Of a stretch of 64,000 bases of DNA, positions 1 to 64,000 are shown piece by piece (within the stretch, counting starts at the first letter, position 1; the number at the start of each line of letters is the position of its first letter). Below the pieces are notes generated by a model. The model was given only the letters and a program-made list of their open reading frames with translations. It was not told the origin of the DNA and searched no databases. A program made the position numbers and the translations under genes. The stretch covers positions 1,178,001 through 1,242,000 of the forward strand of contig NZ_CANDOB010000001.1 of assembly GCF_947387515.1 (NCBI RefSeq). Direction: 5' to 3'. Origin of the DNA: Alkalihalobacillus sp. CinArs1. GTDB lineage: Bacteria > Bacillota > Bacilli > Bacillales > Guptibacillaceae.

Positions 1-768
1 AGCTCGATCCAAATATCCTCTAAAGTCAACATGCTTCCAGCCACTCATCGTCTTCACATCGTCATGTAAAGATGGCGGAGCAAACGATCCTCCAAGAATA
101 AATTCAGCAGGTGTGGTTTCATTCACCTTTTCAACCGATCGAATCATTTCTTTGATTCCTCTAAGTAAATAGATTCCCCCAAGGTAAACGACTGAAAATG
201 CGTCTTTCGCTGGTTTATCCACCACTACATCCTTCATTAATTCGTTTAGTAAAGGATAATTGTGAATGGTGATGCTATTTTCATTGTATTTTTTAAACCG
301 TTCATTGATATGAGGGGTTGCAGTGACGATCGCATCAAAACGCTTTGACGCGAAACGTTCAACCTTTTCAGAACCAAATGAGATACCTTTTCGCAGCTTG
401 CCAGGGATCCATTGCTTCGACATAATCTGCTGAGGCAAATCCTCATGTACGTCATAGATTACGGCTTTCCCTCGTTTTTTCAACTTAAGACCGATCGGCA
501 TCAGTTCAGGGTCATGAAAATGATAGACGTCAGCGTCTACTTCAATGGCTTTTTGAAAGACGGCCGCTGTGGTTTTTCGCATACGATTCAGAGGCTTTTC
601 CTCTTTTGCTTCGACCCCAACGATTTGAACGCCATGCTCCATTCTCGTTTCAGCATTCGGTACGATGTACGTAACCGAGTGACCTGCTTTCGCAAGGGAT
701 TGGCATTCCTTTATTAAAATTCTTGTATCCATCGATTGATGGACAGAAGTCAGGTGACAAATATTCAT
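1..768 (-). CDS. Glycosyltransferase family 4, 3'-truncated by window edge
   Basis: The frame is open from an ATG at 768 to the left edge (256 codons, no stop in the window), so the C-terminal part lies outside. It begins MNICHLTSVHQSMDTRI and continues with a GT-B-like N-terminal half containing DVYHFHDPELMPIG and AIVTATPHINERF, typical of cytoplasmic GT4 enzymes that add sugars to lipid-linked polysaccharide. The start lies 4 bp after the stop of the upstream glycosyltransferase, with a modest GAAGTGA ribosome site, so translation is probably coupled. It is the last visible gene of the leftward surface-polysaccharide operon. Donor and acceptor sugars cannot be told from sequence. Confidence 0.85.
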   Translation of the reverse strand, partial: MNICHLTSVHQSMDTRILIKECQSLAKAGHSVTYIVPNAETRMEHGVQIVGVEAKEEKPLNRMRKTTAAVFQKAIEVDADVYHFHDPELMPIGLKLKKRGKAVIYDVHEDLPQQIMSKQWIPGKLRKGISFGSEKVERFASKRFDAIVTATPHINERFKKYNENSITIHNYPLLNELMKDVVVDKPAKDAFSVVYLGGIYLLRGIKEMIRSVEKVNETTPAEFILGGSFAPPSLHDDVKTMSGWKHVDFRGYLDRA

Positions 769-772
769 TTCA

Positions 773-1939
773 TCACTTCACAATCTTTTCCGTGTTTTTC
801 GTTACGTTTTGATAGATCTGTTGTAAGTGCTGATTTACAGCCGTTTCACTAAATCGCTCTTTGCATTCTAATCGAATGGTGTCAGGATGATATTCTTCAT
901 ACTGCTTCTCCATGTTGCTCATTGCAGTTCCTAAAGCATTACTGTCATCAACTGGAACGAGCACTCCGGTTTTATCTGACACAATGGCTTCGGGCCCGCC
1001 ACACTTTGTTGCAATCAATGGCTTTCCTGCAGCCATCGCTTCAACTAGCACAACACCGAACGTTTCATAACGACTAGCTAAAACAAATACGTGGGCTTCT
1101 TCAAGTGCACTTTTCACTTGCTCTTTATCTAGTGCTCCAAGGAACTCAATCTGATTTGAGAGACCTTTTTCTTTAACGAGGGCTTCGAGCTCTCCTCTAA
1201 CAGGCCCATCTCCACCAATTTTCAGCTCAGCAGCTGTACCTTTAAACTTCTTTTCAAATGCATCGATCAAAACATCCATACCTTTGTTTCGATTTAAATT
1301 TGCTACTGAAATAAATCGAAATGGTTCGTTTGGCACCTTGTCTGGCACTTGGAAAAAAGAAGGATCTACTGCATTTGGAATCAGGTGAATAGGCTTTGTT
1401 GTGTATTCTGCTAGCTCATTCCTCAGTCTTGGACCAACAGCAATTATTTCATTTGCCTGGTCAAGCGCATCTTTTACAAGCCTTTTTTGATAAGGCTTTA
1501 ATAGTCCTCTTCCAAAAACCGAAGAATGCTCTGTGATGACAAGTGGTATATTTTCTTCTTTACTAATCTTCGCCGCCGCATACCCTGCCCAAAGGCAGCT
1601 ATGAGCATGAATTACGGTTGGCTTCCCTTGCTCAGAGACAAGCTTATTATATAATTTCTTTAAACGATTATAAAAGATACCTTCTGTCGTATAGGGAAGA
1701 TTTGCGAAGTAATTGTAACCCTTCATTCGATAGGTAACAATTCCGTTTTCTTTATTTACGGTCAATCCTGAATTATCCTTTTGCTTTCCAAATGTTTTGA
1801 TACTCCATATTTCTGGATAAGCCACTGTAATCTCAAGGTCATCACCGTGAAGGGATTCAGCTTGTCTCTTATAGAATATACCTCGATAAGGAATCAATTC
1901 TTCAGGGTAACCAGAAGGCACAACTAATACGCGCGTCAA
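773..1939 (-). CDS. Glycosyltransferase family 4 (TuaC-like)
   Basis: A GT4 enzyme of 388 residues that probably transfers a sugar from a nucleotide donor to a lipid-linked surface glycan in the cytoplasm. The N-terminus carries the GT-B signature VLVVPSGYPEE and RGIFYKRQAESL, the middle has HAHSCLWAGYAA and ITEHSSVFGRG, and the C-terminal domain has the EX7E motif in RYETFGVVLVEAMAAGKP. Resemblance is closest to the TuaC-type teichuronic acid transferases, but the acceptor is an inference. The longer start (TTG at 1948) would sit directly on the AAGGAG; the TTG at 1939, nine bases downstream of it, is the better start. It lies 13 bp after the previous gene of the operon. Confidence 0.88.
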   Translation of the reverse strand: MTRVLVVPSGYPEELIPYRGIFYKRQAESLHGDDLEITVAYPEIWSIKTFGKQKDNSGLTVNKENGIVTYRMKGYNYFANLPYTTEGIFYNRLKKLYNKLVSEQGKPTVIHAHSCLWAGYAAAKISKEENIPLVITEHSSVFGRGLLKPYQKRLVKDALDQANEIIAVGPRLRNELAEYTTKPIHLIPNAVDPSFFQVPDKVPNEPFRFISVANLNRNKGMDVLIDAFEKKFKGTAAELKIGGDGPVRGELEALVKEKGLSNQIEFLGALDKEQVKSALEEAHVFVLASRYETFGVVLVEAMAAGKPLIATKCGGPEAIVSDKTGVLVPVDDSNALGTAMSNMEKQYEEYHPDTIRLECKERFSETAVNQHLQQIYQNVTKNTEKIVK

Positions 1940-1952
1940 TACTGACAACTCC

Positions 1953-3167
1953 TTAATCTGAGACTTCCTCTAGCAGGTCTTGTACGATTTTTTCCCAAGA
2001 ATACTCTTTCACAACAAAATGACGTCCGTTAAGCGACAGCTCTTCGTATTGTTCCGGTGTCAGGTCTGCACAATACCTGATCTTCTCAGAAATATCTTGA
2101 GAATTCTCAGGTTCTGCAACGATGCCGCAGTGATTGCTTTCAAGTAAGTTCACACTTTCACCTGCACCGCAGTAAAGGATTGGAACTCCAGAAGCTAGTG
2201 CCGGGAATATCTTCGACGGGCGCGCCCCCTTGAAAAGTTCAAGATCTTTAAGAGATACAATACTATAATCAGTGATTGAAAACACTTTTGGCATTTCACT
2301 TACAGGAACTGAATCGTGAAAAACAACGTTATCTAGTTCCAACTCTTCTTTTAACTGAACAAGGTTGTCTTTTTCAGGGCCGTCACCAATAAATAAAAAT
2401 CTAAGATCATCCCGATCCTTCACTTGCGAAATAGCCCTAAGAACGGATTCTAGACCTTGTGCATAGCCCATTCGACCAGCAAACGTATAGACTGTTTTCC
2501 CTTCAAAACCAAGTTTTTCGATCCACTCTTTGTCTTTTGGTTCACGATTGAACGTTTTGATGTTTACACCGTTCGGAAGTAAGAAAACGTTCTGTTCTTT
2601 AATTCCTTTGTCCTTTAAATACTGTGCGATGCCCTCCGTGGCAGCTGCAAGCTTCCATGACTTACGATAGAGCCAGTCTTCCAGCTTTTGTGCTAAAGAG
2701 ATAAAGTTCTTGTTTTTAACGATTCCAAGCTCTACTGCAGACTCAGGCCAGATATCAGCGATGTTAAACACAAACTTTGCTCTTTTCATTTTTGAAGCGA
2801 GATAACCTGTAATACCAAGGAATAATGGTGGAGAGTTACAGATGATCACATCAGTTGGTTTAGCTTTCAAGATGGAATAAAATGCACTGAACGTAAATGA
2901 AAAATATGAAGTCAGACGTCTCCAGAAGCTCCCCTTTGGACTTGGATAGATCCAGCTACGATGAACCGTCAATCCATCATACGAATCTTTTTGATAAAAT
3001 TTCCCTTTATACTCATCAGGAATAATGCCATGAGGGTGGTGTGGGAAAGCAGTAACGATTTCCACCTGGTGTCCTCTACGCTGTAGTTCTTTACCTACTT
3101 CATATAAGCGAATTTGAGGCGCACCGACCTCGGGAGGAAAATGCTGACTCAATAACATGACTTTCAT
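1953..3167 (-). CDS. Glycosyltransferase family 4 (WbuB/WcaI-like)
   Basis: A 404-residue GT4 glycosyltransferase. It opens with MKVMLLSQHFPPEVGAPQIR, the hallmark of the WbuB/WcaI group that often transfers amino-sugars such as FucNAc or ManNAc derivatives. Other family blocks are VTAFPHHPHG, NIADIWPESAVELG and, in the C-terminal nucleotide-sugar domain, GARPSKIFPALASGVP. A hydrophobic stretch around residues 85-125 fits the membrane-associated face seen in this group. The ATG is preceded by GAGGAG. It lies 17 bp downstream of the 2-epimerase gene. This is consistent with a role in adding an N-acetylmannosamine-type residue to the repeat unit, which is an inference from context. Confidence 0.88.
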   Translation of the reverse strand: MKVMLLSQHFPPEVGAPQIRLYEVGKELQRRGHQVEIVTAFPHHPHGIIPDEYKGKFYQKDSYDGLTVHRSWIYPSPKGSFWRRLTSYFSFTFSAFYSILKAKPTDVIICNSPPLFLGITGYLASKMKRAKFVFNIADIWPESAVELGIVKNKNFISLAQKLEDWLYRKSWKLAAATEGIAQYLKDKGIKEQNVFLLPNGVNIKTFNREPKDKEWIEKLGFEGKTVYTFAGRMGYAQGLESVLRAISQVKDRDDLRFLFIGDGPEKDNLVQLKEELELDNVVFHDSVPVSEMPKVFSITDYSIVSLKDLELFKGARPSKIFPALASGVPILYCGAGESVNLLESNHCGIVAEPENSQDISEKIRYCADLTPEQYEELSLNGRHFVVKEYSWEKIVQDLLEEVSD

Positions 3168-3184
3168 AAATGAACTCCTCTACT

Positions 3185-4237
3185 TTACTCGAAAGTTGCT
3201 ACGATTTTTGATGAAGCATCTCCGTCACCAAATATCGATTTGTATTCAGGATTAACATCCTTTTTAACAGCACTCAGTATCTTTTCTTTGTTAGTTCCTA
3301 CAAGGATATTTGCGTCACTCTCAAGTGTTTCTACCCATTCTGTTTGCTCACGCATCGTTACACAAGGAACCTTCATAAAGTAAGCTTCTTTCTGTACCCC
3401 GCCTGAATCCGTCAAAATTTTGAGCGCATGACTTTCAAGCGTAAGCATATCGAGGTAGCCGACAGGCTCGATCACATACAGATTTGGAATCTCTTCAAGA
3501 TTTAATCCTAGTCGTTCGATGACATGACGAGTTCTAGGATGGATCGGCCATACTTTTGGTTCTGGTATTTCTTTAAAAGCATTAAGAATTTCTTCAATAT
3601 TTTCTTTCACATCCGTATTTTCAGCGCGATGCACGGTAATCAAGTAATATTCTTTTGAAGTTAAATCATGCTCTTTCAGAACGTTAGACTTATCTTCAGC
3701 TAGCTTCCGATTATACTCGACTGCATCATACATGACATCTCCAATGTTATAGACACGATCGGTGATAGATTCGTTCGTTAGGTTCTTAACAGCAGTATCG
3801 GTAGGACAGAATAAATAGTCGGATACATGATCCGTCATGATGCGGTTGATTTCTTCTGGCATCTTCTTATTAAAACTACGTAGGCCAGCTTCAACATGCA
3901 CGACTGGAATATGTAGCTTCGCTGCACTTAGTGAACCTGCAAGTGTTGAGTTTGTATCACCATACACCAATACATAGTCAGGCTTCTCTTTCAATAGTAT
4001 CTCTTCGATTTGAGTCAACATTTCCCCAGTTTGTTTACCATGGGAAGATGAACCTATACCTAGATGGTAATCTGGCTTTGGAATGTGGAGTTCATCAAAA
4101 AAGATATCAGACATGTTCTTGTCATAATGTTGACCAGTATGGATAATAAGCTCTTCGTGACGCTTTCTTAGCTCTCTAGAAACCGGAGCAGCTTTAATAA
4201 ATTGAGGACGAGCTCCAAGTACAGTAATAAATTTCAC
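3185..4237 (-). CDS. wecB: UDP-N-acetylglucosamine 2-epimerase (non-hydrolysing)
   Basis: A cytoplasmic enzyme of 350 residues that interconverts UDP-GlcNAc and UDP-ManNAc, or the corresponding uronic acid derivative in WbpI-type enzymes. The family blocks are visible in order: VLGARPQFIKAAPV at the N-terminus, HTGQHYDKNMSDIFF, HVEAGLRSFNKKMPEEINR with the catalytic acidic residues, ITVHRAEN with the catalytic histidine, and TDSGGVQKEAYFMKVPC. Length matches the family. Translation starts at a GTG behind GAGGTGATCAC. An imperfect hairpin lies in the 82-bp gap to the upstream dehydrogenase gene. Context with the two dehydrogenases suggests a ManNAcA-type sugar in the surface polymer. Confidence 0.93.
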   Translation of the reverse strand: MKFITVLGARPQFIKAAPVSRELRKRHEELIIHTGQHYDKNMSDIFFDELHIPKPDYHLGIGSSSHGKQTGEMLTQIEEILLKEKPDYVLVYGDTNSTLAGSLSAAKLHIPVVHVEAGLRSFNKKMPEEINRIMTDHVSDYLFCPTDTAVKNLTNESITDRVYNIGDVMYDAVEYNRKLAEDKSNVLKEHDLTSKEYYLITVHRAENTDVKENIEEILNAFKEIPEPKVWPIHPRTRHVIERLGLNLEEIPNLYVIEPVGYLDMLTLESHALKILTDSGGVQKEAYFMKVPCVTMREQTEWVETLESDANILVGTNKEKILSAVKKDVNPEYKSIFGDGDASSKIVATFE

Positions 4238-4275
4238 GTGATCACCTCAAGTTAAGTATTAGAATGCATACAAAC

Positions 4276-4312
4276 AATGGCAAGCACGCTCACGAAGAGC
4301 ATGCAAGCCATT
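4276..4312 (-). other. Imperfect hairpin inside the polysaccharide operon
   Basis: The 82-bp gap between the 6-dehydrogenase and epimerase genes holds an imperfect stem (arms ATGGCTTGCATGCTC and GAGCGTGCTTGCCAT, with a 2-nt internal mismatch) followed by TTGTTTGT on the transcribed strand. It could be a weak attenuator or an RNA-processing site. It is too weak to be called a terminator. Confidence 0.4.
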
Positions 4313-4319
4313 TTGTAGT

Positions 4320-5651
4320 TTACAGTTTATAGTATTTAGCTGGTTTTTCGACGTTTTTGAATGCATTGCGTGTATCAAAGATAACAGGACTTCTTTCTGC
4401 GATCATTTGATAGTCAAAGTCAGAATGGTCAGTCGCTAGTAAGACTAGGTCCGCATTCTCAACGAGCTCTTCCGTTAGAGCAACGGTTTCATTCACTCTT
4501 TCTGCTACTTTAAAGGATTCAACGTGTGGATCTGCTACGATCCAGTCTGCACCAGCTTCCTCTAGTTGCTCAAGGATAGGTAGGACTGGAGATTCACGAA
4601 CATCCTCAATATCCTTCTTGTATGCAACACCTAGAACAACGACACGTGCACCGTTAAGAGCTTTTTTATCTTTGTTTAAAATCTGCATGCAGCGATCGAT
4701 AACGAAATCAGGCATGCTCGTATTGATCTCACCTGCGATTTCAATAAGGCGTGTATGATAGTCATACTCTCTAGCTTTCCATGTAAGGTAGAATGGGTCG
4801 ATCGGAATACAGTGACCGCCAAGACCTGGTCCAGGGTAGAACGGCATGAATCCGTATGGCTTCGTAGCTGCAGCATCGATCACTTCCCAAACGTCGATGT
4901 TCATCTTGTTGCATAGAATCGCCATTTCATTTGCAAGTGCGATATTGATGTTGCGGAATGTGTTTTCTAGAATCTTCTCCATCTCAGCGACAGCAGGACT
5001 CGATACTTCGTGCACATCACCTTCTAACACATTACGGTACATCGCTGAAGCGACTGTTGTACAAGATGGGGTAATACCACCGACAACTTTTGGTGTGTTC
5101 TTTGTATTATAGATTTTGTTACCTGGGTCAACTCGTTCAGGAGAATATGCGATGAAGAGGTCTTCCCCACATACTTTACCTGTCGCTTCAAGGATTGGTT
5201 TTAAGATCTCTTGTGTTGTACCTGGGTAAGTTGTACTTTCAAGCACGATAAGCATTCCATCATGTAGATACTTCGCAATTTCTTTTGCAGAGCTTTCAAC
5301 ATAAGAAGTGTCAGGCTGCTTGTACACATCGAGTGGAGTCGGAACACAGATCGCTACAGCATCAACGTCCGTAATTCTTGAATAATCGGTCGTTGCAACT
5401 AATTGCTTCTTTTCAACGTACTCTGCAAGCTCTTCGTCGACGACATCTCCGATATAATTGATACCGTCATTAACGAGGCCAACTCGCTTTTCCTGAACAT
5501 CAAAACCAATAACATTGTAACCAGCTTTTGCTTTTTCAACAGCTAGTGGTAGGCCAACGTAACCTAATCCGACTACACCGATTGTAGCTGTTTTGTTTTC
5601 AATCTTTGCTAAAAGTTCCTTTGCATTCGTGTTCAATTGAATATCAACCAT
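4320..5651 (-). CDS. UDP-GlcNAc/ManNAc 6-dehydrogenase (WbpA/WecC family)
   Basis: A nucleotide-sugar 6-dehydrogenase of 443 residues that oxidises C6 of a UDP-N-acetylhexosamine to the uronic acid with two NAD+. The N-terminal Rossmann fold shows GVVGLGYVGLPLAVEKAKAG (about residues 25-45). The central block has ENTFRNINIALANE, and the catalytic cysteine lies in PGLGGHCIPIDPFYLTW. The C-terminal domain contains VVVLGVAYKKDIEDVRESP. This set is closer to WbpA-type UDP-GlcNAc dehydrogenases than to the UDP-glucose dehydrogenase encoded at 24161-25498. It follows the Gfo/Idh/MocA gene by 23 bp, the same WbpB-WbpA pairing found in O-antigen and capsule clusters. Confidence 0.9.
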   Translation of the reverse strand: MVDIQLNTNAKELLAKIENKTATIGVVGLGYVGLPLAVEKAKAGYNVIGFDVQEKRVGLVNDGINYIGDVVDEELAEYVEKKQLVATTDYSRITDVDAVAICVPTPLDVYKQPDTSYVESSAKEIAKYLHDGMLIVLESTTYPGTTQEILKPILEATGKVCGEDLFIAYSPERVDPGNKIYNTKNTPKVVGGITPSCTTVASAMYRNVLEGDVHEVSSPAVAEMEKILENTFRNINIALANEMAILCNKMNIDVWEVIDAAATKPYGFMPFYPGPGLGGHCIPIDPFYLTWKAREYDYHTRLIEIAGEINTSMPDFVIDRCMQILNKDKKALNGARVVVLGVAYKKDIEDVRESPVLPILEQLEEAGADWIVADPHVESFKVAERVNETVALTEELVENADLVLLATDHSDFDYQMIAERSPVIFDTRNAFKNVEKPAKYYKL

Positions 5652-5674
5652 GATTATTCCTACTTTCTTTTATA

Positions 5675-6691
5675 TTAATCGCGTACTTTGATTGGAGCAT
5701 TCGTTTCTGCAGAGTCGTATAGCGCTAATACGAGTGCTAGTGCCTTCTTACCGTCTTCACCCGTTACGACAGGCTCACGATCTTCCTCAATAGCCTTTAC
5801 CATATCCTCAATAATCCACTGATGTCCTGGTTTACCGAATGGATCAGCTTTCACTTTCTCGATAAGCGTGTTGCTCTCTTCGTCATTTAAATCTTCGATC
5901 GTCAAGTGTTCAAAGAGGGTTGCTGTCGTACCACCAATTTTTACCGAACCAGTTTCACCGAACAAACTGATCGTCTCTTCAAGGTTCTTCGGATATATCG
6001 TAGTAGCAGCTTCGATCACACCGAGTGATCCATTTTTAAAACGAATAACGCCTGTTGAAACATCTTCCGCTTCTATATCTCTAAGCCTTGTAGCACTCAT
6101 GCTGTAAACTTCCTCAGCATCGCCCATCAACCACAGAATCAAGTCCAAATTATGTATCGCTTGATTCATTAAAACGCCGCCGTCAAGAGCTTTTGTCCCT
6201 CTCCAAGGGGCCTGGTCATAATAAGCTTGATTACGATTCCATCTTACAGTAGCGTTTGCGTGACTTAATTTACCAATCTTACCCTGGTTCATTAATTCTT
6301 TAATCTCCATCATCACTGGACGGAAACGGTTCGGATGCACTACTGATAGCTTAACATTATTTTCTTTGCATGCATCGATAATGCGTTGAGAATCTTCAAG
6401 AGTAAGAGCAATTGGCTTTTCTACCACGATGTGTTTCCCGGCAGCCGCTGCTTGTACAGCGAGATCGCCATGAAAACCACTTGGCGTACAGATGTTAATC
6501 ACATCGACATTGTCATTCGCCAATAATTTGCTAAAATCATCAAAAGCTTCAACACCATAATCTATTACAAATGGTTCCATTTTTTCAGCAACAGTATCAC
6601 AAACAGCAAATAGCGTAGCACCTTCAGCTGCTTGAATTGCATCAGCGTGTTTCTTTGCTATATGGCCACAACCTACAATTGCAAAATTCAT
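5675..6691 (-). CDS. Gfo/Idh/MocA oxidoreductase (WbpB-like sugar 3-dehydrogenase)
   Basis: A 338-residue NAD-dependent oxidoreductase. The Rossmann motif GCGHIAKKHADA is at the N-terminus, the family lysine is in VVEKPIAL, and the C-terminal substrate domain contains GGVLMNQAIHNLDLILWLMG with the conserved histidine. In WbpB-type enzymes the reaction is 3-oxidation of UDP-GlcNAcA, preparing C3 for amination. Being the first gene of the operon and directly upstream of the WbpA-like gene supports that specific role rather than a catabolic one. The aminotransferase (WbpE-type) and acetyltransferase (WbpD-type) that would complete the route are not in the window and may lie to its left. The ATG has a GGAG ribosome site. 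Confidence 0.87.
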   Translation of the reverse strand: MNFAIVGCGHIAKKHADAIQAAEGATLFAVCDTVAEKMEPFVIDYGVEAFDDFSKLLANDNVDVINICTPSGFHGDLAVQAAAAGKHIVVEKPIALTLEDSQRIIDACKENNVKLSVVHPNRFRPVMMEIKELMNQGKIGKLSHANATVRWNRNQAYYDQAPWRGTKALDGGVLMNQAIHNLDLILWLMGDAEEVYSMSATRLRDIEAEDVSTGVIRFKNGSLGVIEAATTIYPKNLEETISLFGETGSVKIGGTTATLFEHLTIEDLNDEESNTLIEKVKADPFGKPGHQWIIEDMVKAIEEDREPVVTGEDGKKALALVLALYDSAETNAPIKVRD

Positions 6692-6791
6692 ATGTGTAAA
6701 ATCTCCTTTTCAATTTCCTATATATAGTTTTCTACCGGACTTTATATTTTATGAACATACTTGTAAAGACATCTATATAATAAAATCTTCT

Positions 6792-6819
6792 ATAGTAATT
6801 GTATAGTAATTATTTTCAA
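6792..6819 (-). promoter_or_regulatory. Candidate sigma-A promoter of polysaccharide operon
   Basis: On the minus strand TTGAAA (6814-6819) and TACTAT (6792-6797) are spaced by 16 bp in an AT-rich region about 100 bp upstream of the first operon gene. The -10 match is only fair and other placements in this AT-rich tract are possible. Confidence 0.4.
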
Positions 6820-6861
6820 TATCAATTATTTTGTTAAATCGACTAAAATTCGACTAAAATC

Positions 6862-6893
6862 AAAAAGACATCAACCGATCAGATGCCTTTTTG
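6862..6893 (-). terminator. Terminator of the SGNH hydrolase gene
   Basis: An 11-bp stem with one G-T pair (AAAAAGACATC against GATGCCTTTTT) around a 9-nt loop, with T-tracts on both strands. It separates the SGNH hydrolase gene from the polysaccharide operon that follows in the same direction. Confidence 0.8.
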
Positions 6894-6944
6894 CACATAC
6901 TAAATTTTCTATACCACTCTTCTTATTTTATAAAACTGTTTTAG

Positions 6945-7715
6945 TTAATTACCGGTGAAGTACGATGTTAAGTATTGCGCCCAAATGTTGTGGCCCATCT
7001 CATTCGGCTCGCTTTTATCTGTGAGGTACTCGTTCATCTTTTCATCATCTAAAGCTGGCCAAGCTTCCCAGTGATCGAGATAAATATAGTCGTGATCCGA
7101 AGCGAAGCTTTCAAGATCCTCTATTTGTAAAGGATAATACGTCGCATCGTATAAAGGATTCGATGGCTGAAGCATAATGGTGACATCTTCATTCACTTTT
7201 TTATATTTATTTATCAAGTTGGTTGTGATTTCAAGAGAATCTTCAATACGGATAATTCCATTATTTTTAAGCAAGAAGGGTTCTAGTAGCAGCACATCTA
7301 CGTTAGAAGCTGTAATTTCCTGAACAACCTCATCTGACGTTTTGTCTCCAAACGACTTAACCGTTAGCTCAAATACTCCGTCTCCATATGTATTGTCCAG
7401 GTTTTCTTGTAACACTGCTGGCCAGCCGACTGCTTCTTCGGATGTAGCCGCAGAACCCACCGCCTCCACTTTTACTGGAAGCTCACCGTTTTCAATCGCT
7501 TTTGTTAATTCTGTGGGGAGATTTGAGGCGAGCTCATTCATTCCTTCAGAGTTCTGATTCTTATTATCTCCCTTATCTTTCACCCCTGCTGAACTTACTT
7601 CAGTAGCTCCAGCGCTACCTTCATAATTAGTCGCTCTACTTTCCCAATGACTCTTTCCTAATATAATGACAACTATACATGCTAGTAACAGTACGATATT
7701 CATTACTTTGTTCAA
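6945..7715 (-). CDS. Exported SGNH/GDSL-type hydrolase
   Basis: A 256-residue protein with an N-terminal hydrophobic segment (residues 5-20, signal peptide or anchor) followed by a low-complexity linker rich in S, G, N and K (about 25-60). The rest looks like an SGNH esterase: VEAVGSAATSE in the block I position, where the usual GDS is replaced by GSA, a DVLLLEPFLLKNNG segment, and a C-terminal EPNEMGHNIWAQYL with the block V histidine. Such proteins act outside the membrane, often as O-acetyl esterases on surface polysaccharide, which would fit the neighbouring operon. The start is a TTG with GAGGGGG eight bases upstream. The weak block I leaves the enzymatic assignment tentative. Confidence 0.75.
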   Translation of the reverse strand: MNKVMNIVLLLACIVVIILGKSHWESRATNYEGSAGATEVSSAGVKDKGDNKNQNSEGMNELASNLPTELTKAIENGELPVKVEAVGSAATSEEAVGWPAVLQENLDNTYGDGVFELTVKSFGDKTSDEVVQEITASNVDVLLLEPFLLKNNGIIRIEDSLEITTNLINKYKKVNEDVTIMLQPSNPLYDATYYPLQIEDLESFASDHDYIYLDHWEAWPALDDEKMNEYLTDKSEPNEMGHNIWAQYLTSYFTGN

Positions 7716-7861
7716 ACAAAGTCCCCCTCAGCTTTTGTTAGAAATATTATCCTTATTTGATTACATTTACTAATACTTAGTTTCAATTATATAGAGAGAC
7801 CCCCACAAAATAAACAATATATCGAAAATTGTTTGTCTTTGTTTAAACTAGTCGAAAACAA

Positions 7862-7893
7862 AAAGGTGCTACCGATCATAGATCGGTAGCACC
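7862..7893 (-). terminator. Terminator of the large subtilase gene
   Basis: A strong hairpin (GGTGCTACCGATC against GATCGGTAGCACC) just after the stop codon, followed on the minus strand by TTTTTG. Confidence 0.9.
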
Positions 7894-7908
7894 TCGAGTA
7901 ATCATGGA

Positions 7909-10900
7909 TTACTTCACTAGCTTTTGAAGCTCGTCTTTCGTCATTTCACTAACAGCACCATTTCCACCTAGTACCTTCACAGAAGTAATATCATTCGTGT
8001 AGAGGTACTTCGTAAGGAATGATTCAACCTCACCCGGAACATCATCTTTCTGTACCAGGATCATCGTTCCGTTGTTCATCGTTACAAGTGGAGCTGAAGC
8101 AAGAGCATCAGGGAACGTCTGTCCGCTTGCTACATAAAGAGTATCAGTAGAGTCTGCGAACATCGTTTGAATTGCTGCAAGCGTTCCGTAACGATTCTTA
8201 CCTTTCAGACGTTCAGTATTCGAAGCAATCTTTTCAACTTCTTTGAATACATCGTCAGAAATTGCACCTGTACCACCTAGAACATATACATTTTCACCAG
8301 CGAGAACTTCTTTCGCTTCCTTCGTTAACTTCTTACCATCCGTTAGTACGATAGGCATTCCATTTTCACCAGCAACACTTGCAGCACTTAGGGCGTCTGC
8401 ATATGTCATGCCAGTTGCAAGGAAGACACCATTACCAGCGAATTCAAGTTCACTCTGTAGGTGATCGACAATCTTAATGTTTGTGTCGAATCGACTCTTA
8501 CCAGAAAGTCTTTCAACATTCTTCGCACTCATTCCAAGTTCAGCAAGTTGTACAACTACGTCATCAGAAACTACGCCAGTTCCACCAACGATAATTGCAT
8601 TTTCTGCACCTAGACGAGAGATTTCAACTTTCACTTGATCGGAAAGCTTTCCTTTTGGTCCTGCAAGTAAGATTGGAGCACCGTAAGCAGATGCTAGAGG
8701 TCCTACAGACAGGGCATCAGGGAAGTCATAGCCAGTTGTGATCACAACTGTTTTGCTATCTTCTTCTCCAAAACCATTTGGATACATTTCTTTTGATGTA
8801 GCGATCGCTGTACCTTCACGGTCTTTACCTTTGATAACGTCTACTACTCCGCCATCTACAGAAACAGGAAGAATAGAGAGTACTTCACCAGTATCAGCAT
8901 CTGTTAAGAATACACCAGCAGTGTAATCACCTGAGGACTCAGGGGCTGTGATCTTTACATCTGTTTTAAATGATTTTCCTACTCCGAGGTCAAACGTTTT
9001 ATCTGTTGCTTGTAGTTCACCTTCACCTTCAACACCTGGGCTTGTTACTTTTTGTTCTGTAATTGCTAGATCAACTGCAGTGTCGCCACCTTCAGCAGTA
9101 GAGTAACCATAAACGGCTACAAGATATTGGCCATCTTCAAGATTATTCAGCTTCACAGCTTCATCAGAAGAGGCGGAGCCTGAGCTAGCAACCATCTTAG
9201 GACCATCTTCAGTAACTTTATAGAACTCTAAGTCAACATCGTCCAATGGGTTATTCGGATTAGAAGTTACCACTTCTAGAGAGATGTTGTTCTCAAGGTT
9301 AAGACTTTTAACGTAGTAATCTTGTAAAGGAACTTCAACGTTTTCCTTCGTTGTTTCTGCCTTACTGAAGTCTCCAGTTTCTACTTTCACTTTCTTAGAA
9401 GTAGACATGTAGTTTTCAAACATAACTTCTTTCGTTGCTTCAAATCCTGCAGGTGTTTGACCAAGATCAATCTGACCTGGGGATTTCACGACACCTTGAA
9501 CAAATGCTTCAAAGTTGAATTTGTTCATTTCTTTGCCTTCTTCAGGACCAAACGTACCGTAGATAGCTACTTCCCATACTCCTGCTTTAGGACTTTCAAA
9601 TACGTTTTCTTCTACTTTCAATCCACCATTACCGTACCCAGCGTAGCCCTGATAGCTACTTACTTGTGTACCATTTGGATCGAAGACCATCATTCTTACA
9701 CGGCCTTGATATTCGCCATTTTCTTGTAATGCTTCAAGAGCAAAGCGAATTTCATCCATTCCAGGCTTTACATCAAAGTAATAGTGCTTTGTTTGAGAAG
9801 CTTGCACTTCGTTCTCATCACTAAAGCGATACTTATTATCAGAAGTAAACTGTTCACCCATAATGATTGTTTGGTGAGATCTAGCTTCTACATAGCTTGT
9901 GGAAGAATCATCAATAACTAGCGTACCTTCATTTCTACCAACCTCAAGCTGAGATTTATCATACGTTACTGTAATTGCTTCACTCTTACCTGCTTCTAGC
10001 GTGATCGACTTTTTAGAAGGAGTAAACCAGCTCTCAGACGGAGTGATAGAAAGCGTTTTCTTCTCATCAGTTGGGTTCTCGATTAGAACTTCAACCTTTT
10101 CTGGAACTTCTTGATTTCTTACGTAAAGGCCTGCACCACCAGATACTTTCTCACCGTGGTAGACTTTCACGTTTACTTCTTTTAACTCATTAACAAAGTT
10201 ATTCTTCAAATATTCAAATGCAGCAGGGACGTCGATAAGACCAGCACCTTGTTGAGTACGAGTGTACCCTTCAAGTGGTTTAGCTGTTTGAATCAACGCT
10301 TCACGAGCTGTTTCATAATCAAATGGTACGCGATCCTTAAGAGAAGCTTGCTTTAATAGCGCCAGAGCACCAGCTACATAAGGAGCTGACATACTAGTAC
10401 CTTGAAGAACTGCATAATTACCCAATTGAGCAGGATAAGCTGCAAACGCTGCTCCTGGAGCTACGATATCAGGCTTTTGCATTCCATCTTCACGTGGCCC
10501 GTTAGAAGAGAAGTACCAAAGTCCGTCTCCTTCTTTCGGAGTTCCATCCTCGTTTTTACCATATGGATATGCACCATATTCTGTTGCCCACATTGTTTCG
10601 TCTATGTGTGCTCCTACTGATACAGATGCTGTGCTTGTTCCAGGAGAACCTACAGTATCTGCTCCAGGACCAGAGTTACCAGCAGACATCGAGAAGATTG
10701 TTCCGAATTCTTCAGATAGGATATTAGCTAGTTGATCATCTGAATCCGTTCCATCGTTCAAGTCTGGCAAGGAACCTAGACTCATATTTACAACATCAAC
10801 GCCAAAACCGCCTAAGTCTTCAGGAAGAGCTGCATCTACCATCGCTGACATAATGCTGTAGCTTGAAGCACCGCCCTCAGCTTTAAATACTTTTAAACCA

Positions 10901-12063
10901 ACAAGTTCCGCACCTGGAGCTACACCATCTTTAGAAACTGCCCCTAGAGCGTTTGTGCGTGCAGGGCCATTCGCTGCTGTAATACCAGAAACGTGAGTTC
11001 CGTGGCCGTTAACATCGAAGAAAATGTTAGCAAACTGACCTTCAGAATCGAGTGAGTTAACACGGAAGTTAGCTCCTACAAGGTCGTCATCTGGATTTAC
11101 ATCAAACGTACCAGCTTGATTATTTTTGTATGGAATTTCATCAGAGAAGTCTTTATCGTTATCTTTGTCGATATAAACCTCTTCATCAACCATCAATACG
11201 CCAAATGCGTCAGCATCGTTACCTTCTTCAGCATCGTTATTATCTTCAGTTACTTCTCCATCAGCGTTCATGTCACCTGCGTTGTAGTCAGGTGCAAGCA
11301 TGCCAAAATGGTACTCATCATCAGAAGCATCGATACCTGCTGTTACATATGTATCACCATCAGCAGTGAATGAAGCGCCTTCATCAAACGTTTGATCAAA
11401 TACGACGTCACCTTCTGCAAGCAGCATATCTCTTTCATAAGTCTGATCGCCTATTGTATAATCACGCACACCTACGATTTTTGACTTCCCAAAATACCCA
11501 TCTTTTAATGTTGCAGTAAATGCTTCGTGACCTGGGTCTGGACCAGAGTCAATGATTCCTACTCTTACTCCTGAACCATCGTATTTGTTGTGAAATTCAT
11601 CTACACCAGTTGCATCGTGAGTTTCCTCAGTTTGTGGACCATCAACTTCTCCACCTTGTTCATTAACTGGCTTAATATCAGGATCATCGAACGTCTTTTC
11701 CAATTCTACAGTACCGTTTTTACCTAGTGATGCAACGTCTGCAAGGTTATAAACGTCCATAACTTTTGAAGTTGGCATTTCTGTTAAGTAAATATAGTTC
11801 TTATGGTTGTCCTTTACTGTGACACCCAACTTCTTTAGTTGAGAGGTGATATCTTTCTTCCCTTTTGTAACAACGATTAGTTCTTGAGATTGCTGACCAC
11901 TAAGTGCGAGAGCAGAGATCTCCTGAGAAATCGGTGCCTTAAACTTCTTCGTCTCTTGTAATGCTGCATCAGCCACTTCCGGATTGTATCCGACGCTCGC
12001 AAAAGATGAGGCGATCAGAGATGCCCCAGCAACGACGGAAAGAACTTTGTTCTTGAATGTCAT
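7909..12063 (-). CDS. Vpr-like subtilase with three C-terminal CWB2 repeats
   Basis: An exported serine protease of 1384 residues. A signal peptide (about 1-34) is followed by an I9-type propeptide (about 60-125) and a subtilase domain with Asp172 in GIIDSGPDPGHEAF, His354 in NGHGTHVSGI, oxyanion Asn463 in SAGNSG and Ser557 in GTSMSAPYVAG. About 180 residues separate Asp and His, far more than in subtilisin. That insert is very acidic and holds two EF-hand-like calcium loops, near 264-274 and 299-309. Fibronectin-like and pre-peptidase-like regions follow, then three CWB2 repeats (about 1090-1384), each with (I/V)xGGTGxVS-type and FPDALS-type blocks. The CWB2 modules should hold the enzyme on the cell wall. 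It is monocistronic, with its own promoter and terminator. Confidence 0.93.
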   Translation of the reverse strand: MTFKNKVLSVVAGASLIASSFASVGYNPEVADAALQETKKFKAPISQEISALALSGQQSQELIVVTKGKKDITSQLKKLGVTVKDNHKNYIYLTEMPTSKVMDVYNLADVASLGKNGTVELEKTFDDPDIKPVNEQGGEVDGPQTEETHDATGVDEFHNKYDGSGVRVGIIDSGPDPGHEAFTATLKDGYFGKSKIVGVRDYTIGDQTYERDMLLAEGDVVFDQTFDEGASFTADGDTYVTAGIDASDDEYHFGMLAPDYNAGDMNADGEVTEDNNDAEEGNDADAFGVLMVDEEVYIDKDNDKDFSDEIPYKNNQAGTFDVNPDDDLVGANFRVNSLDSEGQFANIFFDVNGHGTHVSGITAANGPARTNALGAVSKDGVAPGAELVGLKVFKAEGGASSYSIMSAMVDAALPEDLGGFGVDVVNMSLGSLPDLNDGTDSDDQLANILSEEFGTIFSMSAGNSGPGADTVGSPGTSTASVSVGAHIDETMWATEYGAYPYGKNEDGTPKEGDGLWYFSSNGPREDGMQKPDIVAPGAAFAAYPAQLGNYAVLQGTSMSAPYVAGALALLKQASLKDRVPFDYETAREALIQTAKPLEGYTRTQQGAGLIDVPAAFEYLKNNFVNELKEVNVKVYHGEKVSGGAGLYVRNQEVPEKVEVLIENPTDEKKTLSITPSESWFTPSKKSITLEAGKSEAITVTYDKSQLEVGRNEGTLVIDDSSTSYVEARSHQTIIMGEQFTSDNKYRFSDENEVQASQTKHYYFDVKPGMDEIRFALEALQENGEYQGRVRMMVFDPNGTQVSSYQGYAGYGNGGLKVEENVFESPKAGVWEVAIYGTFGPEEGKEMNKFNFEAFVQGVVKSPGQIDLGQTPAGFEATKEVMFENYMSTSKKVKVETGDFSKAETTKENVEVPLQDYYVKSLNLENNISLEVVTSNPNNPLDDVDLEFYKVTEDGPKMVASSGSASSDEAVKLNNLEDGQYLVAVYGYSTAEGGDTAVDLAITEQKVTSPGVEGEGELQATDKTFDLGVGKSFKTDVKITAPESSGDYTAGVFLTDADTGEVLSILPVSVDGGVVDVIKGKDREGTAIATSKEMYPNGFGEEDSKTVVITTGYDFPDALSVGPLASAYGAPILLAGPKGKLSDQVKVEISRLGAENAIIVGGTGVVSDDVVVQLAELGMSAKNVERLSGKSRFDTNIKIVDHLQSELEFAGNGVFLATGMTYADALSAASVAGENGMPIVLTDGKKLTKEAKEVLAGENVYVLGGTGAISDDVFKEVEKIASNTERLKGKNRYGTLAAIQTMFADSTDTLYVASGQTFPDALASAPLVTMNNGTMILVQKDDVPGEVESFLTKYLYTNDITSVKVLGGNGAVSEMTKDELQKLVK

Positions 12064-12148
12064 GTATAAATTTCCCCCTAAGTTAGTTTAAAAAATCCCT
12101 CTTCATCCGACCCTCCCCGTTAGATATTTACAAAATTTCTGTATTTTC

Positions 12149-12177
12149 AGTTTACTGGTAACATTACAAACCGTCAA
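12149..12177 (-). promoter_or_regulatory. Sigma-A-type promoter of the large subtilase
   Basis: TTGACG (12172-12177) and TAAACT (12149-12154) on the minus strand are separated by exactly 17 bp and lie about 90 bp upstream of the start codon. The ribosome site TTAGGGGGAAA follows close to the ATG. Confidence 0.65.
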
Positions 12178-12255
12178 CAAAAAATTGTATAAAATTACAA
12201 GAATTTTAAATAATATAACAATATGGTTGAGGATATTCTCTAATTCTACTAGTTC

Positions 12256-12287
12256 AAAAAAAAAAGCCTCGAAATGAATCGAAGCTA
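12256..12287 (-). terminator. Terminator overlapping the subtilase stop codon
   Basis: A stem AGCTTCGA/TCGAGGCT (one G-T pair) includes the TAG stop of the 681-residue subtilase and is followed by ten T residues on the minus strand. Confidence 0.9.
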
Positions 12288-14330
12288 ATAGAGAAGACGA
12301 TGATCAATTGTCCAAGCAAGCTCAACAGAAATGGCGCCGTAGCCGCCTAAAATGTTATACGAATTTGCTCCTCTGTTTCTTAAATAAGTCAACTCTTGTG
12401 AGACCTCAGGAAGTAACTTATCTGGATGCGTGAGCATGATCGGGCTATCTTTCTTTGAAGAAAGAGCTCCTCCAACAAGAGCATCAGGGAAGTTCGTACC
12501 TGTTGCAATATAAATATGTTCTAGATAAGAAGAATTGAATCTCTTAATCACTTGGTAGTTTGTTTCATAACGATCTTTTCCACTTATTCTTGTAGTGGGA
12601 ACGCCTAGTGAGTCAGTAGTATGACTTGTAATGACCCCTTCTCCACCAATTGTATAAGATTCGGTTATACGATTGTTTTTCAGATAGGACACTACTTCTG
12701 CTGGAACTTTGTTTTTTTGAACAAATAAAACCGGGGTTTGCATCTTTCCTGCATAAGGAGCAATCGAAAGGGCGTCTGGAAAGTTCTCACCAGATGCAAT
12801 CATAGCTTCGTCGGTTTCAAATGGAATCGCCTCGTTTATTGCAACTGACGTTTCATAACGGTCTTTTCCAGATAATCGAATCGTTCTCATCCCACTTTCG
12901 ACTAATTGATCTTCAATTTCATTCGAAACGGCACCACTTCCACCAACGATTACAACATGTGTTACCCCGAGCCTATAAAGCTCTTCTTTATTCGCAGCAG
13001 AAAGTGACTTTTTCTGTTGTAAAAGGATAGGGGCATCGAGGTATGTTGACAATGGCGAAGCTGCCAGGCTATCCGGGAACGTCAAACCGCTCGCTAATAT
13101 GGCAAACTTCCCCTTTAGATTCGCGCCATCTAACACGACTTCTTTTTCACTTAGCTCCGACCAACCATTCTGTGAGACAGCAATAGCCGTTTCCACTGCA
13201 TTTTCACCATACAACCGATTGTTATTTTTGATACTATTTATGGCACCTACTACATTGAGCCTTCCAGTGCCAAGCTCATTTAAATCCTCGATTGGATCCG
13301 TTGTAGAAATTAGGATATTCCGAACCTGGTCTGCTGTTAAGAAGGGAGCATGTTGCATCACCATTCCAGCAGCTGAACTCACAAGAGCTGAAGACATGCT
13401 CGTCCCAGTCGAATAGTTATACCCATCTAACCACGTGCTATAAATATCCGTTCCCGGGGTATTGAGGTCAATATCTGCACTATAATTCGAGTAAGCGCCC
13501 TTCTCATCCGTTCCTGTATTCGTAGCACCCACTGCAATGGTAGATTCATATGCTGCGGGATATCTCACTTTGTTAAGGTTGTCGTTCCCTGCTGCCGCTA
13601 CAACAAGAACCCCATTTTGGGAAGCTTTATCGATTACGTCTTTCATAGACTGTAAGTTACTATAAGAACCGAGGCTTAGGTTAATAATATCTGCACCGTG
13701 GTTGATCGCGTACTCGATGCCTTCGACGACCGCAGACATCTGTCCAACGTTGCCATCCATCACTTTGATCGGCATAATTTTAACACCTTTTGAAATAGAT
13801 GCGATTCCAATTCCATTATTAGTAGTTGCACCTATAAGTCCAGAAACATGAGTGCCGTGACCTTCGTTATCCTGAGCAGTCTCTCCTTTTGAATGGAGGT
13901 TGATCCCCTTAACTAAATTCCCTTTTAAATCGGGATGATCGAGATCTACCCCTGTATCAAGAACAGCTACAACTACATCACCCTTCTGGACGTATGTATT
14001 CCATGCATCGGTTGTTGAAACTTCTGATAGATAACCTCTTTGCTTATTAAATTCTGGATCGTTTGAATTCATCAGATAGACTGGGGCATCTTCTTCAACA
14101 TAGTCAACATTTGGAGCGCTTTCTAGTTCTTTCATTACGCTGTTCTTTTGAGACTTTGTTGTCTCTATTACTTCAAAGCTGCTCTTACTAGATTGTGTTC
14201 TTACTACTTCATCAGATTCATTGTACTTCACGATTATTTTCACGGTTTCTTCAGCGTTTACTTGGTGGGTAGATATGATAAATAGGCTGAGGATAAATGC
14301 CGTAAACGTTATCTTATAGATTGCCTTCAA
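12285..14330 (-). CDS. Subtilase with three CWB2 repeats
   Basis: An exported S8 protease of 681 residues. It has a signal peptide (about 1-26), a short I9-type propeptide (about 28-85), and a compact subtilase domain with Asp125 in AVLDTGVDLDHPDL, His158 in NEGHGTHVSG, Asn249 in AAAGND and Ser311 in GTSMSS. The block after the serine reads SMSSALVSSAAG and lacks the proline usual in GTSMAAPHVAG. Three CWB2 repeats (about 370-681) with RLSGKDRYETS and FPDALS motifs make up the C-terminal half. It starts at a TTG behind AGGGGGAAAAGAA. It may be read from its own weak promoter or together with the 70-codon gene 77 bp upstream. Its closeness to the RNPP-type regulator suggests, but does not show, cell-density control. 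Confidence 0.92.
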   Translation of the reverse strand: MKAIYKITFTAFILSLFIISTHQVNAEETVKIIVKYNESDEVVRTQSSKSSFEVIETTKSQKNSVMKELESAPNVDYVEEDAPVYLMNSNDPEFNKQRGYLSEVSTTDAWNTYVQKGDVVVAVLDTGVDLDHPDLKGNLVKGINLHSKGETAQDNEGHGTHVSGLIGATTNNGIGIASISKGVKIMPIKVMDGNVGQMSAVVEGIEYAINHGADIINLSLGSYSNLQSMKDVIDKASQNGVLVVAAAGNDNLNKVRYPAAYESTIAVGATNTGTDEKGAYSNYSADIDLNTPGTDIYSTWLDGYNYSTGTSMSSALVSSAAGMVMQHAPFLTADQVRNILISTTDPIEDLNELGTGRLNVVGAINSIKNNNRLYGENAVETAIAVSQNGWSELSEKEVVLDGANLKGKFAILASGLTFPDSLAASPLSTYLDAPILLQQKKSLSAANKEELYRLGVTHVVIVGGSGAVSNEIEDQLVESGMRTIRLSGKDRYETSVAINEAIPFETDEAMIASGENFPDALSIAPYAGKMQTPVLFVQKNKVPAEVVSYLKNNRITESYTIGGEGVITSHTTDSLGVPTTRISGKDRYETNYQVIKRFNSSYLEHIYIATGTNFPDALVGGALSSKKDSPIMLTHPDKLLPEVSQELTYLRNRGANSYNILGGYGAISVELAWTIDHRLLY

Positions 14331-14407
14331 TTCTTTTCCCCCTAATGCATTGTAGTAATAGAATAAGGAAATCGAGTAAGAATTGAAAGAGTTTTACGAC
14401 AAATAGT

Positions 14408-14620
14408 TTAAATGTCACATATTGGTGATTCTTGAGAGTGAGGAGCGTTGGAACAATCATAAATGGGTCTGTGGGATGAAATTTCGAGAAGAAGTGCATC
14501 ATATGAGGATTGGAGCTTGGAGTGTTTGGCTTCCAAAAGGCTTTGTTCTTTTCGTAATGACCCGATAATTTGGATCAAACTAGCAACTAAAGTTTCCATG
14601 TTATTTATCCTTTCTTCCAT
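14408..14620 (-). CDS. Small coiled-coil protein, function unknown
   Basis: A 70-codon gene that I do not recognise. The strong AAAGGAGG site eight bases before its ATG argues that it is translated. The product has a heptad-rich segment (about residues 1-50, with MEERINNMETLVASLIQIIG and LRKEQSLLEAKHSKLQ) likely to form a coiled coil, then a short polar tail with two cysteines. There is no signal peptide or membrane segment. It is divergent from the HTH-TPR regulator, with about 200 bp between them, and is upstream of the CWB2 subtilase on the same strand. It could be a target of that regulator; no family assignment is offered. Confidence 0.6.
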   Translation of the reverse strand: MEERINNMETLVASLIQIIGSLRKEQSLLEAKHSKLQSSYDALLLEISSHRPIYDCSNAPHSQESPICDI

Positions 14621-14688
14621 ATTTAACCTCCTTTTGTATGTTATAGTTTATATATAGCATACTATCAGAATCTTTGCACAAGAGAATA

Positions 14689-14748
14689 TTGGGAAACATA
14701 GTTACAAAATGGGACATTTATCACCGTTTTTCTCACCATATTTCCCAA
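14689..14748. promoter_or_regulatory. Spaced dyad in the divergent regulator promoter region
   Basis: TTGGGAAACAT (14689-14699) and ATATTTCCCAA (14738-14748) are inverted repeats matching at 10 of 11 positions, spaced by 38 bp, with a related ATGGGACATTT between them. They lie between the divergent coiled-coil gene and the regulator gene, so they are candidate operator half-sites for autoregulation. This is an inference from position and symmetry. Confidence 0.4.
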
Positions 14749-14823
14749 CCTCAAATCTATTTTCATTTATTAAAATTTTTAGTAAACTGTAATAGAATAG
14801 TTCTAGGAGAAAGGAAGCATCTC

Positions 14824-16080
14824 ATGATTGGGGCAAAAATCCGTTACTTCAGACAAATGAAAGGGATCACGCAAGAACAGCTTGCTTCAGGTATTTGTTC
14901 GATCCCCTATCTAAGCAAAATTGAACATGGACTAGCACAGCCGAGTGAGGAATTAGTCGAGCATTTATGTAAAGAATTGGGTGTATCTCTTGAACAGGTT
15001 GATGATGAAGATAAAATCAATCGATTACACAACGACTTGGATACCTGGTATAAAGAAATGCGCTTACGTAACTTTGAAGAAGTAACGTTGCTCAAAAAGC
15101 GGATCGAAGAAGAGATTGAAGGAGTAGAAGATCCAGATATGCTAACAAAATACCTCCTTCTCACCTTCAGATACCACATCCTTTTTAGAGAAGCAGATAA
15201 AGCGAACGATATTTTGGAAAAACTATACCATGTTCAAGAAAGATTGTCTGAAGATCTTGAGTACTTTTACTACTATTTCCTTGGACTATATAACTACCAA
15301 AATCGTAAATACAAAGAAGCGAATGAACAATACACTAAAGCGTACAAGCTTCTTACTTCCATGAAAACGAATAATGCTGAGTTAGCTGAATTCTATTATC
15401 AGCAAGCACTCGTTCACAATCGAATCAGTCAAATCACACTGTCGAATAACCTAGCAACGAAATGCCTAGACCTCTTCAACAAGGAGTATAACTTCAAGCG
15501 AGCGGCTGATACTGAGATTTTACTCGGTGTAAACAATCGCGTTATACTAAATTATGGAGAAGCTGAGCATCATTTCCAGAATGCTTTAAAATATGCTGAA
15601 TCATTCAATGATAAAGTACTTAAAAGTATTATTTATCATGATCTCGGCTATGTTTTTTCTTATCAAAATGATTCTGAAAAAGCTTTACGTTTTTATCAAT
15701 CTGGACTTCAAAATACTGAGGAGCATGATGAAGATTACTCTAAAACGATTTTCTTAATTGCTTCAGAGTATTTTAAGATAAATGATTTAGACTTAGCTCG
15801 TCACTGGATTGATAAAGGATTGAAGCTAGTAACGAAAAAAGAATACCTTGAGTATATCTATCATTTTAAGCTTCTAAGGTTAAAACTTGATGGTGATGGA
15901 AACAATCGAGAAGAATTACTTAAAGACGCCGTTAGTTACTTTGAAGCAAAAAACTATTGGATTCATGTATCTCAATATGGAGAAATGCTGGCAGATCACT
16001 ATTTTAATAGTGGTCAATATAAAAGCGCTAGCTTTTACTTTAGATTAGCCAACGATGCTAGAAAAAAAATTATGAATTAG
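14824..16080 (+). CDS. RNPP-type (NprR-like) HTH-TPR transcriptional regulator
   Basis: A 418-residue regulator with an N-terminal XRE helix-turn-helix (about residues 5-60: IRYFRQMKGITQEQLASGI and SKIEHGLAQPS) followed by a long all-helical tetratricopeptide region to the C-terminus (for example YYYFLGLYNYQNRKYKEANE, NYGEAEHHFQNALKYAESF and YQNDSEKALRFYQSGLQ). Length and layout match NprR (about 420 residues) more than the shorter PlcR. Such proteins bind an imported signalling peptide in the TPR domain and switch DNA binding. The ATG at 14824 has GGAGAAAGGAAG upstream, and the longer open frame before it does not look coding. Eighteen bases after the stop begins a small exported-peptide gene, and a terminator closes the pair. 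Confidence 0.9.
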   Translation: MIGAKIRYFRQMKGITQEQLASGICSIPYLSKIEHGLAQPSEELVEHLCKELGVSLEQVDDEDKINRLHNDLDTWYKEMRLRNFEEVTLLKKRIEEEIEGVEDPDMLTKYLLLTFRYHILFREADKANDILEKLYHVQERLSEDLEYFYYYFLGLYNYQNRKYKEANEQYTKAYKLLTSMKTNNAELAEFYYQQALVHNRISQITLSNNLATKCLDLFNKEYNFKRAADTEILLGVNNRVILNYGEAEHHFQNALKYAESFNDKVLKSIIYHDLGYVFSYQNDSEKALRFYQSGLQNTEEHDEDYSKTIFLIASEYFKINDLDLARHWIDKGLKLVTKKEYLEYIYHFKLLRLKLDGDGNNREELLKDAVSYFEAKNYWIHVSQYGEMLADHYFNSGQYKSASFYFRLANDARKKIMN

Positions 16081-16098
16081 AAAGGAAGAGAAAAAATC

Positions 16099-16227
16099 AT
16101 GAAAAAGTTTATCGTCAAGATGTTATTAATAGCTAGTGTTGGTAGTATCGCTTTAATGAGTGATCATGATAGATTGCCTGAATCTCAAAACCAAACACCA
16201 GAAGTAAAAACTGAAGTTATCGCATAA
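16099..16227 (+). CDS. Phr/NprX-like pro-peptide, candidate quorum-sensing signal
   Basis: A 42-codon gene immediately downstream of the HTH-TPR regulator, with an AAAGGAAG ribosome site. The product has a lysine-containing N-terminus and hydrophobic core (MKKFIVKMLLIASVGSIALM) typical of a Sec-exported precursor, then a polar C-terminal tail. The tail contains SQNQT (residues 28-32), which shares NQT with the Bacillus PhrA pentapeptide ARNQT, and ends VKTEVIA. Regulator-then-peptide order, short gap, precursor length and a shared terminator are what is known for NprR-NprX and Rap-Phr pairs. Which residues form the mature peptide is not decided by sequence; the internal SQNQT and the C-terminal region are both candidates. 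Confidence 0.8.
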   Translation: MKKFIVKMLLIASVGSIALMSDHDRLPESQNQTPEVKTEVIA

Positions 16228-16231
16228 TCCC

Positions 16232-16266
16232 ATAACCTGACGCAAACTGCGTCAGGTTATTTATTT
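16232..16266 (+). terminator. Terminator of the regulator-peptide operon
   Basis: A perfect 12-bp stem (ATAACCTGACGC against GCGTCAGGTTAT) with a 5-nt loop, followed by TTATTT, starts five bases after the peptide gene stop codon. Confidence 0.9.
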
Positions 16267-16326
16267 GCTCTACTTTTAAAATTAGCTATACTAAACAGTA
16301 TCTATTAGATAAGGAGCGTGCTACTG

Positions 16327-17109
16327 ATGGCATTTTATATGTTCGACGTTGATGGCGTGTTAACCGACGAAAATGCAAAGCCAGACAAAGAAGCTGTAAA
16401 GTTAGTGGAAGATCTTGCGAAAGAAGGAAACATTGTCTCTTTCGTGACAGGTCGTTCGAGAGGGTGGCTTTCAGATAACTTGTTTCCACTTCTCAGTAAC
16501 GATGTCGATTGGTCCACCCTATATTGTGTAGCGGAGCATGGAGCGATCAAAGGCAGAGGCACCGATATTTCTTCCTGGAGTTTAGACACTACGTATGTTA
16601 TCGATGACGAGGTAAAAGAGTTGCTATACGATGTGAGCAAGCATTCCGAATTCCAAGGGCTTATTGAATGGGATGATACAAAAGAATCGATGGGGACGGT
16701 TGAGGCTGTTCACGGAGAACCTGGTGATCGAGAACATCTTAGGAATACAAGAAAAGCCCTACAAGACTACGCTTCGAAGATTGAATCAATCTCTAAAGAC
16801 TCTGGAAATAAAACCGTTGTCTCTACGTATGGTGTTGATGTTATTCACCCTGATCTCTCAAAGAAAATTGGCGCTGAGTGGATTATTTCTGAAGTGAAGC
16901 ACAAGGAACATAATAAGGTACTTGTTTTTGGCGATAGCACTGGGGATATGGTCATGGCAGTAACTGCGCGTGAACAGAAGTATGAAGACATCACCTTCCA
17001 TTGGGTTGGTGAAGGAAACGCTCCTGAAGAAGACAGAATTTCAACTGTCTCTAGTTCAGCATCATTTTCTAAAGGAACAAAAGAGCTTTTAAAAAAGCAC
17101 ACTGGTTAA
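16327..17109 (+). CDS. HAD superfamily phosphatase
   Basis: A 260-residue haloacid-dehalogenase-type hydrolase. Motif I is FDVDGVLTD at residues 5-13 with the nucleophilic aspartate, motif II is SFVTGRSRG, and motif IV is VLVFGDSTGDMVM near the C-terminus. The middle part resembles a type IIB cap, as in sugar-phosphate or trehalose-phosphate phosphatases. The substrate is unknown. The ATG at 16327 is ten bases after AAGGAG; the in-frame GTG at 16318 is too close to that site. The gene is flanked by terminators and appears monocistronic. Confidence 0.8.
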   Translation: MAFYMFDVDGVLTDENAKPDKEAVKLVEDLAKEGNIVSFVTGRSRGWLSDNLFPLLSNDVDWSTLYCVAEHGAIKGRGTDISSWSLDTTYVIDDEVKELLYDVSKHSEFQGLIEWDDTKESMGTVEAVHGEPGDREHLRNTRKALQDYASKIESISKDSGNKTVVSTYGVDVIHPDLSKKIGAEWIISEVKHKEHNKVLVFGDSTGDMVMAVTAREQKYEDITFHWVGEGNAPEEDRISTVSSSASFSKGTKELLKKHTG

Positions 17110-17126
17110 AAGGCCAGTGTGCTTTT
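17093..17126. terminator. Bidirectional terminator
   Basis: A 13-bp stem AAAAGCACACTGG/CCAGTGTGCTTTT with an 8-nt loop and A/T tracts on both sides lies between the convergent HAD gene and oxidoreductase gene. Confidence 0.9.
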
Positions 17127-17129
17127 CGT

Positions 17130-18122
17130 TTATCGAATGTCGATCGGACGATTTTGTTCGAGTGATTCGTAAGAGGCTTCGATAACTTTTAAGTTATTTA
17201 CGGTCAGTTCACCGGAGTAGAAAGGGCGTTTACGATCCATCGCACACTCTGCAAAATGCTCGACCATCAACGTGTACTGATCACCATCGATCGGTTCGAA
17301 CCTCGTTTCCCCTTCACTGTTAGTTACCTCGATCACTCCCTCAGCATTAGGTGCATCAGGACGGTATGCGAACGGCACTTTAATACTTCCCTTCGTGCCG
17401 AATACTTCATATACATTGTTCATTTGACGCTCAAAACTACAATCAAATGAGGCGGAAACGCCATTAGGGAATGTAAGGATACCATTTGCTGACAGGTCTA
17501 CCCCTACGTTTTCAGAAACGTTCCCTTCAACAAACACTCTTGTCGGCTCACTTCCGAGAATATGACGAGAGGAGTGGATACAATAACAACCAACGTCCCA
17601 GATACTTCCACCGCCAAGTTCTCTATTCAACCTTATGTTTTCAGGGCGGTCCCCAAGATAGAAAGAGAACGTTGAACGCATATGCTTCACGTCACCAATT
17701 TCTCCAGAAGCAATCACATCACGCACCTTATCATGCTGTGGGTGAAACTGATACATAAAGGCTTCCATAAACGTAACGCCGTTTTCTTCACACGCTCGAA
17801 CCATTTCTTCAGCATCTTGTGCTGTAATCGCTGCAGGCTTTTCACACAACACATGTTTACCTTTTTTCGCTGCTTCGATCGTCCACTTCTTGTGGAGAGT
17901 ATTTGGAAGAGGAATATAAACAGCATCGATCGTTTCATCATCAAGCATCTCTTCATAGCTGTCATGATATCTTTCAATTTCCATCTCTTCTGCGAACGCC
18001 TTCGCTTTCCCACTTCCACTCGCAACGCTCACTACTTGAACATTTTTTGCAGATTTCATTGCAGGGATCAGAGCTTTTCGGGCAATATTTGAAGTACCCA
18101 TGATACCAAATCTAATCGTCAT
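17130..18122 (-). CDS. Gfo/Idh/MocA family oxidoreductase
   Basis: A 330-residue NAD(P)-dependent dehydrogenase with the N-terminal Rossmann motif GIMGTSNIARKALIPAM, the catalytic lysine motif VLCEKPAA, and a C-terminal domain containing GGGSIWDVGCYCIHSSRHIL with the conserved histidine. It resembles the dimeric dihydrodiol/xylose dehydrogenase branch rather than WbpB. The likely substrate is a sugar or cyclic polyol, but the specific one cannot be assigned. The ATG has an AGGAGAG site. It stands alone between two terminators and is only about 25% similar by eye to the WbpB-like protein at 5675. Confidence 0.82.
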   Translation of the reverse strand: MTIRFGIMGTSNIARKALIPAMKSAKNVQVVSVASGSGKAKAFAEEMEIERYHDSYEEMLDDETIDAVYIPLPNTLHKKWTIEAAKKGKHVLCEKPAAITAQDAEEMVRACEENGVTFMEAFMYQFHPQHDKVRDVIASGEIGDVKHMRSTFSFYLGDRPENIRLNRELGGGSIWDVGCYCIHSSRHILGSEPTRVFVEGNVSENVGVDLSANGILTFPNGVSASFDCSFERQMNNVYEVFGTKGSIKVPFAYRPDAPNAEGVIEVTNSEGETRFEPIDGDQYTLMVEHFAECAMDRKRPFYSGELTVNNLKVIEASYESLEQNRPIDIR

Positions 18123-18293
18123 CTAACTCTCTCCTTTGTCTCTTGTTTACACGTATAGCTTAGCATACGTGAGCATGCATTCATTTTAATATGCCTGTAA
18201 AATTTTCCTTTACACTACCCCCATCTTGCATCGCCTAAAGTCGAAACATTAAGTAATCCCTTTAATCCCCCCTTTTGATTATAAGGAAAAGTA

Positions 18294-18323
18294 AGAGCCG
18301 CTCTCCATTTGGAGAGCGGCTCT
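18294..18323 (-). terminator. Terminator of the 95-residue protein gene
   Basis: A perfect 13-bp stem AGAGCCGCTCTCC/GGAGAGCGGCTCT with a 4-nt loop, followed on the minus strand by TTACTTTTCC, just after the stop codon. Confidence 0.85.
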
Positions 18324-18336
18324 TTGACTATCTTAT

Positions 18337-18624
18337 TTATTTTGAAAAGCGTCTGATCACTTCGATCAATTCCGGACGAATATGTTTTTCGAGATCACTG
18401 ATTTGAGCTTCATAGCGATACTTCTTTTCGATACGATGCTGATGTTTGCTATTCTCAAGCATCCAGTGCAGCCACTCATCGTCTCCCGTTTCAGAAAAAG
18501 ACTTACCTTCACTGCGCTCATCAAATAAGTCGGATAACAACTGACCTAGTTTCTTTTCAGGATGTTGACGCCAATACGTTCTTAGAGCATCACATACAAT
18601 CTCGATCTCCTGTTTATCGTGCAT
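18337..18624 (-). CDS. Conserved small cytoplasmic protein (possibly DUF1040/YihD-like)
   Basis: A charged 95-residue protein without signal or membrane segment. The pattern ALRTYWRQHPEKKLGQLLSDLF followed by DDEWLHWMLE is reminiscent of the small YihD/DUF1040 family, but the similarity is weak and judged by eye. It has an AAGGA ribosome site and its own terminator, so it is probably a real monocistronic gene. Function unknown. Confidence 0.65.
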   Translation of the reverse strand: MHDKQEIEIVCDALRTYWRQHPEKKLGQLLSDLFDERSEGKSFSETGDDEWLHWMLENSKHQHRIEKKYRYEAQISDLEKHIRPELIEVIRRFSK

Positions 18625-18747
18625 CGAATCACGTCCTTAGAGGTGAGGCTTATTTGTGTATCTGATTACTATAATCATAAATCCATACCAAATATCTTCT
18701 AAAAAGCATAACACATAAATCGAGAAATTACACTTCGATAGAGCAAA

Positions 18748-18773
18748 TCCCACCTTCTTCATAGAAAGTGGGA
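18748..18773 (-). terminator. Probable terminator of the SpoIID/LytB gene
   Basis: A stem TCCCACTTT/AAGGTGGGA (one G-T pair) lies seven bases after the stop codon. The T-tract is poor, so efficiency is doubtful. Confidence 0.5.
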
Positions 18774-18780
18774 CATTCTC

Positions 18781-21057
18781 CTAATTTAAACTTTTCTCAA
18801 TCGAATCAACCGTGCTGTTAGAAATTGCACCTTTACCTCCGAGCAAGTAAACATTTGTTGAATGACTACCCTTTAAATAGCTGTCTACTGATTTTGGCAA
18901 CGTATCTTTTTGCGTCAAAAGAACAGGTGCTTGCATTGCCGCTGCTAAAGATGAACCAGGCAATGCATCGATAAACACATCTCCATTAGCAAAGAAGACA
19001 TTTGAAGCTGCAAAATCATACGTTCTTGCGATTTCAACACTTGTTTCATAGCGATCTTTTCCACTTACGCGATCTACCGTAAGACCGTCTTCTTTCAATT
19101 CCGCTTCAATATTGTTTGATATAACACCCTTTCCTCCAATCAATGTAGCTTTTTTAACATTAACGGTTTGAAGGTAGTTATCCGTCGGAGTACTTATTTT
19201 ACTCTCTGGTGTTAACAAGATTGGAACTTGAGAAGCCGCAGCATAAGAAGCAATCGAAAGTGCATCTGGCGACGAATCATTCCCAGAAGCTAGAATCGCC
19301 TGATTATAATTGCCTACTTCCTCTGCAACTTCAACAGCCGTCTCATAGCGATCTTTTCCACTTACACGTTCAACTTCCTGAACATATGCTTTCCCTCTTA
19401 GTGTACCTTCGATGCTCTCAGATACAGCACCAGTTCCCCCAAGAATATAGATCTTTTGAGGTTTCAAACGATTCAACTCTGCCTCGACACGTTCGTCAAG
19501 TTGATTAGACGGCGTTAACAATAGAGGTGCATTATATTTCTTCGCTAATACACTTCCTGTAAGTGCATCGATCGCAACATCTCCACGACCGATTACCGCA
19601 ACATCAGATTGATTCTTCCAACCGTATTGAGATACAGCAACACTTGTGCCATAGCGATCTAAACCAGAAAGTCTTTCACTCGAAACAACGGTGCCTTCTT
19701 GCACTAACTTTGTATCAGTATAGTAGAAATCAAGAATTTGATCGTACGTACGCCCTTCTTTGGACTGCTGATATGCACCGTATTGACTCATACCGATACC
19801 ATGACCGAACCCGCTGCCATAAACGGTGAAAGAATCAGCTTTGTTATCGATTTTCTTAACGTATGGGCCTTTCATGATCGACGTACCGATCATAAATCTA
19901 ATGTTGTAGGATGTATCATTGATTTCCTTTGTATGTTCTTTTATTTTGCCATCTTCCATTACAAACCCATCTTCTTGTTTGATGAAATAGCTAAATGATA
20001 GGCTTCCTTTCAAAACATCGTTGGAATTGAATGGAGGAAGTGTAAATGAAATATCGTTGATCTTCGTAATCTTTATCTCGTCTTTGGAGCTAAATCCATA
20101 TTTGCTTACGAGTCTACTTTTGATCGTTTGAATTTCTGTTGCATCCGTACCTAACTCAGTAACATTATCCCACCATGACTCAGGCTTTTTTAAGTCCAAT
20201 TTAGTAGTGTCGATCTGCTCTTTCCCTAGTGTGTAGCTCCACAAGTCAGAAGAAGTAGTAATTTTATCATCGTACGGATCTTCTTTTCCTTGAAGATAAG
20301 GGACTAGTGCACTTCCCCATGCATTTGTATTGGATAGCACTCTCCCACCATTACTTGATGAGTAAAACGCACCGATGTAATCTAATTCACCTTTACTATT
20401 TGCGTATTTCAGTACTTTCCCTGCTGTCTCATCAACCGCTCGATTCGTCGTGTCATACCAGTGCATCCCTTTATACACCTGACTCATCGTAGTATCAGTA
20501 AACGGATATCGATCTGGGTTTGCTTCTTGATTGAGCATATCTACCTTAGCAAATGTTCTGGCTGCAACCGCCTGTGCTTTAAGGGCTTCTTGACCGCCAT
20601 GATCACCCCAATAAGGCATCATTTCACTTGGTACGACTCCTTTAAGATAATCCTCCATCGGCAACGTGTTGATCGGACGAATATAGTTTCCTTCAACAGT
20701 CATCTCAATCTCACCAAGATAGCTTTTATCCCCGAGTTCTATGTAACTATCTTTCGCACCTGTGATAGTAGGAACCAACGTCATGCTATCGCCAAAATTT
20801 CCAAGCTTCGAGTTCCCTTTGTACAATACAACATCACCGGATTCTGCTTTTACCTTAAACTGATTACCATCATTACTTTGAATGTTGATCTCACTACCAT
20901 CTACATGGTAGCTACCATTCACATTGAAGGAAACTTCTGTTTTGTTTTTAATGAAGTTTACTAGTCTCACAGAAACGTGGTCCTCTGCTGCCTCGACATG
21001 TTGAACCGACAACGAAAGTGCTAAAATGCCTGCTAAAAGTGAAGTGAATACTTTCAA
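18781..21057 (-). CDS. SpoIID/LytB domain protein with three CWB2 repeats
   Basis: An exported protein of 758 residues. After a signal peptide (about 1-23) and a beta-rich N-terminal region it has a SpoIID/LytB domain (about 125-450) with PSEMMPYWGDHGGQEALKAQ and VAARTFAKV, the region holding the catalytic glutamate in SpoIID lytic transglycosylases. It ends in SGFGHGIGMSQYGAYQQS, another hallmark. Three CWB2 repeats (about 460-758, each with RVSGKDRYETSV-type blocks) form the C-terminus. The likely role is trimming peptidoglycan glycan strands or modifying an autolysin while attached to wall polymer. The start is a TTG behind TTAGGGGGAAAAGGGAT, the same leader type as in the two CWB2 subtilases. 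Confidence 0.93.
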   Translation of the reverse strand: MKVFTSLLAGILALSLSVQHVEAAEDHVSVRLVNFIKNKTEVSFNVNGSYHVDGSEINIQSNDGNQFKVKAESGDVVLYKGNSKLGNFGDSMTLVPTITGAKDSYIELGDKSYLGEIEMTVEGNYIRPINTLPMEDYLKGVVPSEMMPYWGDHGGQEALKAQAVAARTFAKVDMLNQEANPDRYPFTDTTMSQVYKGMHWYDTTNRAVDETAGKVLKYANSKGELDYIGAFYSSSNGGRVLSNTNAWGSALVPYLQGKEDPYDDKITTSSDLWSYTLGKEQIDTTKLDLKKPESWWDNVTELGTDATEIQTIKSRLVSKYGFSSKDEIKITKINDISFTLPPFNSNDVLKGSLSFSYFIKQEDGFVMEDGKIKEHTKEINDTSYNIRFMIGTSIMKGPYVKKIDNKADSFTVYGSGFGHGIGMSQYGAYQQSKEGRTYDQILDFYYTDTKLVQEGTVVSSERLSGLDRYGTSVAVSQYGWKNQSDVAVIGRGDVAIDALTGSVLAKKYNAPLLLTPSNQLDERVEAELNRLKPQKIYILGGTGAVSESIEGTLRGKAYVQEVERVSGKDRYETAVEVAEEVGNYNQAILASGNDSSPDALSIASYAAASQVPILLTPESKISTPTDNYLQTVNVKKATLIGGKGVISNNIEAELKEDGLTVDRVSGKDRYETSVEIARTYDFAASNVFFANGDVFIDALPGSSLAAAMQAPVLLTQKDTLPKSVDSYLKGSHSTNVYLLGGKGAISNSTVDSIEKSLN

Positions 21058-21177
21058 ATCCCTTTTCCCCCTAAGTAATTTGTCGGAAAATAATTTTTTT
21101 CCTTTTACAACACTTTAGCATAATTTCGACATATTGAATGGTAAAAATGACAAATCTTACATAAATAACATAGAAAT

Positions 21178-21210
21178 ACCTATAAGGCGATCCCTTATAG
21201 GTTCTTTTTT
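21178..21210. terminator. Hairpin between SpoIID/LytB and VanZ genes
   Basis: A 10-bp stem ACCTATAAGG/CCTTATAGGT with TTCTTTTTT on the plus strand. It lies after the stop of the leftward VanZ-like gene. The minus-strand T-tract is weak, so it may act mainly on plus-strand transcripts. Confidence 0.55.
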
Positions 21211-21225
21211 ACTATAAAAGTTTCT

Positions 21226-21726
21226 CTAACCAACTATTTTCCCCTTCACCTTAGGTACATTGCTATGACTACCTATCAATAAGAGAAATAGTATGACCCC
21301 AAAACATCCACCAGCAATGTCCACAAAGACATCCATAAGCAATGAGCTCCTTTCTGGGAGGAATGCTTGTACCATTTCATCCATTGCCCCAAGAGCACCT
21401 ATACTGGCTAATACAAAAGAGATTTTAACGACATATGGCCTTATTTGAAAAACAATCATTAAGAAAATCGCCAGAAAGCTATACATAACAAAATGACCTG
21501 CTTTTCTAATGAGGAAATTCACCATGCCGTCTTGACCATTCCTCTCGAGGCTCATTTCGAGAGGCCCGTAGTGAATGATTTCAGGTAAAAATCTGCTAGT
21601 GGAGAAGTGTTCAGCTAGAGGATATTGAAGAACAGCAGCTGTAATAATTGCCATCCCCATTACAATGTAAGATAAAAACAAGATTGAACAAATCGTACTC
21701 AAGATTTTAATAGAAATATTCCTCAC
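21226..21726 (-). CDS. VanZ family membrane protein
   Basis: A 166-residue integral membrane protein with about four helices. Family features are LIRKAGHFVMYSFLAIFL in the second helix region, ALGAMDEMVQAFLPERS and the final MDVFVDIAGGCFGVILFL. VanZ proteins confer low teicoplanin resistance in some bacteria by an unknown mechanism, and many homologues have no known role. The predicted GTG start lies right next to the AAGGGGA site, so the true start could differ by a few codons. A second VanZ-like gene lies at 25671-26165. Confidence 0.85.
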   Translation of the reverse strand: MRNISIKILSTICSILFLSYIVMGMAIITAAVLQYPLAEHFSTSRFLPEIIHYGPLEMSLERNGQDGMVNFLIRKAGHFVMYSFLAIFLMIVFQIRPYVVKISFVLASIGALGAMDEMVQAFLPERSSLLMDVFVDIAGGCFGVILFLLLIGSHSNVPKVKGKIVG

Positions 21727-21770
21727 TCCCCTTAATCGTTACGATTATTGCCAGGAGAAGTGAGTACTAT

Positions 21771-22223
21771 TCAACTTGATTCAGCGATATCTTTAAGAGC
21801 TATAGCTCTAGTATGAAGAAAGCGGTGCATATATCGTTTGAGGAAAAGTACGTTCGCAATGGACCCCACTAGTCCAAAAGGGGCTTTATAAATAAACTGG
21901 TCAATCATTAAGGTAACGCCGTCAAATTCTTCAAACCTATGTGTATGTATAAACGAATGAAAAGCTCCAGACACCATCTCATCAATAAACCAATCTGGTT
22001 TATTCATTGCAGTGATGTGAGCAGTCAACCTTTGCTTCACTCCCAGATGAGTTGCTTCCCACGTTACATAATCACCAACTTCTAATAGTCCTTCCGTTAC
22101 GCCAGCAATCGCTTTTTCATCTGTCCCTTTTGCGCTCTTTGTATGAATATCGACGTTTCTTGCAAGATCAAAGCACCTCTCGATCGGAGCTTCAATGAAA
22201 GTTTCTAGATAAATGACTGGCAT
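21771..22223 (-). CDS. SRPBCC family (polyketide cyclase-like) protein
   Basis: A 150-residue soluble protein starting MPVIYLETFIEAPIERCFDL, the typical opening of START-like SRPBCC folds. Then come THLGVKQRLTAHITAMNKP and HTHRFEEFDGVTLMIDQFIY. These domains bind hydrophobic ligands in a deep pocket and are common as cell-division-inhibitor-like or cyclase-like proteins of unknown function in bacilli. A GGTAGGAG site precedes the ATG. It lies 44 bp upstream of the VanZ-like gene on the same strand, so the two may be cotranscribed. Confidence 0.82.
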   Translation of the reverse strand: MPVIYLETFIEAPIERCFDLARNVDIHTKSAKGTDEKAIAGVTEGLLEVGDYVTWEATHLGVKQRLTAHITAMNKPDWFIDEMVSGAFHSFIHTHRFEEFDGVTLMIDQFIYKAPFGLVGSIANVLFLKRYMHRFLHTRAIALKDIAESS

Positions 22224-22282
22224 TCTCCTACCCCTTTACAACACCAAGTTCGTGAAGATTAATATTGCTTTAATTTTTAACC

Positions 22283-22306
22283 GAGTAGAGGAAAGTCCTC
22301 TACTCT
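22283..22306 (-). terminator. Terminator of the 44-residue protein gene
   Basis: A near-perfect palindrome, GAGTAGAGGA/TCCTCTACTC with a short loop, overlaps the stop codon and is followed on the minus strand by GGTTAAAAATT. Confidence 0.7.
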
Positions 22307-22434
22307 TCTAATTTTGGTGCAGTGACTTCTTTATGTTTACTTCTCTTATACTCTCCCTCAGGGTTTGGAAGGCTTTCAGTCGGAGTTTGATTATTCGTGA
22401 TCGCAGCATTTTTCTGAGCTTTTCTTTTCTTCAT
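22300..22434 (-). CDS. Small basic hydrophilic protein (44 aa), unknown
   Basis: A 44-codon gene with a consensus AAAGGAGG site and ATG. The product begins MKKRKAQKNAAITNNQTP and is rich in K, N, P and E, with no hydrophobic segment; it is probably an unstructured small cytoplasmic or spore-associated protein of the kind common in bacilli. I do not recognise a named family. The strong ribosome site and the terminator overlapping its stop support it as a real gene. Confidence 0.7.
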   Translation of the reverse strand: MKKRKAQKNAAITNNQTPTESLPNPEGEYKRSKHKEVTAPKLEE

Positions 22435-22603
22435 ATCGTGACCTCCTTTTTCTTTGTCATAGTTTAAACTCACACAACAAATTCATGTACAAAAATAATT
22501 TTTTATAATATTCAGACATACACACCCTTAAACTCTCTCGATGTGTTCGAAGTAGTAACATGAGGAGAGTTTCGCCATAAAACATCCAAAAGGGGGAAAG
22601 GTC

Positions 22604-22768
22604 ATGAAAGATTCATTTCTACTACTTGCCTCACTATCTGAAAGAAGATACGAAGAATTGGTACTCGAATTTGAAAACAAGCTTGACCGTCGCCTCTCAG
22701 AAAATGAAAGGGATTTCATTGAGTTCTTAGTAGAGCGTGAACTAACCGAAGAACAGCGAATGATCTGA
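22604..22768 (+). CDS. Small helical protein (54 aa), unknown
   Basis: A 54-codon gene behind AAAGGGGGAAAGG. The product is highly charged and predicted to be helical (SLSERRYEELVLEFENKLD and RLSENERDFIEFLVEREL), possibly a helical hairpin. Small two-helix proteins of this kind in bacilli are often kinase or regulator inhibitors such as Sda, but no specific similarity was recognised. It is divergent from the 44-residue gene and upstream, on the same strand, of the c-di-GMP riboswitch unit. Confidence 0.65.
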   Translation: MKDSFLLLASLSERRYEELVLEFENKLDRRLSENERDFIEFLVERELTEEQRMI

Positions 22769-23037
22769 TCCGTCCATGTTTTTCACCCCTTTATAACATG
22801 TGAACGATTAATACGACCTGTATTTTATTACTTTCTCCGCACCCTTAATAGGAATAACGAAGCGTGTTTTTACTCTTCCTAAACTTGGGAAACGTATTAT
22901 GATTCTTGGGGTTAATAGATTATGAAAAAAAACAATTTTCCCAATATACAGGTCTATTGGATTACGTTATACTATTATTGAGGTCAAATTTCGACAAATT
23001 TTATTTTTTTCAGGTCTTCACAGTAACCGTCATACAA
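22769..23037 (+). other. Leader region upstream of c-di-GMP riboswitch
   Basis: This 270-bp stretch holds no gene that I can support. It probably contains the promoter of the riboswitch transcript. A TATACT box at about 22974 is the best -10 candidate but lacks a convincing -35. Confidence 0.35.
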
Positions 23038-23130
23038 TCGTACGAGAAAGGCAAAACCATTGAAAAATGGTGACGCAAAGCTAAAGGGACTTCACGGTAA
23101 TGACGTTCCGAAAGTCAGCCAGCTGCCGAA
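23038..23130 (+). ncRNA. Cyclic-di-GMP-I (GEMM-I) riboswitch
   Basis: The segment matches the GEMM-I layout: GAAAGGCAAAACC, a short hairpin closed by ACCAT/ATGGT with an A-rich GAAA-type loop, the invariant TGACGCAAAGCTAAAGGG core, a second hairpin arm, and the typical 3' closing segment CCAGCTGCCGAA that pairs back to GGCA. It lies about 45 nt upstream of a 45-codon membrane-protein gene. No rho-independent terminator lies between aptamer and gene, so control is more likely at translation (a TTCTCC element at about 23135 could pair with the GGGGGAG ribosome site). This is pattern recognition; a covariance-model scan would settle it. Confidence 0.88.
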
Positions 23131-23173
23131 CACGTTCTCCAGTCGATTTGTGGCAATAAAGGGGGAGTAAGAT

Positions 23174-23311
23174 ATGAAAGGAACCTGGTCGACTCCAGAA
23201 GAAATTCAATATAGGAAAGAGCGTAAGGAAAAGCTCATCTATATCCTCATACCGATTTCGGCAATTTTAATTGGAGCAATGATTGCTTTACTGACACAGT
23301 TAACGTATTAA
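23174..23311 (+). CDS. c-di-GMP-riboswitch-controlled single-span membrane peptide (45 aa)
   Basis: A 45-codon gene with an AAAGGGGGAG site six bases before its ATG. The product has a charged N-terminal cytoplasmic part (MKGTWSTPEEIQYRKERKEK) and one transmembrane helix (about residues 23-41, IYILIPISAILIGAMIALL), with a very short exterior tail. I recognise no family. Its position directly after a c-di-GMP-I aptamer implies that its level follows the second messenger, so a role in motility, adhesion or matrix control is plausible but not shown. A terminator follows immediately, so it is the only gene of the unit. Confidence 0.8.
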   Translation: MKGTWSTPEEIQYRKERKEKLIYILIPISAILIGAMIALLTQLTY

Positions 23312-23317
23312 TGCCTT

Positions 23318-23342
23318 GGAGCCTTTGTTAGGCTCTTTTTAT
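23318..23342 (+). terminator. Terminator of the riboswitch unit
   Basis: A short stem GAGCC/GGCTC followed by TTTTTAT starts seven bases after the stop codon of the 45-residue gene. Confidence 0.75.
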
Positions 23343-23365
23343 ATTACCCTACAATTTGCCCAACT

Positions 23366-23391
23366 AAAAAGAAGCTGACATGATCAGCTTC
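23366..23391 (-). terminator. Terminator of the 137-residue membrane protein gene
   Basis: A stem GAAGCTGA/TCAGCTTC with a 5-nt loop and a TTTTTAG tail on the minus strand, just after the stop codon. Confidence 0.85.
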
Positions 23392-23397
23392 ACAAAC

Positions 23398-23811
23398 TTA
23401 CTTTGTAACAGACTGTTTTTGTTTTGTTTTAAAAAGAAGATTGATGCCCTTCATTATTCCTTTGATAATAAGATAAATGAAAAACAAAATGACAAAACCT
23501 TTTAATCCAATGACAGCATCTTCAAATTCCATATTTCCTCTTCCAGTAATCTTCTGCTGAATTTCAATTGCAAAAACAACGACTAACAGTACCGTAAACG
23601 TATAAATAAACGAAATAGACGTTATGCTCCATTTAGAAAGCAGTTTAAAAACAACTTGAACGAAGACAAAACCAACCATTCCTAATATACCCATGACCCA
23701 GAAATGCAATTCCTTATCACTCACCACAAACCCTAAACCATACACCACTTCGATGAGAATGTCGTGTAGTTCATTTACTATGGCCGCGATTAATTTAATT
23801 AGTCCCTCCAT
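23398..23811 (-). CDS. Four-helix membrane protein, unknown
   Basis: A 137-residue integral membrane protein with about four hydrophobic segments (including HFWVMGILGMVGFVFVQVVF, SFIYTFTVLLVVVFAIEI and GFVILFFIYLIIKGIM). It has an amphipathic N-terminus and a basic C-terminal tail (LLFKTKQKQSVTK), so both ends are probably cytoplasmic. No motif suggests transport or catalysis. It is monocistronic with its own terminator. Small proteins of this type occur in many bacilli as uncharacterised membrane proteins. Confidence 0.7.
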   Translation of the reverse strand: MEGLIKLIAAIVNELHDILIEVVYGLGFVVSDKELHFWVMGILGMVGFVFVQVVFKLLSKWSITSISFIYTFTVLLVVVFAIEIQQKITGRGNMEFEDAVIGLKGFVILFFIYLIIKGIMKGINLLFKTKQKQSVTK

Positions 23812-23880
23812 TAGTCACGTTCCTTTTCATGTGTACTTGACTTCATTTTAGAGAGAGGACAACTAAAATTGCAAGCTTTT

Positions 23881-24024
23881 TTACGACTGTGGTTGTGAGT
23901 TCAACTCCTGATTATTGATCGGAACATCGGTCATATCTTCTCCACAATAAGGACAAATCCACTCACCGTTTTGGTTGCTACTATAAGAAGGCTTATGACA
24001 GTGGACACACGTTTTTTCTACCAC
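23881..24024 (-). CDS. Small zinc-ribbon protein (47 aa)
   Basis: A 47-codon gene starting at GTG with GAGGTGATC upstream. The product has two CxxC/CxxC-type knuckles, TCVHC (Cys6, Cys9) and ICPYCGED (Cys24, Cys27), a classic zinc-ribbon arrangement, followed by a short polar tail. It could bind RNA or protein or be a stand-alone regulator; nothing more specific can be said. It is on the opposite strand to the riboswitch unit and lies in a run of very small genes. Confidence 0.7.
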   Translation of the reverse strand: MVEKTCVHCHKPSYSSNQNGEWICPYCGEDMTDVPINNQELNSQPQS

Positions 24025-24148
24025 CTGATCACCTCACTTCGTCTTAACATCCTATCAATCCCACCATTTCCATATACTCACAAATATTTTACCAAAATAC
24101 GGTAACATATCAAGCACAACCGTATGACATTATATTACAAAAACATAT

Positions 24149-24175
24149 AAAAAAAGCAGGTTAGCAACCTGCCTT
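24149..24175 (-). terminator. Terminator of ugd
   Basis: A stem GCAGGTT/AACCTGC spans the stop codon of the dehydrogenase and is followed on the minus strand by TTTTTTT. Confidence 0.9.
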
Positions 24176-25498
24176 TCGTACCGTTTTGTTATTCAAGCCA
24201 TAATTCGGCCTACCGATCGATTCATAGATGAGTCCACTTTCCTTCGCTTTCTCAAGACTATAGCAGTTCCTTCCATCAAAAACGAGGGGTACCTTCATAT
24301 AGCGTTCGTAGATCGTTAAGTCTACTGATTTTATTTCCTCCCATTCCGTTATGATAAAAGCTGCATCAGCATGCGTTAAGGACTCCTCTATCGTTTCACA
24401 GAATATAACTTTTTCCGGCAGAAATGAGCGGGCATTTTCAATAGCAACCGGGTCATATCCACGAACCTCTGCCCCTTCTTCTAAGAGAGTGTGGGCTATT
24501 GGTATCGAAGCCGCTTCACGCATGTCGTTTGTATTAGGTTTAAAAGCAAGGCCGAGAAGAGCAATTTTCTTATTTGTTAAGTCACCCATAATATCTTTCG
24601 CTTTCTGCACAAGCTTCATTTGTTGAGCGTTGTTTACTTCTATAACAGACTTCAATAACGTAAAGTCATGATGATTGTTTCCTGCGATTTGGACAAGTGC
24701 CTTCGTATCCTTCGGAAAACATGATCCTCCATAACCGATACCAGCCTTCAGAAATTCATTCCCGATCCGGTGATCCTTGCCCATCCCTTCTGCGACATCT
24801 TCTATGTTAGCACCCACTTTTTCGCAAATGTTTGCTATTTCATTAATAAAGCTTATTTTCGTTGCCAGAAAAGCATTAGAAGCATACTTAATCATTTCTG
24901 CACTCCTGCTATCTGTTCGATAGATTGGAATACCAAATGGGAGGTTGATCGATTCGATCACGTCTCCTGCATACTTATCGTCTGCACCGATAACAATGCG
25001 ATCCCCATTAAACGTGTCATGAACTGCAGATCCTTCCCTTAAAAACTCAGGGTTGGAAACGATTTGAACGTTAATTCCTAGAGAAACATTTTGCTGAATC
25101 GTGCCCTTTATCCTTTCATTCGTCCCTACAGGCACAGTACTTTTCGTAACGATAATCGCATTTTGTTGTAACGCATTCGCGATATCTAATGCTGCTGCAT
25201 CTATATAGCGAAGGTCTGCAGTGCCATCTGGATGTTGAGGTGTTCCCACCGCTATGTAAATAACGTCAGCATTTGCTAACCCAACATGGTGCGAGGTAGT
25301 AAATGATAAACGGTTCGCTTTACTATTCCGCTTCATAAGCTCTTCTAAATTTGGTTCGTATATAGGAGATTGACCATTTGACATCACCTTCACTTTTGCC
25401 TCATCTGTATCGATACACGTCACATGATTTCCGATTTCAGCAAGACTTACTCCCGTAACGAGACCAACATATCCTGTTCCGATCACTGCAATTTTCAC
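24161..25498 (-). CDS. ugd: UDP-glucose 6-dehydrogenase
   Basis: A 445-residue cytoplasmic enzyme that oxidises UDP-glucose to UDP-glucuronate with two NAD+, supplying teichuronic acid or capsule synthesis. The NAD motif GTGYVGLVTGVSLAEIGNHV is at the N-terminus, the helix motif MIKYASNAFLATKISFINE in the middle, and the catalytic cysteine in GIGYGGSCFPKDTKALV. The C-terminal UDP-binding domain has ALLGLAFKPNTNDMREA. It matches TuaD/Ugd proteins in length. The start is GTG with GGAGGG upstream. It is monocistronic; galE and galU, which interconvert its substrate pool, lie about 22 kb away. Confidence 0.94.
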   Translation of the reverse strand: MKIAVIGTGYVGLVTGVSLAEIGNHVTCIDTDEAKVKVMSNGQSPIYEPNLEELMKRNSKANRLSFTTSHHVGLANADVIYIAVGTPQHPDGTADLRYIDAAALDIANALQQNAIIVTKSTVPVGTNERIKGTIQQNVSLGINVQIVSNPEFLREGSAVHDTFNGDRIVIGADDKYAGDVIESINLPFGIPIYRTDSRSAEMIKYASNAFLATKISFINEIANICEKVGANIEDVAEGMGKDHRIGNEFLKAGIGYGGSCFPKDTKALVQIAGNNHHDFTLLKSVIEVNNAQQMKLVQKAKDIMGDLTNKKIALLGLAFKPNTNDMREAASIPIAHTLLEEGAEVRGYDPVAIENARSFLPEKVIFCETIEESLTHADAAFIITEWEEIKSVDLTIYERYMKVPLVFDGRNCYSLEKAKESGLIYESIGRPNYGLNNKTVRKAGC

Positions 25499-25670
25499 AT
25501 CTAGCCCTCCTCTACTATGTACTTGTCTTTATTATAAGAATGTTTATTTCATATAGACGTGGTTTTGTGATAACTAAACAAAACATTAATAATGAATTAA
25601 CACCTCCCAATATTACCGTTTTTTCGATATGATAGTTATTAAACTGCTCAATTTAGAAAGTGTGAAACCA

Positions 25671-26165
25671 ATGATTTTTTTTAAAAGATGGATATGGCTT
25701 ATACTTGCGTCGCTTATGATGATCATCCTTTTTCTATCCTCTAATACACCCTATCAAAATCAAGACGTTAAACCTCTATTTAAAGAGTGGATCACGATTG
25801 AACAAAAGGATCTTCCCCAAATCGAATTTCGTTACGATGGAGCCCTTGTTACACCATCTGAACCATATCGATATGTTGAGTTTTTCTTAAGAAAAGGGGC
25901 ACATGTCGTTTCTTTTGGCTTACTAACATTTTTCTGGATACTGTTCTTCATGAAACGATACACCCTTAGGAAATCACTGTATTTTGGTTTCTTACTCGCA
26001 TTCTTATACGCTTTGTTCGACGAATACCATCAAAGTTTAATTCCAAATCGCACTGGACATTTGATCGATGTCTTCATACCGGATACGCTCGGAATGGTGT
26101 TAGCTTGTTTACTTATTCTCATATTATCCTTAATCAAAAATAAAAAAGCCGGAAATGCCTCCTAA
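25671..26165 (+). CDS. VanZ family membrane protein, second copy
   Basis: A 164-residue integral membrane protein. It shows FFLRKGAHVVSFGLLTFFW and LFDEYHQSLIPNRTGHLIDV, the VanZ/teicoplanin-resistance-like signature (RKxxH, DExxQ and the GxxxD segment). There are about four membrane helices; the long external loop between helices 1 and 2 carries the charged segment around EWITIEQKDLPQIEFRYDG. The ATG at 25671 has AGAAAGTG upstream and places the first helix at residues 5-22; an ATG 14 codons earlier is possible. It is divergent from ugd and is a diverged paralogue of the protein at 21226-21726. Confidence 0.82.
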   Translation: MIFFKRWIWLILASLMMIILFLSSNTPYQNQDVKPLFKEWITIEQKDLPQIEFRYDGALVTPSEPYRYVEFFLRKGAHVVSFGLLTFFWILFFMKRYTLRKSLYFGFLLAFLYALFDEYHQSLIPNRTGHLIDVFIPDTLGMVLACLLILILSLIKNKKAGNAS

Positions 26166-26182
26166 TGAGGTTTCCGGCTTTT
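26142..26182. terminator. Bidirectional terminator
   Basis: A stem AGCCGGAAA/TTTCCGGCT extended by an inner CCT/AGG helix, with A and T tracts outside, lies between the convergent VanZ and DUF1641 genes. Confidence 0.88.
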
Positions 26183-26186
26183 CCAC

Positions 26187-26672
26187 CTACATATTCGACT
26201 TTTTATCGTCTCCCATTCCTTTTAGGAAAAGAAGTAACATCGATAACGACCGATTAATTTCTGGGTCTTTTAAGGCTTTGAACAAATCAAGATAACCTGT
26301 TTTATGGTCGTTGTCTTCATTATCAGCAACATTTTCAATTCCATTGTTAAGCCGATCGATCAAAGGCTCTAGCTCTTTCACATTGATTCTTCCAAGTGCT
26401 CCGACCAATAGCATCAAATTCTTAATCGCCATCGTATTTTCCGGAGTACTAAGAAGGTCAACAAGCACTTTTAGAACACGGTCCCCTTCACCAAACATCC
26501 CATTAAGGAGCGAAATAACGCCTCTATCTTTCATATGCCCTACCACTTCCAGCGTTTCAAGTAAAGCTTCTTTGTTATCGATCAATGCATCTTCAATCTC
26601 TTTTAAATCTATAGCTCTCTTCTCATCTTCTGTTAGTTCAATCTTTTTAATCGATTTAATGGCCTTTGCCAA
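26187..26672 (-). CDS. yjgD: DUF1641 protein, formate dehydrogenase partner
   Basis: A 161-residue helical protein with the DUF1641 region in its second half (MLLVGALGRINVKELEPLID and NRSLSMLLLFLKGMG). In bacilli this family (YjgD) is encoded directly after the large formate dehydrogenase and is probably an accessory or regulatory subunit, although the biochemical role is not established. It starts with TTG behind AAGGAGG, and its start overlaps the end of the dehydrogenase gene by 17 bp, so the two are translationally coupled. Confidence 0.85.
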   Translation of the reverse strand: MAKAIKSIKKIELTEDEKRAIDLKEIEDALIDNKEALLETLEVVGHMKDRGVISLLNGMFGEGDRVLKVLVDLLSTPENTMAIKNLMLLVGALGRINVKELEPLIDRLNNGIENVADNEDNDHKTGYLDLFKALKDPEINRSLSMLLLFLKGMGDDKKSNM

Positions 26673-29622
26673 AACGGCTCGCCTCCTTCTTTACCATATC
26701 TCCAGGGAAGAGATAATCTTTTCGTGCCCATTTACGTTCTACTTGTACACCGATTTGTGGTTGCGGGTTACCAAATCGATGGTTTACTTTTGGAAGCGGA
26801 GAAGACCCTTTATCTTTTAAAATTTCCATTTTTGCTTTCACTTCTTTATAGACAGGGGTATCCGTATCTTTGTCTGCATAGCTACTCGTCAGCAAGTTGA
26901 TTGCACCCTCACCTGAATCGTTCAATGGAACGTAAACTTCTTTTCCTTGTACTCTGTCCGTGACGAGACATTTAAGTTTTATCGCGCCATACGGAGAAGA
27001 GAGCCTTACTAACGTGCCATCCGTTAAGCCTCTTTCTTCCGCTAGTTCTATGGATACTTCTATGAACGACTCTGGAGTTTTGGCTTTGATACCTTCACTT
27101 TTATATGTCATATTCCCTTCATGAAAATGTTCAAGAAGGCGGCCATTGTTAACATGAAGATCATATTCATCATCGAACTGAATCGGCTCAGTCCATTCGA
27201 GTGGAAACAATCGAGCTTTTCCATCTGGAAATGGGAAGTCTTCCTCGAAAAGTAGCGGTGTATCTTTCCCATCTGCCGTAACTGGCCATTGCTGACTATC
27301 ATAGCCTTCTAAACGGTCATACGAAACACCTGCAAACATGTCGGCAAGCTGGGTTGCTTCACCCATAATATCTCTAGGATGATCATAATTCCAATCTGCA
27401 CCGAGTTCATTTGCAATCATCATAATGATCTTCCAGTCCGGTTTGGAATCACCAAGCTCTTCAAGTGCCTGATAGAGTCGTTGAATCCGTCTCTCTGTAT
27501 TGGTAAACGTACCTTCCTTCTCAAGACTCGGGCTTGCTGGAAGAACAACATCTGCATATTCAGCGGTCTTTGTTAAGAAAAGATCCTGAACGACAAAGAA
27601 ATCAAGTTTTTCAAATGCTGCATGAACATAGTTCAGATTAGAGTCTACGATTCCCATGTCTTCACCCTTTAAGTACATACATTTGAGGTTTCCATCATGA
27701 ATACTTTTGACCATTTCATGATTGTTAAGCCCTATCTCTTCAGGCAGCGGACTTCCCCACGCTTTTTCGTATTTTTCTCGGACTTTTTCATCTGTGACTT
27801 CTTCATACCCAGGCATCATGTTCGGCATGCTTCCGAAGTCACTTGCTCCCTGAACATTATTATGTCCTCTAAGCGGATAAGCCCCCGTTCCAGGCTTACC
27901 ATAATTTCCTGTGACAAGTAATAAATTCGATATTGCAGTACTCGTATCAGATCCTCCGCTATGTTGCGTTACCCCCATAGCCCATAGCGCAACCGTACTG
28001 TTCGCTTCGTGAATCATCGTAGCAATCTTTATCAATTCTTCTTGAGAAATACCGGTCACATTCTCTGCGTACTCTAACGTGTATGGTTCTAAACTCTCAA
28101 TATAATCAGCGAGACCATTCACCCGATCTTTTAAGAACGCTTCATCCGCCCATCCCTGATCGATAATATATTTTGTAACTGCTGAAAGCCACACAAGGTC
28201 TGTACCAGATGAAGGTCGAATAAACAAATCTGAGCGCTCAGCCATTTCATGCTTTCTCAAGTCAGAAACGATGAGTTTTTGGCCGTGAAGCTTATTCGAT
28301 CTTTTCACACGGGTCGATAACACAGGGTGTGATTCGGAAGTATTCGAACCGATGACGATGACGAGCTCTGACATTTCAATATCTGTGATCGAACCTGAAT
28401 CGCCCCCGTATCCAACCGTTCTGAACAACCCTTTTGTGGCAGGCGTCTGACAATAACGCGAGCAATTATCGATGTTGTTTGTACCAATTACTCTCCTGCC
28501 TAATTTCTGCATTAAGTATGATTCTTCGTTTGTACATTTTGAAGAACTTATAAAAGAAAGGGCATCAGGACCGTGATGTTGTTTTATGTCACTGAACTTA
28601 CTTGCAATCAATTTGATCGCTTCATCCCACTCCGCTTCTCGGAATGATTCTCCTTCTCTAATCAGTGGCTTTGTTAGTCGTTCCTCACTATTAACGTAAT
28701 CCCAGCCGAACTTTCCTTTCACACAAGTCGAAATTCCGTTTGCAGGAGCTTCAGCTTGTGGTTCTACTTTTAAAATATCGCGACCCTTCGTCCACACGTC
28801 GAAGCTGCAACCTACGCCACAGTATGTACATACCGTTTTTGTTTTCTTAATCTTGTTTTCTCTCATCGCTGACTCCATGTCAGAAATCGCAAGAATAGAG
28901 TTATAGCCTGTTTCAACATTCTTTGTTAATTCGATCATTGGACGAAGCGTGCCATCGGGAATACCTGTTAAGAAACCCGCTTCCCCTTCCATTCCTTTTT
29001 CCATCATCGCATTACAAGGGCAAACAGTAGAACAATGTCCACAAGAAACACAAGATGACTCATTGATCGGAACGTCGTTATCCCAGATGACTCTTGGTCT
29101 TTCTCGTTCCCAATCGATCGTTATCGTTTCCGTCACTTGAACATCCTGGCATGCCTCTACACAGCGTCCACACAAAATACACTGATCTGGATCATACCGA
29201 TAAAATGCGTTTGAATCATCGATCCCTTCAGGCTTAGGGTCAAACGGTACTGCTTGGTGATCTTTCTTCATTTGTTTCACGGTATTATGAATCTCGCATG
29301 TTCCGTTGTTATAATCACACACTGTACAATACAACTCATGATTGTAAAGAATGCGATCCATCGCAATATCCTGTGCTTTCTTTACATGGGGAGCTGTAGA
29401 ATTGATGTTATCCCCATTTGAGAGTCTAGTAGAACAACCTCTTACGATTTCTCCGTTCACTTCTACCATACATGTATCACATGTCTCAATGGCACCTAAA
29501 CTCGGATGATAGCACACGCTAGGTAAATCGAGCTCATTGTTATGTAAAGCATCAAGGACACTCATACGGTCATTTACAACTGTGCTCTTTCCATTAATCG
29601 TAACCTGAATGGTTTCAGACAC
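26656..29622 (-). CDS. fdhF: Formate dehydrogenase alpha subunit (molybdopterin enzyme)
   Basis: A 988-residue cytoplasmic oxidoreductase that oxidises formate to CO2. Domains in order: a [2Fe-2S] ferredoxin domain (Cys37, 48, 51, 63), a His-Cys-ligated [4Fe-4S] cluster (about 95-109), two [4Fe-4S] motifs (CILCGRCVEAC at 148-158 and CVSCGHCSTVC at 191-201), the MopB [4Fe-4S] motif CTYCGVGC at 265-272, and the bis-MGD catalytic domain. The active-site residue is Cys391 in NIDNCSRYCQTPAT, where E. coli FdhF has selenocysteine, so this is a Cys form. A molydopterin-dinucleotide-binding domain closes the protein. The GTG start has a GGGGTGAAG site. No fdhD is visible in the window. Confidence 0.93.
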   Translation of the reverse strand: MSETIQVTINGKSTVVNDRMSVLDALHNNELDLPSVCYHPSLGAIETCDTCMVEVNGEIVRGCSTRLSNGDNINSTAPHVKKAQDIAMDRILYNHELYCTVCDYNNGTCEIHNTVKQMKKDHQAVPFDPKPEGIDDSNAFYRYDPDQCILCGRCVEACQDVQVTETITIDWERERPRVIWDNDVPINESSCVSCGHCSTVCPCNAMMEKGMEGEAGFLTGIPDGTLRPMIELTKNVETGYNSILAISDMESAMRENKIKKTKTVCTYCGVGCSFDVWTKGRDILKVEPQAEAPANGISTCVKGKFGWDYVNSEERLTKPLIREGESFREAEWDEAIKLIASKFSDIKQHHGPDALSFISSSKCTNEESYLMQKLGRRVIGTNNIDNCSRYCQTPATKGLFRTVGYGGDSGSITDIEMSELVIVIGSNTSESHPVLSTRVKRSNKLHGQKLIVSDLRKHEMAERSDLFIRPSSGTDLVWLSAVTKYIIDQGWADEAFLKDRVNGLADYIESLEPYTLEYAENVTGISQEELIKIATMIHEANSTVALWAMGVTQHSGGSDTSTAISNLLLVTGNYGKPGTGAYPLRGHNNVQGASDFGSMPNMMPGYEEVTDEKVREKYEKAWGSPLPEEIGLNNHEMVKSIHDGNLKCMYLKGEDMGIVDSNLNYVHAAFEKLDFFVVQDLFLTKTAEYADVVLPASPSLEKEGTFTNTERRIQRLYQALEELGDSKPDWKIIMMIANELGADWNYDHPRDIMGEATQLADMFAGVSYDRLEGYDSQQWPVTADGKDTPLLFEEDFPFPDGKARLFPLEWTEPIQFDDEYDLHVNNGRLLEHFHEGNMTYKSEGIKAKTPESFIEVSIELAEERGLTDGTLVRLSSPYGAIKLKCLVTDRVQGKEVYVPLNDSGEGAINLLTSSYADKDTDTPVYKEVKAKMEILKDKGSSPLPKVNHRFGNPQPQIGVQVERKWARKDYLFPGDMVKKEASRFGKGH

Positions 29623-29770
29623 TATTCTTCACCCCTATTTCATTCATTGGAAACCTATTCCTCTATACCCTATCCGTAGCCATGATAGGCTGATCTTTAG
29701 AAATTAAGCCTTGCTATTACTCATCTTTCTTTATTCCTTATAAATTTCCTTCCCACCTCTGCTAAAGAAA

Positions 29771-29804
29771 AAAGCAGGTAGCGAAACTATCCGCTTACCC
29801 GCTC
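29771..29804 (-). terminator. Terminator of the transglutaminase cassette
   Basis: A stem AGCGGGTA/TACCTGCT (one G-T pair) encloses the stop codon of the transglutaminase gene and is followed on the minus strand by TTTTTTC. Confidence 0.75.
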
Positions 29805-30653
29805 TTCTAAGTTCTTTACACTAACACTCACATCTAGCGTGTGTGCTCCACCAATATACACACCTTTTAATGGTGATATATCACTGTAATCGCGTCCAAC
29901 TGCAATACGAATATGCTGTTCACCAACGATCGCATTGTTCGTAGGATCAACCCCAAACCATTTTTGCCCTGGTAGTTTCACTTCTAACCAAGCATGTGTA
30001 GCAGCATCACCTCGATAAGCGGAATTTTCCCCGATATAGATATATCCGCTAACATAGCGTGCTGGAATTCCACGATAACGACAAAGTGCGAGCATGAGAT
30101 GAGTGTAATCCTGGCATACCCCAGTTCTATGCTCCAACACTTCATCAGCAGTTGTCATCACATTGGTCGCACCAGATACATACTCCATCGAATTGTAAAT
30201 GTGTTCATTAAGATTTACTACAAAATCTAGTTCATCTCTAGACTGTGCCCAGATTTCATTTGTTTCTTTCTTCATGGCGTCCTCAGGTATGGTTGTATAA
30301 TGCCGATCGATCAAGTACTCTGCATAAGCCTGTTTAAAAGAATGAGAGGTTAGCTCCTGCCTTTGCTCAGAAGTCAGTGGGTTTGAAACATCAAACTCTA
30401 TCGAATTTGTCTCTACTTTCGAGATGGTTTCGATCGAAAGAGTTTGATGCTCGCTCCAAATGTAGAAGGTCTCGACGTAATTCCCCCAATAATCCGTATG
30501 GCCATACGTTTCACTGACTGGATCGATAATGGCAGTATATTCATGAACAGTTTGCAACTCATCATGAAGTGGACGTAACCTGAACTGATTGATACTTTGT
30601 CTCACTGGGCGCTCATATTCATAGCTGTTGGTTTGTGTAACTTCAAATTTCAT
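29787..30653 (-). CDS. Transglutaminase-like protein of the ATP-grasp/alpha-E cassette
   Basis: A 288-residue cytoplasmic protein with the N-terminal bacterial transglutaminase-like region (SYEYERPVRQSINQFRLRP) and a papain-fold catalytic core. The Cys is in EHRTGVCQDYTHLMLALCR, the His in AATHAWLEVKLPG and the Asp in FGVDPTNN, giving a complete triad. In this family the protein may cut or form amide bonds of a peptide made by the partner ATP-grasp enzyme. It is the third gene of a three-gene operon; its ATG overlaps the alpha-E stop by 4 bp, so translation is coupled. The substrate is unknown. Confidence 0.9.
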   Translation of the reverse strand: MKFEVTQTNSYEYERPVRQSINQFRLRPLHDELQTVHEYTAIIDPVSETYGHTDYWGNYVETFYIWSEHQTLSIETISKVETNSIEFDVSNPLTSEQRQELTSHSFKQAYAEYLIDRHYTTIPEDAMKKETNEIWAQSRDELDFVVNLNEHIYNSMEYVSGATNVMTTADEVLEHRTGVCQDYTHLMLALCRYRGIPARYVSGYIYIGENSAYRGDAATHAWLEVKLPGQKWFGVDPTNNAIVGEQHIRIAVGRDYSDISPLKGVYIGGAHTLDVSVSVKNLEERVSG

Positions 30654-31615
30654 GGTATCGCTACTTCCCCTAGATAGTATGTTCGCGTAATGTAATGACC
30701 GATGGTGCTACATCTACGCTGAAAACTTTGAAGAAAGGCATGAGCATCTTGGTAAAGGACTTCTTCAATGGTAAAATCGATCAAATCGTTCGCTAAGTAT
30801 TCAAGCTCCTTTGCAAGGGACTCAGAGTAATGCTCAACTTCACCCTCCTCTAATGCAACGAACGCATTGCGCACTTTCTGTATGCAGTAGATCATAGAAC
30901 GAGGGAAGTCCATGTTGAGGATAAAAAATTCAGCAACATCTTTCGATCTAATAAGCGGTCGATACATTTTGATATAAGCTTCATGACCGCTCACCGATTG
31001 AAGCACAGACCACCAATGATGATATTCCACGATTTCTTTATTTTCGTATTGATCTAGATTTTTATGGTAAAAAACATCGAGTATTCGAGCGGTCTTCTCC
31101 GCCCTTTCCAAGTGTTTGCCCATCTCCATAAACAAATACGCATCGCCTCTTGGCATCGTTGCCTCTACAATCCCCTGGAAGAAGAGCGATTCTTTTTTAA
31201 TTGTTTCACAGAACTCGTTTACTTCATCCATTTCCCATCGAGACTTACTATAACTTTTTAATTTCAAATAGAACGAGTTGATGCATTCCCATAATTCATT
31301 AGGAATAATTTCGCGAACAGCCCTGGCATTTTCTCTTGCCACCGTAATCGCATTCAAGATGGAGTTCGGGTTCTTCATGGAAAACATTAAGAATTCCACA
31401 ACGCTTCTGTCATCGCATCCCGAATAATTTTCATTGAAAATTTGCTGATAGCCGCCAATTTCGATTAGCTCATACCAGTTTTGGTTATTTTCTTCAGTCG
31501 GATTCGCATTTTCTAAACGGCTCGTTAATTTAACAGCTATTAATCTAGCATTGTTTTCTGCTCTTTCTACGTTTCGAGACAACCAATATAATGAATCAGC
31601 TACTCTGCTTAACAT
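30650..31615 (-). CDS. Alpha-E domain protein (COG2307)
   Basis: A helical protein of 321 residues with the alpha-E domain opening MLSRVADSLYWLSRNVERAEN. The family has two repeats of a Y-W-R-x-x-E-R-A-E-type motif; the second lies at YLFMEMGKHLERAEKTARIL. The domain is always found with circularly permuted ATP-grasp proteins and transglutaminases, but its molecular role is unproven. The ATG at 31615, eight bases after AAGGAG, is preferred to the ATG two codons upstream, which almost touches the site. It lies 20 bp downstream of the ATP-grasp gene. Confidence 0.9.
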   Translation of the reverse strand: MLSRVADSLYWLSRNVERAENNARLIAVKLTSRLENANPTEENNQNWYELIEIGGYQQIFNENYSGCDDRSVVEFLMFSMKNPNSILNAITVARENARAVREIIPNELWECINSFYLKLKSYSKSRWEMDEVNEFCETIKKESLFFQGIVEATMPRGDAYLFMEMGKHLERAEKTARILDVFYHKNLDQYENKEIVEYHHWWSVLQSVSGHEAYIKMYRPLIRSKDVAEFFILNMDFPRSMIYCIQKVRNAFVALEEGEVEHYSESLAKELEYLANDLIDFTIEEVLYQDAHAFLQSFQRRCSTIGHYITRTYYLGEVAIP

Positions 31616-31634
31616 CGTCATTACTCCTTCCCTT

Positions 31635-33080
31635 TTATACGTTGGCTGGAGACTCCTCTAGAACCCACGTGTCTTTCGCTCCCCCACCTTGTGAGGAATT
31701 GACGACGAGAGAACCTTCTTTTAAGGCTACGCGCGTTAATCCTCCAGGGAATACGTGCGTTTTTTCTCCACCAAAGATGAAGACTCTTAGATCGACATGA
31801 CATGCAGCAAAGCGATCTCCTTTAAATGCTGGTAATCTTGATAACTTAATCGTAGGCTGTGCGATAAATTCTGATGGGTTCTTCAAGATTTGCTTCCTGT
31901 ATGCTTCGATTTCTTCTTCAGAAGCATGAGGACCGATCAACATATTGTAACCCCCTGAAGCATTCGTGTGCTTCACAACAAGCTCCGACAGATGATCCAA
32001 TACATATTCCAATTGATCTTCATACCTCAATAGATAGGTATCTACGTTTTTTACCAAAGGTTCTTCGTTAAGATAATAGCGAATCATATCTGGTACAAAA
32101 TGATAGATCGCCTTATCATCTGCAACGCCGTTTCCTATTCCGTTGATGATCGATATGTTCCCTGCTCGATAAGCATCGACAAGGCCAGGAACACCTAGGA
32201 GAGAATCTTCTCTAAATTCAAGTGGATCGAGAAATTCATCATCGATTCTTCTATAGATCACATCGACTTGCTTCAAACCTCTCGCTGTCTTCATAAAGAC
32301 TTCACGTTCCCTTACAACGAGGTCCCTACCTTCTACGAGTTCAACGCCAGATCTTTGCGCAATGTAACTGTGGTCGTAATAAGCTGAGTTATAAACTCCT
32401 GGTGTCAAAAGGACGATGGTTGGATTACTTTTATTCTGAGGTGCAAGAGAAGCCATAGACGAATGCAGATAAGAAAACTGTTGTTCTAGTGATTGAACAG
32501 AATATTGATTAAAGAACTCAGGATATACCTTCCTCATCACGTAACGATTTTGGAAAACATACGACAACCCTGAAGGATTTCGAAGGTTATCTTCCAAGAC
32601 TCGGTACTCGCCACTATCATCACGAATCAAATCGATCCCAGCCATAAAAATATGCTGCCTTCTTGGGAGATCTATTCCTGCCACCTGTTCAAAAAAATGC
32701 TGACAGTTAACAACGAGGTCTCGAGGAATGACGCCATCTTTTAATATTTGCTGTTCATGATACACGTCATCTAAAAATGCATTTAGTGCATCAAATCGTT
32801 GCATCAACCCACGTTCAAGGTCCGCCCATTCGTCTGGAGGGATGATTTTTGGAACGAAATCGAACGGCATCGTTCGTTCCGTTCCTTCCGTTTCACTGTA
32901 GACCGTAAAAGTGATCCCCTGTCTCAAAAAATCACTTTGAGCCAGTTCATACCTCTCTTGTAAATCGTTTGGATCAACACTGTTTAACCTTTCATGGAAA
33001 GGTTTACAGTAATCTCTAGGGAGGTGGTCCTTTTGAAGCATCTCATCAAAGAATTCATCAAGTTTGTATGAATTAAACAC
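31635..33080 (-). CDS. Circularly permuted ATP-grasp protein (COG2308)
   Basis: A 481-residue protein of the circularly permuted type 2 ATP-grasp family. Characteristic segments are RMPF-like PFDFVPKIIPPDEWADLERGL, GIDLIRDDSGEYRVLEDNLR with acidic metal ligands, PSGLSYVFQNR, and the C-terminal FAACHVDLRVFIFGG and NSSQGGGAKDTWVLE. ATP-grasp enzymes of this group are predicted to form amide bonds by carboxylate activation. It is the first gene of the operon with alpha-E and transglutaminase partners. Translation starts at GTG behind AGGAGG. The natural substrate is not known, which makes the cassette an attractive unknown. Confidence 0.9.
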   Translation of the reverse strand: MFNSYKLDEFFDEMLQKDHLPRDYCKPFHERLNSVDPNDLQERYELAQSDFLRQGITFTVYSETEGTERTMPFDFVPKIIPPDEWADLERGLMQRFDALNAFLDDVYHEQQILKDGVIPRDLVVNCQHFFEQVAGIDLPRRQHIFMAGIDLIRDDSGEYRVLEDNLRNPSGLSYVFQNRYVMRKVYPEFFNQYSVQSLEQQFSYLHSSMASLAPQNKSNPTIVLLTPGVYNSAYYDHSYIAQRSGVELVEGRDLVVREREVFMKTARGLKQVDVIYRRIDDEFLDPLEFREDSLLGVPGLVDAYRAGNISIINGIGNGVADDKAIYHFVPDMIRYYLNEEPLVKNVDTYLLRYEDQLEYVLDHLSELVVKHTNASGGYNMLIGPHASEEEIEAYRKQILKNPSEFIAQPTIKLSRLPAFKGDRFAACHVDLRVFIFGGEKTHVFPGGLTRVALKEGSLVVNSSQGGGAKDTWVLEESPANV

Positions 33081-33292
33081 GATACCTTTTCCTCCTTCTA
33101 TGTATGATTAGTAAATTACCCATAATTCTTACTTTTCTAACAAATTTCGTTATAAGATAGTCCATATCCTTCAATTACATAGTAGAAAAGAATTGTTTTT
33201 TCAAAATTTTACAGATTGAGCAACGATTATTCACTACTAAATCGTTTAAAACATAGACTAGTACAGGCCGTAAAAAAGTGAGGTGGATGAAC

Positions 33293-33889
33293 ATGCGTTT
33301 CTCAGAAATTGAGCCTGAACGTCTTTCAAGAGATCAAATCACAGCGCTGTTGTTTGATGGATTAGAAGACGATGGAATGAATGGCGATTGTATTCTAGTA
33401 TTCGGAGCAAGAAGTCTACTACGTGTTAAGAAAGCTGCTGAGTTATATGAAGCAAAACGCGCACCGTATATTCTAGTTTCAGGATCAGGTGCAAGGTGGG
33501 GAAACGATGAGACGCCTGAGGCGATCTGGATGAGAGACCAATTGATAAATCGAGGCATTCCATCCGATCGAATTTTGTTAGAGCTTAAAGCAGAAAACAC
33601 GACTGAAAATGTAATTGCTTCAATGCTGGTCCTTCAACAACGATTTGGGTTACATGCGCTCAAAAGGCTATTGATCGTGAGCTCTCCTTACCATATGAAA
33701 CGTTGTCTATTATCGCTTAAGACTTATATGCCAAAACACATCGCATATTCTCTTTGCTCTGATGATAGGATAATCGGACAACGCACGAACTGGTGGACCG
33801 ACCCCAATGAAAAGTCGTATATATTAAAAGAAGTTAAGTCCATCAAAAAGTACGCGGAACTAGGCATCTTGCTAGATGAAGAATGGTAA
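33293..33889 (+). CDS. YdcF-like (DUF218) protein
   Basis: A 198-residue protein of the DUF218/YdcF group, which includes proteins implicated in envelope or vancomycin-related phenotypes (SanA type). Motifs are CILVFGARSLLRVKKAAELYE, YILVSGSGARWGNDETPEA, the acidic segment LLELKAENTTENV and LLIVSSPYHMKRCL. No signal peptide is seen, so this is a cytoplasmic form, as in E. coli YdcF, which binds S-adenosylmethionine. The ATG at 33293 is six bases after GAGGTGG; earlier in-frame GTG and ATG codons overlap that site. It is divergent from the ATP-grasp operon with about 200 bp between them. Confidence 0.78.
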   Translation: MRFSEIEPERLSRDQITALLFDGLEDDGMNGDCILVFGARSLLRVKKAAELYEAKRAPYILVSGSGARWGNDETPEAIWMRDQLINRGIPSDRILLELKAENTTENVIASMLVLQQRFGLHALKRLLIVSSPYHMKRCLLSLKTYMPKHIAYSLCSDDRIIGQRTNWWTDPNEKSYILKEVKSIKKYAELGILLDEEW

Positions 33890-33925
33890 AAAGAGGGAGG
33901 GCAGCTACGTAGCTGCCCTCCCTCT
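33887..33925 (-). terminator. Terminator of the giant membrane protein gene
   Basis: A very stable stem of about 15 bp (AGAGGGAGGGCAGCT with its exact complement, ACGT loop) with TTTTT on the minus strand. It can also stop the convergent YdcF gene transcript. Confidence 0.92.
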
Positions 33926-33929
33926 TCAA

Positions 33930-36900
33930 TCATTTCCATTCTTTCCACTTGTTTCGTAGTTGCTCTTTCTTCACTTGCAACAGTGTGCTTCCATCGGCAT
34001 CCTTTTTTTGCTTCTGCCATTCGTAAAAGCTTGCAACACTAATCAAGGTGAAACCTGCGATTAACAAGTATGCCCACCATGGCATATTACCCCAATACGG
34101 ACGAGTTTGAATAAAGAGATTCAAAAGAAGAACACCTATTCCAATTAAGAAATAAGATTTGATCCTGAAGTAAAATCCACTTATAACTGATCCAAGAGAT
34201 AACCCTCCCGCTATCAACGCATCGTAGATCGTGTTGCTTACAATAGCATCTGTTACGAGTATTGCTGCAACAATTGCAACAACAGTAAGCTCCACCCATT
34301 TCACAATATGCTCTTCCTTCTTCCACGTACTTTTCGAAAGAAACACAGTCAATCCGATCCATGGGAGAACATAGACTTCTGCTACAATATACTGATTGAT
34401 CTCGATATGTTGAAGCAGCGTATAGTAAGGGATTAATAAGCTTACAGCACTTAAGCTCTGAACGATGCGTTTCGGATTCAAAGCCGGGACCCTTTTTATC
34501 TGTAGGAATACTAAGCTAACGATAAATAAAGCGCACATCTCTTCCGCCCAAAGTGGTGCCTGATTTGTATATTGAACAAGTGGTCCGACGAGTAACAACG
34601 CAGCAACCGTATACCAATCGATATGATTCGTAATCATCTCACTCGAACTGAAAGCGTATAGCTGTTTATGGATGAAAAGACCTGAACAAAGAAGCAAGAG
34701 ACCTACCAATACATGTAGTACCATCTTTTCTTCTATTGCTTCAAAAGGTAAAAGCTGAACAAACAAGATAACATACAATAACGGAAAAATATTAAAAAGC
34801 TGCCATCTCGATTGATGCATCACATAAAGAAGCACACCTACATAGAGAATCGCTACGGTAAATGAAACAGCTGTTAACTCTTCTTGCAATGTAAATGGTA
34901 CTAATCCAAGTAACGAAAATGGAACAGCATACCATTTGATCCGTTCTTTCCAACGAGCGTTTAACAGAAACCAAAGAGCAAACATAACTGCACTCGATGC
35001 AAAACCTGTATAAAGATAAACATCTTCAATTTGATAGTAATCTACTAATGACATATAGAAAAACGGGAGGATGGAGAAGCCTGCATATAGAAACGTGCGA
35101 ACCTCCCACTCCTTCGTACGAGAAACAACACTGTAAAGGTAGATTAGTAAGGTGATCAAGAATAAGATCGGAACCCCAGTGTAGACTCCTACCGAATAAT
35201 ATAGGGCGAGTGGTAAATAGATATGTGCTAAATACACAAACGCATTTTGCACGTAAGGATTTTTCTTAACAATAAAATCTCCTACGATGATTAACACGAT
35301 ACTTCCTGGAATCCATTGATAAATTCCTTGAATCGGAAAGGCTTCAGCAACCGACAAGTATGTTCCTAACGTCGATAAACTAAGAAAATACCATAGCGAT
35401 TCTTCGTTTGTTCTTTTAATTAGAAGGAACAAGAAAAGAATCGCACCAAGAAGCAATCCGCTTCGCGTGTATAATTCATTCGTTGAATATACGAGAAGGA
35501 ATAGAAGTCCTGTCGTGTAAGCCGCCTGAGACGTCCAAAAAAAGCTAGCATGGAGTACAGATTTGTTTTTCCATAAAAATGATATCCCCATGAGAAGAGC
35601 AGCACTGACAGCTAAATGAAAAGACAGGCCAAATTCCTCTCGATATAAACCATTCTCAGCCCAAACAGGGTATAAACATAGAAAAGCAACCGCCCATGCA
35701 GATGGATAGCAAACGCTCGCAATAGCTCGAAGCCATCGTGGTTCTCCTTCATACACAATTGTTAAAAAGATGATTCCGATGATCCCCATCATACTAGCGT
35801 CGATGACCCACTTTTCTGCTAAAACTCCGACCAATACGGCTAGAGATATGGGACCGAACGACAGGAACAGGGCCCCAGACCTTATGACTTTTGTGTATCT
35901 CCACTTGTTCCAATAAAACCCTAAGAAGTATAGACTAAGACCCGTTATAAAAAGATGGAGAATAACAACCGTCACGGTCACATCAGTGTATAGTAAATTC
36001 AATGTGTATAGGCCTGCAGCCACAAGAAACAATGGTGCTAAAAAGCCAAAAACCTTCAGCTTAGATAGATTAGCAAGATAGATAAAATTCACACTGATCA
36101 ACACGTATCCTGCTATGAGAAGCCAAGAAGGATCGTCGAAACGCAGCAATAATCCTTTGTAACTAATAAATAGAAAAGCAGCGATCGAAACGATGCCACT
36201 CGTAATCTGAAATGCTTTCTTCATATAGTTATCTTCAAACTTCTCAATCATCTGAAGGCCAATGAAAAGAAATCCGATAAGTGAGTAGAATAGTACATCG
36301 ATTGACTCAAGAAACGAATTCTCGATGAGCTGGTAGATTCCGTAGACGAAAAGGACCGTAAATATAAAATGATATTCTTTTTGCTTCCCTATATACACCA
36401 TCGATAAATATAGCGTCGCCGTTAATAAAACGTTAAAACTATAAAATACCGCTTGATCAAAGAATAAAAGCAGTAACAAGGTCGAAAGGACGAGGTTTCC
36501 TTGAAGATAAAGCGGTAGCTCACGTACAAATAGGTGACCCTCTGCTATCTTCCTCGTTCTTACATACATCAGGATTAATAATCCATTGAACAATACGATT
36601 CCAAAATAAAACGCATCGATCGTTGGATTGAATAGCTGAATGAAAAACGCCGTACCAATTGTAAGTCCTACATATGAAAACCATACGAACAACCTTGAGT
36701 TTTGTCTTATTGCCTGATAGCCGTATAGAGGTAAACAAATCAGCGTTCCAAGCAATCCAAGAAAGTATTTACCTTCACCGCTTATGGACAACCATGCGCC
36801 GAACAGTTGAAAGTAGCCCGCTGATAAGATAACGATCGGTAAAAACAAACTCCCAAGAACTAAAAAAGCAAATGCTGTTTTTTCAATCTTTAGCTTATGT

Positions 36901-37295
36901 CCACTCAGCCAGCTAATACCAAAGAAAAGGAGTGATACTGCAGCAATCAAACCAGTTTTGAGAGTAGAGGTTAGAGCTTCCCACGTACTCGTTGCAAGAA
37001 CAAGTCCTCCTAGGAGAAGAAACACCACTCCGATGATGAGAATCCACGTAAGGTTCCGGTCACGTATCTCTTGAGCGGATCTCACCTTTTTCTGTTTCAC
37101 CTTTTGTTTTGTCGGCTTTGGACGTTCTTCCAATATCTTCTCGGTAACTTCCTCACCCTCACGATGCTCCTCAAGCACTAAGAAACGCGTGTATGCCTCC
37201 GACACATGTTCGTAAGTACTCTCAGAAATGAATTCACTTTGTTTCAGCCTGCTTAACTCTCCTTTAAATGCAGCCTGTCGCTCCTTCTCATCCAT
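33930..37295 (-). CDS. Giant polytopic membrane protein, unknown function
   Basis: An integral membrane protein of 1121 residues. The first 85 residues are soluble and charged (for example RLKQSEFISESTYEHVSEAY and a KPTKQKVKQKKV basic patch). The rest is almost entirely hydrophobic, with roughly 28-32 membrane segments separated by very short loops. No nucleotide-binding, transporter or enzyme motif is visible. The N-terminal soluble part plus first helix pair resembles the DUF2157-type arrangement, but the assignment is uncertain. The ATG at 37295 follows AGGGGGGAGG and is better supported than the start seven codons upstream. It is transcribed alone, with a strong terminator. Confidence 0.75.
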   Translation of the reverse strand: MDEKERQAAFKGELSRLKQSEFISESTYEHVSEAYTRFLVLEEHREGEEVTEKILEERPKPTKQKVKQKKVRSAQEIRDRNLTWILIIGVVFLLLGGLVLATSTWEALTSTLKTGLIAAVSLLFFGISWLSGHKLKIEKTAFAFLVLGSLFLPIVILSAGYFQLFGAWLSISGEGKYFLGLLGTLICLPLYGYQAIRQNSRLFVWFSYVGLTIGTAFFIQLFNPTIDAFYFGIVLFNGLLILMYVRTRKIAEGHLFVRELPLYLQGNLVLSTLLLLLFFDQAVFYSFNVLLTATLYLSMVYIGKQKEYHFIFTVLFVYGIYQLIENSFLESIDVLFYSLIGFLFIGLQMIEKFEDNYMKKAFQITSGIVSIAAFLFISYKGLLLRFDDPSWLLIAGYVLISVNFIYLANLSKLKVFGFLAPLFLVAAGLYTLNLLYTDVTVTVVILHLFITGLSLYFLGFYWNKWRYTKVIRSGALFLSFGPISLAVLVGVLAEKWVIDASMMGIIGIIFLTIVYEGEPRWLRAIASVCYPSAWAVAFLCLYPVWAENGLYREEFGLSFHLAVSAALLMGISFLWKNKSVLHASFFWTSQAAYTTGLLFLLVYSTNELYTRSGLLLGAILFLFLLIKRTNEESLWYFLSLSTLGTYLSVAEAFPIQGIYQWIPGSIVLIIVGDFIVKKNPYVQNAFVYLAHIYLPLALYYSVGVYTGVPILFLITLLIYLYSVVSRTKEWEVRTFLYAGFSILPFFYMSLVDYYQIEDVYLYTGFASSAVMFALWFLLNARWKERIKWYAVPFSLLGLVPFTLQEELTAVSFTVAILYVGVLLYVMHQSRWQLFNIFPLLYVILFVQLLPFEAIEEKMVLHVLVGLLLLCSGLFIHKQLYAFSSSEMITNHIDWYTVAALLLVGPLVQYTNQAPLWAEEMCALFIVSLVFLQIKRVPALNPKRIVQSLSAVSLLIPYYTLLQHIEINQYIVAEVYVLPWIGLTVFLSKSTWKKEEHIVKWVELTVVAIVAAILVTDAIVSNTIYDALIAGGLSLGSVISGFYFRIKSYFLIGIGVLLLNLFIQTRPYWGNMPWWAYLLIAGFTLISVASFYEWQKQKKDADGSTLLQVKKEQLRNKWKEWK

Positions 37296-37391
37296 GCGCC
37301 TCCCCCCTAACGGCAATATCTTCCTCTTTAATGATTCTATTTACTCATACCGCTTGTTATTTCGCAATAGTCTAAAAACGATCTGAAATAC

Positions 37392-37419
37392 AAAAAACTG
37401 CCGCAGTTAATCGGCAGTT
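37392..37419 (-). terminator. Terminator of the ABC exporter operon
   Basis: A stem AACTGCCG/CGGCAGTT followed on the minus strand by TTTTTTG, about 30 bp after the second ABC gene. Confidence 0.88.
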
Positions 37420-37449
37420 TCGTTGAGGTTCACGTTTCCTTCACAGCGC

Positions 37450-39222
37450 TCAAGCATTCTCTTGGATACCTGAAATCACCATTTCTTTATAAAATCCATC
37501 TTTCTTAAGCAGTTCTTCATGAGACCCTTTTTCAAGAATTTCCCCTTGATGTAACACAAGGATCTGATCTGCCCGCTGAATCGTATTCAATCGGTGGGCG
37601 ATGACAAAGCTAGTTCTTCCTTCCATCAACTTCCACAGCGCTCGCTGGATCTGTATTTCTGTTCTCGTATCGATACTACTCGTGGCTTCGTCTAAAATTA
37701 AGATCGCAGGATCCGCTAGCACAGCCCGTGCAATCGATAATAACTGCCTTTGTCCATGGCTGATTCCTCCCCCATCTTGCTTTAGAACAGTGTGATATCC
37801 ATTGGGGAGCTTCGAGATAAAGGAATGAGCATTCGCTATCCTCGCAGCATTTCTAACCTCTTCATCCGTTGCTTCTAACCGACCATAACGGATGTTTTCT
37901 AATATACTTTCTTCAAATAATAGCGTATCTTGCAAAACAAACCCCATATTACCTCGTAAACTATCTCTTGTTATTGACGTGATCTCTTTTCCGTCAATTT
38001 CAATCGTTCCTTCATCAATCTCATAAAATCTCATGAGTAAGTTTACGATCGTTGTTTTGCCAGCTCCAGTCGGTCCAACGATCGCTACTGATTCACCTGG
38101 TTGTGCCGAGAAGGTTATGCCCTTCAGCGTATCTTGGTCTTTTTCATATCCAAACGAAACCCCTCGAAAAGAAACGTGACCCACTACGTCTGTTAATACA
38201 GTTGCGTCATTGCGATCTCTTTGTTCTTCCTTTTCATCCAGAACTACAAAAACCCTTTCAGCCCCAGCAACTGCAGAGAGTATCGTATTAAACTGATTCG
38301 CTAGATCATTTAAAGGTCTTGTAAACTGTCTTGAATACTGAATGAAAGCAACGATTACTCCGATTGTGACTAACCCTTCAAGCGCAAGCCACCCTCCTGC
38401 TGCTGCGATCAATACGAAGCTTAAATTGTTCAACACGTTCATTAGCTTTGGAATAAAACCTGAATATGTTAATGCCCAAAAGCCTGATTTTCGCAACTCT
38501 TCACTTTCTTTTGCAAACTGCTTTTTCACTCTTTCTTCTTGTGAAAAAGTTTTTACGATCTGTTGACCTGAAATCGTTTCTTCGATGACGCCGTTTAACG
38601 TTCCCAAATTACGCTGCTGTTCTTTAAAATAATATCCAGTACGCTTCGTTATCCATTTCATACCAAGGAACATGAGAGGAATGATTGTAAACGTGATTAA
38701 GGTTAGCAGCGGACTCAACCAAATCATGATAGCTACTGTACCGATCAATGTTAAAACACTAGAGAAGATTTGAATGACGGAGCTGTTTAACGTTTTGCTT
38801 ACATTCTCGATATCATTCGTTAGCCGGCTCATAAGCTCGCCGTGTGTCTTCTTATCAAAATAAGGAATAGGAAGGCGCTGGAAGTGATGAAAAAGATCTT
38901 TTCTCATATATAAAACCGTTTTTTGTGCGATGCCGATCATCCAGAAATTCTGTAAATAGGTGACGATCGACTGAAGAAAATAAATTCCGATCAACACGAA
39001 TAGAAGAGGTAGCAGACCATTTAAGTCCCCCTTAACTAAATAATCGTCGATCGCCACACTAGTTAAGTAAGGACCGAGTAGACCAAAGACCGAGCTCATC
39101 AGAACAAGCAAAAGGACCAAAGATAGGAGACCTTTCTTCACAGATAGATAGCTCCAGATTCTTTTCATAGTTCCTTTTATGTCATCAGGCCTCTTCTTAC
39201 TTTTAAGATGTCCTCTCGGCAT
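37450..39222 (-). CDS. ABC exporter half-transporter, subunit with canonical Walker B
   Basis: A 590-residue half-transporter: six-helix exporter membrane domain (about 20-320), then a nucleotide-binding domain with Walker A GPTGAGKTTIV, an altered signature ISHGQRQLLSIARA (LSGGQ is usual), Walker B ILILDEATSSID with the catalytic glutamate, and the switch histidine in FVIAHRLNT. It pairs with the preceding gene, whose end it overlaps by 20 bp, to form a heterodimeric multidrug-type exporter such as YfiBC or BmrCD. The substrate is not predictable. The ATG has GGAGG upstream. Confidence 0.92.
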   Translation of the reverse strand: MPRGHLKSKKRPDDIKGTMKRIWSYLSVKKGLLSLVLLLVLMSSVFGLLGPYLTSVAIDDYLVKGDLNGLLPLLFVLIGIYFLQSIVTYLQNFWMIGIAQKTVLYMRKDLFHHFQRLPIPYFDKKTHGELMSRLTNDIENVSKTLNSSVIQIFSSVLTLIGTVAIMIWLSPLLTLITFTIIPLMFLGMKWITKRTGYYFKEQQRNLGTLNGVIEETISGQQIVKTFSQEERVKKQFAKESEELRKSGFWALTYSGFIPKLMNVLNNLSFVLIAAAGGWLALEGLVTIGVIVAFIQYSRQFTRPLNDLANQFNTILSAVAGAERVFVVLDEKEEQRDRNDATVLTDVVGHVSFRGVSFGYEKDQDTLKGITFSAQPGESVAIVGPTGAGKTTIVNLLMRFYEIDEGTIEIDGKEITSITRDSLRGNMGFVLQDTLLFEESILENIRYGRLEATDEEVRNAARIANAHSFISKLPNGYHTVLKQDGGGISHGQRQLLSIARAVLADPAILILDEATSSIDTRTEIQIQRALWKLMEGRTSFVIAHRLNTIQRADQILVLHQGEILEKGSHEELLKKDGFYKEMVISGIQENA

Positions 39223-40933
39223 GATCTACCTCCTCACCGTACTGCGAAGAATAAATATCCTGGTACGTTTCATTCTCACTTAGCAGCCTCATGTGTGTGC
39301 CCTTCCCTGCCACTTCTCCATCGTCGAGCACGATGATTTGATCGGCATCTTTCACAGAACTTATCTTCTGTGCGATCAGTAAGATGAGCCCTTGAAATTT
39401 ACTGTTTCTAAGAGAGTCTTGTAATTTCGCTTCAGTTTTTAAATCCAGTGCACTGGTGCTATCATCTAGAATTAATATTTCAGGATTTCGAATGAGAGCT
39501 CTCGCAATAGACAGCCGTTGTTTTTGACCGCCTGAGAGATTGACACCTTTTTGACCGAGCTCAGTTTCATACTTCTTTGGAAGCGTCATAATAAACTCGT
39601 GAATTTGAGCTGTTTTTGCAGCCTCGACGATTTCTTCCATCGTTGCATCCTCTTTGCCCCACCGAATGTTTTCACCGATCGTATCACTGAAAAGCATCAC
39701 TTCTTGAGGAACGACTCCAATCGCTCTTCTAAGCTCTTCAACCTGTATTTCGTTTAAATGGACTCCGTTCCATTTGATTTCACCTGAATCTGGTTCGTAA
39801 AGGCGTGGGATAAGCTGTATTAGCGAAGTCTTCCCAGTCCCTGTAGAACCTAAAATACCAATGAATTGCCCTCGCTTTAAACTAAAAGTAATATCCTTTA
39901 ACACCTTTGTATCAGGGTATGAGAAATGGATGTTCGAAAATTCTAATGTGCGTAGAGGCAACGACAAAGGCTTGCTAGAACCCTGAGTATCTGTCTCCGT
40001 CGCAAAGACCTCATCCATACGATGAACAGAAGCTCTAGCACGTGAAAGAATCATTAAGATGAAAGAAAACATCGAGAGCGCAACCGTTATCCGTGTGCCA
40101 TAGGTAATGATAGCAGCAACATCTCCAACTCTCGTACTTCCACCGATAATTTTGACCCCTCCAAACCAAATAACAGCTACGATCGCAATGTTCATAATGA
40201 TCAATAATACGGGTGTCGCTAGTTCGATCAGTCGTAAAGAAGCCACGTTTCGGTCAAACAGATCGTCATTCACTACTTTGAACCGATCTTGTTCGTATCT
40301 GCTTCGCCTTAGCGCTTTTATTAAACGAATGCCTACTAAATTCTCTCTCATCACGCCGTTCACTCGATCAAGCTTCTCCTGCACGAGTGCGAATAAAGCG
40401 ATTCCTTTTTTCATGACATAAAAGAGAAAGGCGATAACGATCGGTATAGCGACCGTTAACAAAAGAGCAATTTGCCAATCTACAATAAGAGCCATCACGA
40501 TCCCCCCTACAACAAGAAGAGGTGCTCTCACCATAATTCGAAGTCCCATAAAAATAACGAGCTGGACCTGGTTCACATCATTCGTAAGCCTTGTGATAAG
40601 AGAAGATGTTGGAAAACGATTGAAATCGATAAAAGAGAACGATTGAATCTTTTCAAACAGCGCCTCCCTCAAATCATACGCGAATTGCTGACTGACATAA
40701 GAGGCAAGGTACGTATTGATGATCGAGGTAATAAAAGAAAAAATCGTAAGACCGAGCATGAATAGCCCGACTGATTTAATGACAGATAGGTCCCTCTCTA
40801 TAATGCCGTTATCGATGATGTCGGCCATTAATAGAGGTAACCACAGTTCGACCGCTAGCTCCACAAGCATTAGTAAAGCAGCGATGATCGCAGCCTTACG
40901 ATAAGGATAAATAAAAGAAAAAATTTTGCGCAT
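39203..40933 (-). CDS. ABC exporter half-transporter, degenerate-site subunit
   Basis: A 576-residue partner of the downstream gene: six-helix membrane domain (about 1-310) and nucleotide-binding domain with Walker A GSTGTGKTSLI and a canonical signature LSGGQKQRLSIARA. In Walker B, ILILDDSTSALD, the catalytic glutamate is replaced by aspartate, and the switch region reads LLIAQKISS without the usual histidine. One of the two ATP sites in the heterodimer is therefore expected to be non-hydrolytic, as in other asymmetric bacterial exporters. The ATG at 40933 follows TTTGGAGGGG; the start eight codons upstream would place that site inside the gene. Confidence 0.92.
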   Translation of the reverse strand: MRKIFSFIYPYRKAAIIAALLMLVELAVELWLPLLMADIIDNGIIERDLSVIKSVGLFMLGLTIFSFITSIINTYLASYVSQQFAYDLREALFEKIQSFSFIDFNRFPTSSLITRLTNDVNQVQLVIFMGLRIMVRAPLLVVGGIVMALIVDWQIALLLTVAIPIVIAFLFYVMKKGIALFALVQEKLDRVNGVMRENLVGIRLIKALRRSRYEQDRFKVVNDDLFDRNVASLRLIELATPVLLIIMNIAIVAVIWFGGVKIIGGSTRVGDVAAIITYGTRITVALSMFSFILMILSRARASVHRMDEVFATETDTQGSSKPLSLPLRTLEFSNIHFSYPDTKVLKDITFSLKRGQFIGILGSTGTGKTSLIQLIPRLYEPDSGEIKWNGVHLNEIQVEELRRAIGVVPQEVMLFSDTIGENIRWGKEDATMEEIVEAAKTAQIHEFIMTLPKKYETELGQKGVNLSGGQKQRLSIARALIRNPEILILDDSTSALDLKTEAKLQDSLRNSKFQGLILLIAQKISSVKDADQIIVLDDGEVAGKGTHMRLLSENETYQDIYSSQYGEEVDHAERTS

Positions 40934-41011
40934 GACCCCTCCAAAACACTCTGACATCTCTTACACTTTACCATATTTTTCAGAATATTTAGGGCTACGA
41001 AAATTATGACA

Positions 41012-41041
41012 CCAAAAAAAAGAAACCGGCTAAAAAGCCGA
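41012..41041 (-). terminator. Terminator of the manA operon
   Basis: A short stem CGGCT/AGCCG with a T-rich loop followed by a long T-tract on the minus strand, right after the manA stop. Confidence 0.8.
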
Positions 41042-41045
41042 TCCC

Positions 41046-42005
41046 TTACCTATTACTTTTAGAAACCATCAGTTCGAGCTCACCCTCAAGTTCAAACTCA
41101 TTCATAGTCGATGGGATGATAAAATGATCTCCTTGTTTTATAAAGTGTGAAGAACCTCCTGAAGAAATTTCACCTTCACCACTCAATACGCTTACTAATA
41201 AGTAGCGCGCATCCAGTTTATTCGTAAATACCCCATCGATCTCCCAATGATACACTGTAAAATAAGTAGAGTCGATGAGCTTTGTTTGCCTTAATCCTTC
41301 TTGATTTGAAACGATTGGTTCAAACTCAGGATCACGATGAGGGATTGTAGAAACTTCTTTGGATCTCTCGATATGAAGCTCGCGCTTATTGCCCTGATCA
41401 TCCGTACGATCATAGTCATAAACACGATACGTCGTATCAGAACTCTGTTGCGTTTCAAGAATCATCGTTCCTGCTCCAATCGCATGGATCGTACCACTCG
41501 GAACAAAATAGAATTGCCCTGGCTCGATCGGAACACGTCGAAGCAAGCTATCCCACTCTCCATTATCGATCATCTCTGTAAACTCCGATTTTGTTTTAGC
41601 ATGGTGACCAAAGATAAGCTCAGCACCAGGGTCACAATCGATGATATACCAGCATTCCGTCTTACCGTATGCTTCATTTTCAACGTTCCTCGCGTATGTA
41701 TCGTCGGGATGAACCTGTACAGATAAATCACGATTTGCATCCAAAATTTTCACTAATAATGGAAAGTGATCTCCCTCTTCATCTCCGAATAAATTTCGAT
41801 GTTCATCCCATACGTTGTTCAATGTTTGACCTTCGAGAGGTCCGTTCTTAATTTCACATGGTCCATTCTGATGAGCGGAAATCCCCCAGCATTCACCAGT
41901 TGTTTCAGACGGGATATCATAGCCAAAAATATCATTAAGCTTAGTGCCACCCCAGATTCGATCTTTGAATTCAGGCTTTAGAAAAAGCGGTTCATGTTGA
42001 TACAC
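41046..42005 (-). CDS. manA: Mannose-6-phosphate isomerase, class I
   Basis: A 319-residue zinc enzyme that interconverts mannose-6-phosphate and fructose-6-phosphate in the cytoplasm. It begins with the family motif EPLFLKPEFKDRIWGGTKL and has the metal ligands in LSVQVHPDDTYA and the block PGQFYFVPSGTIHAIGAG. The C-terminal beta domain ends in the region of FIIPSTMNEFELEG. The GTG start is behind GAGGAGG. The gene lies 23 bp after the ROK kinase gene and is probably cotranscribed with it, giving a kinase-isomerase pair for hexose use or for supplying mannose precursors. Confidence 0.93.
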   Translation of the reverse strand: MYQHEPLFLKPEFKDRIWGGTKLNDIFGYDIPSETTGECWGISAHQNGPCEIKNGPLEGQTLNNVWDEHRNLFGDEEGDHFPLLVKILDANRDLSVQVHPDDTYARNVENEAYGKTECWYIIDCDPGAELIFGHHAKTKSEFTEMIDNGEWDSLLRRVPIEPGQFYFVPSGTIHAIGAGTMILETQQSSDTTYRVYDYDRTDDQGNKRELHIERSKEVSTIPHRDPEFEPIVSNQEGLRQTKLIDSTYFTVYHWEIDGVFTNKLDARYLLVSVLSGEGEISSGGSSHFIKQGDHFIIPSTMNEFELEGELELMVSKSNR

Positions 42006-42028
42006 AATTATTCCTCCTCATTTTGTTC

Positions 42029-42934
42029 TTAGTTCTTTTCGTTTATTCCAGCCATAGCAGCTCCAATCAATCCTGCATGATCTCCTAGGACCGCAGGCTT
42101 GATGACTACTTTTCCACGTAACCCTTCATATAGATAGCCGTCCACTTTTTTTCTAAGGAGCGAGAACAGCTCGTTTTGGGCATTCATTACGCCTCCACCA
42201 AGGATAAATACTGATGGGTCAAGTGTATGAACAAGGTTTGCGATTCCGATGGCAAGTGCATCCATCGCTTCACTTATGATCGCGATAGCAGCTTGGTTCC
42301 CTTCATCCGCCATGGCGAAGACCTCTTTTGCTCCGCCCTCAATTCCAAGCCTCGCCTTGCCCTCTCTACCGATTGCAGTTCCAGAAGCCAATGCTTCGAG
42401 GGAACCTGCATTCATATTAGCATGCTTCGGACCATTCGGCTTGATGATCATGTTTCCGATTTCTGCACCATAGCCATGTTCTCCTTGCACGATCTTATTC
42501 TGTAACACGTATCCTCCGCCTACTCCAGTACTGACCGTAATGTAAAAGGAACTTTGTTTGCCCTTTCCCGCTCCATACATCGCTTCACCTAGAGCAGCGG
42601 CGTCAGCATCATTTATTAGGAGAGTTGGAATACTCACTTCTTTCTGAACGATTTCCGTAATCGGAACATCCTTCCACCCTGGCAGGTTAGGTGGTGACAT
42701 AACGATACCGTCGAAAGGATTTAACGGTCCAGGTGACCCAATCCCTATTGTTTCTACTTTATAAGTATCGGTCAACTCTTTTATCAAGTCGATCATTCTT
42801 GCGATAATAGAAGTGTAGCCAGACGTCGCGATCGTAGGGATTTGCATGACTTGAAGTAAATGTCCTTGTTCATCTGTTACGCCAACTCGAAGGTTCGTTC
42901 CTCCTAAATCTATACCCATATAGTAGTTTCCCAA
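42029..42934 (-). CDS. ROK family sugar kinase lacking the zinc cysteines
   Basis: A hexokinase-fold kinase of about 301 residues. The phosphate-binding motif is YYMGIDLGGTNLRVGV, the catalytic Asp lies in LLINDADAAALGE, and VSTGVGGGYVLQ and SVFILGGGVMNA are the other family blocks. The ROK zinc motif normally reads CxCGxxGC, but here the corresponding segment is KHANMNAGSLEALASG, with no cysteines, so a zinc site is not expected. The best start is TTG at 42934, seven bases after GGAGGGG; the ATG at 42952 would overlap that site. Likely substrates are glucose or fructose; the manA neighbour suggests hexose phosphorylation feeding fructose-6-phosphate. Confidence 0.85.
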   Translation of the reverse strand: MGNYYMGIDLGGTNLRVGVTDEQGHLLQVMQIPTIATSGYTSIIARMIDLIKELTDTYKVETIGIGSPGPLNPFDGIVMSPPNLPGWKDVPITEIVQKEVSIPTLLINDADAAALGEAMYGAGKGKQSSFYITVSTGVGGGYVLQNKIVQGEHGYGAEIGNMIIKPNGPKHANMNAGSLEALASGTAIGREGKARLGIEGGAKEVFAMADEGNQAAIAIISEAMDALAIGIANLVHTLDPSVFILGGGVMNAQNELFSLLRKKVDGYLYEGLRGKVVIKPAVLGDHAGLIGAAMAGINEKN

Positions 42935-43072
42935 AATATCCCCTCCTGCCATTTCTTATTTTTATATGCTACCATGAATTGCGAAAAGATATAGCACGTA
43001 TTTACAATTCTTTCATTAACCATCACACATCGTCATAAATTGCTAAATTTTGAAAAATTTCTAGGAATTTCG

Positions 43073-43100
43073 TTGACTACTAGTAGTGCTCTGATAAACT
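43073..43100 (+). promoter_or_regulatory. Sigma-A-type promoter of the DUF5317/GGDEF unit
   Basis: TTGACT (43073-43078) and TAAACT (43095-43100) are spaced by 16 bp, 30 bp upstream of the DUF5317 start codon. Confidence 0.6.
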
Positions 43101-43130
43101 ATTATTAAACTAACAAATTAGGTGACAAAC

Positions 43131-43718
43131 ATGGTATTTGACGGTATTTTACTAGCCATTCTCATTGGTTTCCTAAGAAAAGGGAGCTTAAAAGGCTTTG
43201 CGTATTTATCCTTCCGCGCTGGGTGGATATTCCCACTCTTACTTCTGATCGAGATAGGAATTTTTGTCTATCAATCTTCCTATGCATGGATTGGAAAGTA
43301 TAGTGGAGTACTATTTATGCTGATCTACATCGTCGGCATGGCTTTTCTGTGGTTAAACCGCAAGATGAACATTGGTATTCCAATCCTATTGCTAGGTGTA
43401 TTACTAAACTTTATCGTCATGGCACTGAATGGCGGTCGAATGCCAGTATCACTAGAAGCTGCTGCCATATTAGATCCTGCATATGCAAGCGCTATCCAAA
43501 ACGGGTTATATGGAAAGCATGCAGTCCTTACCGATTCAACGTTACTAGGATTCCTTGGCGATGTGATACCAATAACCGACCCTTATCCAAAAGATCAGGT
43601 GATCAGCTTTGGCGACATCGTCATGAATATAGGTATTTTTATCTTTATACAGCGAGTCATGGTAAAGAATCGACATCCAGAAGGTTCATCTTCCGCGACT
43701 AAGACGCTGTCTACTTAA
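43131..43718 (+). CDS. DUF5317 family membrane protein
   Basis: A 195-residue membrane protein with about five helices. It ends its central part with the conserved LNGGRMPVS motif and a segment HAVLTDSTLLGFLGDVIPI, both typical of DUF5317 proteins of Firmicutes. Function unknown; these are often encoded next to c-di-GMP signalling or diguanylate cyclase genes. The ATG at 43131 follows TTAGGTGA. It is the first gene of a rightward unit followed 13 bp later by a 33-codon membrane peptide gene and then by a GGDEF/HD-GYP gene. Confidence 0.82.
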   Translation: MVFDGILLAILIGFLRKGSLKGFAYLSFRAGWIFPLLLLIEIGIFVYQSSYAWIGKYSGVLFMLIYIVGMAFLWLNRKMNIGIPILLLGVLLNFIVMALNGGRMPVSLEAAAILDPAYASAIQNGLYGKHAVLTDSTLLGFLGDVIPITDPYPKDQVISFGDIVMNIGIFIFIQRVMVKNRHPEGSSSATKTLST

Positions 43719-43731
43719 AGGAGGTGACAGC

Positions 43732-43833
43732 ATGGAAAGAAAAGAAGGCATTAAGCTAACTGGTATCATCGTTAATATTGCTATTATTTCTACCGCCTTA
43801 ATCGCATTAACTTCTGGATTTAAATTAGTTTAA
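43732..43833 (+). CDS. 33-residue single-span membrane peptide
   Basis: A 33-codon gene with a perfect AAAGGAGGTGA site. The product has a short charged head (MERKEGIKLTG) and a hydrophobic helix (IIVNIAIISTALIALTSG) with a four-residue tail. It lies between DUF5317 (13 bp gap) and the GGDEF/HD-GYP gene (66 bp gap). The consensus ribosome site makes it convincing despite its size. A role as a small regulator or stabiliser of a membrane neighbour is a guess. Confidence 0.72.
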   Translation: MERKEGIKLTGIIVNIAIISTALIALTSGFKLV

Positions 43834-43841
43834 TTGATGAA

Positions 43842-43862
43842 GAGGAGCACCCCGTGCTCCTC
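43842..43862 (+). other. Intra-operon hairpin without T-tract
   Basis: A 9-bp perfect stem GAGGAGCAC/GTGCTCCTC with a 3-nt loop between the 33-residue peptide gene and the GGDEF/HD-GYP gene. The lack of a T-tract argues against a simple terminator; it may adjust expression within the unit. Confidence 0.55.
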
Positions 43863-43899
43863 CAACTTCAAACTAAATTTAAATGAGAGTGGTGGAAAC

Positions 43900-45741
43900 A
43901 TGAAGGGCATATTTCAAAATAACAACTACCTAGTGAACGTATACCTTAGCGCGGTATCTGTTGCTGGAATCTTATTATACATCTCAAGCTACTCTATGAC
44001 GCCACTTAAATGGAGTCTGGCCTTCACGTTTATTACTGCGATTCTCCTCCTAAATCACTATACGATTTTGTTGCCTCCAAGCGGTAACTCCTTATCTATG
44101 GATTCAGCGATTTACCTGGCAATTCTGTTTGTATTTGGTTTAGATATGTCGCTAACAATCTTACTATTCACTTCTCTTATCTATGCTGTGTATCAAAAGC
44201 AAGTCGTTTGGTGGAAACACCTCTTTAACTTCTCGATCTACGTTATCATGATCGTCAGCACGTATCATTCTTTTTTATTAACCGGTGGAGAACTCAGTTC
44301 AATAACGGTTTTAAATATTTCTTCATACCTTGCGTCTTTTAGCGTTTACTTTCTCTTAAACGTATTATTTATCGGTCTATTTTTTCTTTTAACTCAAACT
44401 CAGAGCTTATTCATGGTGATTAAAGGAATGCTAAAAGAAACAATATCAAGCTATCTGATCACCCTCGTACTTTCATTGATACTTGTATTATTAATGAAGC
44501 AACAGGTGTTTCTGGGTATTTTTCTATTTACGCTCGTAGCGATCCTTTTATCTGTCTCATTTAAACAGTACTTTCAGCTTTACCAGGAAGTTTCAGAGAA
44601 GGCAGATATGGATCACTTAACGGAATTATATAACCATGGTTATTTTAAGAATTTATTAGAAAAAGAGATCGATAAAGCTAAACGATCAGGGGAGGCTCTT
44701 TCACTCGGCCTATTGGATTTAGATGATTTTAAGAAATACAATGATCTTCACGGTCACTTGCAGGGTGATCGTTTACTCAAGCATTTCGGTGCTGAAATGA
44801 AGAGGATGGCCAAGTCAGATTTCACTGTGGCAAGATATGGCGGCGAAGAATTCGCGGTGTTGATGCCTGGGCTATCTCAGCTAGAAGCTTATCGTTTTAT
44901 TAATCAGCTGAGAAAACAAGTCAACGATATCTACTTTGAAGGAGTCGAGGTTCTCCCTCATGGCTGCCTATCTTTCTCAGCAGGCGTGATCGAATACAGC
45001 CTTGAGCTCTATAATTCAACTGAAATGATTGAAAAAGCCGATCAGGCGATGTACTTTGCGAAAACAAAAGGAAAGAATAACGTGTCCCTCTACGATACTG
45101 AAAATCTTCCTGTGGACACGTTTCAATATCAACAGGAAATGGACCACCTTGAACAGCAGCTGCGTATCTTTTTATATAAAGACGTCTATACGTATCGTCA
45201 CAGTAGACGAGTTTATGAGTATGCCATTCAATTCAGCAACAAGTTAAACCTGAATATGGCAGACCGCAAAACGCTCATTATGGGAGCTCTTATACATGAT
45301 ATAGGAAAGTTAGAAATCCCGAGAGATGTGATCAATAAAAAAGGGAAGCTTACAAAAGAAGAATGGGAAATGGTTCAAAAGCACGTGATCTGGGGAAGAG
45401 AAATCGTTTCTACCGACCGAGAGCTTCACGACCTGCTGCCTCTTGTCGAACTGCATCATGAACGCTTCGATGGAAAGGGATATCCATATGGAATGAGCGG
45501 CTATGAGATTCCTAGACTCGTTCGTATGCTGACTGTAATCGACTCGTTCGATGCAATGACAACCGAACGACCTTATCAGGAAACGAAATCTTTCTCGGAA
45601 GCAATCGATGAATTAAAGAGTTGTTCAGGGTCTCAATTTGATCCACAGCTTGTTGAAGCTTTCATCGAAGTGATCGAAGAGTCTCCAACACTAGATACGG
45701 GTAAGATTGACCAGGAACAGCCTGTACAGGCAAACCCATAA
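43900..45741 (+). CDS. Membrane GGDEF/HD-GYP c-di-GMP enzyme
   Basis: A 613-residue membrane-bound signalling protein. An N-terminal module of about seven helices (residues 10-225) is followed by a GGDEF domain with an intact RYGGEEFAVLMPG (Gly314-Phe318) and then an HD-GYP domain with HDIGKLEIP (His466-Asp467) and HHERFDGKGYPYG. Both catalytic signatures look intact, so the protein could make and degrade cyclic-di-GMP. A product-inhibition RxxD site at the usual distance before GGEEF is not seen. HD-GYP domains are absent from B. subtilis 168 but common in other bacilli. The ATG at 43900 has GAGAGTGGTGG upstream; the longer frame would read through the hairpin before it. Confidence 0.92.
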   Translation: MKGIFQNNNYLVNVYLSAVSVAGILLYISSYSMTPLKWSLAFTFITAILLLNHYTILLPPSGNSLSMDSAIYLAILFVFGLDMSLTILLFTSLIYAVYQKQVVWWKHLFNFSIYVIMIVSTYHSFLLTGGELSSITVLNISSYLASFSVYFLLNVLFIGLFFLLTQTQSLFMVIKGMLKETISSYLITLVLSLILVLLMKQQVFLGIFLFTLVAILLSVSFKQYFQLYQEVSEKADMDHLTELYNHGYFKNLLEKEIDKAKRSGEALSLGLLDLDDFKKYNDLHGHLQGDRLLKHFGAEMKRMAKSDFTVARYGGEEFAVLMPGLSQLEAYRFINQLRKQVNDIYFEGVEVLPHGCLSFSAGVIEYSLELYNSTEMIEKADQAMYFAKTKGKNNVSLYDTENLPVDTFQYQQEMDHLEQQLRIFLYKDVYTYRHSRRVYEYAIQFSNKLNLNMADRKTLIMGALIHDIGKLEIPRDVINKKGKLTKEEWEMVQKHVIWGREIVSTDRELHDLLPLVELHHERFDGKGYPYGMSGYEIPRLVRMLTVIDSFDAMTTERPYQETKSFSEAIDELKSCSGSQFDPQLVEAFIEVIEESPTLDTGKIDQEQPVQANP

Positions 45742-45775
45742 AAAAAGCAGAGCATGAGCGCTCTGCTTTTTTTAT
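45742..45775. terminator. Bidirectional terminator
   Basis: A stem AGCAGAGC/GCTCTGCT with flanking A and T tracts separates the convergent GGDEF/HD-GYP and pcp genes. Confidence 0.92.
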
Positions 45776-45780
45776 ATTTT

Positions 45781-46395
45781 TTAAACTTTTGCTTCTGCTA
45801 TCGTATTGATCATGATTCGAATGGAATCTCGAATACTATTGAACGGAAACCCTGTATGAGCAGAATGGTGTAACGTCATTTCAAAAGTCGGTGGCACATG
45901 CACGAATCCTGCTGGCGTCTCGATGTTATTCTGTTCAAGAACATGGAGCACACTGTACATAACGTTATTACATAAGTAAGTCCCTGCCGTATTAGAAATC
46001 TCTGCAGGTATTCCATTTTGCAAGAGAGCATCCGTCATTCGTTTGATAGGCAACGTTGAAAAGTATGCGGCTGGGCCGCCTTCTACAATTGGTTCATCTT
46101 CAGGAGCGTTCCCTGTGTTGTCCTCAACACTATCGTTCACATTGATCGCAATTCGTTCAGGTGTAATCTTTGTACGATCTGCGGCTAAACCAAGCATGAT
46201 GATCGCACTTGGCTTACATTCTTCCACATACGTGAGCAATCTTTCAGAAGCCTGTTTAAAATCGACTGGCAATACACGCCCGATAATCTCAAATCCTCCG
46301 ACCATTTCTTCATCCATCTCACGAACAATTGATTCAGTAGGGTTATGTCGATGTTCAAGAAAAGGTTCAAACCCTGTTAATAATAACCTATCCAT
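45781..46395 (-). CDS. pcp: Pyroglutamyl-peptidase I
   Basis: A 204-residue cytoplasmic cysteine peptidase that removes N-terminal pyroglutamate from peptides. Family blocks are LLLTGFEPFLEHRHNPTESI at the N-terminus, ITPERIAINVNDS with the catalytic glutamate, NTAGTYLCNNVMY with the catalytic cysteine, and FVHVPPTFEM with the histidine. Length fits the family. The ATG at 46395 follows GAAAGGGGC; the start 11 codons upstream lies inside a repeat-like segment (46411-46430) and is not preferred. It is convergent with the c-di-GMP enzyme gene. Confidence 0.9.
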   Translation of the reverse strand: MDRLLLTGFEPFLEHRHNPTESIVREMDEEMVGGFEIIGRVLPVDFKQASERLLTYVEECKPSAIIMLGLAADRTKITPERIAINVNDSVEDNTGNAPEDEPIVEGGPAAYFSTLPIKRMTDALLQNGIPAEISNTAGTYLCNNVMYSVLHVLEQNNIETPAGFVHVPPTFEMTLHHSAHTGFPFNSIRDSIRIMINTIAEAKV

Positions 46396-46410
46396 TCTAT
46401 TCGCCCCTTT

Positions 46411-46430
46411 CATATTGGGGTCAGGCACTT
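46411..46430 (-). repeat. Degenerate REP-like element copy
   Basis: On the minus strand GTGCCTGACCCCAATATG resembles the start of the GGTGCCTGTCACCCC element found at 52786, 57142 and 58118. It lies between pcp and a broken small membrane gene. The match is short, so membership in the family is tentative. Confidence 0.4.
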
Positions 46431-46592
46431 ACCAGTCCCCCAATAAATAAAATTAAGAAAACAAGTGAAAGGCCTACAAGAAACGTAATTCCCAGCTTTC
46501 GTATAGCAGGCGGGAATCGTTCCGTCATCGGAACTCGAATAAGAAAGATTAAAATTGCTAAAGAAAGGATTAGTAGCAGAAAGTATCCCAAT
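46421..46592 (-). pseudogene. Small membrane-protein gene broken by a +1 frameshift
   Basis: A TTG with GGTGGTG eight bases upstream opens a hydrophobic reading frame (GYFLLLILS). At the A4 run near 46559 the sense frame is lost, and the neighbouring frame continues sensibly as LAILIFLIRVPMTERFPPAI, RKLG and a second hydrophobic segment ending in a TGA at 46421. Removing one base would give a two-helix protein of about 56 residues. This may be a true frameshift mutation, programmed slippage or a sequencing error. Confidence 0.4.
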
Positions 46593-46664
46593 ACTCTAAC
46601 ACCACCGTTTCATTCTTACTACTATACCTTCCTCTTCCCCATTACATTTAGTTTTAATCGGGTA

Positions 46665-46694
46665 TAAAAAAAGTCATGCAAACCTACGCATGAC
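46665..46694 (-). terminator. Terminator of galE
   Basis: A stem GTCATGC/GCATGAC followed on the minus strand by TTTTTTTA, about 20 bp after the galE stop. Confidence 0.85.
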
Positions 46695-46716
46695 CTTCGT
46701 ACTATTATGTCAAACT

Positions 46717-47718
46717 CTACAATGAAACGTGATTTTTCTTATACCCTTGAGGGTGGTGCTGGTGCCAATTCCATGCATGCTCAACAATTTGTTGAAGCTC
46801 TGGATATACAGGCTGCCATCCGAGTTGCTCGATCGCTTTTTGAGACGATGCGATCAATATAGCGGGATCACCTGCACGACGAGGCGCTTCTTCTGCTACT
46901 ATCGCTGTTTGGGTTACATTCCGGCATGTGTCGATCACTTCTTTTACAGTGAAGCCTTTTCCATTCCCTAGGTTAAAAATCGCACTCTCATCAGTTGTCT
47001 TCATTCGCTTCAACGCTAGGTAATGCGCTTGAGCAAGATCTAACACGTGAATGTAGTCTCTGACGCATGTGCCATCCTTTGTCGGATAGTCACTACCAAA
47101 GATTGAAACTTTCTCACGTTGTCCAAGAGCAGCTTGAAGAACGATCGGAATCAAGTGAGATTCAGGATCATGATCTTCTCCAATACGCCCTTCAGGATCA
47201 GCACCTGCTGCATTAAAATACCTAAGCGATGTAGATTTCAAACCATAAGCCTCATCACACCAGCGAAGCATGTTTTCAATGGCGAGTTTTGTTTCCCCAT
47301 ACGGATTCGTCGGAACCGTAGGATCACTCTCTTCGATCGGTGTTCTCTTAGGGTTTCCATAAGTTGCGGCAGTTGAAGAGAAAACGATGTACTTCACTTG
47401 ATGCAGAACGAGCTTAGAAACAAGAGCATGAGATCCAGTCACATTGTTACGGTAGTATTCTAATGGATTTGCTACGCTCTCCCCGACAAGTGAACTCGCA
47501 GCAAAGTGAATAACGGAATCAATGTCGTGATCATTGAAAATTTGATCTAAAACTTTTCCATCTGTTAAATCTGCTTGGTAAAAAGGAACGTCTGTAAAAG
47601 CTTCTGCATGCCCCTTCGATAAATTGTCGAGTACAACGACTTCTTCTCCTTGCTCTTTTAAATACATAACAGTATGACTACCTATGTATCCTGCTCCCCC
47701 GGTTACTAAAATTGCCAT
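46717..47718 (-). CDS. galE: UDP-glucose 4-epimerase
   Basis: A 333-residue short-chain dehydrogenase-type enzyme that interconverts UDP-glucose and UDP-galactose with bound NAD. It has VTGGAGYIGSHTVMYL at the N-terminus, the catalytic serine/threonine region FSSTAATYGNP, the Tyr-x-x-x-Lys pair in NPYGETKLAIE, and RYFNAAGADPEGRIGE. It is divergent from galU (316 bp between), which makes its UDP-glucose substrate, so the pair supplies sugars for the surface polymers. The ATG follows GGAGGGG. Confidence 0.95.
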   Translation of the reverse strand: MAILVTGGAGYIGSHTVMYLKEQGEEVVVLDNLSKGHAEAFTDVPFYQADLTDGKVLDQIFNDHDIDSVIHFAASSLVGESVANPLEYYRNNVTGSHALVSKLVLHQVKYIVFSSTAATYGNPKRTPIEESDPTVPTNPYGETKLAIENMLRWCDEAYGLKSTSLRYFNAAGADPEGRIGEDHDPESHLIPIVLQAALGQREKVSIFGSDYPTKDGTCVRDYIHVLDLAQAHYLALKRMKTTDESAIFNLGNGKGFTVKEVIDTCRNVTQTAIVAEEAPRRAGDPAILIASSQKAIEQLGWQPVYPELQQIVEHAWNWHQHHPQGYKKNHVSL

Positions 47719-48034
47719 TTTTTATCCCCTCCATCATCATAGTACCTGTTATCTCGCGTCGAATCTACACGTTATTTCCCGGAAAATAGTAAAAATTATT
47801 ATAAGGGCTCTTGAATCCAACAAATACTGACTATGAACTCTCTTAAATTACAAAACGAATAAAGGAACATAGGTAATGGCGTCGAAATTAGTTTTAGGCA
47901 AGATTTTATTAATTCGACTTTAGAAACTTCACCAAGAAAAAACAGGAAAATCCAACTAATTTATGTTAGTATGGAAAAGGAATTTATAGGGAAATAGAAA
48001 CATAAATTAACTAGATATTGGGAGGAATTCCAAC
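47719..48034. other. Divergent galE/galU intergenic region
   Basis: These 316 bp are AT-rich and contain no supported gene. They must hold the two divergent promoters. A TAGTAT -10-like box near 47969 is a candidate for galU, but no clear -35 accompanies it. Confidence 0.4.
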
Positions 48035-48925
48035 GTGAGAGTGAGAAAAGCGATCATACCTGCAGCTGGTCTTGGAACACGTTTTTTACCAGCTACCAAA
48101 GCACAACCTAAAGAAATGCTGCCAATCGTTGATAAACCTACAATTCAATATATTGTAGAAGAAGCTGTCGCGGCTGGTATTGAAGATATTATTATCGTTA
48201 GTGGCCGTGGAAAGCGTGCAATCGAGGATCATTTTGATAAGTCCTATGAACTTGAAGAAACGCTTACTAAGAAACAAAAAACAAAGATGCTGAATGAAGT
48301 TAAAGAAATCTCTAACCTTGCAAACATTCATTACATACGCCAAAAAGAACCTAAAGGGCTAGGTCATGCGATTAATTGTGCTAGCCGGTTTATCGGAAAC
48401 GAGCCATTTGCGGTTCTTCTTGGAGATGACATCGTGCGATCTGAGAAACCATGTATCGGGCAATTGATGGAAAGCTACAACAGATACCGAACGTCGATTG
48501 TTGGAGTTCAACAAGTTCCTAGTGAAGACGTTTCTAAATACGGTGTCATCGCACCAAAAGGAGAACAAATCGATAACGGCATCATTCCAATCCAATCTCT
48601 CGTTGAGAAGCCAGCATTAGAAGAAGCACCTTCTAATTATGCGATACTCGGCCGTTATATTCTCACACCTGAAATCTTCTCGATCCTCGATACACAGACA
48701 ACCGGTGCTGGTGGAGAAATCCAGTTAACCGATGCGATCAAACGATTGAACGAACAACAAGCCGTATTTGCTCATGAATTCGACGGCATGCGTTACGACG
48801 TTGGAGATAAATTCGGTTTTATCAAGGCAACGATCGACTTCGCTTTATATCGTCCTGAACTTCGAGAGGATGTTATGAACTACTTGAAACAAGTAGTCGA
48901 ACAAGAACTCGCTACAAAGAAATAA
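48035..48925 (+). CDS. galU: UTP-glucose-1-phosphate uridylyltransferase
   Basis: A 296-residue cytoplasmic nucleotidyltransferase that makes UDP-glucose from UTP and glucose-1-phosphate, also called GtaB in Bacillus. The nucleotide motif is [20 protein letters not shown] at the N-terminus, followed by AVLLGDDIV with the metal-binding aspartate, [20 protein letters not shown] and [13 protein letters not shown]. The GTG start is behind GGGAGGAATTCC. Its product feeds ugd, galE and wall glucosylation. Confidence 0.95.
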
Positions 48926-48927
48926 TG

Positions 48928-48962
48928 AAATCCGCATTCCATTCTCGGAATGCGGATTTTTA
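48928..48962 (+). terminator. Terminator of galU
   Basis: A perfect 13-bp stem AAATCCGCATTCC/GGAATGCGGATTT with a 6-nt loop followed by TTT. Confidence 0.92.
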
Positions 48963-49004
48963 AAACTTCGATAAGATTTGCACGCTTTGCAGGAATATTG
49001 CTAA

Positions 49005-49041
49005 TTCATACGAAAGTATAGTATTTATATACTTTCGTATG
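49005..49041 (+). promoter_or_regulatory. Promoter embedded in a perfect 14-bp inverted repeat
   Basis: CATACGAAAGTATA (49007-49020) and TATACTTTCGTATG (49028-49041) are perfect inverted repeats around a 7-bp spacer. A -35 TTCATA (49005-49010) and a -10 TATACT (49028-49033) spaced by 17 bp fall on the two arms, so a dimer bound here would cover the promoter. This is a strong operator candidate for the LuxR-type gene 32 bp downstream. Confidence 0.75.
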
Positions 49042-49072
49042 CAAAATTATTCAACGGGGCGTGATGATACAT

Positions 49073-50974
49073 ATGCTGGAAGATTTACCGAACGTTCAAA
49101 AGGGTTTTAACCATTCTACATTCAGTCCGATTACGATTTCAAGAGAGAATGAAATCGACACTTTTCATAGATTATTAGTAGGAAAAAGCAGCGGAATCCT
49201 TTCGATACATGGTCACTCTGGGACAGGTAAGAGTGAATTACTTATGCACTTCCGTTTAAAAGCACGACGGAACGGAACACCTTTCTACCTCGTGAATGCC
49301 CAATACACAAGAGCTGACCCAACTTCATTTTTACACGCATTACTCGAGCAAATGGGGCCAGCTTCTCCTTCTGTTTCACCACTTGAGGCGATCTTCATGC
49401 ACATTCAACACCTTGAGAAAGAGGGAATTCGCACGGTTATCGCCATTGACTCATATGAACATTATGAAAAGCTAGATGAATGGTTTCGACAGTCCTTTCT
49501 CCCCTCCCTACCTTCATCGATCATTTTCATTTTTTGTGGAAGAAAACCACTTAATACTTATTGGAAATCTTCTATATGGCACCCTTTTATTAACTCGATC
49601 GAGCTTCGTTCGTTAACGTATGAGCAATTTCAACTTATGATCAAGACGTCAACAGATGGTTATTTACAGAAAATTTGGCACCACTCGAAAGGAAACCCTT
49701 TTGCCATCTCACACCTTGTCTATTCCTCTAATACAGCTCTTAAACTAGATGAAAAACTCGTACAAGAAACCTATCAGTATGTAGTGCGAGAATGGATGAG
49801 AGAAGTTACGGACGATAAGATGGTGCCTTATATAGAGGCAGCTGTATTTGGAATTCAGATTTACCAGGAAAAGATAGAAGCGATTCTTACAACCTCCTTA
49901 TCTAGAAGAGAGTTCGAGCGTCTCACCTCATATTCTTTTGTTAAAGAAACCGCGGATGGTTGGAAACTTCATCCTCTTTTCCAAAACGCTTTGAAAACAG
50001 ACCTAATGAAACGAAAACCAACTTATTATCATGAATTATGGAAAAACGCGCTGATGTATTGTCGGAAATTCATCGAACAAAACGACCACCTGATTAGAAT
50101 CAATGAGGTCAATGATTTTTTCTATCTTTTAAAAGATCGGATGATTCATTCTTCGCCGTTCAACAATGAAAATATTTCGATGTATTCTCTCACCTCAGCT
50201 CAACAAGAGGACTGGAGTGACATTCATTCTTTCCTTGATAAAGATAAAGAGCGCTTCTCGAAAGGTTCTTACATAACAAAGGAATCACTTGATGACATCG
50301 GATTACAACACATTAAACTTCTTAGAAATGAAAAAGGGGTCGTGCGAGGGATGACCGTTACGATTCCGATTCAATCAACTACGATAGATTTATTAAAAGA
50401 AAGCTTCGTCACTCGAAGCTACTTTTCAAAGTTGTCAAATACTGAAGAAAAACGAATCCGCCATGCTAGTGAGCCATGCGGTTGGGTTATCCGATACCTC
50501 GATGTGAAAGATAAAAGCCAAGAAGACGAGCTGTACGCATTGCTTTATCATCTCCTTCCGCTTGTATTGACCGAAGGAATACTCGTTGCTTCTACCCCTG
50601 TCGTCTACTTTCAGAACCTTCTCGAACAATTTAACTTTGAAGAAATTCCTGAAGCATCTCACGATGATTACGGAATGCACGCACGTTCGAAAACGTACGA
50701 GCTCGACTTAAAAAACAAGCGTTTATCTCAGTATCTTGATAATTTCGCACGCGCGATCGGCGTGTCATTCAATCAGACGCCGTTGGATCGCTATGGATTC
50801 ACTCCTCGTGAAAAAGAAGTAGCCAATCTCGTCATCGAAGGGAAATCAAATGCGAGAATTGCGAATGAACTATCTTTAACTGAAATCACGGTAAAAAAAC
50901 ACCTAACTCGAATTTATGCAAAGCTTCATGTAAAAAACCGAACAGAACTAACAAAACGAATATTAGGAGGCTAG
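49073..50974 (+). CDS. LuxR-type regulator with N-terminal ATPase domain
   Basis: A 633-residue regulator. An AAA/STAND-type ATPase occupies the N-terminal part, with Walker A GHSGTGKS at residues 47-54 and an acidic hhhhD strand in VIAIDSYEHYE. A long helical middle follows. The C-terminus (about 575-633) is a LuxR/GerE helix-turn-helix with FTPREKEVANLVIEGKSN and ITVKKHLTRIYAKL. Large regulators of this layout couple nucleotide-dependent sensing to transcription. The ATG at 49073 lies nine bases after GGGGCGTG; the earlier in-frame ATG is closer to that site. One base after its stop begins a phosphatase gene. Confidence 0.88.
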   Translation: MLEDLPNVQKGFNHSTFSPITISRENEIDTFHRLLVGKSSGILSIHGHSGTGKSELLMHFRLKARRNGTPFYLVNAQYTRADPTSFLHALLEQMGPASPSVSPLEAIFMHIQHLEKEGIRTVIAIDSYEHYEKLDEWFRQSFLPSLPSSIIFIFCGRKPLNTYWKSSIWHPFINSIELRSLTYEQFQLMIKTSTDGYLQKIWHHSKGNPFAISHLVYSSNTALKLDEKLVQETYQYVVREWMREVTDDKMVPYIEAAVFGIQIYQEKIEAILTTSLSRREFERLTSYSFVKETADGWKLHPLFQNALKTDLMKRKPTYYHELWKNALMYCRKFIEQNDHLIRINEVNDFFYLLKDRMIHSSPFNNENISMYSLTSAQQEDWSDIHSFLDKDKERFSKGSYITKESLDDIGLQHIKLLRNEKGVVRGMTVTIPIQSTTIDLLKESFVTRSYFSKLSNTEEKRIRHASEPCGWVIRYLDVKDKSQEDELYALLYHLLPLVLTEGILVASTPVVYFQNLLEQFNFEEIPEASHDDYGMHARSKTYELDLKNKRLSQYLDNFARAIGVSFNQTPLDRYGFTPREKEVANLVIEGKSNARIANELSLTEITVKKHLTRIYAKLHVKNRTELTKRILGG

Positions 50975-50975
50975 T

Positions 50976-51557
50976 ATGGAGCGCACAACAATCTATTTAG
51001 TGCGTCATGCACATTCTACCTACACGCCAGATGAGTATGGTCGTGGACTTTCACAAAAAGGGACTGCTGACGCGAATAAAGTAACGGAATTAATGACGGA
51101 ACATCAAGTGGACGTGGTGCTTTCGAGCCCTTATCGTCGTGCGATTGCTACTGTTGAAGGAATCGCAAAAGAGATCGGTCAAGATGTGATCGTAGTTGAG
51201 AATCTAAAAGAGCGCCTTTTAGCTGGAAACCCTGTAGAGGACTTTAATGCAGCGATCAATGCGGTTTGGAGCGACGAAACATTCTCATTCGTTGGAGGAG
51301 AGTCGAATGTGGATGCCCGTCGAAGAGGAGTACAAGAATTAAAGAGAATTCTTCGTACGTATGAAGGTAAGAACGTGGTAATCGGTACTCACGGAAATAT
51401 TATGGTGTTACTCATGAGTTATTTTGACGATCGTTATGATGTAACGTTCTGGAAGAGTCTTGATATGCCTGATATTTACAAACTATCATTTCACGCGGAA
51501 GACCTTGATCATGTAGAAAGAATATGGAGTGCACCACAAAAACAAACAACCTCATAA
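50976..51557 (+). CDS. Histidine phosphatase family protein
   Basis: A 193-residue cytoplasmic phosphatase or mutase-like protein with the histidine-acid signature YLVRHAHSTYTPDEYGRGLS. It also has VDVVLSSPYRRAIATVEG, an acid residue in ENLKERLLAG, and the second histidine in VVIGTHGNIMVLLM. The ligand may be a phosphosugar or phosphoglycerate; it cannot be specified. It starts one base after the LuxR-type gene behind GGAGG, so the two are cotranscribed. Phosphatase activity on a metabolite sensed by the regulator would make a coherent pair, as a hypothesis. Confidence 0.88.
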   Translation: MERTTIYLVRHAHSTYTPDEYGRGLSQKGTADANKVTELMTEHQVDVVLSSPYRRAIATVEGIAKEIGQDVIVVENLKERLLAGNPVEDFNAAINAVWSDETFSFVGGESNVDARRRGVQELKRILRTYEGKNVVIGTHGNIMVLLMSYFDDRYDVTFWKSLDMPDIYKLSFHAEDLDHVERIWSAPQKQTTS

Positions 51558-51565
51558 TCGACACC

Positions 51566-51612
51566 AAACCCCCGTTTTGAAAGAGAGCATACTCTTTTAA
51601 AACGGGGGTTTC
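51566..51612. terminator. Bidirectional terminator
   Basis: A long stem (AAACCCCCGTTTTGAAAGAG against CTCTTTTAAAACGGGGGTTT, nearly perfect) with A/T-rich flanks separates the phosphatase and acetyltransferase genes. Confidence 0.93.
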
Positions 51613-51632
51613 GATGTTAAACAAACGTTTGA

Positions 51633-52175
51633 TTAAGGCTGCTCCCATTCGCTTCTGAGTAAGCCCATAATGACGGTATCATAGTACTTTCCATCAACGT
51701 ACTCATTTTGGCGTAATCGCCCTTCTACCTTGAATCCGCACTTTTCATATGCTCTGATCGCACGAGCGTTTCCACTCCATGTGTCTAGCTGAATGCGCTG
51801 CATGTTTAATTGTTGAAATAAATAACGAATCATTACCTTAATCGCATCACTTCCGTACCCTTTCCCCCAATAGGCTTTATCGCCAATCGTAATGCCCATC
51901 ACGGCGGACCTCGTAATGATGTTCACATCACGGTAATCTGCAATCCCTATTATTCTACCTTCCAAATCGAGAATAGAAAATACACCATTCTCCGCTCGAT
52001 CCATTTTGACGATCGTTTCATACGTACTTTCTACTTGTTCACGAGATACGTGTGTTAAAAGAGGAGAATTGCCAACAGCGAAGAGACTCACCTCATCATC
52101 GTTTCTCCACTGATAGACATCTTCCATATCTTCAAGCGCAACAGCGCGTAGTTGAGTTAAGCTTCCATTCATCAT
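51633..52175 (-). CDS. GNAT acetyltransferase (RimJ/RimL type)
   Basis: A 180-residue acetyltransferase of the RimJ/RimL group that transfers acetyl from acetyl-CoA to an amine. Characteristic parts are LRAVALEDMEDVYQWRNDDE at the N-terminus, the acetyl-CoA loop IGDKAYWGKGYGSDAIKVM, and LDTWSGNARAIRAYEKCGFK. Members modify ribosomal proteins, spermidine, sugars or antibiotics; the substrate is unknown here. The start is ATG behind AAAGGATGAAGGA. It lies 33 bp after the lipoprotein gene on the same strand. Confidence 0.88.
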   Translation of the reverse strand: MMNGSLTQLRAVALEDMEDVYQWRNDDEVSLFAVGNSPLLTHVSREQVESTYETIVKMDRAENGVFSILDLEGRIIGIADYRDVNIITRSAVMGITIGDKAYWGKGYGSDAIKVMIRYLFQQLNMQRIQLDTWSGNARAIRAYEKCGFKVEGRLRQNEYVDGKYYDTVIMGLLRSEWEQP

Positions 52176-52208
52176 TCCTTCATCCTTTTCTCTAAAAAAA
52201 GAGGCACT

Positions 52209-52706
52209 CTATTCCATCAGTCCCTCTTCGATTAATTTTGCTTCAAGCTTAGGTGTTAAATTTCGATTTGCAGGGGCTTGTGGTCCTCGACCTACAAAGT
52301 CTTCACTACAATGTGTTTCCGTGATGTAGAACGCATTATAAAGAAGTCGCCTGTCTTTGATCGTTATACCTCCGTTAGGAAAAAGATACGTACAATTCTC
52401 ATCGATTTTCGTACGTTTATCTTTACGATCTACATAGTAAAACTCATCTGTAACAGTTCCATATTCCATTTCTTCAGTAGAAGTTAGAAACATGCCATTC
52501 TTATCGTAACGAATGACGGTGAACCCTTTTTCCTTTTTTAACTTTGGTGCTCCCTCTACATTATAAACGGTGATCAATTGACCTTCGAAGCCTTCTGGAA
52601 TCAAATGCAGCGTATCTGTTTTGTCATGGTTAGTAGAAGCTTTAGACGAACATGAAACCGTACTTACAACCACAAGTGTCAAAACAAGTAGCTTGCTCCA
52701 TCTCAT
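52209..52706 (-). CDS. Small lipoprotein (DUF6843-like)
   Basis: A 165-residue exported lipoprotein. The signal peptide (residues 1-18) ends in the lipobox VSTVSC with Cys19. The mature part contains HLIPEGFEGQLITVYNVEGAP, typical of a family of bacillar lipoproteins now labelled DUF6843, and PNGGITIKDRRLLYNAFYITE. Function unknown; it probably sits on the outer face of the membrane. The ATG has GGGGGCGAAG upstream. It is upstream of, and probably cotranscribed with, the acetyltransferase gene. Confidence 0.78.
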   Translation of the reverse strand: MRWSKLLVLTLVVVSTVSCSSKASTNHDKTDTLHLIPEGFEGQLITVYNVEGAPKLKKEKGFTVIRYDKNGMFLTSTEEMEYGTVTDEFYYVDRKDKRTKIDENCTYLFPNGGITIKDRRLLYNAFYITETHCSEDFVGRGPQAPANRNLTPKLEAKLIEEGLME

Positions 52707-52785
52707 TTCTGCTTCGCCCCCATTATATAAACCAACTCTAATGAATAGTTCGACACCTACAAGAAAGTTCCTTCAGTTCAAGAAC

Positions 52786-52816
52786 GGTGCCTGTCACCCC
52801 CCGCTATTTGTCGAAG
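52786..52816 (+). repeat. REP-like element, intergenic copy (31 bp)
   Basis: This 31-bp segment starts GGTGCCTGTCACC and ends TTTGTCGAAG. It is identical in all 31 positions to 58118-58148, which lies inside the S9 peptidase gene. It contains the short palindrome GGTG-CCTGT-CACC and may be a repetitive extragenic element of the sort mobilised by TnpA-REP (RAYT) transposases. It sits upstream of the divergent lipoprotein gene. Confidence 0.85.
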
Positions 52817-52990
52817 AAAATATCAGACTATGGACTGATACGAAACCATCCTCGTGACCGGTTTAATCCAACTAATTTCTGCGTACACTGGAAGTAGAAA
52901 GAAAGAGGTAACACAGGAGAGAGCTACCGGAGAATCTTTAATAAACAGGCTGTTATATGAATAGGATGAAAGATAAAAGGAGGGTATACT

Positions 52991-53104
52991 ATGATATTTT
53001 TAATGAAGAATTTCTTCAAACCACAACCAAAACTCAAGGAAGCATTTAGAAAACATCGCGACCGTCACATCGACCGGCTTTCCGATCACCAATACCATAT
53101 ATAA
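52991..53104 (+). CDS. Small basic protein (37 aa), unknown
   Basis: A 37-codon gene with a strong AAAAGGAGGG site. The product starts MIFLMKNFFKPQPKLKEAF and is rich in Arg, Lys and His (HRDRHIDRLSDHQYH), with no clear membrane helix. I recognise no family. The consensus ribosome site and the immediately following strong terminator argue that it is expressed. It faces the dehydrogenase gene of the met operon. Confidence 0.65.
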   Translation: MIFLMKNFFKPQPKLKEAFRKHRDRHIDRLSDHQYHI

Positions 53105-53140
53105 ACCCCTGGATCTTTGCTAAGATCCAGGGGTCTTTTT
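53105..53140. terminator. Bidirectional terminator of small gene and met operon
   Basis: A perfect 13-bp stem ACCCCTGGATCTT/AAGATCCAGGGGT with a 4-nt loop; CTTTTT follows on the plus strand. It closes both the 37-residue gene and, on the other strand, the met operon. Confidence 0.93.
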
Positions 53141-53141
53141 A

Positions 53142-54224
53142 TCACTTCACTGTTTTCGTCATTTCTTCAAGCTTTAAAATCGCATTGAACAGTTCCTCTG
53201 GTGATACCTGCTTCGTAATATGAATCGTCTCTTCCTCTTTTGTTGCATATTTTGATACCGCTTTAGCCTGGACATCACTAGTGATACCAAGTTCAGCGAG
53301 TGATAATGGTAACTCTACTAACTCATAGAAAGGGATCAACTCTTTGATCTCATCCCATCGCTCTTCTAAAGCGAGCTGGGCGAGTATCCCATATGCCACT
53401 TTTTCCCCATGGAGAAAAGAGTGTGTTTCAGGCTGATGCGTTAATGCGTTATGGATGGCATGCGCTCCAGCAACCCGCCCATACTCATCGCCGAAACCTC
53501 CTACCATTCCGCTTGTTAAGAGATTCGTTTCGATCACTTTTATAAACGATTCACTTAGATGGTTGTTTCTCTGATCGACCAATGCTCTCTCTCCATGTTC
53601 TAACAGCACATCACGACAGCTTTTCGCAGCAACATACGCAAAATGAATCGGTACTGAATGTGAAGGAAGCGTTTCAATGATGCTTCTCGCTTCATACCAT
53701 TTTGCGAGTGTATCTCCAATTCCAGCACGTAGGAATCCAGGCGGTGAGTCGAGCAAGATTTCAGGTTCCACTAAAACAAGGTGCGTGCTCCTTGGGTAAA
53801 CAATATGTTTTTGGAACTCTCCTTCCTCTGAATAAATCACACTGAGAGGCGTACACGCTGCACATGTTGAAGCGAGCGTAGGTATAAGTGCAGTTTCAAT
53901 CAATAGTTCATTCGCAACTGCTTTTGCAACATCAAGAACCTTACCACCTCCCACACCTATGATAAGATCGGCACCATGAAGTCGAGCGAGCTCAGCTTGC
54001 CTTGTTATCTCAGCATTTGAGCACTCTCCTCTGTACCTCGAATATGCTGCTTTGAATCGGGAGAGATCAGGTAGATAAGGAGCAGCTGCTTCCCAAGATT
54101 TTTCTCCGTGAATAAGAAAAATGTTTTGGAACCCACCTTGCTCCAATCGATCTGGAAGTTCATCCAAAACACCTTGCTGACACTGATAGTGCCCTGGGGT
54201 TGCTCGAACATGAATTGGTTCCAT
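53142..54224 (-). CDS. Iron/zinc-containing dehydrogenase (GldA/HcxA-like)
   Basis: A 360-residue dehydrogenase of the iron-containing alcohol/glycerol dehydrogenase family. The NAD(P) loop is LIIGVGGGKVLDVAKAVAN, followed by PTLASTCAACTP. Metal ligands appear in AGIGDTLAKWYEAR (Asp), GRVAGAHAIHNAL (His) and FLHGEKVAYG (His). It is the fourth gene of the SAM-riboswitch operon, 21 bp after the permease gene, with GAAAGGAG before its ATG. E. coli HcxA (YbdH), a 2-oxo acid reductase, is also encoded next to a methionine aminotransferase, so reduction of a methionine-derived oxo acid is a reasonable hypothesis. Confidence 0.88.
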   Translation of the reverse strand: MEPIHVRATPGHYQCQQGVLDELPDRLEQGGFQNIFLIHGEKSWEAAAPYLPDLSRFKAAYSRYRGECSNAEITRQAELARLHGADLIIGVGGGKVLDVAKAVANELLIETALIPTLASTCAACTPLSVIYSEEGEFQKHIVYPRSTHLVLVEPEILLDSPPGFLRAGIGDTLAKWYEARSIIETLPSHSVPIHFAYVAAKSCRDVLLEHGERALVDQRNNHLSESFIKVIETNLLTSGMVGGFGDEYGRVAGAHAIHNALTHQPETHSFLHGEKVAYGILAQLALEERWDEIKELIPFYELVELPLSLAELGITSDVQAKAVSKYATKEEETIHITKQVSPEELFNAILKLEEMTKTVK

Positions 54225-54245
54225 AAGAAAACTCCTTTCGTGAGT

Positions 54246-54920
54246 CTAGTCCTTCTTAAGCCGTGCTGCCATTACATTACCGAGAGATTGGAGCCCCTGA
54301 ACGAGTACGATCAGCAAAAACACCGTTACGTACATCACGTCGACTTCGTAACGAAGATGCCCATATCGATAAGCAAGGTCACCTAACCCTCCTGCTCCGA
54401 CAAGCCCTGCCATCGCGGTGGCTCCGATCAATCCAATCGTCGCAATCGTAAGTCCTAATACGATGGAAGAACGCGATTCTCTTACAAGTACATGCCAGAT
54501 GATATGACGTGTCTTAATCCCCATTGCCTCATATGCTTCAACGACGCCTCGATCCACCTCAAGAAGAGCGGACTCCATCAACCTTGCTATGTAAGGAGCA
54601 GTAAAGACGACGAGCGGCACGATCACGCCTTTCACTCCGATGGTAGTGCCTGCGATAAACTTTGTAAAAGGCAGGATGAAAAACAATAAGATGATGAACG
54701 GGATGGACCTGATCACATTGATCACAGCGTTTAACAATCGGAAAAGGATCTTGTTATCTAGCGCCTTCCCAGGTCTGGTTAGCACGAGAAGCACACCGAG
54801 TGGTAATCCTAACAGCACTGAAATCAACAGCGAGATTCCCACCATCTGGAACGTTTCGATGATCGCACTCCAAATATCCGCGCCCCATAGATCGATAAAT
54901 TCCGAAATCTTAGCTGACAT
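54246..54920 (-). CDS. metP: Methionine ABC transporter permease
   Basis: A 224-residue membrane permease with five to six helices. The EAA loop MGIKTRHIIWHVLVRESRSS for contact with the ATPase is present, and the helices include IETFQMVGISLLISVLLGLP and ATAMAGLVGAGGLGDLAY. It belongs to the MetI/MetP group of D- and L-methionine importers. The ATG lies 11 bp before the stop of metN and follows CCGGAGGTGA, so the genes overlap and are coupled. Confidence 0.94.
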   Translation of the reverse strand: MSAKISEFIDLWGADIWSAIIETFQMVGISLLISVLLGLPLGVLLVLTRPGKALDNKILFRLLNAVINVIRSIPFIILLFFILPFTKFIAGTTIGVKGVIVPLVVFTAPYIARLMESALLEVDRGVVEAYEAMGIKTRHIIWHVLVRESRSSIVLGLTIATIGLIGATAMAGLVGAGGLGDLAYRYGHLRYEVDVMYVTVFLLIVLVQGLQSLGNVMAARLKKD

Positions 54921-55944
54921 GCGCGTTCACCTCCGGTACATACCCTTCTACAAAAATCCCCCGGTCTTCTAAGAACATAACCGCTCTCTTCGTTTCTGAA
55001 TCTTCTCCTTCAAGATGAACGACTATTCTACCAAAAGGTTGATCCTTAAGTTGCGTGATATTCCCTGCAAGAATAGATGGATAAATATCAAAGTTTTTAC
55101 TAAGGAGCGCAAGTGCAGGCTTTCCTGACGATTCTCCTACGAAGGAAAGCGTCACGATTTGTCCCTTCGACTCAAGCTTCTTCACGAGGGATTCAGGTAC
55201 GTCATCTTGAAACAGCGATTGTACGAATCGTTTCGTCGTAGGCGTCTTCGGTCTACTAAATAGATCAACAACGGGTCCTTGTTCAATGATGCGTCCGTTT
55301 TCCATCACGGCCACTTCATGACAAATCTTTTGAACCACGTGCATTTCATGTGTAATAAGTAAAATCGTTAGTCCGAACTCCTGGTTGATTTGCTCTAGTA
55401 AAGATAAAATCGACTCAGTTGTGTCTGGATCGAGCGCGCTCGTTGCTTCGTCACAAAGAAGAACTTCTGGCTCATGCGCTAGCGCGCGTGCAATCGCTAC
55501 TCTTTGTTTCTGTCCACCTGAGAGCTGTCCAGGATACACGTCGATCTTATCTTCGAGTCCTACAATCTGTAGATACTTTCTTACACGCGAATCGATTTCC
55601 TTTTTTGAAACGCCAGTGAGCTTAAGGGGGATGGCGATATTTTGATAAACCGTCCCCGTTTTTAATAGATTGAACGACTGAAAGATCATTCCGATTCGCT
55701 GACGTGTTTTCTTTAACTTGCCAGCTGATAGACCGGTTAACTCTACATCATTAATGAACACTTTCCCTTCTGTTGGTCTCTCTAACAGATTGACCGTTCG
55801 AACGAGGGTACTTTTACCAGCGCCACTATAACCGATCACACCATAGATCTTTCCCTTTTCAACGTTAAGGTCAACGCTATCCAGAGCCTTCGTAACAGTA
55901 GTTCCGGTTTGAAACGCTTTTGAGATATTTTCTAATCGTATCAT
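54910..55944 (-). CDS. metN: Methionine ABC transporter ATPase
   Basis: A 344-residue ATPase of the methionine importer. Walker A is GYSGAGKSTLVR (about 38-49), the signature LSGGQKQRVAIARAL and Walker B VLLCDEATSALD. The C-terminal NIL domain (about 265-344) is the methionine-binding regulatory domain that inhibits transport when the cell is replete. It is encoded 22 bp after metQ in the SAM-riboswitch operon. The ATG has GAGAGAAGG upstream. Confidence 0.95.
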   Translation of the reverse strand: MIRLENISKAFQTGTTVTKALDSVDLNVEKGKIYGVIGYSGAGKSTLVRTVNLLERPTEGKVFINDVELTGLSAGKLKKTRQRIGMIFQSFNLLKTGTVYQNIAIPLKLTGVSKKEIDSRVRKYLQIVGLEDKIDVYPGQLSGGQKQRVAIARALAHEPEVLLCDEATSALDPDTTESILSLLEQINQEFGLTILLITHEMHVVQKICHEVAVMENGRIIEQGPVVDLFSRPKTPTTKRFVQSLFQDDVPESLVKKLESKGQIVTLSFVGESSGKPALALLSKNFDIYPSILAGNITQLKDQPFGRIVVHLEGEDSETKRAVMFLEDRGIFVEGYVPEVNAHVS

Positions 55945-55966
55945 TACCTTCTCTCCTTTACCGAAA

Positions 55967-56773
55967 TTACCAGGATGCTATGACTGAGCCGTTGAATTCT
56001 TCTTCAATAAACGTCTTAACTTCATCTGACTGATAATAATCCACTAGTTTATTGATTCTCTCGTCGTCTTTATTCTCTGTTTTCGTTGCGATGACGTTCA
56101 CCCAAGGAGAATCTTCTGGTTCCATTACGAGAGAATCTTCAGTTGGAACCCGACCGCTTTCCATCGCATAGTTCGTGTTGATCGCAGCGATGGCAAGCTC
56201 ACCTAGCTGTCTTGGAATCTGCGATGCTTCAAGAGGAACAAACTCAAGATTCAACGGGTTCTTCTCAATATCCTTAATCGTTGCTTCAACACCTACACCG
56301 TCTTTTAATTCAATAATTCCTGCTTCCTCAAACAACATAAGAGCTCGGGGTTCTCCAGTAGAGTGATTCGGTAATCCTACTTTGTCACCTTTCTTCAAAT
56401 TATCAAGGTTCTCATATTGATCGGAATAGATGCCCATCGGAAAATTAATCGTCGTCGCAACCTTAGATAATTCCATTCCGCGCTCTTCTACAAAATCATT
56501 TAAATACGGTTCGTGCTGAAAAACATTCGCATCAAGCTCTCCTTCATCAAGCGCTTTGTTAGGCATAACGTAATCGTTGAACGCCACGACATCAATCTCA
56601 AAACCATCCTTCTCAGCAACTTCTTTTACTTTCTTCATCACATCTTCATGCGGTCCTGCTGTTACCCCTACCTTTAATGGCCCTTCGTTTGAACCACCTG
56701 ACTCTGCACTGCCAGAACACCCAGCTGCGACGATTAATAATAATGCACCTACTAGTAGCGATAGTTTCTTCAT
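55967..56773 (-). CDS. metQ: Methionine-binding lipoprotein
   Basis: A 268-residue substrate-binding lipoprotein of the NlpA/MetQ family. The signal peptide ends in the lipobox VAAGC with Cys19. The mature part shows LKVGVTAGPHEDVMKKVKE, KALDEGELDANVFQHEPYL and LGELAIAAINTNYAMESG, all family blocks. It binds methionine outside the membrane and delivers it to MetNP. It is the first gene after the SAM-I riboswitch, with GGGAG before the ATG. Confidence 0.95.
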   Translation of the reverse strand: MKKLSLLVGALLLIVAAGCSGSAESGGSNEGPLKVGVTAGPHEDVMKKVKEVAEKDGFEIDVVAFNDYVMPNKALDEGELDANVFQHEPYLNDFVEERGMELSKVATTINFPMGIYSDQYENLDNLKKGDKVGLPNHSTGEPRALMLFEEAGIIELKDGVGVEATIKDIEKNPLNLEFVPLEASQIPRQLGELAIAAINTNYAMESGRVPTEDSLVMEPEDSPWVNVIATKTENKDDERINKLVDYYQSDEVKTFIEEEFNGSVIASW

Positions 56774-56888
56774 TCTCCTAACTCCCTTTCTCTCCTATAG
56801 TCATTTAAAGCGTCTTTGTGCTAAATTTCGTAAGCGTACGATATCACCAGAGCGTCGGTTCCCTCCTTTGTTTCAAACCCCATAAATG

Positions 56889-57054
56889 AAAAAACTCTCT
56901 CTGATGAACAGAGAGAGTTGGGTGTTTTGCACTATGTAACTCTCTCTCATCTTTCAAACGATCGCTCGTTTGCTGGAATTAGCACCTTTCTCACGAACTG
57001 AGATGGTTGCCGGGCGTCAATGGGCCAGTCCCTCCGCCACTCTTGATAAGAGTT
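56889..57054 (-). ncRNA. SAM-I (S-box) riboswitch
   Basis: On the minus strand the leader contains CTCTTATCAAGAGTGGCGGA at its 5' end, the GGGACTGGCCC and GACGCCCGGCAACC core, the GGTGCTAATTCC block and a closing stem, the standard S-box layout. A terminator (AACTCTCTCT/AGAGAGAGTT, then TTTTTTC, 56886-56920) follows, and the ATGAGAGAGAG segment at about 56941-56951 can serve as anti-terminator partner. High SAM should stop transcription of metQ-metN-metP and the dehydrogenase gene. Confidence 0.95.
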
Positions 57055-57086
57055 TGAATTATTCATATTGTTTAACTATTCTCAAC

Positions 57087-57115
57087 AGTATAGTACCTCA
57101 CTCACCGAACGTCAA
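57087..57115 (-). promoter_or_regulatory. Sigma-A promoter of the met operon
   Basis: TTGACG (57110-57115) and TATACT (57087-57092) on the minus strand are spaced by exactly 17 bp, about 30 bp upstream of the SAM-I aptamer. Confidence 0.85.
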
Positions 57116-57141
57116 GGGCTTTTTCGACGTGGTACCGATGC

Positions 57142-57170
57142 GGTGCCTGTCACCCCTCACATTATGTCGA
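57142..57170 (+). repeat. REP-like element, degenerate copy next to S9 peptidase stop
   Basis: It starts GGTGCCTGTCACCCC and ends ATGTCGA, matching the 52786 and 58118 copies at about 24 of 29 positions. It lies directly after the stop codon of the S9 peptidase gene, which carries another copy inside its frame. Confidence 0.75.
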
Positions 57171-59165
57171 TTAATTTTTCTCGCTTTCGAGGTGTTCATC
57201 AAACCAGCCGATCAGATGGTTCAATCGCTCTACCCTTAACTCAGGATGTCCGTTTCTTGAAAGGTTGTGATCTGATTCTGGGAATCTCACAAACTTCGTC
57301 TTCTTCTCACGGTGCTTCAACGCAACGAACAACTGCTCACCTTGCTCGATCGGGCATCGGTAGTCTAGTTCGCTGTGTAGAATAAGAAGCGGTGTATCGA
57401 TTTGATCAACATATTTCAATGGTGAATGGTCCCATAACTTTGTTGGATCTTCATCAAGGTCAGCTCCCACTTCCCACTTAGTGAAGAAATAACCTATGTC
57501 GCTTACTCCGTAGAAGCTTAACCAGTTGGAGATCGAGCGCTGCGTTACAGCTGCTTTGAACACATTCGTTTTGCCAACGATCCAGTTCGTCATGAACCCG
57601 CCATAGCTGCCGCCTGTAACAAACAATTGCTCAGAATCTATGAAGCTCGTTTGCGCGACAGCTGCTTCTATCCCTGCCATGACATCGTCATAGTCGCCGC
57701 CACCATAGTCGCCACGGCATCCATTCACAAACTCCTGACCATATCCGTGACTACCACGAGGATTCGTATAGACTACTGCATATCCTCTTGATGCAAGAAG
57801 CTGAAATTCGTGCATGAATGAATTCCCATACATCATGTGGGGACCGCCGTGAATTTCTAAAACTGTTGGATACTGCTTCCCTTCCTCGAAGGAAGTCGGT
57901 TTCATAATCCAACCCTGTATGTTCAGTCCATCTCTGCTTTCATAGGTGTACGGTTGTGGAGTGGAAAGCGAATCCGCACTCAACACCTCTTCATTACAGG
58001 AAGTGATTCTTTCTATCGAGCTTTCTCCTTCTAAGGATAGCGTATAGATATCACCAACATTCACCGGATCACTGATCGCTACCGCAGCTTCACCACCCGC
58101 TACGTGAAGTGCGTAGTGGTGCCTGTCACCCCCCGCTATTTGTCGAAGGGTGCCATCTAGATGAATGGAATAGATTCCTGTGTTCCCATGTTCACTGGCA
58201 AGGAAATAGAGTGCCTTTCCATCTTCGTTCCACACCGCTCCAGACGGCTCAATTCCCCAATGGAGATCTGAAATGAGAACATCTGAACACTCGAGGTCGA
58301 TTGTTTCTGTAAGGCACGTAAATTTCTTCGATTCAATCTCAACCGTCCAAACTCTATTCAGCGTCGCACTCTCATACTCAAAGTTATGTCCAATGTAAGA
58401 TAGTGATGAACCATCTGGAGACCACCGCGGAGCTATGAAACTACTTCCTTCAGAATTAAGCCGCTCAGCTTCACATTCTTCTCCAAGATTGTGAATAAAT
58501 AGATCCGATTGGACATATGAACCTTTCTCTTCCCGTCTACTTCTTACGTATGCGATCTGTTTACCATCAGGAGACCAGCTAGCGTCCGAGTGATTCAGTT
58601 CAGCATCCGTCACCCAGTTTTCATCCCCAGTCTTTCGATCGATTACGACGACCTGTGTATGTTTCCCCTTGAGAAAACCTTTTCCATCTGCTTTGTAATG
58701 CAATTCTTCGACGACGAGTGCTTTCTTTCTTTTTTCTTCCTTCTCATCTCCACCTTTAGGAGTGCTCTCACTCAACACGAGAAGTTCAGTCCCGTCAGGT
58801 TTCCACACCGGGCGACTTGCTCCATTTTTTAGAGAGGTTACCTGTTCGGCTTCACCTCCGAAAGCAGATATGATCCATATTTGATTTTCTCCCGAACGGT
58901 TTGAAACAAACGCGATTTCCTTTCCATCAGGAGACCATCTTGGAGAAGAATCAAGATGGCGAGACCCGGGCGATGTCCAGGCCACTTCTTCACCACTCTC
59001 ACGATCGATCATGACGAGATAAGAAGCATACTCTCGATCCTCAGTAATTTTTTTCTTCACATAGATCACTTTTTTACCGTCAGGAGAAAGCTGAGGGTCT
59101 CCTACAAATACCAGGTCATATAGTGACGTTGCCTGGAGATTTTCTTTCTCTATCTTTGTTTTCAT
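57171..59165 (-). CDS. S9 family prolyl-oligopeptidase-like serine peptidase
   Basis: A 664-residue cytoplasmic peptidase of the acylaminoacyl-peptidase/YuxL group. The first 400 residues form a beta-propeller with repeated RWSPDGK- and SWSPDGKQI-type blades. The alpha/beta-hydrolase domain has Ser520 in GGSYGGFMTNW, Asp601 in HSELDYRCP and His633 in PESDHNLSRNG, a complete triad. Residues about 340-350 (LRQIAGGDRHH) are encoded by the 31-bp REP-like repeat at 58118-58148, inside the propeller; the frame is kept. Likely role: degrading imported peptides, in keeping with the opp genes next door. The ATG has AGAGGTG upstream. Confidence 0.92.
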   Translation of the reverse strand: MKTKIEKENLQATSLYDLVFVGDPQLSPDGKKVIYVKKKITEDREYASYLVMIDRESGEEVAWTSPGSRHLDSSPRWSPDGKEIAFVSNRSGENQIWIISAFGGEAEQVTSLKNGASRPVWKPDGTELLVLSESTPKGGDEKEEKRKKALVVEELHYKADGKGFLKGKHTQVVVIDRKTGDENWVTDAELNHSDASWSPDGKQIAYVRSRREEKGSYVQSDLFIHNLGEECEAERLNSEGSSFIAPRWSPDGSSLSYIGHNFEYESATLNRVWTVEIESKKFTCLTETIDLECSDVLISDLHWGIEPSGAVWNEDGKALYFLASEHGNTGIYSIHLDGTLRQIAGGDRHHYALHVAGGEAAVAISDPVNVGDIYTLSLEGESSIERITSCNEEVLSADSLSTPQPYTYESRDGLNIQGWIMKPTSFEEGKQYPTVLEIHGGPHMMYGNSFMHEFQLLASRGYAVVYTNPRGSHGYGQEFVNGCRGDYGGGDYDDVMAGIEAAVAQTSFIDSEQLFVTGGSYGGFMTNWIVGKTNVFKAAVTQRSISNWLSFYGVSDIGYFFTKWEVGADLDEDPTKLWDHSPLKYVDQIDTPLLILHSELDYRCPIEQGEQLFVALKHREKKTKFVRFPESDHNLSRNGHPELRVERLNHLIGWFDEHLESEKN
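58118..58148 (+). repeat. REP-like element inside the S9 peptidase gene (31 bp)
   Basis: Identical over 31 bp to the intergenic copy at 52786-52816 (GGTGCCTGTCACC ... TTTGTCGAAG). On the coding strand it is read in frame. An exact match of this length, 5.3 kb apart, is not expected by chance, so either the element was inserted into the propeller or the gene sequence was the source of a copy. Confidence 0.85.
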
Positions 59166-59187
59166 CTAAACACCTCTCCTCATCGTT

Positions 59188-59556
59188 TCAAATAAATAGA
59201 AATACACCTGCTACTGACAGTCCTGTAAGTCCGGTGCCTGCTCCGTAACATATAAGAATTCCACTTACGAGCACTCGTTCCTTCCAATCTGTAAAACTCG
59301 GGTCCCTCTTCACCTGCTCATCGACACGTTCCATGGAGCGTGACCGGGGCACGATCATTCGGTGGATCTTAGAAAAACCTTCGAACAATAAGGTTAGGAA
59401 GCCACTTTTTAACACCACTAAAATCGTTCCAACCGTTAGCGCAATAATCCCCCAATAAAATGAACGATTAACAAATTGAATAGCGTCGCCTTGAATAAAC
59501 CAAAACATGAACGCCACAATAAAAGATCCTAGCAAAGCTAGTCCATACCTTCGCAT
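59188..59556 (-). CDS. Small membrane protein (DUF3899-like)
   Basis: A 122-residue membrane protein with three to four helices (LALLGSFIVAFMFWFIQ, FYWGIIALTVGTILVVLKSG and the C-terminal LICYGAGTGLTGLSVAGVFL) around a basic cytoplasmic loop (RMIVPRSRSMERVDEQVKRD). It resembles the DUF3899 family, often encoded beside oligopeptide transporters in bacilli; function unknown. The ATG at 59556 lies nine bases after AAAGG; the ATG three codons earlier overlaps that site. It follows oppA after a strong hairpin. Confidence 0.68.
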   Translation of the reverse strand: MRRYGLALLGSFIVAFMFWFIQGDAIQFVNRSFYWGIIALTVGTILVVLKSGFLTLLFEGFSKIHRMIVPRSRSMERVDEQVKRDPSFTDWKERVLVSGILICYGAGTGLTGLSVAGVFLFI

Positions 59557-59579
59557 CTCGCTCATCCTTTCAAGGTAAA

Positions 59580-59604
59580 GGAAGATCTGCTGAGCAGATC
59601 TTCC
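59580..59604 (-). terminator. Hairpin after oppA
   Basis: A perfect 12-bp palindrome arm GGAAGATCTGCT/AGCAGATCTTCC, with a TTTACC tail on the minus strand, directly downstream of oppA. It may stop or partly stop transcription before the DUF3899-like gene. Confidence 0.75.
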
Positions 59605-59613
59605 TCTATTACA

Positions 59614-61212
59614 TTATTTCTTTTCAGCATAGCGTAGGTCAGGGTACCTGTTGACCGGATAGACGATTCCGTCATAGTCTTGTGAAGTTAAGTAGTTTTG
59701 AGAATAATGATAGACAGGCATAAACGGCATATCTTTCATCAAAACATCCTCTGCTTTATGCAAGAGTTCCATTCGCTTTTCCTCATCCTGCACCATCTTA
59801 GACTCCGCGATGAGCGAATCGTATTCTTCGTTCACCCAGTTTGTACGGTTGTTAGGGCTATCGCCTAGGTAGTATTCTAGAATAGGTGTCGGATCAACAT
59901 AGACTCCGATCCACCCCATTCGTGCCATCTGGAAGTTACCTTGCTTCGTAGTATCAAGGTACGTCTTCCATTCCTGGTTGTTAAGTGTTACTTCAATACC
60001 GAGGTTCTGCTTCAGCATTTCCTGAACACCTTCTGCGATTTTCTTATGGTTATCAGAAGTGTTGTACATCAGTTCGACTGCCGGAAGTTCGCTCCAGCCC
60101 TCTTCTTGCTTTGCTTCTTCGATCAATTTCTTCGCTTTATCATAATCTTCTTCGAAATAGTCCCCACCTTGTTCTCTGAAATCACCGTTTGGCGTATCAA
60201 CACCTTCAGGCACAAAACCGTATGCTGGTGTTTCACCCGCTTGTGAGATATCTTCCGTAATGGATTTGCGGTCGATCGCCATCGCGAAGGCTTTTCTTAC
60301 TTTTTCATTTGTAAAAGGCTCCTTGTCGACATTGAACATATACATGTATGTGCCGAAATATGGCGTGATCTTGAAGTCTTCGCTTTCTTTTTCAGAAGAA
60401 ATCACGTCGATCGGCAGCGTATGGATCATGTCCAGTTCACCCGATTTATACATTTGATAATACGTTGTTGCATCGTTAACCATTTTCCACGTAATCTTCT
60501 CCATATTGATGCTTTCTTTATCCCAATAGGAATCGCTCTTCTCAATCGAAAGCTCGTTGTCATGCTTCCAGCTCGTCATGTGATATGCACCGTTACTGAC
60601 GATCGAGTCTGCCTCAGCGGACCAATTTTCGTTTCCTTCAACAACCGATTGGTTCACAGGATAAAACGTCCAGAAAGAAAGCAGTCTCTCGATAAATCCA
60701 GTAGGAGCGTTGAGTTCTACTTCTAACGTCTTGTCATCTACTGCCGTAATACCTACATCCTCAACAGAACCTTCTCCTTTGTTATAAGCTTCAGCGCCTT
60801 TGATGTAGTACATGTAAAATGCGAACGAGCTACCTGTTTCAGGGTTCAACACACGCTTCCATGCAAATTCAAAATCACCTGCAGTGATCGGATCTCCATT
60901 CGACCATTCAGCATCTCTTAGTGTAAACGTGTACGTGCGATCATCATCAGACACGTCTGTTTTTTCAGCGAGTGCAGGCTCGATCTCACCGCTCTTATTT
61001 TTACGATACAAGCCTTCGAATAAATGATCGAGTACCCACCCTGATGTCGTATCTGTTGCAAGAGCAGGATCCATGGAAGGCGGCTCGCTCATCGCATTCA
61101 CTGTTATTTCTTGCTTGCCTTCACCATCTCCAGAGGCGTCTTCCCCACCGCAAGCTGCAAGAAATGGAACGACGGTTAACACCATGATTAGACTATAGAT
61201 CAGTTTTTTCAT
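59614..61212 (-). CDS. oppA: Oligopeptide-binding lipoprotein
   Basis: A 532-residue substrate-binding protein of the OppA/DppE type (SBP family 5). The signal peptide ends in LAACGG with lipidated Cys21. The mature part has EPPSMDPALATDTTSGWVLD, YTFTLRDAEWSNGDPITAGD and KVRKAFAMAIDRKSI, all family blocks. It captures peptides for OppBCDF and, in bacilli, also imports Phr-type signals. The ATG at 61212 follows GAAGGAGGAG; the start six codons earlier overlaps this site. Its start overlaps the oppF stop by 20 bp. Confidence 0.94.
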   Translation of the reverse strand: MKKLIYSLIMVLTVVPFLAACGGEDASGDGEGKQEITVNAMSEPPSMDPALATDTTSGWVLDHLFEGLYRKNKSGEIEPALAEKTDVSDDDRTYTFTLRDAEWSNGDPITAGDFEFAWKRVLNPETGSSFAFYMYYIKGAEAYNKGEGSVEDVGITAVDDKTLEVELNAPTGFIERLLSFWTFYPVNQSVVEGNENWSAEADSIVSNGAYHMTSWKHDNELSIEKSDSYWDKESINMEKITWKMVNDATTYYQMYKSGELDMIHTLPIDVISSEKESEDFKITPYFGTYMYMFNVDKEPFTNEKVRKAFAMAIDRKSITEDISQAGETPAYGFVPEGVDTPNGDFREQGGDYFEEDYDKAKKLIEEAKQEEGWSELPAVELMYNTSDNHKKIAEGVQEMLKQNLGIEVTLNNQEWKTYLDTTKQGNFQMARMGWIGVYVDPTPILEYYLGDSPNNRTNWVNEEYDSLIAESKMVQDEEKRMELLHKAEDVLMKDMPFMPVYHYSQNYLTSQDYDGIVYPVNRYPDLRYAEKK

Positions 61213-62185
61213 TCGTTTCTCCTCCTTCATTCGTGTAAAGATGACATGCTACCCAATGGTTTTCTTTCGCCTCTCTCCACTCTGGCACGATCTCACGACA
61301 TACATCCATCGCATGCGGGCACCTCGTTCTAAAACGGCAGCCAGACGGAGGTGAGATTGGACTTGGTAAATCACCTTCAAGCATGATCCGTTCTCGTTCA
61401 CTCGCTTCTTTTGGATTCGGAACAGGTATGGCAGAAAGTAGGGCTTGCGTATAAGGATGAAGCGGCTCGTCGAATAATGAATCACTATCTGTAAGCTCCA
61501 TCAAGTTGCCAAGATACATCACTCCGATCCGATCACTGATATGCTTCACCATCCCTAGATCGTGAGCGATGAATAAATAAGTCAGCCCTTCTTCTTCTTT
61601 TAAATCTTCCATCAAGTTTACAATTTGCGCCTGGATCGACACATCGAGTGCAGAAATCGGCTCATCTGCAACGATGAAGTCAGGCTCTACCGCTAATGCT
61701 CTCGCGATCCCGATACGCTGCCTTTGTCCCCCACTAAATTCATGAGGATAGCGCTTTGCATGCTCAGCGCTCAATCCAACTTTTTCTAAAAGTTGAAAAA
61801 CACGTTCTTTTCGTTTCTTTCCTTTCAAGAGATCATGAGCATCGATCCCTTCTGCAATAATGTCCATCACCCGCATCCGTGGATTAAGAGAAGCTTCCGG
61901 ATCCTGAAAGATCATTTGCATCGTACGGTTAAGATCCCGGGCTTCTTTTCCTTTAACATGATTCGTATCGCGTCCGTTGTAGACGATACGACCATCAGTC
62001 GCCTGGTGAAGCCCCACGATCGTCCGACCGAGCGTCGATTTTCCACTGCCGCTTTCACCTACTAATCCGAACGTTTCGCCTTTTTTAATGAAAAAAGAAA
62101 TATCATCCACAGCTTTTAACGATTGATTTTTTCCTACGTTAAAATACTTTTTCACCTGCTGAACTTCGACTAGTGCATCACTCAT
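61193..62185 (-). CDS. oppF: Oligopeptide ABC transporter ATPase OppF
   Basis: A 330-residue ATPase of the importer with Walker A GESGSGKSTLGR, signature FSGGQRQRIGIARAL, Walker B FIVADEPISALD and the C-terminal oligopeptide/dipeptide region with RFRTRCPHAMDVC, containing the cysteines that in OppD/F proteins bind an iron-sulphur cluster. It overlaps oppD by 4 bp and oppA by 20 bp, so the operon is tightly coupled. Confidence 0.94.
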   Translation of the reverse strand: MSDALVEVQQVKKYFNVGKNQSLKAVDDISFFIKKGETFGLVGESGSGKSTLGRTIVGLHQATDGRIVYNGRDTNHVKGKEARDLNRTMQMIFQDPEASLNPRMRVMDIIAEGIDAHDLLKGKKRKERVFQLLEKVGLSAEHAKRYPHEFSGGQRQRIGIARALAVEPDFIVADEPISALDVSIQAQIVNLMEDLKEEEGLTYLFIAHDLGMVKHISDRIGVMYLGNLMELTDSDSLFDEPLHPYTQALLSAIPVPNPKEASERERIMLEGDLPSPISPPSGCRFRTRCPHAMDVCREIVPEWREAKENHWVACHLYTNEGGETNEKTDL

Positions 62186-63207
62186 ACATCGTTCCCTCCT
62201 GCAGCAACAAAGTCATTGGCGTTCGGTGCCCTCGTGTCGTTCAACCAGCACCGTGCCTGGTGTGTTTCTGAGGTTTTGATCGGGTCTGGCATCTGATCGA
62301 TACAGATTTCCATCGCATAGTCACACCTTGCAGCGAAAGGACACCCTGCTGGAGGAGCAAAAAGATCTGGCGGTGAACCTTCGATCGGAACGAGCCGCTC
62401 TTTTTCATGCTTGCCTTTCTCGTAGCGCGGTACCGACTTCAACAATCCCCATGTGTAAGGGTGTTTCGGAGTTTCGAAAATTTCTTCCACATCCCCACTC
62501 TCAACGATCACCCCCGCGTACATCACAGCAACACGCTGGGCAACTTCAGCAACCACCCCTAGATCATGGGTGATGATCATGATCGACGTACCGAGACGTA
62601 CTTGGATATCTTTTAATAAATCTAGAATCTGGGCTTGAATCGTTACATCCAGCGCTGTTGTCGGCTCATCAGCAATTAAGAGCTTTGGCTCACAGGAGAG
62701 CGCCATCGCGATCAACACCCGCTGTCTCATTCCTCCACTCAATTCGTGTGGGTACTGACGGTAGCGCTTCTCCGGATTTGGGATGCCTACTAAATCGAGA
62801 AGCTCGATCGTTCGGTCATGGATTTTAGAACGTGAATAATTGGTATGTTTTTTGATCGTTTCTGCAATCTGAGAACCGATTCTCATCGTAGGATTAAGTG
62901 ACGTCATCGGATCCTGTGAAATCAAACCGATCTCAGAGCCTTTCAACTTCTGCATCTGTTTTTTGGATAACCCTAATAGTTCTTTTCCATTAAACGTTAC
63001 GCTACCGCTTTTAATTCTGCTGACCTTCTTTGGAAGGAGACCCATGATCGACTGAGCCGTTACACTTTTTCCACAGCCGCTTTCTCCAACAATGGCGAGC
63101 ACTTCGCCCTGTTGGATATGAAAGTCAACGCCTCGTACAGCTTTGACTTCTCCACCATACGTTTTAAACGATACACGTAAATCATTTACATCGAGTAATC
63201 GACTCAT
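62182..63207 (-). CDS. oppD: Oligopeptide ABC transporter ATPase OppD
   Basis: A 341-residue ATPase with Walker A GESGCGKSVTAQ, signature LSGGMRQRVLIAMAL, Walker B LLIADEPTTALD, and the C-terminal cysteine-rich segment PPAGCPFAARCDYAMEIC. It forms the ATPase heterodimer with OppF. The ATG follows GGAGG and lies 13 bp after oppC. Confidence 0.95.
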   Translation of the reverse strand: MSRLLDVNDLRVSFKTYGGEVKAVRGVDFHIQQGEVLAIVGESGCGKSVTAQSIMGLLPKKVSRIKSGSVTFNGKELLGLSKKQMQKLKGSEIGLISQDPMTSLNPTMRIGSQIAETIKKHTNYSRSKIHDRTIELLDLVGIPNPEKRYRQYPHELSGGMRQRVLIAMALSCEPKLLIADEPTTALDVTIQAQILDLLKDIQVRLGTSIMIITHDLGVVAEVAQRVAVMYAGVIVESGDVEEIFETPKHPYTWGLLKSVPRYEKGKHEKERLVPIEGSPPDLFAPPAGCPFAARCDYAMEICIDQMPDPIKTSETHQARCWLNDTRAPNANDFVAAGGNDV

Positions 63208-63220
63208 CTATTTCGCCTCC

Positions 63221-64000
63221 TTATTCCTTTGACTGAGGATCGAGCGCGTCTTGTAGTCCATCACCGAACACATTGAACGCAAACATCGTTAATGAAATCA
63301 TGAAGCCGGGGAAGAACAGTCTCCACCATTGACCTGTAAGGATGACGCCAAGGGCGTCGTTCGCCATCGTTCCCCAACTCGCGATCGGAGCCTGTACACC
63401 AAGTCCGATAAAGCTAAGGAAAGACTCTGCGAAAATCGCTTGAGGAATTGTAAAAGTTAAATTTACAATGATAATTCCGATCATGTTTGGAAACAGGTGC
63501 CTCATGATAATCTTCCTATGAGGGGTTCCAAGTTTTTCAGCGGCAGCAACGTACTCCTGCTCTTTCAGCTGTAGAATCTGCCCCCTCACGATCCGTGCCA
63601 TTCCTACCCATCCAGTAATCGAAAGGGCGATGATGATCGTCCAAAGACCAGGTTTCATCACAACGAGTAATAAGATTACGACGAGAAGGTATGGAATGCC
63701 GTATAAAATCTCAACGATTCTCATCAAAAAGCCATCGACCTTGTCGCCAAATTTCCCTCTTCCAGCCATGTAGCCAGAAATTCCACCGACGATTAATCCA
63801 AGGATCAAATCGATTACAGCTGCCGCAAGTCCAATGGTTAAGGAGATTCTTGCTCCATACCATGTTCGTGCCCACATATCACGACCTAGCGAATCCGTCC
63901 CAAACCAGTGCTCTGGTCCTGGAGGCAAGTTTTTTCCTGATAAGTTCTGATCAGAATAGTTGAACGGGACAAGATGAGGACCGATAATCGCAAGGATCGT
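63221..64000 (-). CDS. oppC: Oligopeptide ABC transporter permease OppC, 5'-truncated by window edge
   Basis: The frame is open from the right edge to the stop at 63221 (260 codons). The visible part carries the OppC hallmark GPEHWFGTDSLGRDMWAR followed by membrane helices, and the EAA loop EYVAAAEKLGTPHRKIIMRH for ATPase contact. The open frame continues through the edge (…TILAIIGPHLVPFN), so the true start and first helix lie outside. An internal TTG at 63928 is not the start. OppB is presumably further right. Confidence 0.93.
   Translation of the reverse strand, partial: TILAIIGPHLVPFNYSDQNLSGKNLPPGPEHWFGTDSLGRDMWARTWYGARISLTIGLAAAVIDLILGLIVGGISGYMAGRGKFGDKVDGFLMRIVEILYGIPYLLVVILLLVVMKPGLWTIIIALSITGWVGMARIVRGQILQLKEQEYVAAAEKLGTPHRKIIMRHLFPNMIGIIIVNLTFTIPQAIFAESFLSFIGLGVQAPIASWGTMANDALGVILTGQWWRLFFPGFMISLTMFAFNVFGDGLQDALDPQSKE

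Follow-up and report, generated by a model that had tools for sequence, protein, structure and literature searches.

A probable NprR-type quorum-sensing system in Alkalihalobacillus and its predicted 60-bp split operator

In the genome of Alkalihalobacillus sp. CinArs1, a regulator gene with an HTH and TPR repeats is followed by a gene of only 42 codons. This arrangement raises the question of whether the two genes form a peptide signal and its receptor and, if so, which part of the peptide is the signal and which genes respond to it. We analyzed the locus within a stretch of 64,000 nucleotides (the window, to which all positions refer) and in related genomes.

The receptor gene and the adjacent peptide gene

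The regulator gene (14824–16080, + strand) encodes 418 amino acids comprising an XRE-type HTH, a RapH_N three-helix part, and a TPR superhelix. The short ORF (16099–16227, + strand, ATG start) begins 18 bp after the regulator stop codon, has the purine-rich ribosome site AAAGGAAGAGAAAA, and encodes MKKFIVKMLLIASVGSIALMSDHDRLPESQNQTPEVKTEVIA, the putative exported pro-pheromone. Both genes are followed by a hairpin of 13 pairs at 16232–16260 (+ strand), read as an intrinsic terminator; since a scan of 5 kb returned four terminator-like sites against 3.5 expected by chance, it is convincing only through its length and place.

A receptor ortholog was found in all 14 genus genomes and in the one sister-genus genome, and a peptide ORF lies 11 to 18 bp 3′ of the receptor in each of these 15 loci. 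Six named contigs carry a regulator ortholog with 57–94% identity, from Alkalihalobacillus algicola, Bacillus sp. NTK071, Pseudalkalibacillus hwajinpoensis (two), Alkalihalobacillus macyae, and Pseudalkalibacillus caeni. Four plasmid records hold more distant relatives (27.6–28.9% identical). Across a wider set of 75 receptor loci, a permissive filter detected a peptide ORF in 69, the remaining loci being L016, L019, L022, L027 (Rap-like and lacking an HTH), L030, and L162. A first-pass annotation had described a 418-residue HTH/TPR regulator, an 18-bp gap, a 42-codon gene, and one terminator, all of which were confirmed at 14824–16260; its proposal of an NprR-like receptor beside an exported pro-peptide agrees with the predicted fold (see below), and the scan of relatives that it had suggested recovered the small ORF beside every one of the 15 orthologs.

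Very probably, the two genes encode a peptide signal and the receptor for it. It belongs to the NprR-NprX kind known from the B. cereus group, which likewise combines a receptor of HTH, three-helix, and TPR parts with an adjacent exported propeptide, and such pairs are themselves already known. The TPR receptor fold and the adjacent exported peptide gene are also shared with Rap-Phr systems; however, Rap proteins have no HTH, whereas the receptor described here has one. The name Alkalihalobacillus does not appear in the main text of PMC9765709, nor do Alkalihalobacillus, Pseudalkalibacillus, or hwajinpoensis in PMC10075063, and the genus or species name is absent from the papers among the matches listed in our literature search.

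A predicted split operator and its promoters

Upstream of the receptor gene we found a predicted 60-bp operator composed of two 8-bp boxes, TTGGGAAA and TTTCCCAA, with a 44-bp spacer between them. Operator 1, TTGGGAAA-N44-TTTCCCAA, occupies 14689–14748 and ends 75 bp before the receptor start codon. A second predicted site with the same consensus and spacing, operator 2, is located at 22885–22944, and its equivalent place is kept in 14 of 14 genus genomes. Two sites thus occur in the 64-kb window, against none in 60 simulated sequences of window length (order-1 model).

The operator precedes the receptor in all 15 orthologous loci, exactly and at gap 44 in 13 of them, with one mismatch in L006, and at gap 45 in L015. 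When the 14 genus genomes were searched with gaps of 28 to 56, the pattern gave 78 sites, compared with 0 for a reversed control pattern. The gap was 44 in 72 sites, 43 in two, 29 in three, and 51 in one. The gap-29 pairs (G007, G009, and G011; one sequence, L090) and the gap-51 pair (G003) were dropped from the regulon, since their spacing is off and they look like chance matches. With the gap set to 44 and up to two mismatches allowed, the CinArs1 genome has six exact and two imperfect sites against two for the control; the two sites with two mismatches were rejected, their number being equal to the control count.

We aligned 71 sites on both strands. In this alignment the half-sites are invariant by construction (one mismatch was allowed at receptor sites), so that the informative parts are the spacer and the flanks. 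The spacer contains AT-rich blocks at positions 19–21, 29–32, and 40–42, about 10.5 bp apart, and the half-site centers are 52 bp apart, or about five helical turns. The NprR tetramer has been taken to suggest simultaneous binding of two DNA sites (PMC4970707, from its reference 22). From the spacing and the phased AT blocks, we infer that the DNA may be bent so that both half-sites meet one face of a tetramer.

The nearest parallel to this split operator is that of AimR, whose operator has 6-bp boxes and a 25-bp spacer, tolerates several spacer lengths, and is released when peptide prevents binding (PMC6458997). If the boxes are indeed read by the receptor, the likeness to AimR-AimP is that of an RRNPP receptor with two inverted boxes and an unusually long spacer. 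Unlike AimR, the boxes here are 8 bp, the 44-bp spacer is nearly fixed, and the promoters are activator-like. Our literature search, conducted mostly without subscription papers, found no operator for NprR, including when PMC3325205, PMC4970707, PMC5641580, and PMC7756075 were queried by term; the operator may therefore be partly known already. In a search by the operator letters, the papers among the matches listed were unrelated. The operator is described here from genomes of this order; a search of 18 large genomes with the NprR sequence gave no match at 1e-60, a result that carries no weight.

Promoters were analyzed at target sites, i.e., the 59 of 61 fetched non-receptor sites that have gap 43 or 44; three G001 sites and two gap-29 sites were outside the set. 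In 59 of 59 target sites, one or both sides of the operator have a TANNNT −10 hexamer at offset +23 (the 24th base) from its end; many of these sites are mutually orthologous and so not independent. It is present on both sides in 22 of the 59, and the background is 0.027 per offset. Within four bases before the −10 hexamer, TG was observed in 58 of 81 such sides. The corresponding hexamer falls at +22 or +23 in 34 of 45 sites from other families. The target promoters have no clear −35 element, and the operator ends just before the place where one would be. Judged from the predicted boxes, an operator that abuts the −35 position with a −10 box 24 nt out is the layout of an activator. At the receptor's own promoter, the likely −10 boxes are farther from the operator than at target sites, so receptor autoregulation may differ.

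The direction of control deserves attention here. The peptide of AimR, an RRNPP relative whose operator is likewise split, keeps this protein off its DNA site (PMC6458997), and by analogy the receptor might repress through the operator until the peptide relieves the repression. We consider this unlikely, because the activator layout recurs at every one of the target sites and because NprR activates when peptide-bound (PMC4970707).

We then considered how closely the operator follows the receptor. Among the 75 receptor loci, which come from several families, the operator was upstream in 49 and downstream in 3 (gap 42–47, up to two mismatches, within 450 bp). Family f11 has it upstream of 0 of 16 receptor loci and downstream of 3, yet operators precede f11 subtilases. 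In an order-wide scan at gaps of 38 to 50, 97 of 397 genomes had at least one site; control matches occurred in 18 of the 397, and single sites may accordingly be due to chance. Across 61 genomes, the operator was present in 21 of 25 with a receptor at E ≤ 1e-50, versus 4 of 36 without (p = 8.7e-9), and after removal of our own family the figures were 6 of 10 with a strong receptor versus 4 of 36 without (p = 0.0033).

Position and co-occurrence together suggest that the operator is the site of this receptor. The split operator could instead belong to another transcription factor that happens to control the receptor gene too, as in some genomes the receptor occurs with no operator, and in the 4 of 36 genomes an operator occurs with no close receptor. 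Such a factor seems improbable to us, given that the operator stands upstream of the receptor in all 15 genus and sister-genus loci and in most of the 75 loci, and that the co-occurrence persists outside our own family.

The pheromone core and the receptor fold

The product of the small ORF has no match in Pfam, NCBIfam, or PHROGs at E values up to 1, and its N-terminal signal suggests export. The conserved part of the peptide is the motif H[DE][RK][VLF]P[DEQ]S, which was found in all 15 loci as tandem copies, one in 5 loci, two in 8, and three in 2. In CinArs1, the codons of copy 1, DHDRLPES, occupy 16162–16185 (+ strand), the ends of the mature pheromone being only approximate. The codons of a diverged copy 2, QNQTPEV, follow at 16186–16206 (+ strand), as aligned by eye with the second repeat of relatives. 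Copy 2 is HDKVPDS or HDRVPDS in those relatives; it has drifted to QNQTPEV here and to KDHTPEV in the nearest genome, and in both of these genomes copy 1 is retained as DHDR[LV]P[ED]S. The pN/pS ratio of the core compared with the signal part was 0.15 versus 0.41 in L001–L010 and 0.27 versus 0.66 in all 15 loci, values that serve as a guide only, since they are crude counts pooled over related pairs with some identical peptides.

The first-pass annotation had instead drawn attention to SQNQT in the tail, for its NQT in common with PhrA (ARNQT), and had proposed testing for a conserved tail beside a drifting signal part. The pentapeptide is literally present, and the pheromone core does change less than the signal part, but the conserved segment is DHDRLPES and not SQNQT. 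SQNQT consists of the final residue of copy 1 and the beginning of the drifted copy 2, which covers most of it, so its likeness to ARNQT is best read as chance; in the by-eye alignment with relatives, the NQT segment is a decayed second pheromone copy.

We therefore rejected SQNQT as the pheromone: it is replaced by SKDHT even beside a 94% identical ortholog, where the DHDR[LV]P[ED]S core is kept. A Phr-peptide system whose mature signal is a C-terminal or SQNQT-type pentapeptide could also appeal to the Rap proteins as the closest solved sequence relatives of the receptor, but in addition to the loss of SQNQT, two or three copies of the core motif occur in 10 of 15 peptides, which makes such a system very unlikely.

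Several copies of a pheromone in one propeptide are not new. Atypically large NprR propeptides carried several identical or drifted pheromone copies in 17 of 17 cases (PMC9765709), processing of tandem Phr peptides has been reported (PMC11343458), and tandem pheromones in NprR propeptides are thus already published. Our peptides resemble these RRNPPA multi-pheromone propeptides in their identical or drifted copies and differ from them in that, within one clade, a single copy is retained and the second is decaying. Other families show the same layout with other cores (EHPDPT, DDSPKIN, DNSPGIKSL, DHPKIV, and FDHTPGPKA) and up to nine copies. Comparison by eye indicates that these cores and NprX, whose pheromone is SSKPDIVG (PMC4970707), share a Pro, often with an acidic residue next to it; DHDRLPES and SSKPDIVG likewise have Pro and then an acidic residue. 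Unlike NprR-NprX, the system described here has another pheromone sequence and, in relatives, tandem copies.

After export and cleavage, the pheromone would need a way back into the cell. Oligopeptide importer genes are present at 59614–63928 (− strand), encoding SBP_bac_5, two ABC ATPases with oligo_HPY, and one permease, in agreement with the earlier mention of an Opp importer in the window, and they are a plausible re-import route. A SAM riboswitch is also located in the window, at 56944–57052 on the − strand (96.9 bits).

To characterize the receptor, we compared its domains and predicted structure with known proteins. Its Pfam matches include HTH_3 (1.1e-10, residues 6–57), RapH_N (8.8e-9), TPR_2, and TPR_12; the AimR receptor model PF22871 is absent among its 18 Pfam matches up to E 1. 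Sequence relatives with a solved structure are RapJ, RapI, RapH, and NprR (4gpk, E 3.4e-19), with the Rap proteins and NprR being the closest. An AlphaFold2 model based on a 31-sequence alignment reached a mean pLDDT of 91.1 and a pTM of 0.76, and Foldseek with this model ranked Rap and NprR chains at the top. Superposition on apo NprR (5dbk_B) gave an rmsd of 2.3 and TM scores of 0.77 (query length) and 0.91 (target length). Pfam, model, and Foldseek thus agree on an XRE-type HTH, a Rap-like three-helix part, and a TPR superhelix, the combination found in NprR.

We next mapped the NprR residues whose roles are described in PMC4970707. The tetramer-interface residues Y223 and F225 correspond to Y222 and F224 and are kept in all 15 genus and sister-genus loci, a further likeness to NprR-NprX, whereas Y165 is replaced by R161. 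Of the peptide contacts, R126 corresponds to R122 (Arg in 9 of 15 loci) and W167 to Y163 (Tyr or Phe in 15 of 15). The peptide-anchoring Asn of RNPP receptors, described in PMC3601957, is Asp273 in the CinArs1 receptor. Asp occupies this position in L001–L010 (10 of 15 loci) and Asn in L011–L015; across 74 aligned receptors there are 64 Asn and 10 Asp, so Asp is an oddity of this clade, in which it also departs from NprR-NprX. The Asp loci L001–L010 have a pheromone with HD, and the Asn loci L011–L015 have one with HE. This pattern is possibly a co-change of receptor and peptide, one event at most.

Of the four NprR contacts to Spo0F, D107 and Y223 are kept (D103 and Y222), whereas Y118 and E188 are T114 and L187, at positions that both vary across the genus, so that the system differs from NprR-NprX in two of the four. 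This loss touches phosphatase activity; a role as regulator would not thereby vanish. That the receptor is mainly a Rap-like phosphatase of Spo0F with a minor role on DNA is hardly credible, for although RapH_N is present and two contacts are kept, the other two are variable, the protein carries an HTH, and the genes linked to the operator form a conserved set.

Operator-linked genes and the c-di-GMP-I leader

Every one of the 14 genus genomes has the operator in three placements: before an M4 thermolysin-type protease gene, between the genes of a protein of about 300 aa and an O-methyltransferase, and before a microprotein gene. S8 subtilases lie behind a total of 13 sites, spread over G000, G002, G003, G012, and G013; not counted here is an S8 match of 31% identity close to the receptor site of G001. 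Site-linked genes in some genomes encode a urocanase, an M50 peptidase, an AimR-like regulator, and a weak ABC-permease match below the Pfam cut-off, and one G001 site had no target among the 13 references used. The AimR-like regulator gene stands behind an operator in G005 (L079; PF22871, 1.6e-58). Of the five sites in the sister-genus genome, two stand before M4 proteases and the other three before the receptor, the 300-aa protein, and a subtilase.

Beyond the genus and its sister, sites precede subtilases in other families, confirmed by Pfam in f11, f43, and f46 and assigned in f20 by the 72% identity of L146 to the confirmed L125, and they also precede the receptor itself. Sites in f46 are further followed by M4 protease, PhoX phosphatase, and Rap-like genes. 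The Rap-like genes lie directly behind the operator (L225, L236), which suggests that the level of some quorum systems is set by another. The protein of about 300 aa (L063:1986–2885, L223:1688–2608, L226, L233), which is beside a site in 14 of 14 genus genomes, has no NCBIfam or PDB match and a weak Pfam match (APH-like_N, 4.5e-4 in L223). In the three f46 genomes examined, it is 25–33% identical and is encoded divergently from the receptor.

From these placements, the receptor seems to turn on genes of secreted proteases via the operator, and the M4 neutral protease gene among the operator-linked genes is another likeness to NprR-NprX. Two exported subtilases neighbor the receptor, one with CWB2 repeats (12285–14330, − strand; 4 of the 6 named relatives have it next to the receptor) and one with CWB2 and PPC domains (7909–12063, − strand), the latter with no operator in front. 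They were rejected as direct targets, as the only two operator sites of the window are not directly before them. A 70-aa coiled-coil-like ORF (14408–14620, − strand), matched in 3 of 6 named relatives, is divergent from operator 1 and possibly a member of a divergent transcript; the subtilase with CWB2 repeats lies behind it, and both subtilases could follow operator 1 through that transcript. The protease link drawn in the first-pass annotation is thus supported, because the receptor promoter and distant protease genes share the 60-bp operator, but not through an operator directly in front of the neighboring subtilases. Taken as a whole, that annotation was right about the type of system and the involvement of proteases but wrong about the relevant part of the peptide and about which proteases the evidence concerns.

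Operator 2 has a −10 hexamer at +23 and may lead into a second kind of control. A c-di-GMP-I riboswitch aptamer (Rfam RF01051, 74.6 bits, gathering 35) lies 96 bp after it, at 23040–23130 (+ strand), followed by the gene of a 45-aa membrane microprotein (23174–23311, + strand), the predicted output of operator and riboswitch. The order of operator, aptamer, and microprotein ORF is conserved in 14 of 14 genus genomes, with 96 to 110 bp between operator and aptamer; the aptamer is RF01051 in 13 and the GGC variant RF03167 in 1 (L058). The predicted folding energy of the riboswitch-leader RNA was not significant (z = −0.51).

The microprotein has no Pfam or NCBIfam match, and matches to it occur in 37 of 150 genomes at E ≤ 0.01, our own genus included. 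In 8 of 16 relatives outside the genus (L207–L222), a c-di-GMP-I aptamer immediately precedes the gene in the same orientation, and there may therefore be a family of c-di-GMP-controlled microproteins. Purine aptamers near L211, L212, and L218 were dropped as controllers because they are positioned downstream of the gene.

Taken together, we regard a complete NprR-type quorum-sensing system, from peptide to regulon, as the probable explanation of the locus. The peptide gene product would be exported through its N-terminal signal and cut outside the cell to a short pheromone centered on DHDRLPES, which would be re-imported by an oligopeptide permease. It would then bind the TPR pocket of the NprR-like receptor and favor a tetramer, which would bind the split operator across its two half-sites and phased AT tracts. 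Once bound, the tetramer would activate promoters pointing outward from the operator, in which the −10 box is 24 nt distant and a −35 is not clearly recognizable. The putative regulon comprises the receptor, secreted proteases (M4, and subtilases in some genomes), the 300-aa protein, and the microprotein that would be further gated by c-di-GMP.

A broader reading is about evenly balanced in our estimate. It holds that the two-half-site code TTGGGAAA-N44/45-TTTCCCAA is general to NprR-type tetramers in several families of the order, with half-sites five helical turns apart, a spacer bent around the receptor by AT tracts phased at 10–11 bp, and each half-site driving an outward promoter in place of a −35 element. 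In this genus the code would act in series with the c-di-GMP-I riboswitch, so that the 45-aa membrane microprotein would be produced only when crowding and c-di-GMP come together in the appropriate way.

Systems of this kind are already known; what is added here is the 60-bp split operator code and its link to c-di-GMP. Given an explicit site whose spacing is nearly fixed, together with its promoter geometry and a list of targets, the NprR tetramer model is now testable with half-turn spacing mutants, and the operator offers a cheap way of reading NprR-type regulons from genomes. The leader behind operator 2 points to a conserved microprotein gene as the place where population density and c-di-GMP meet.
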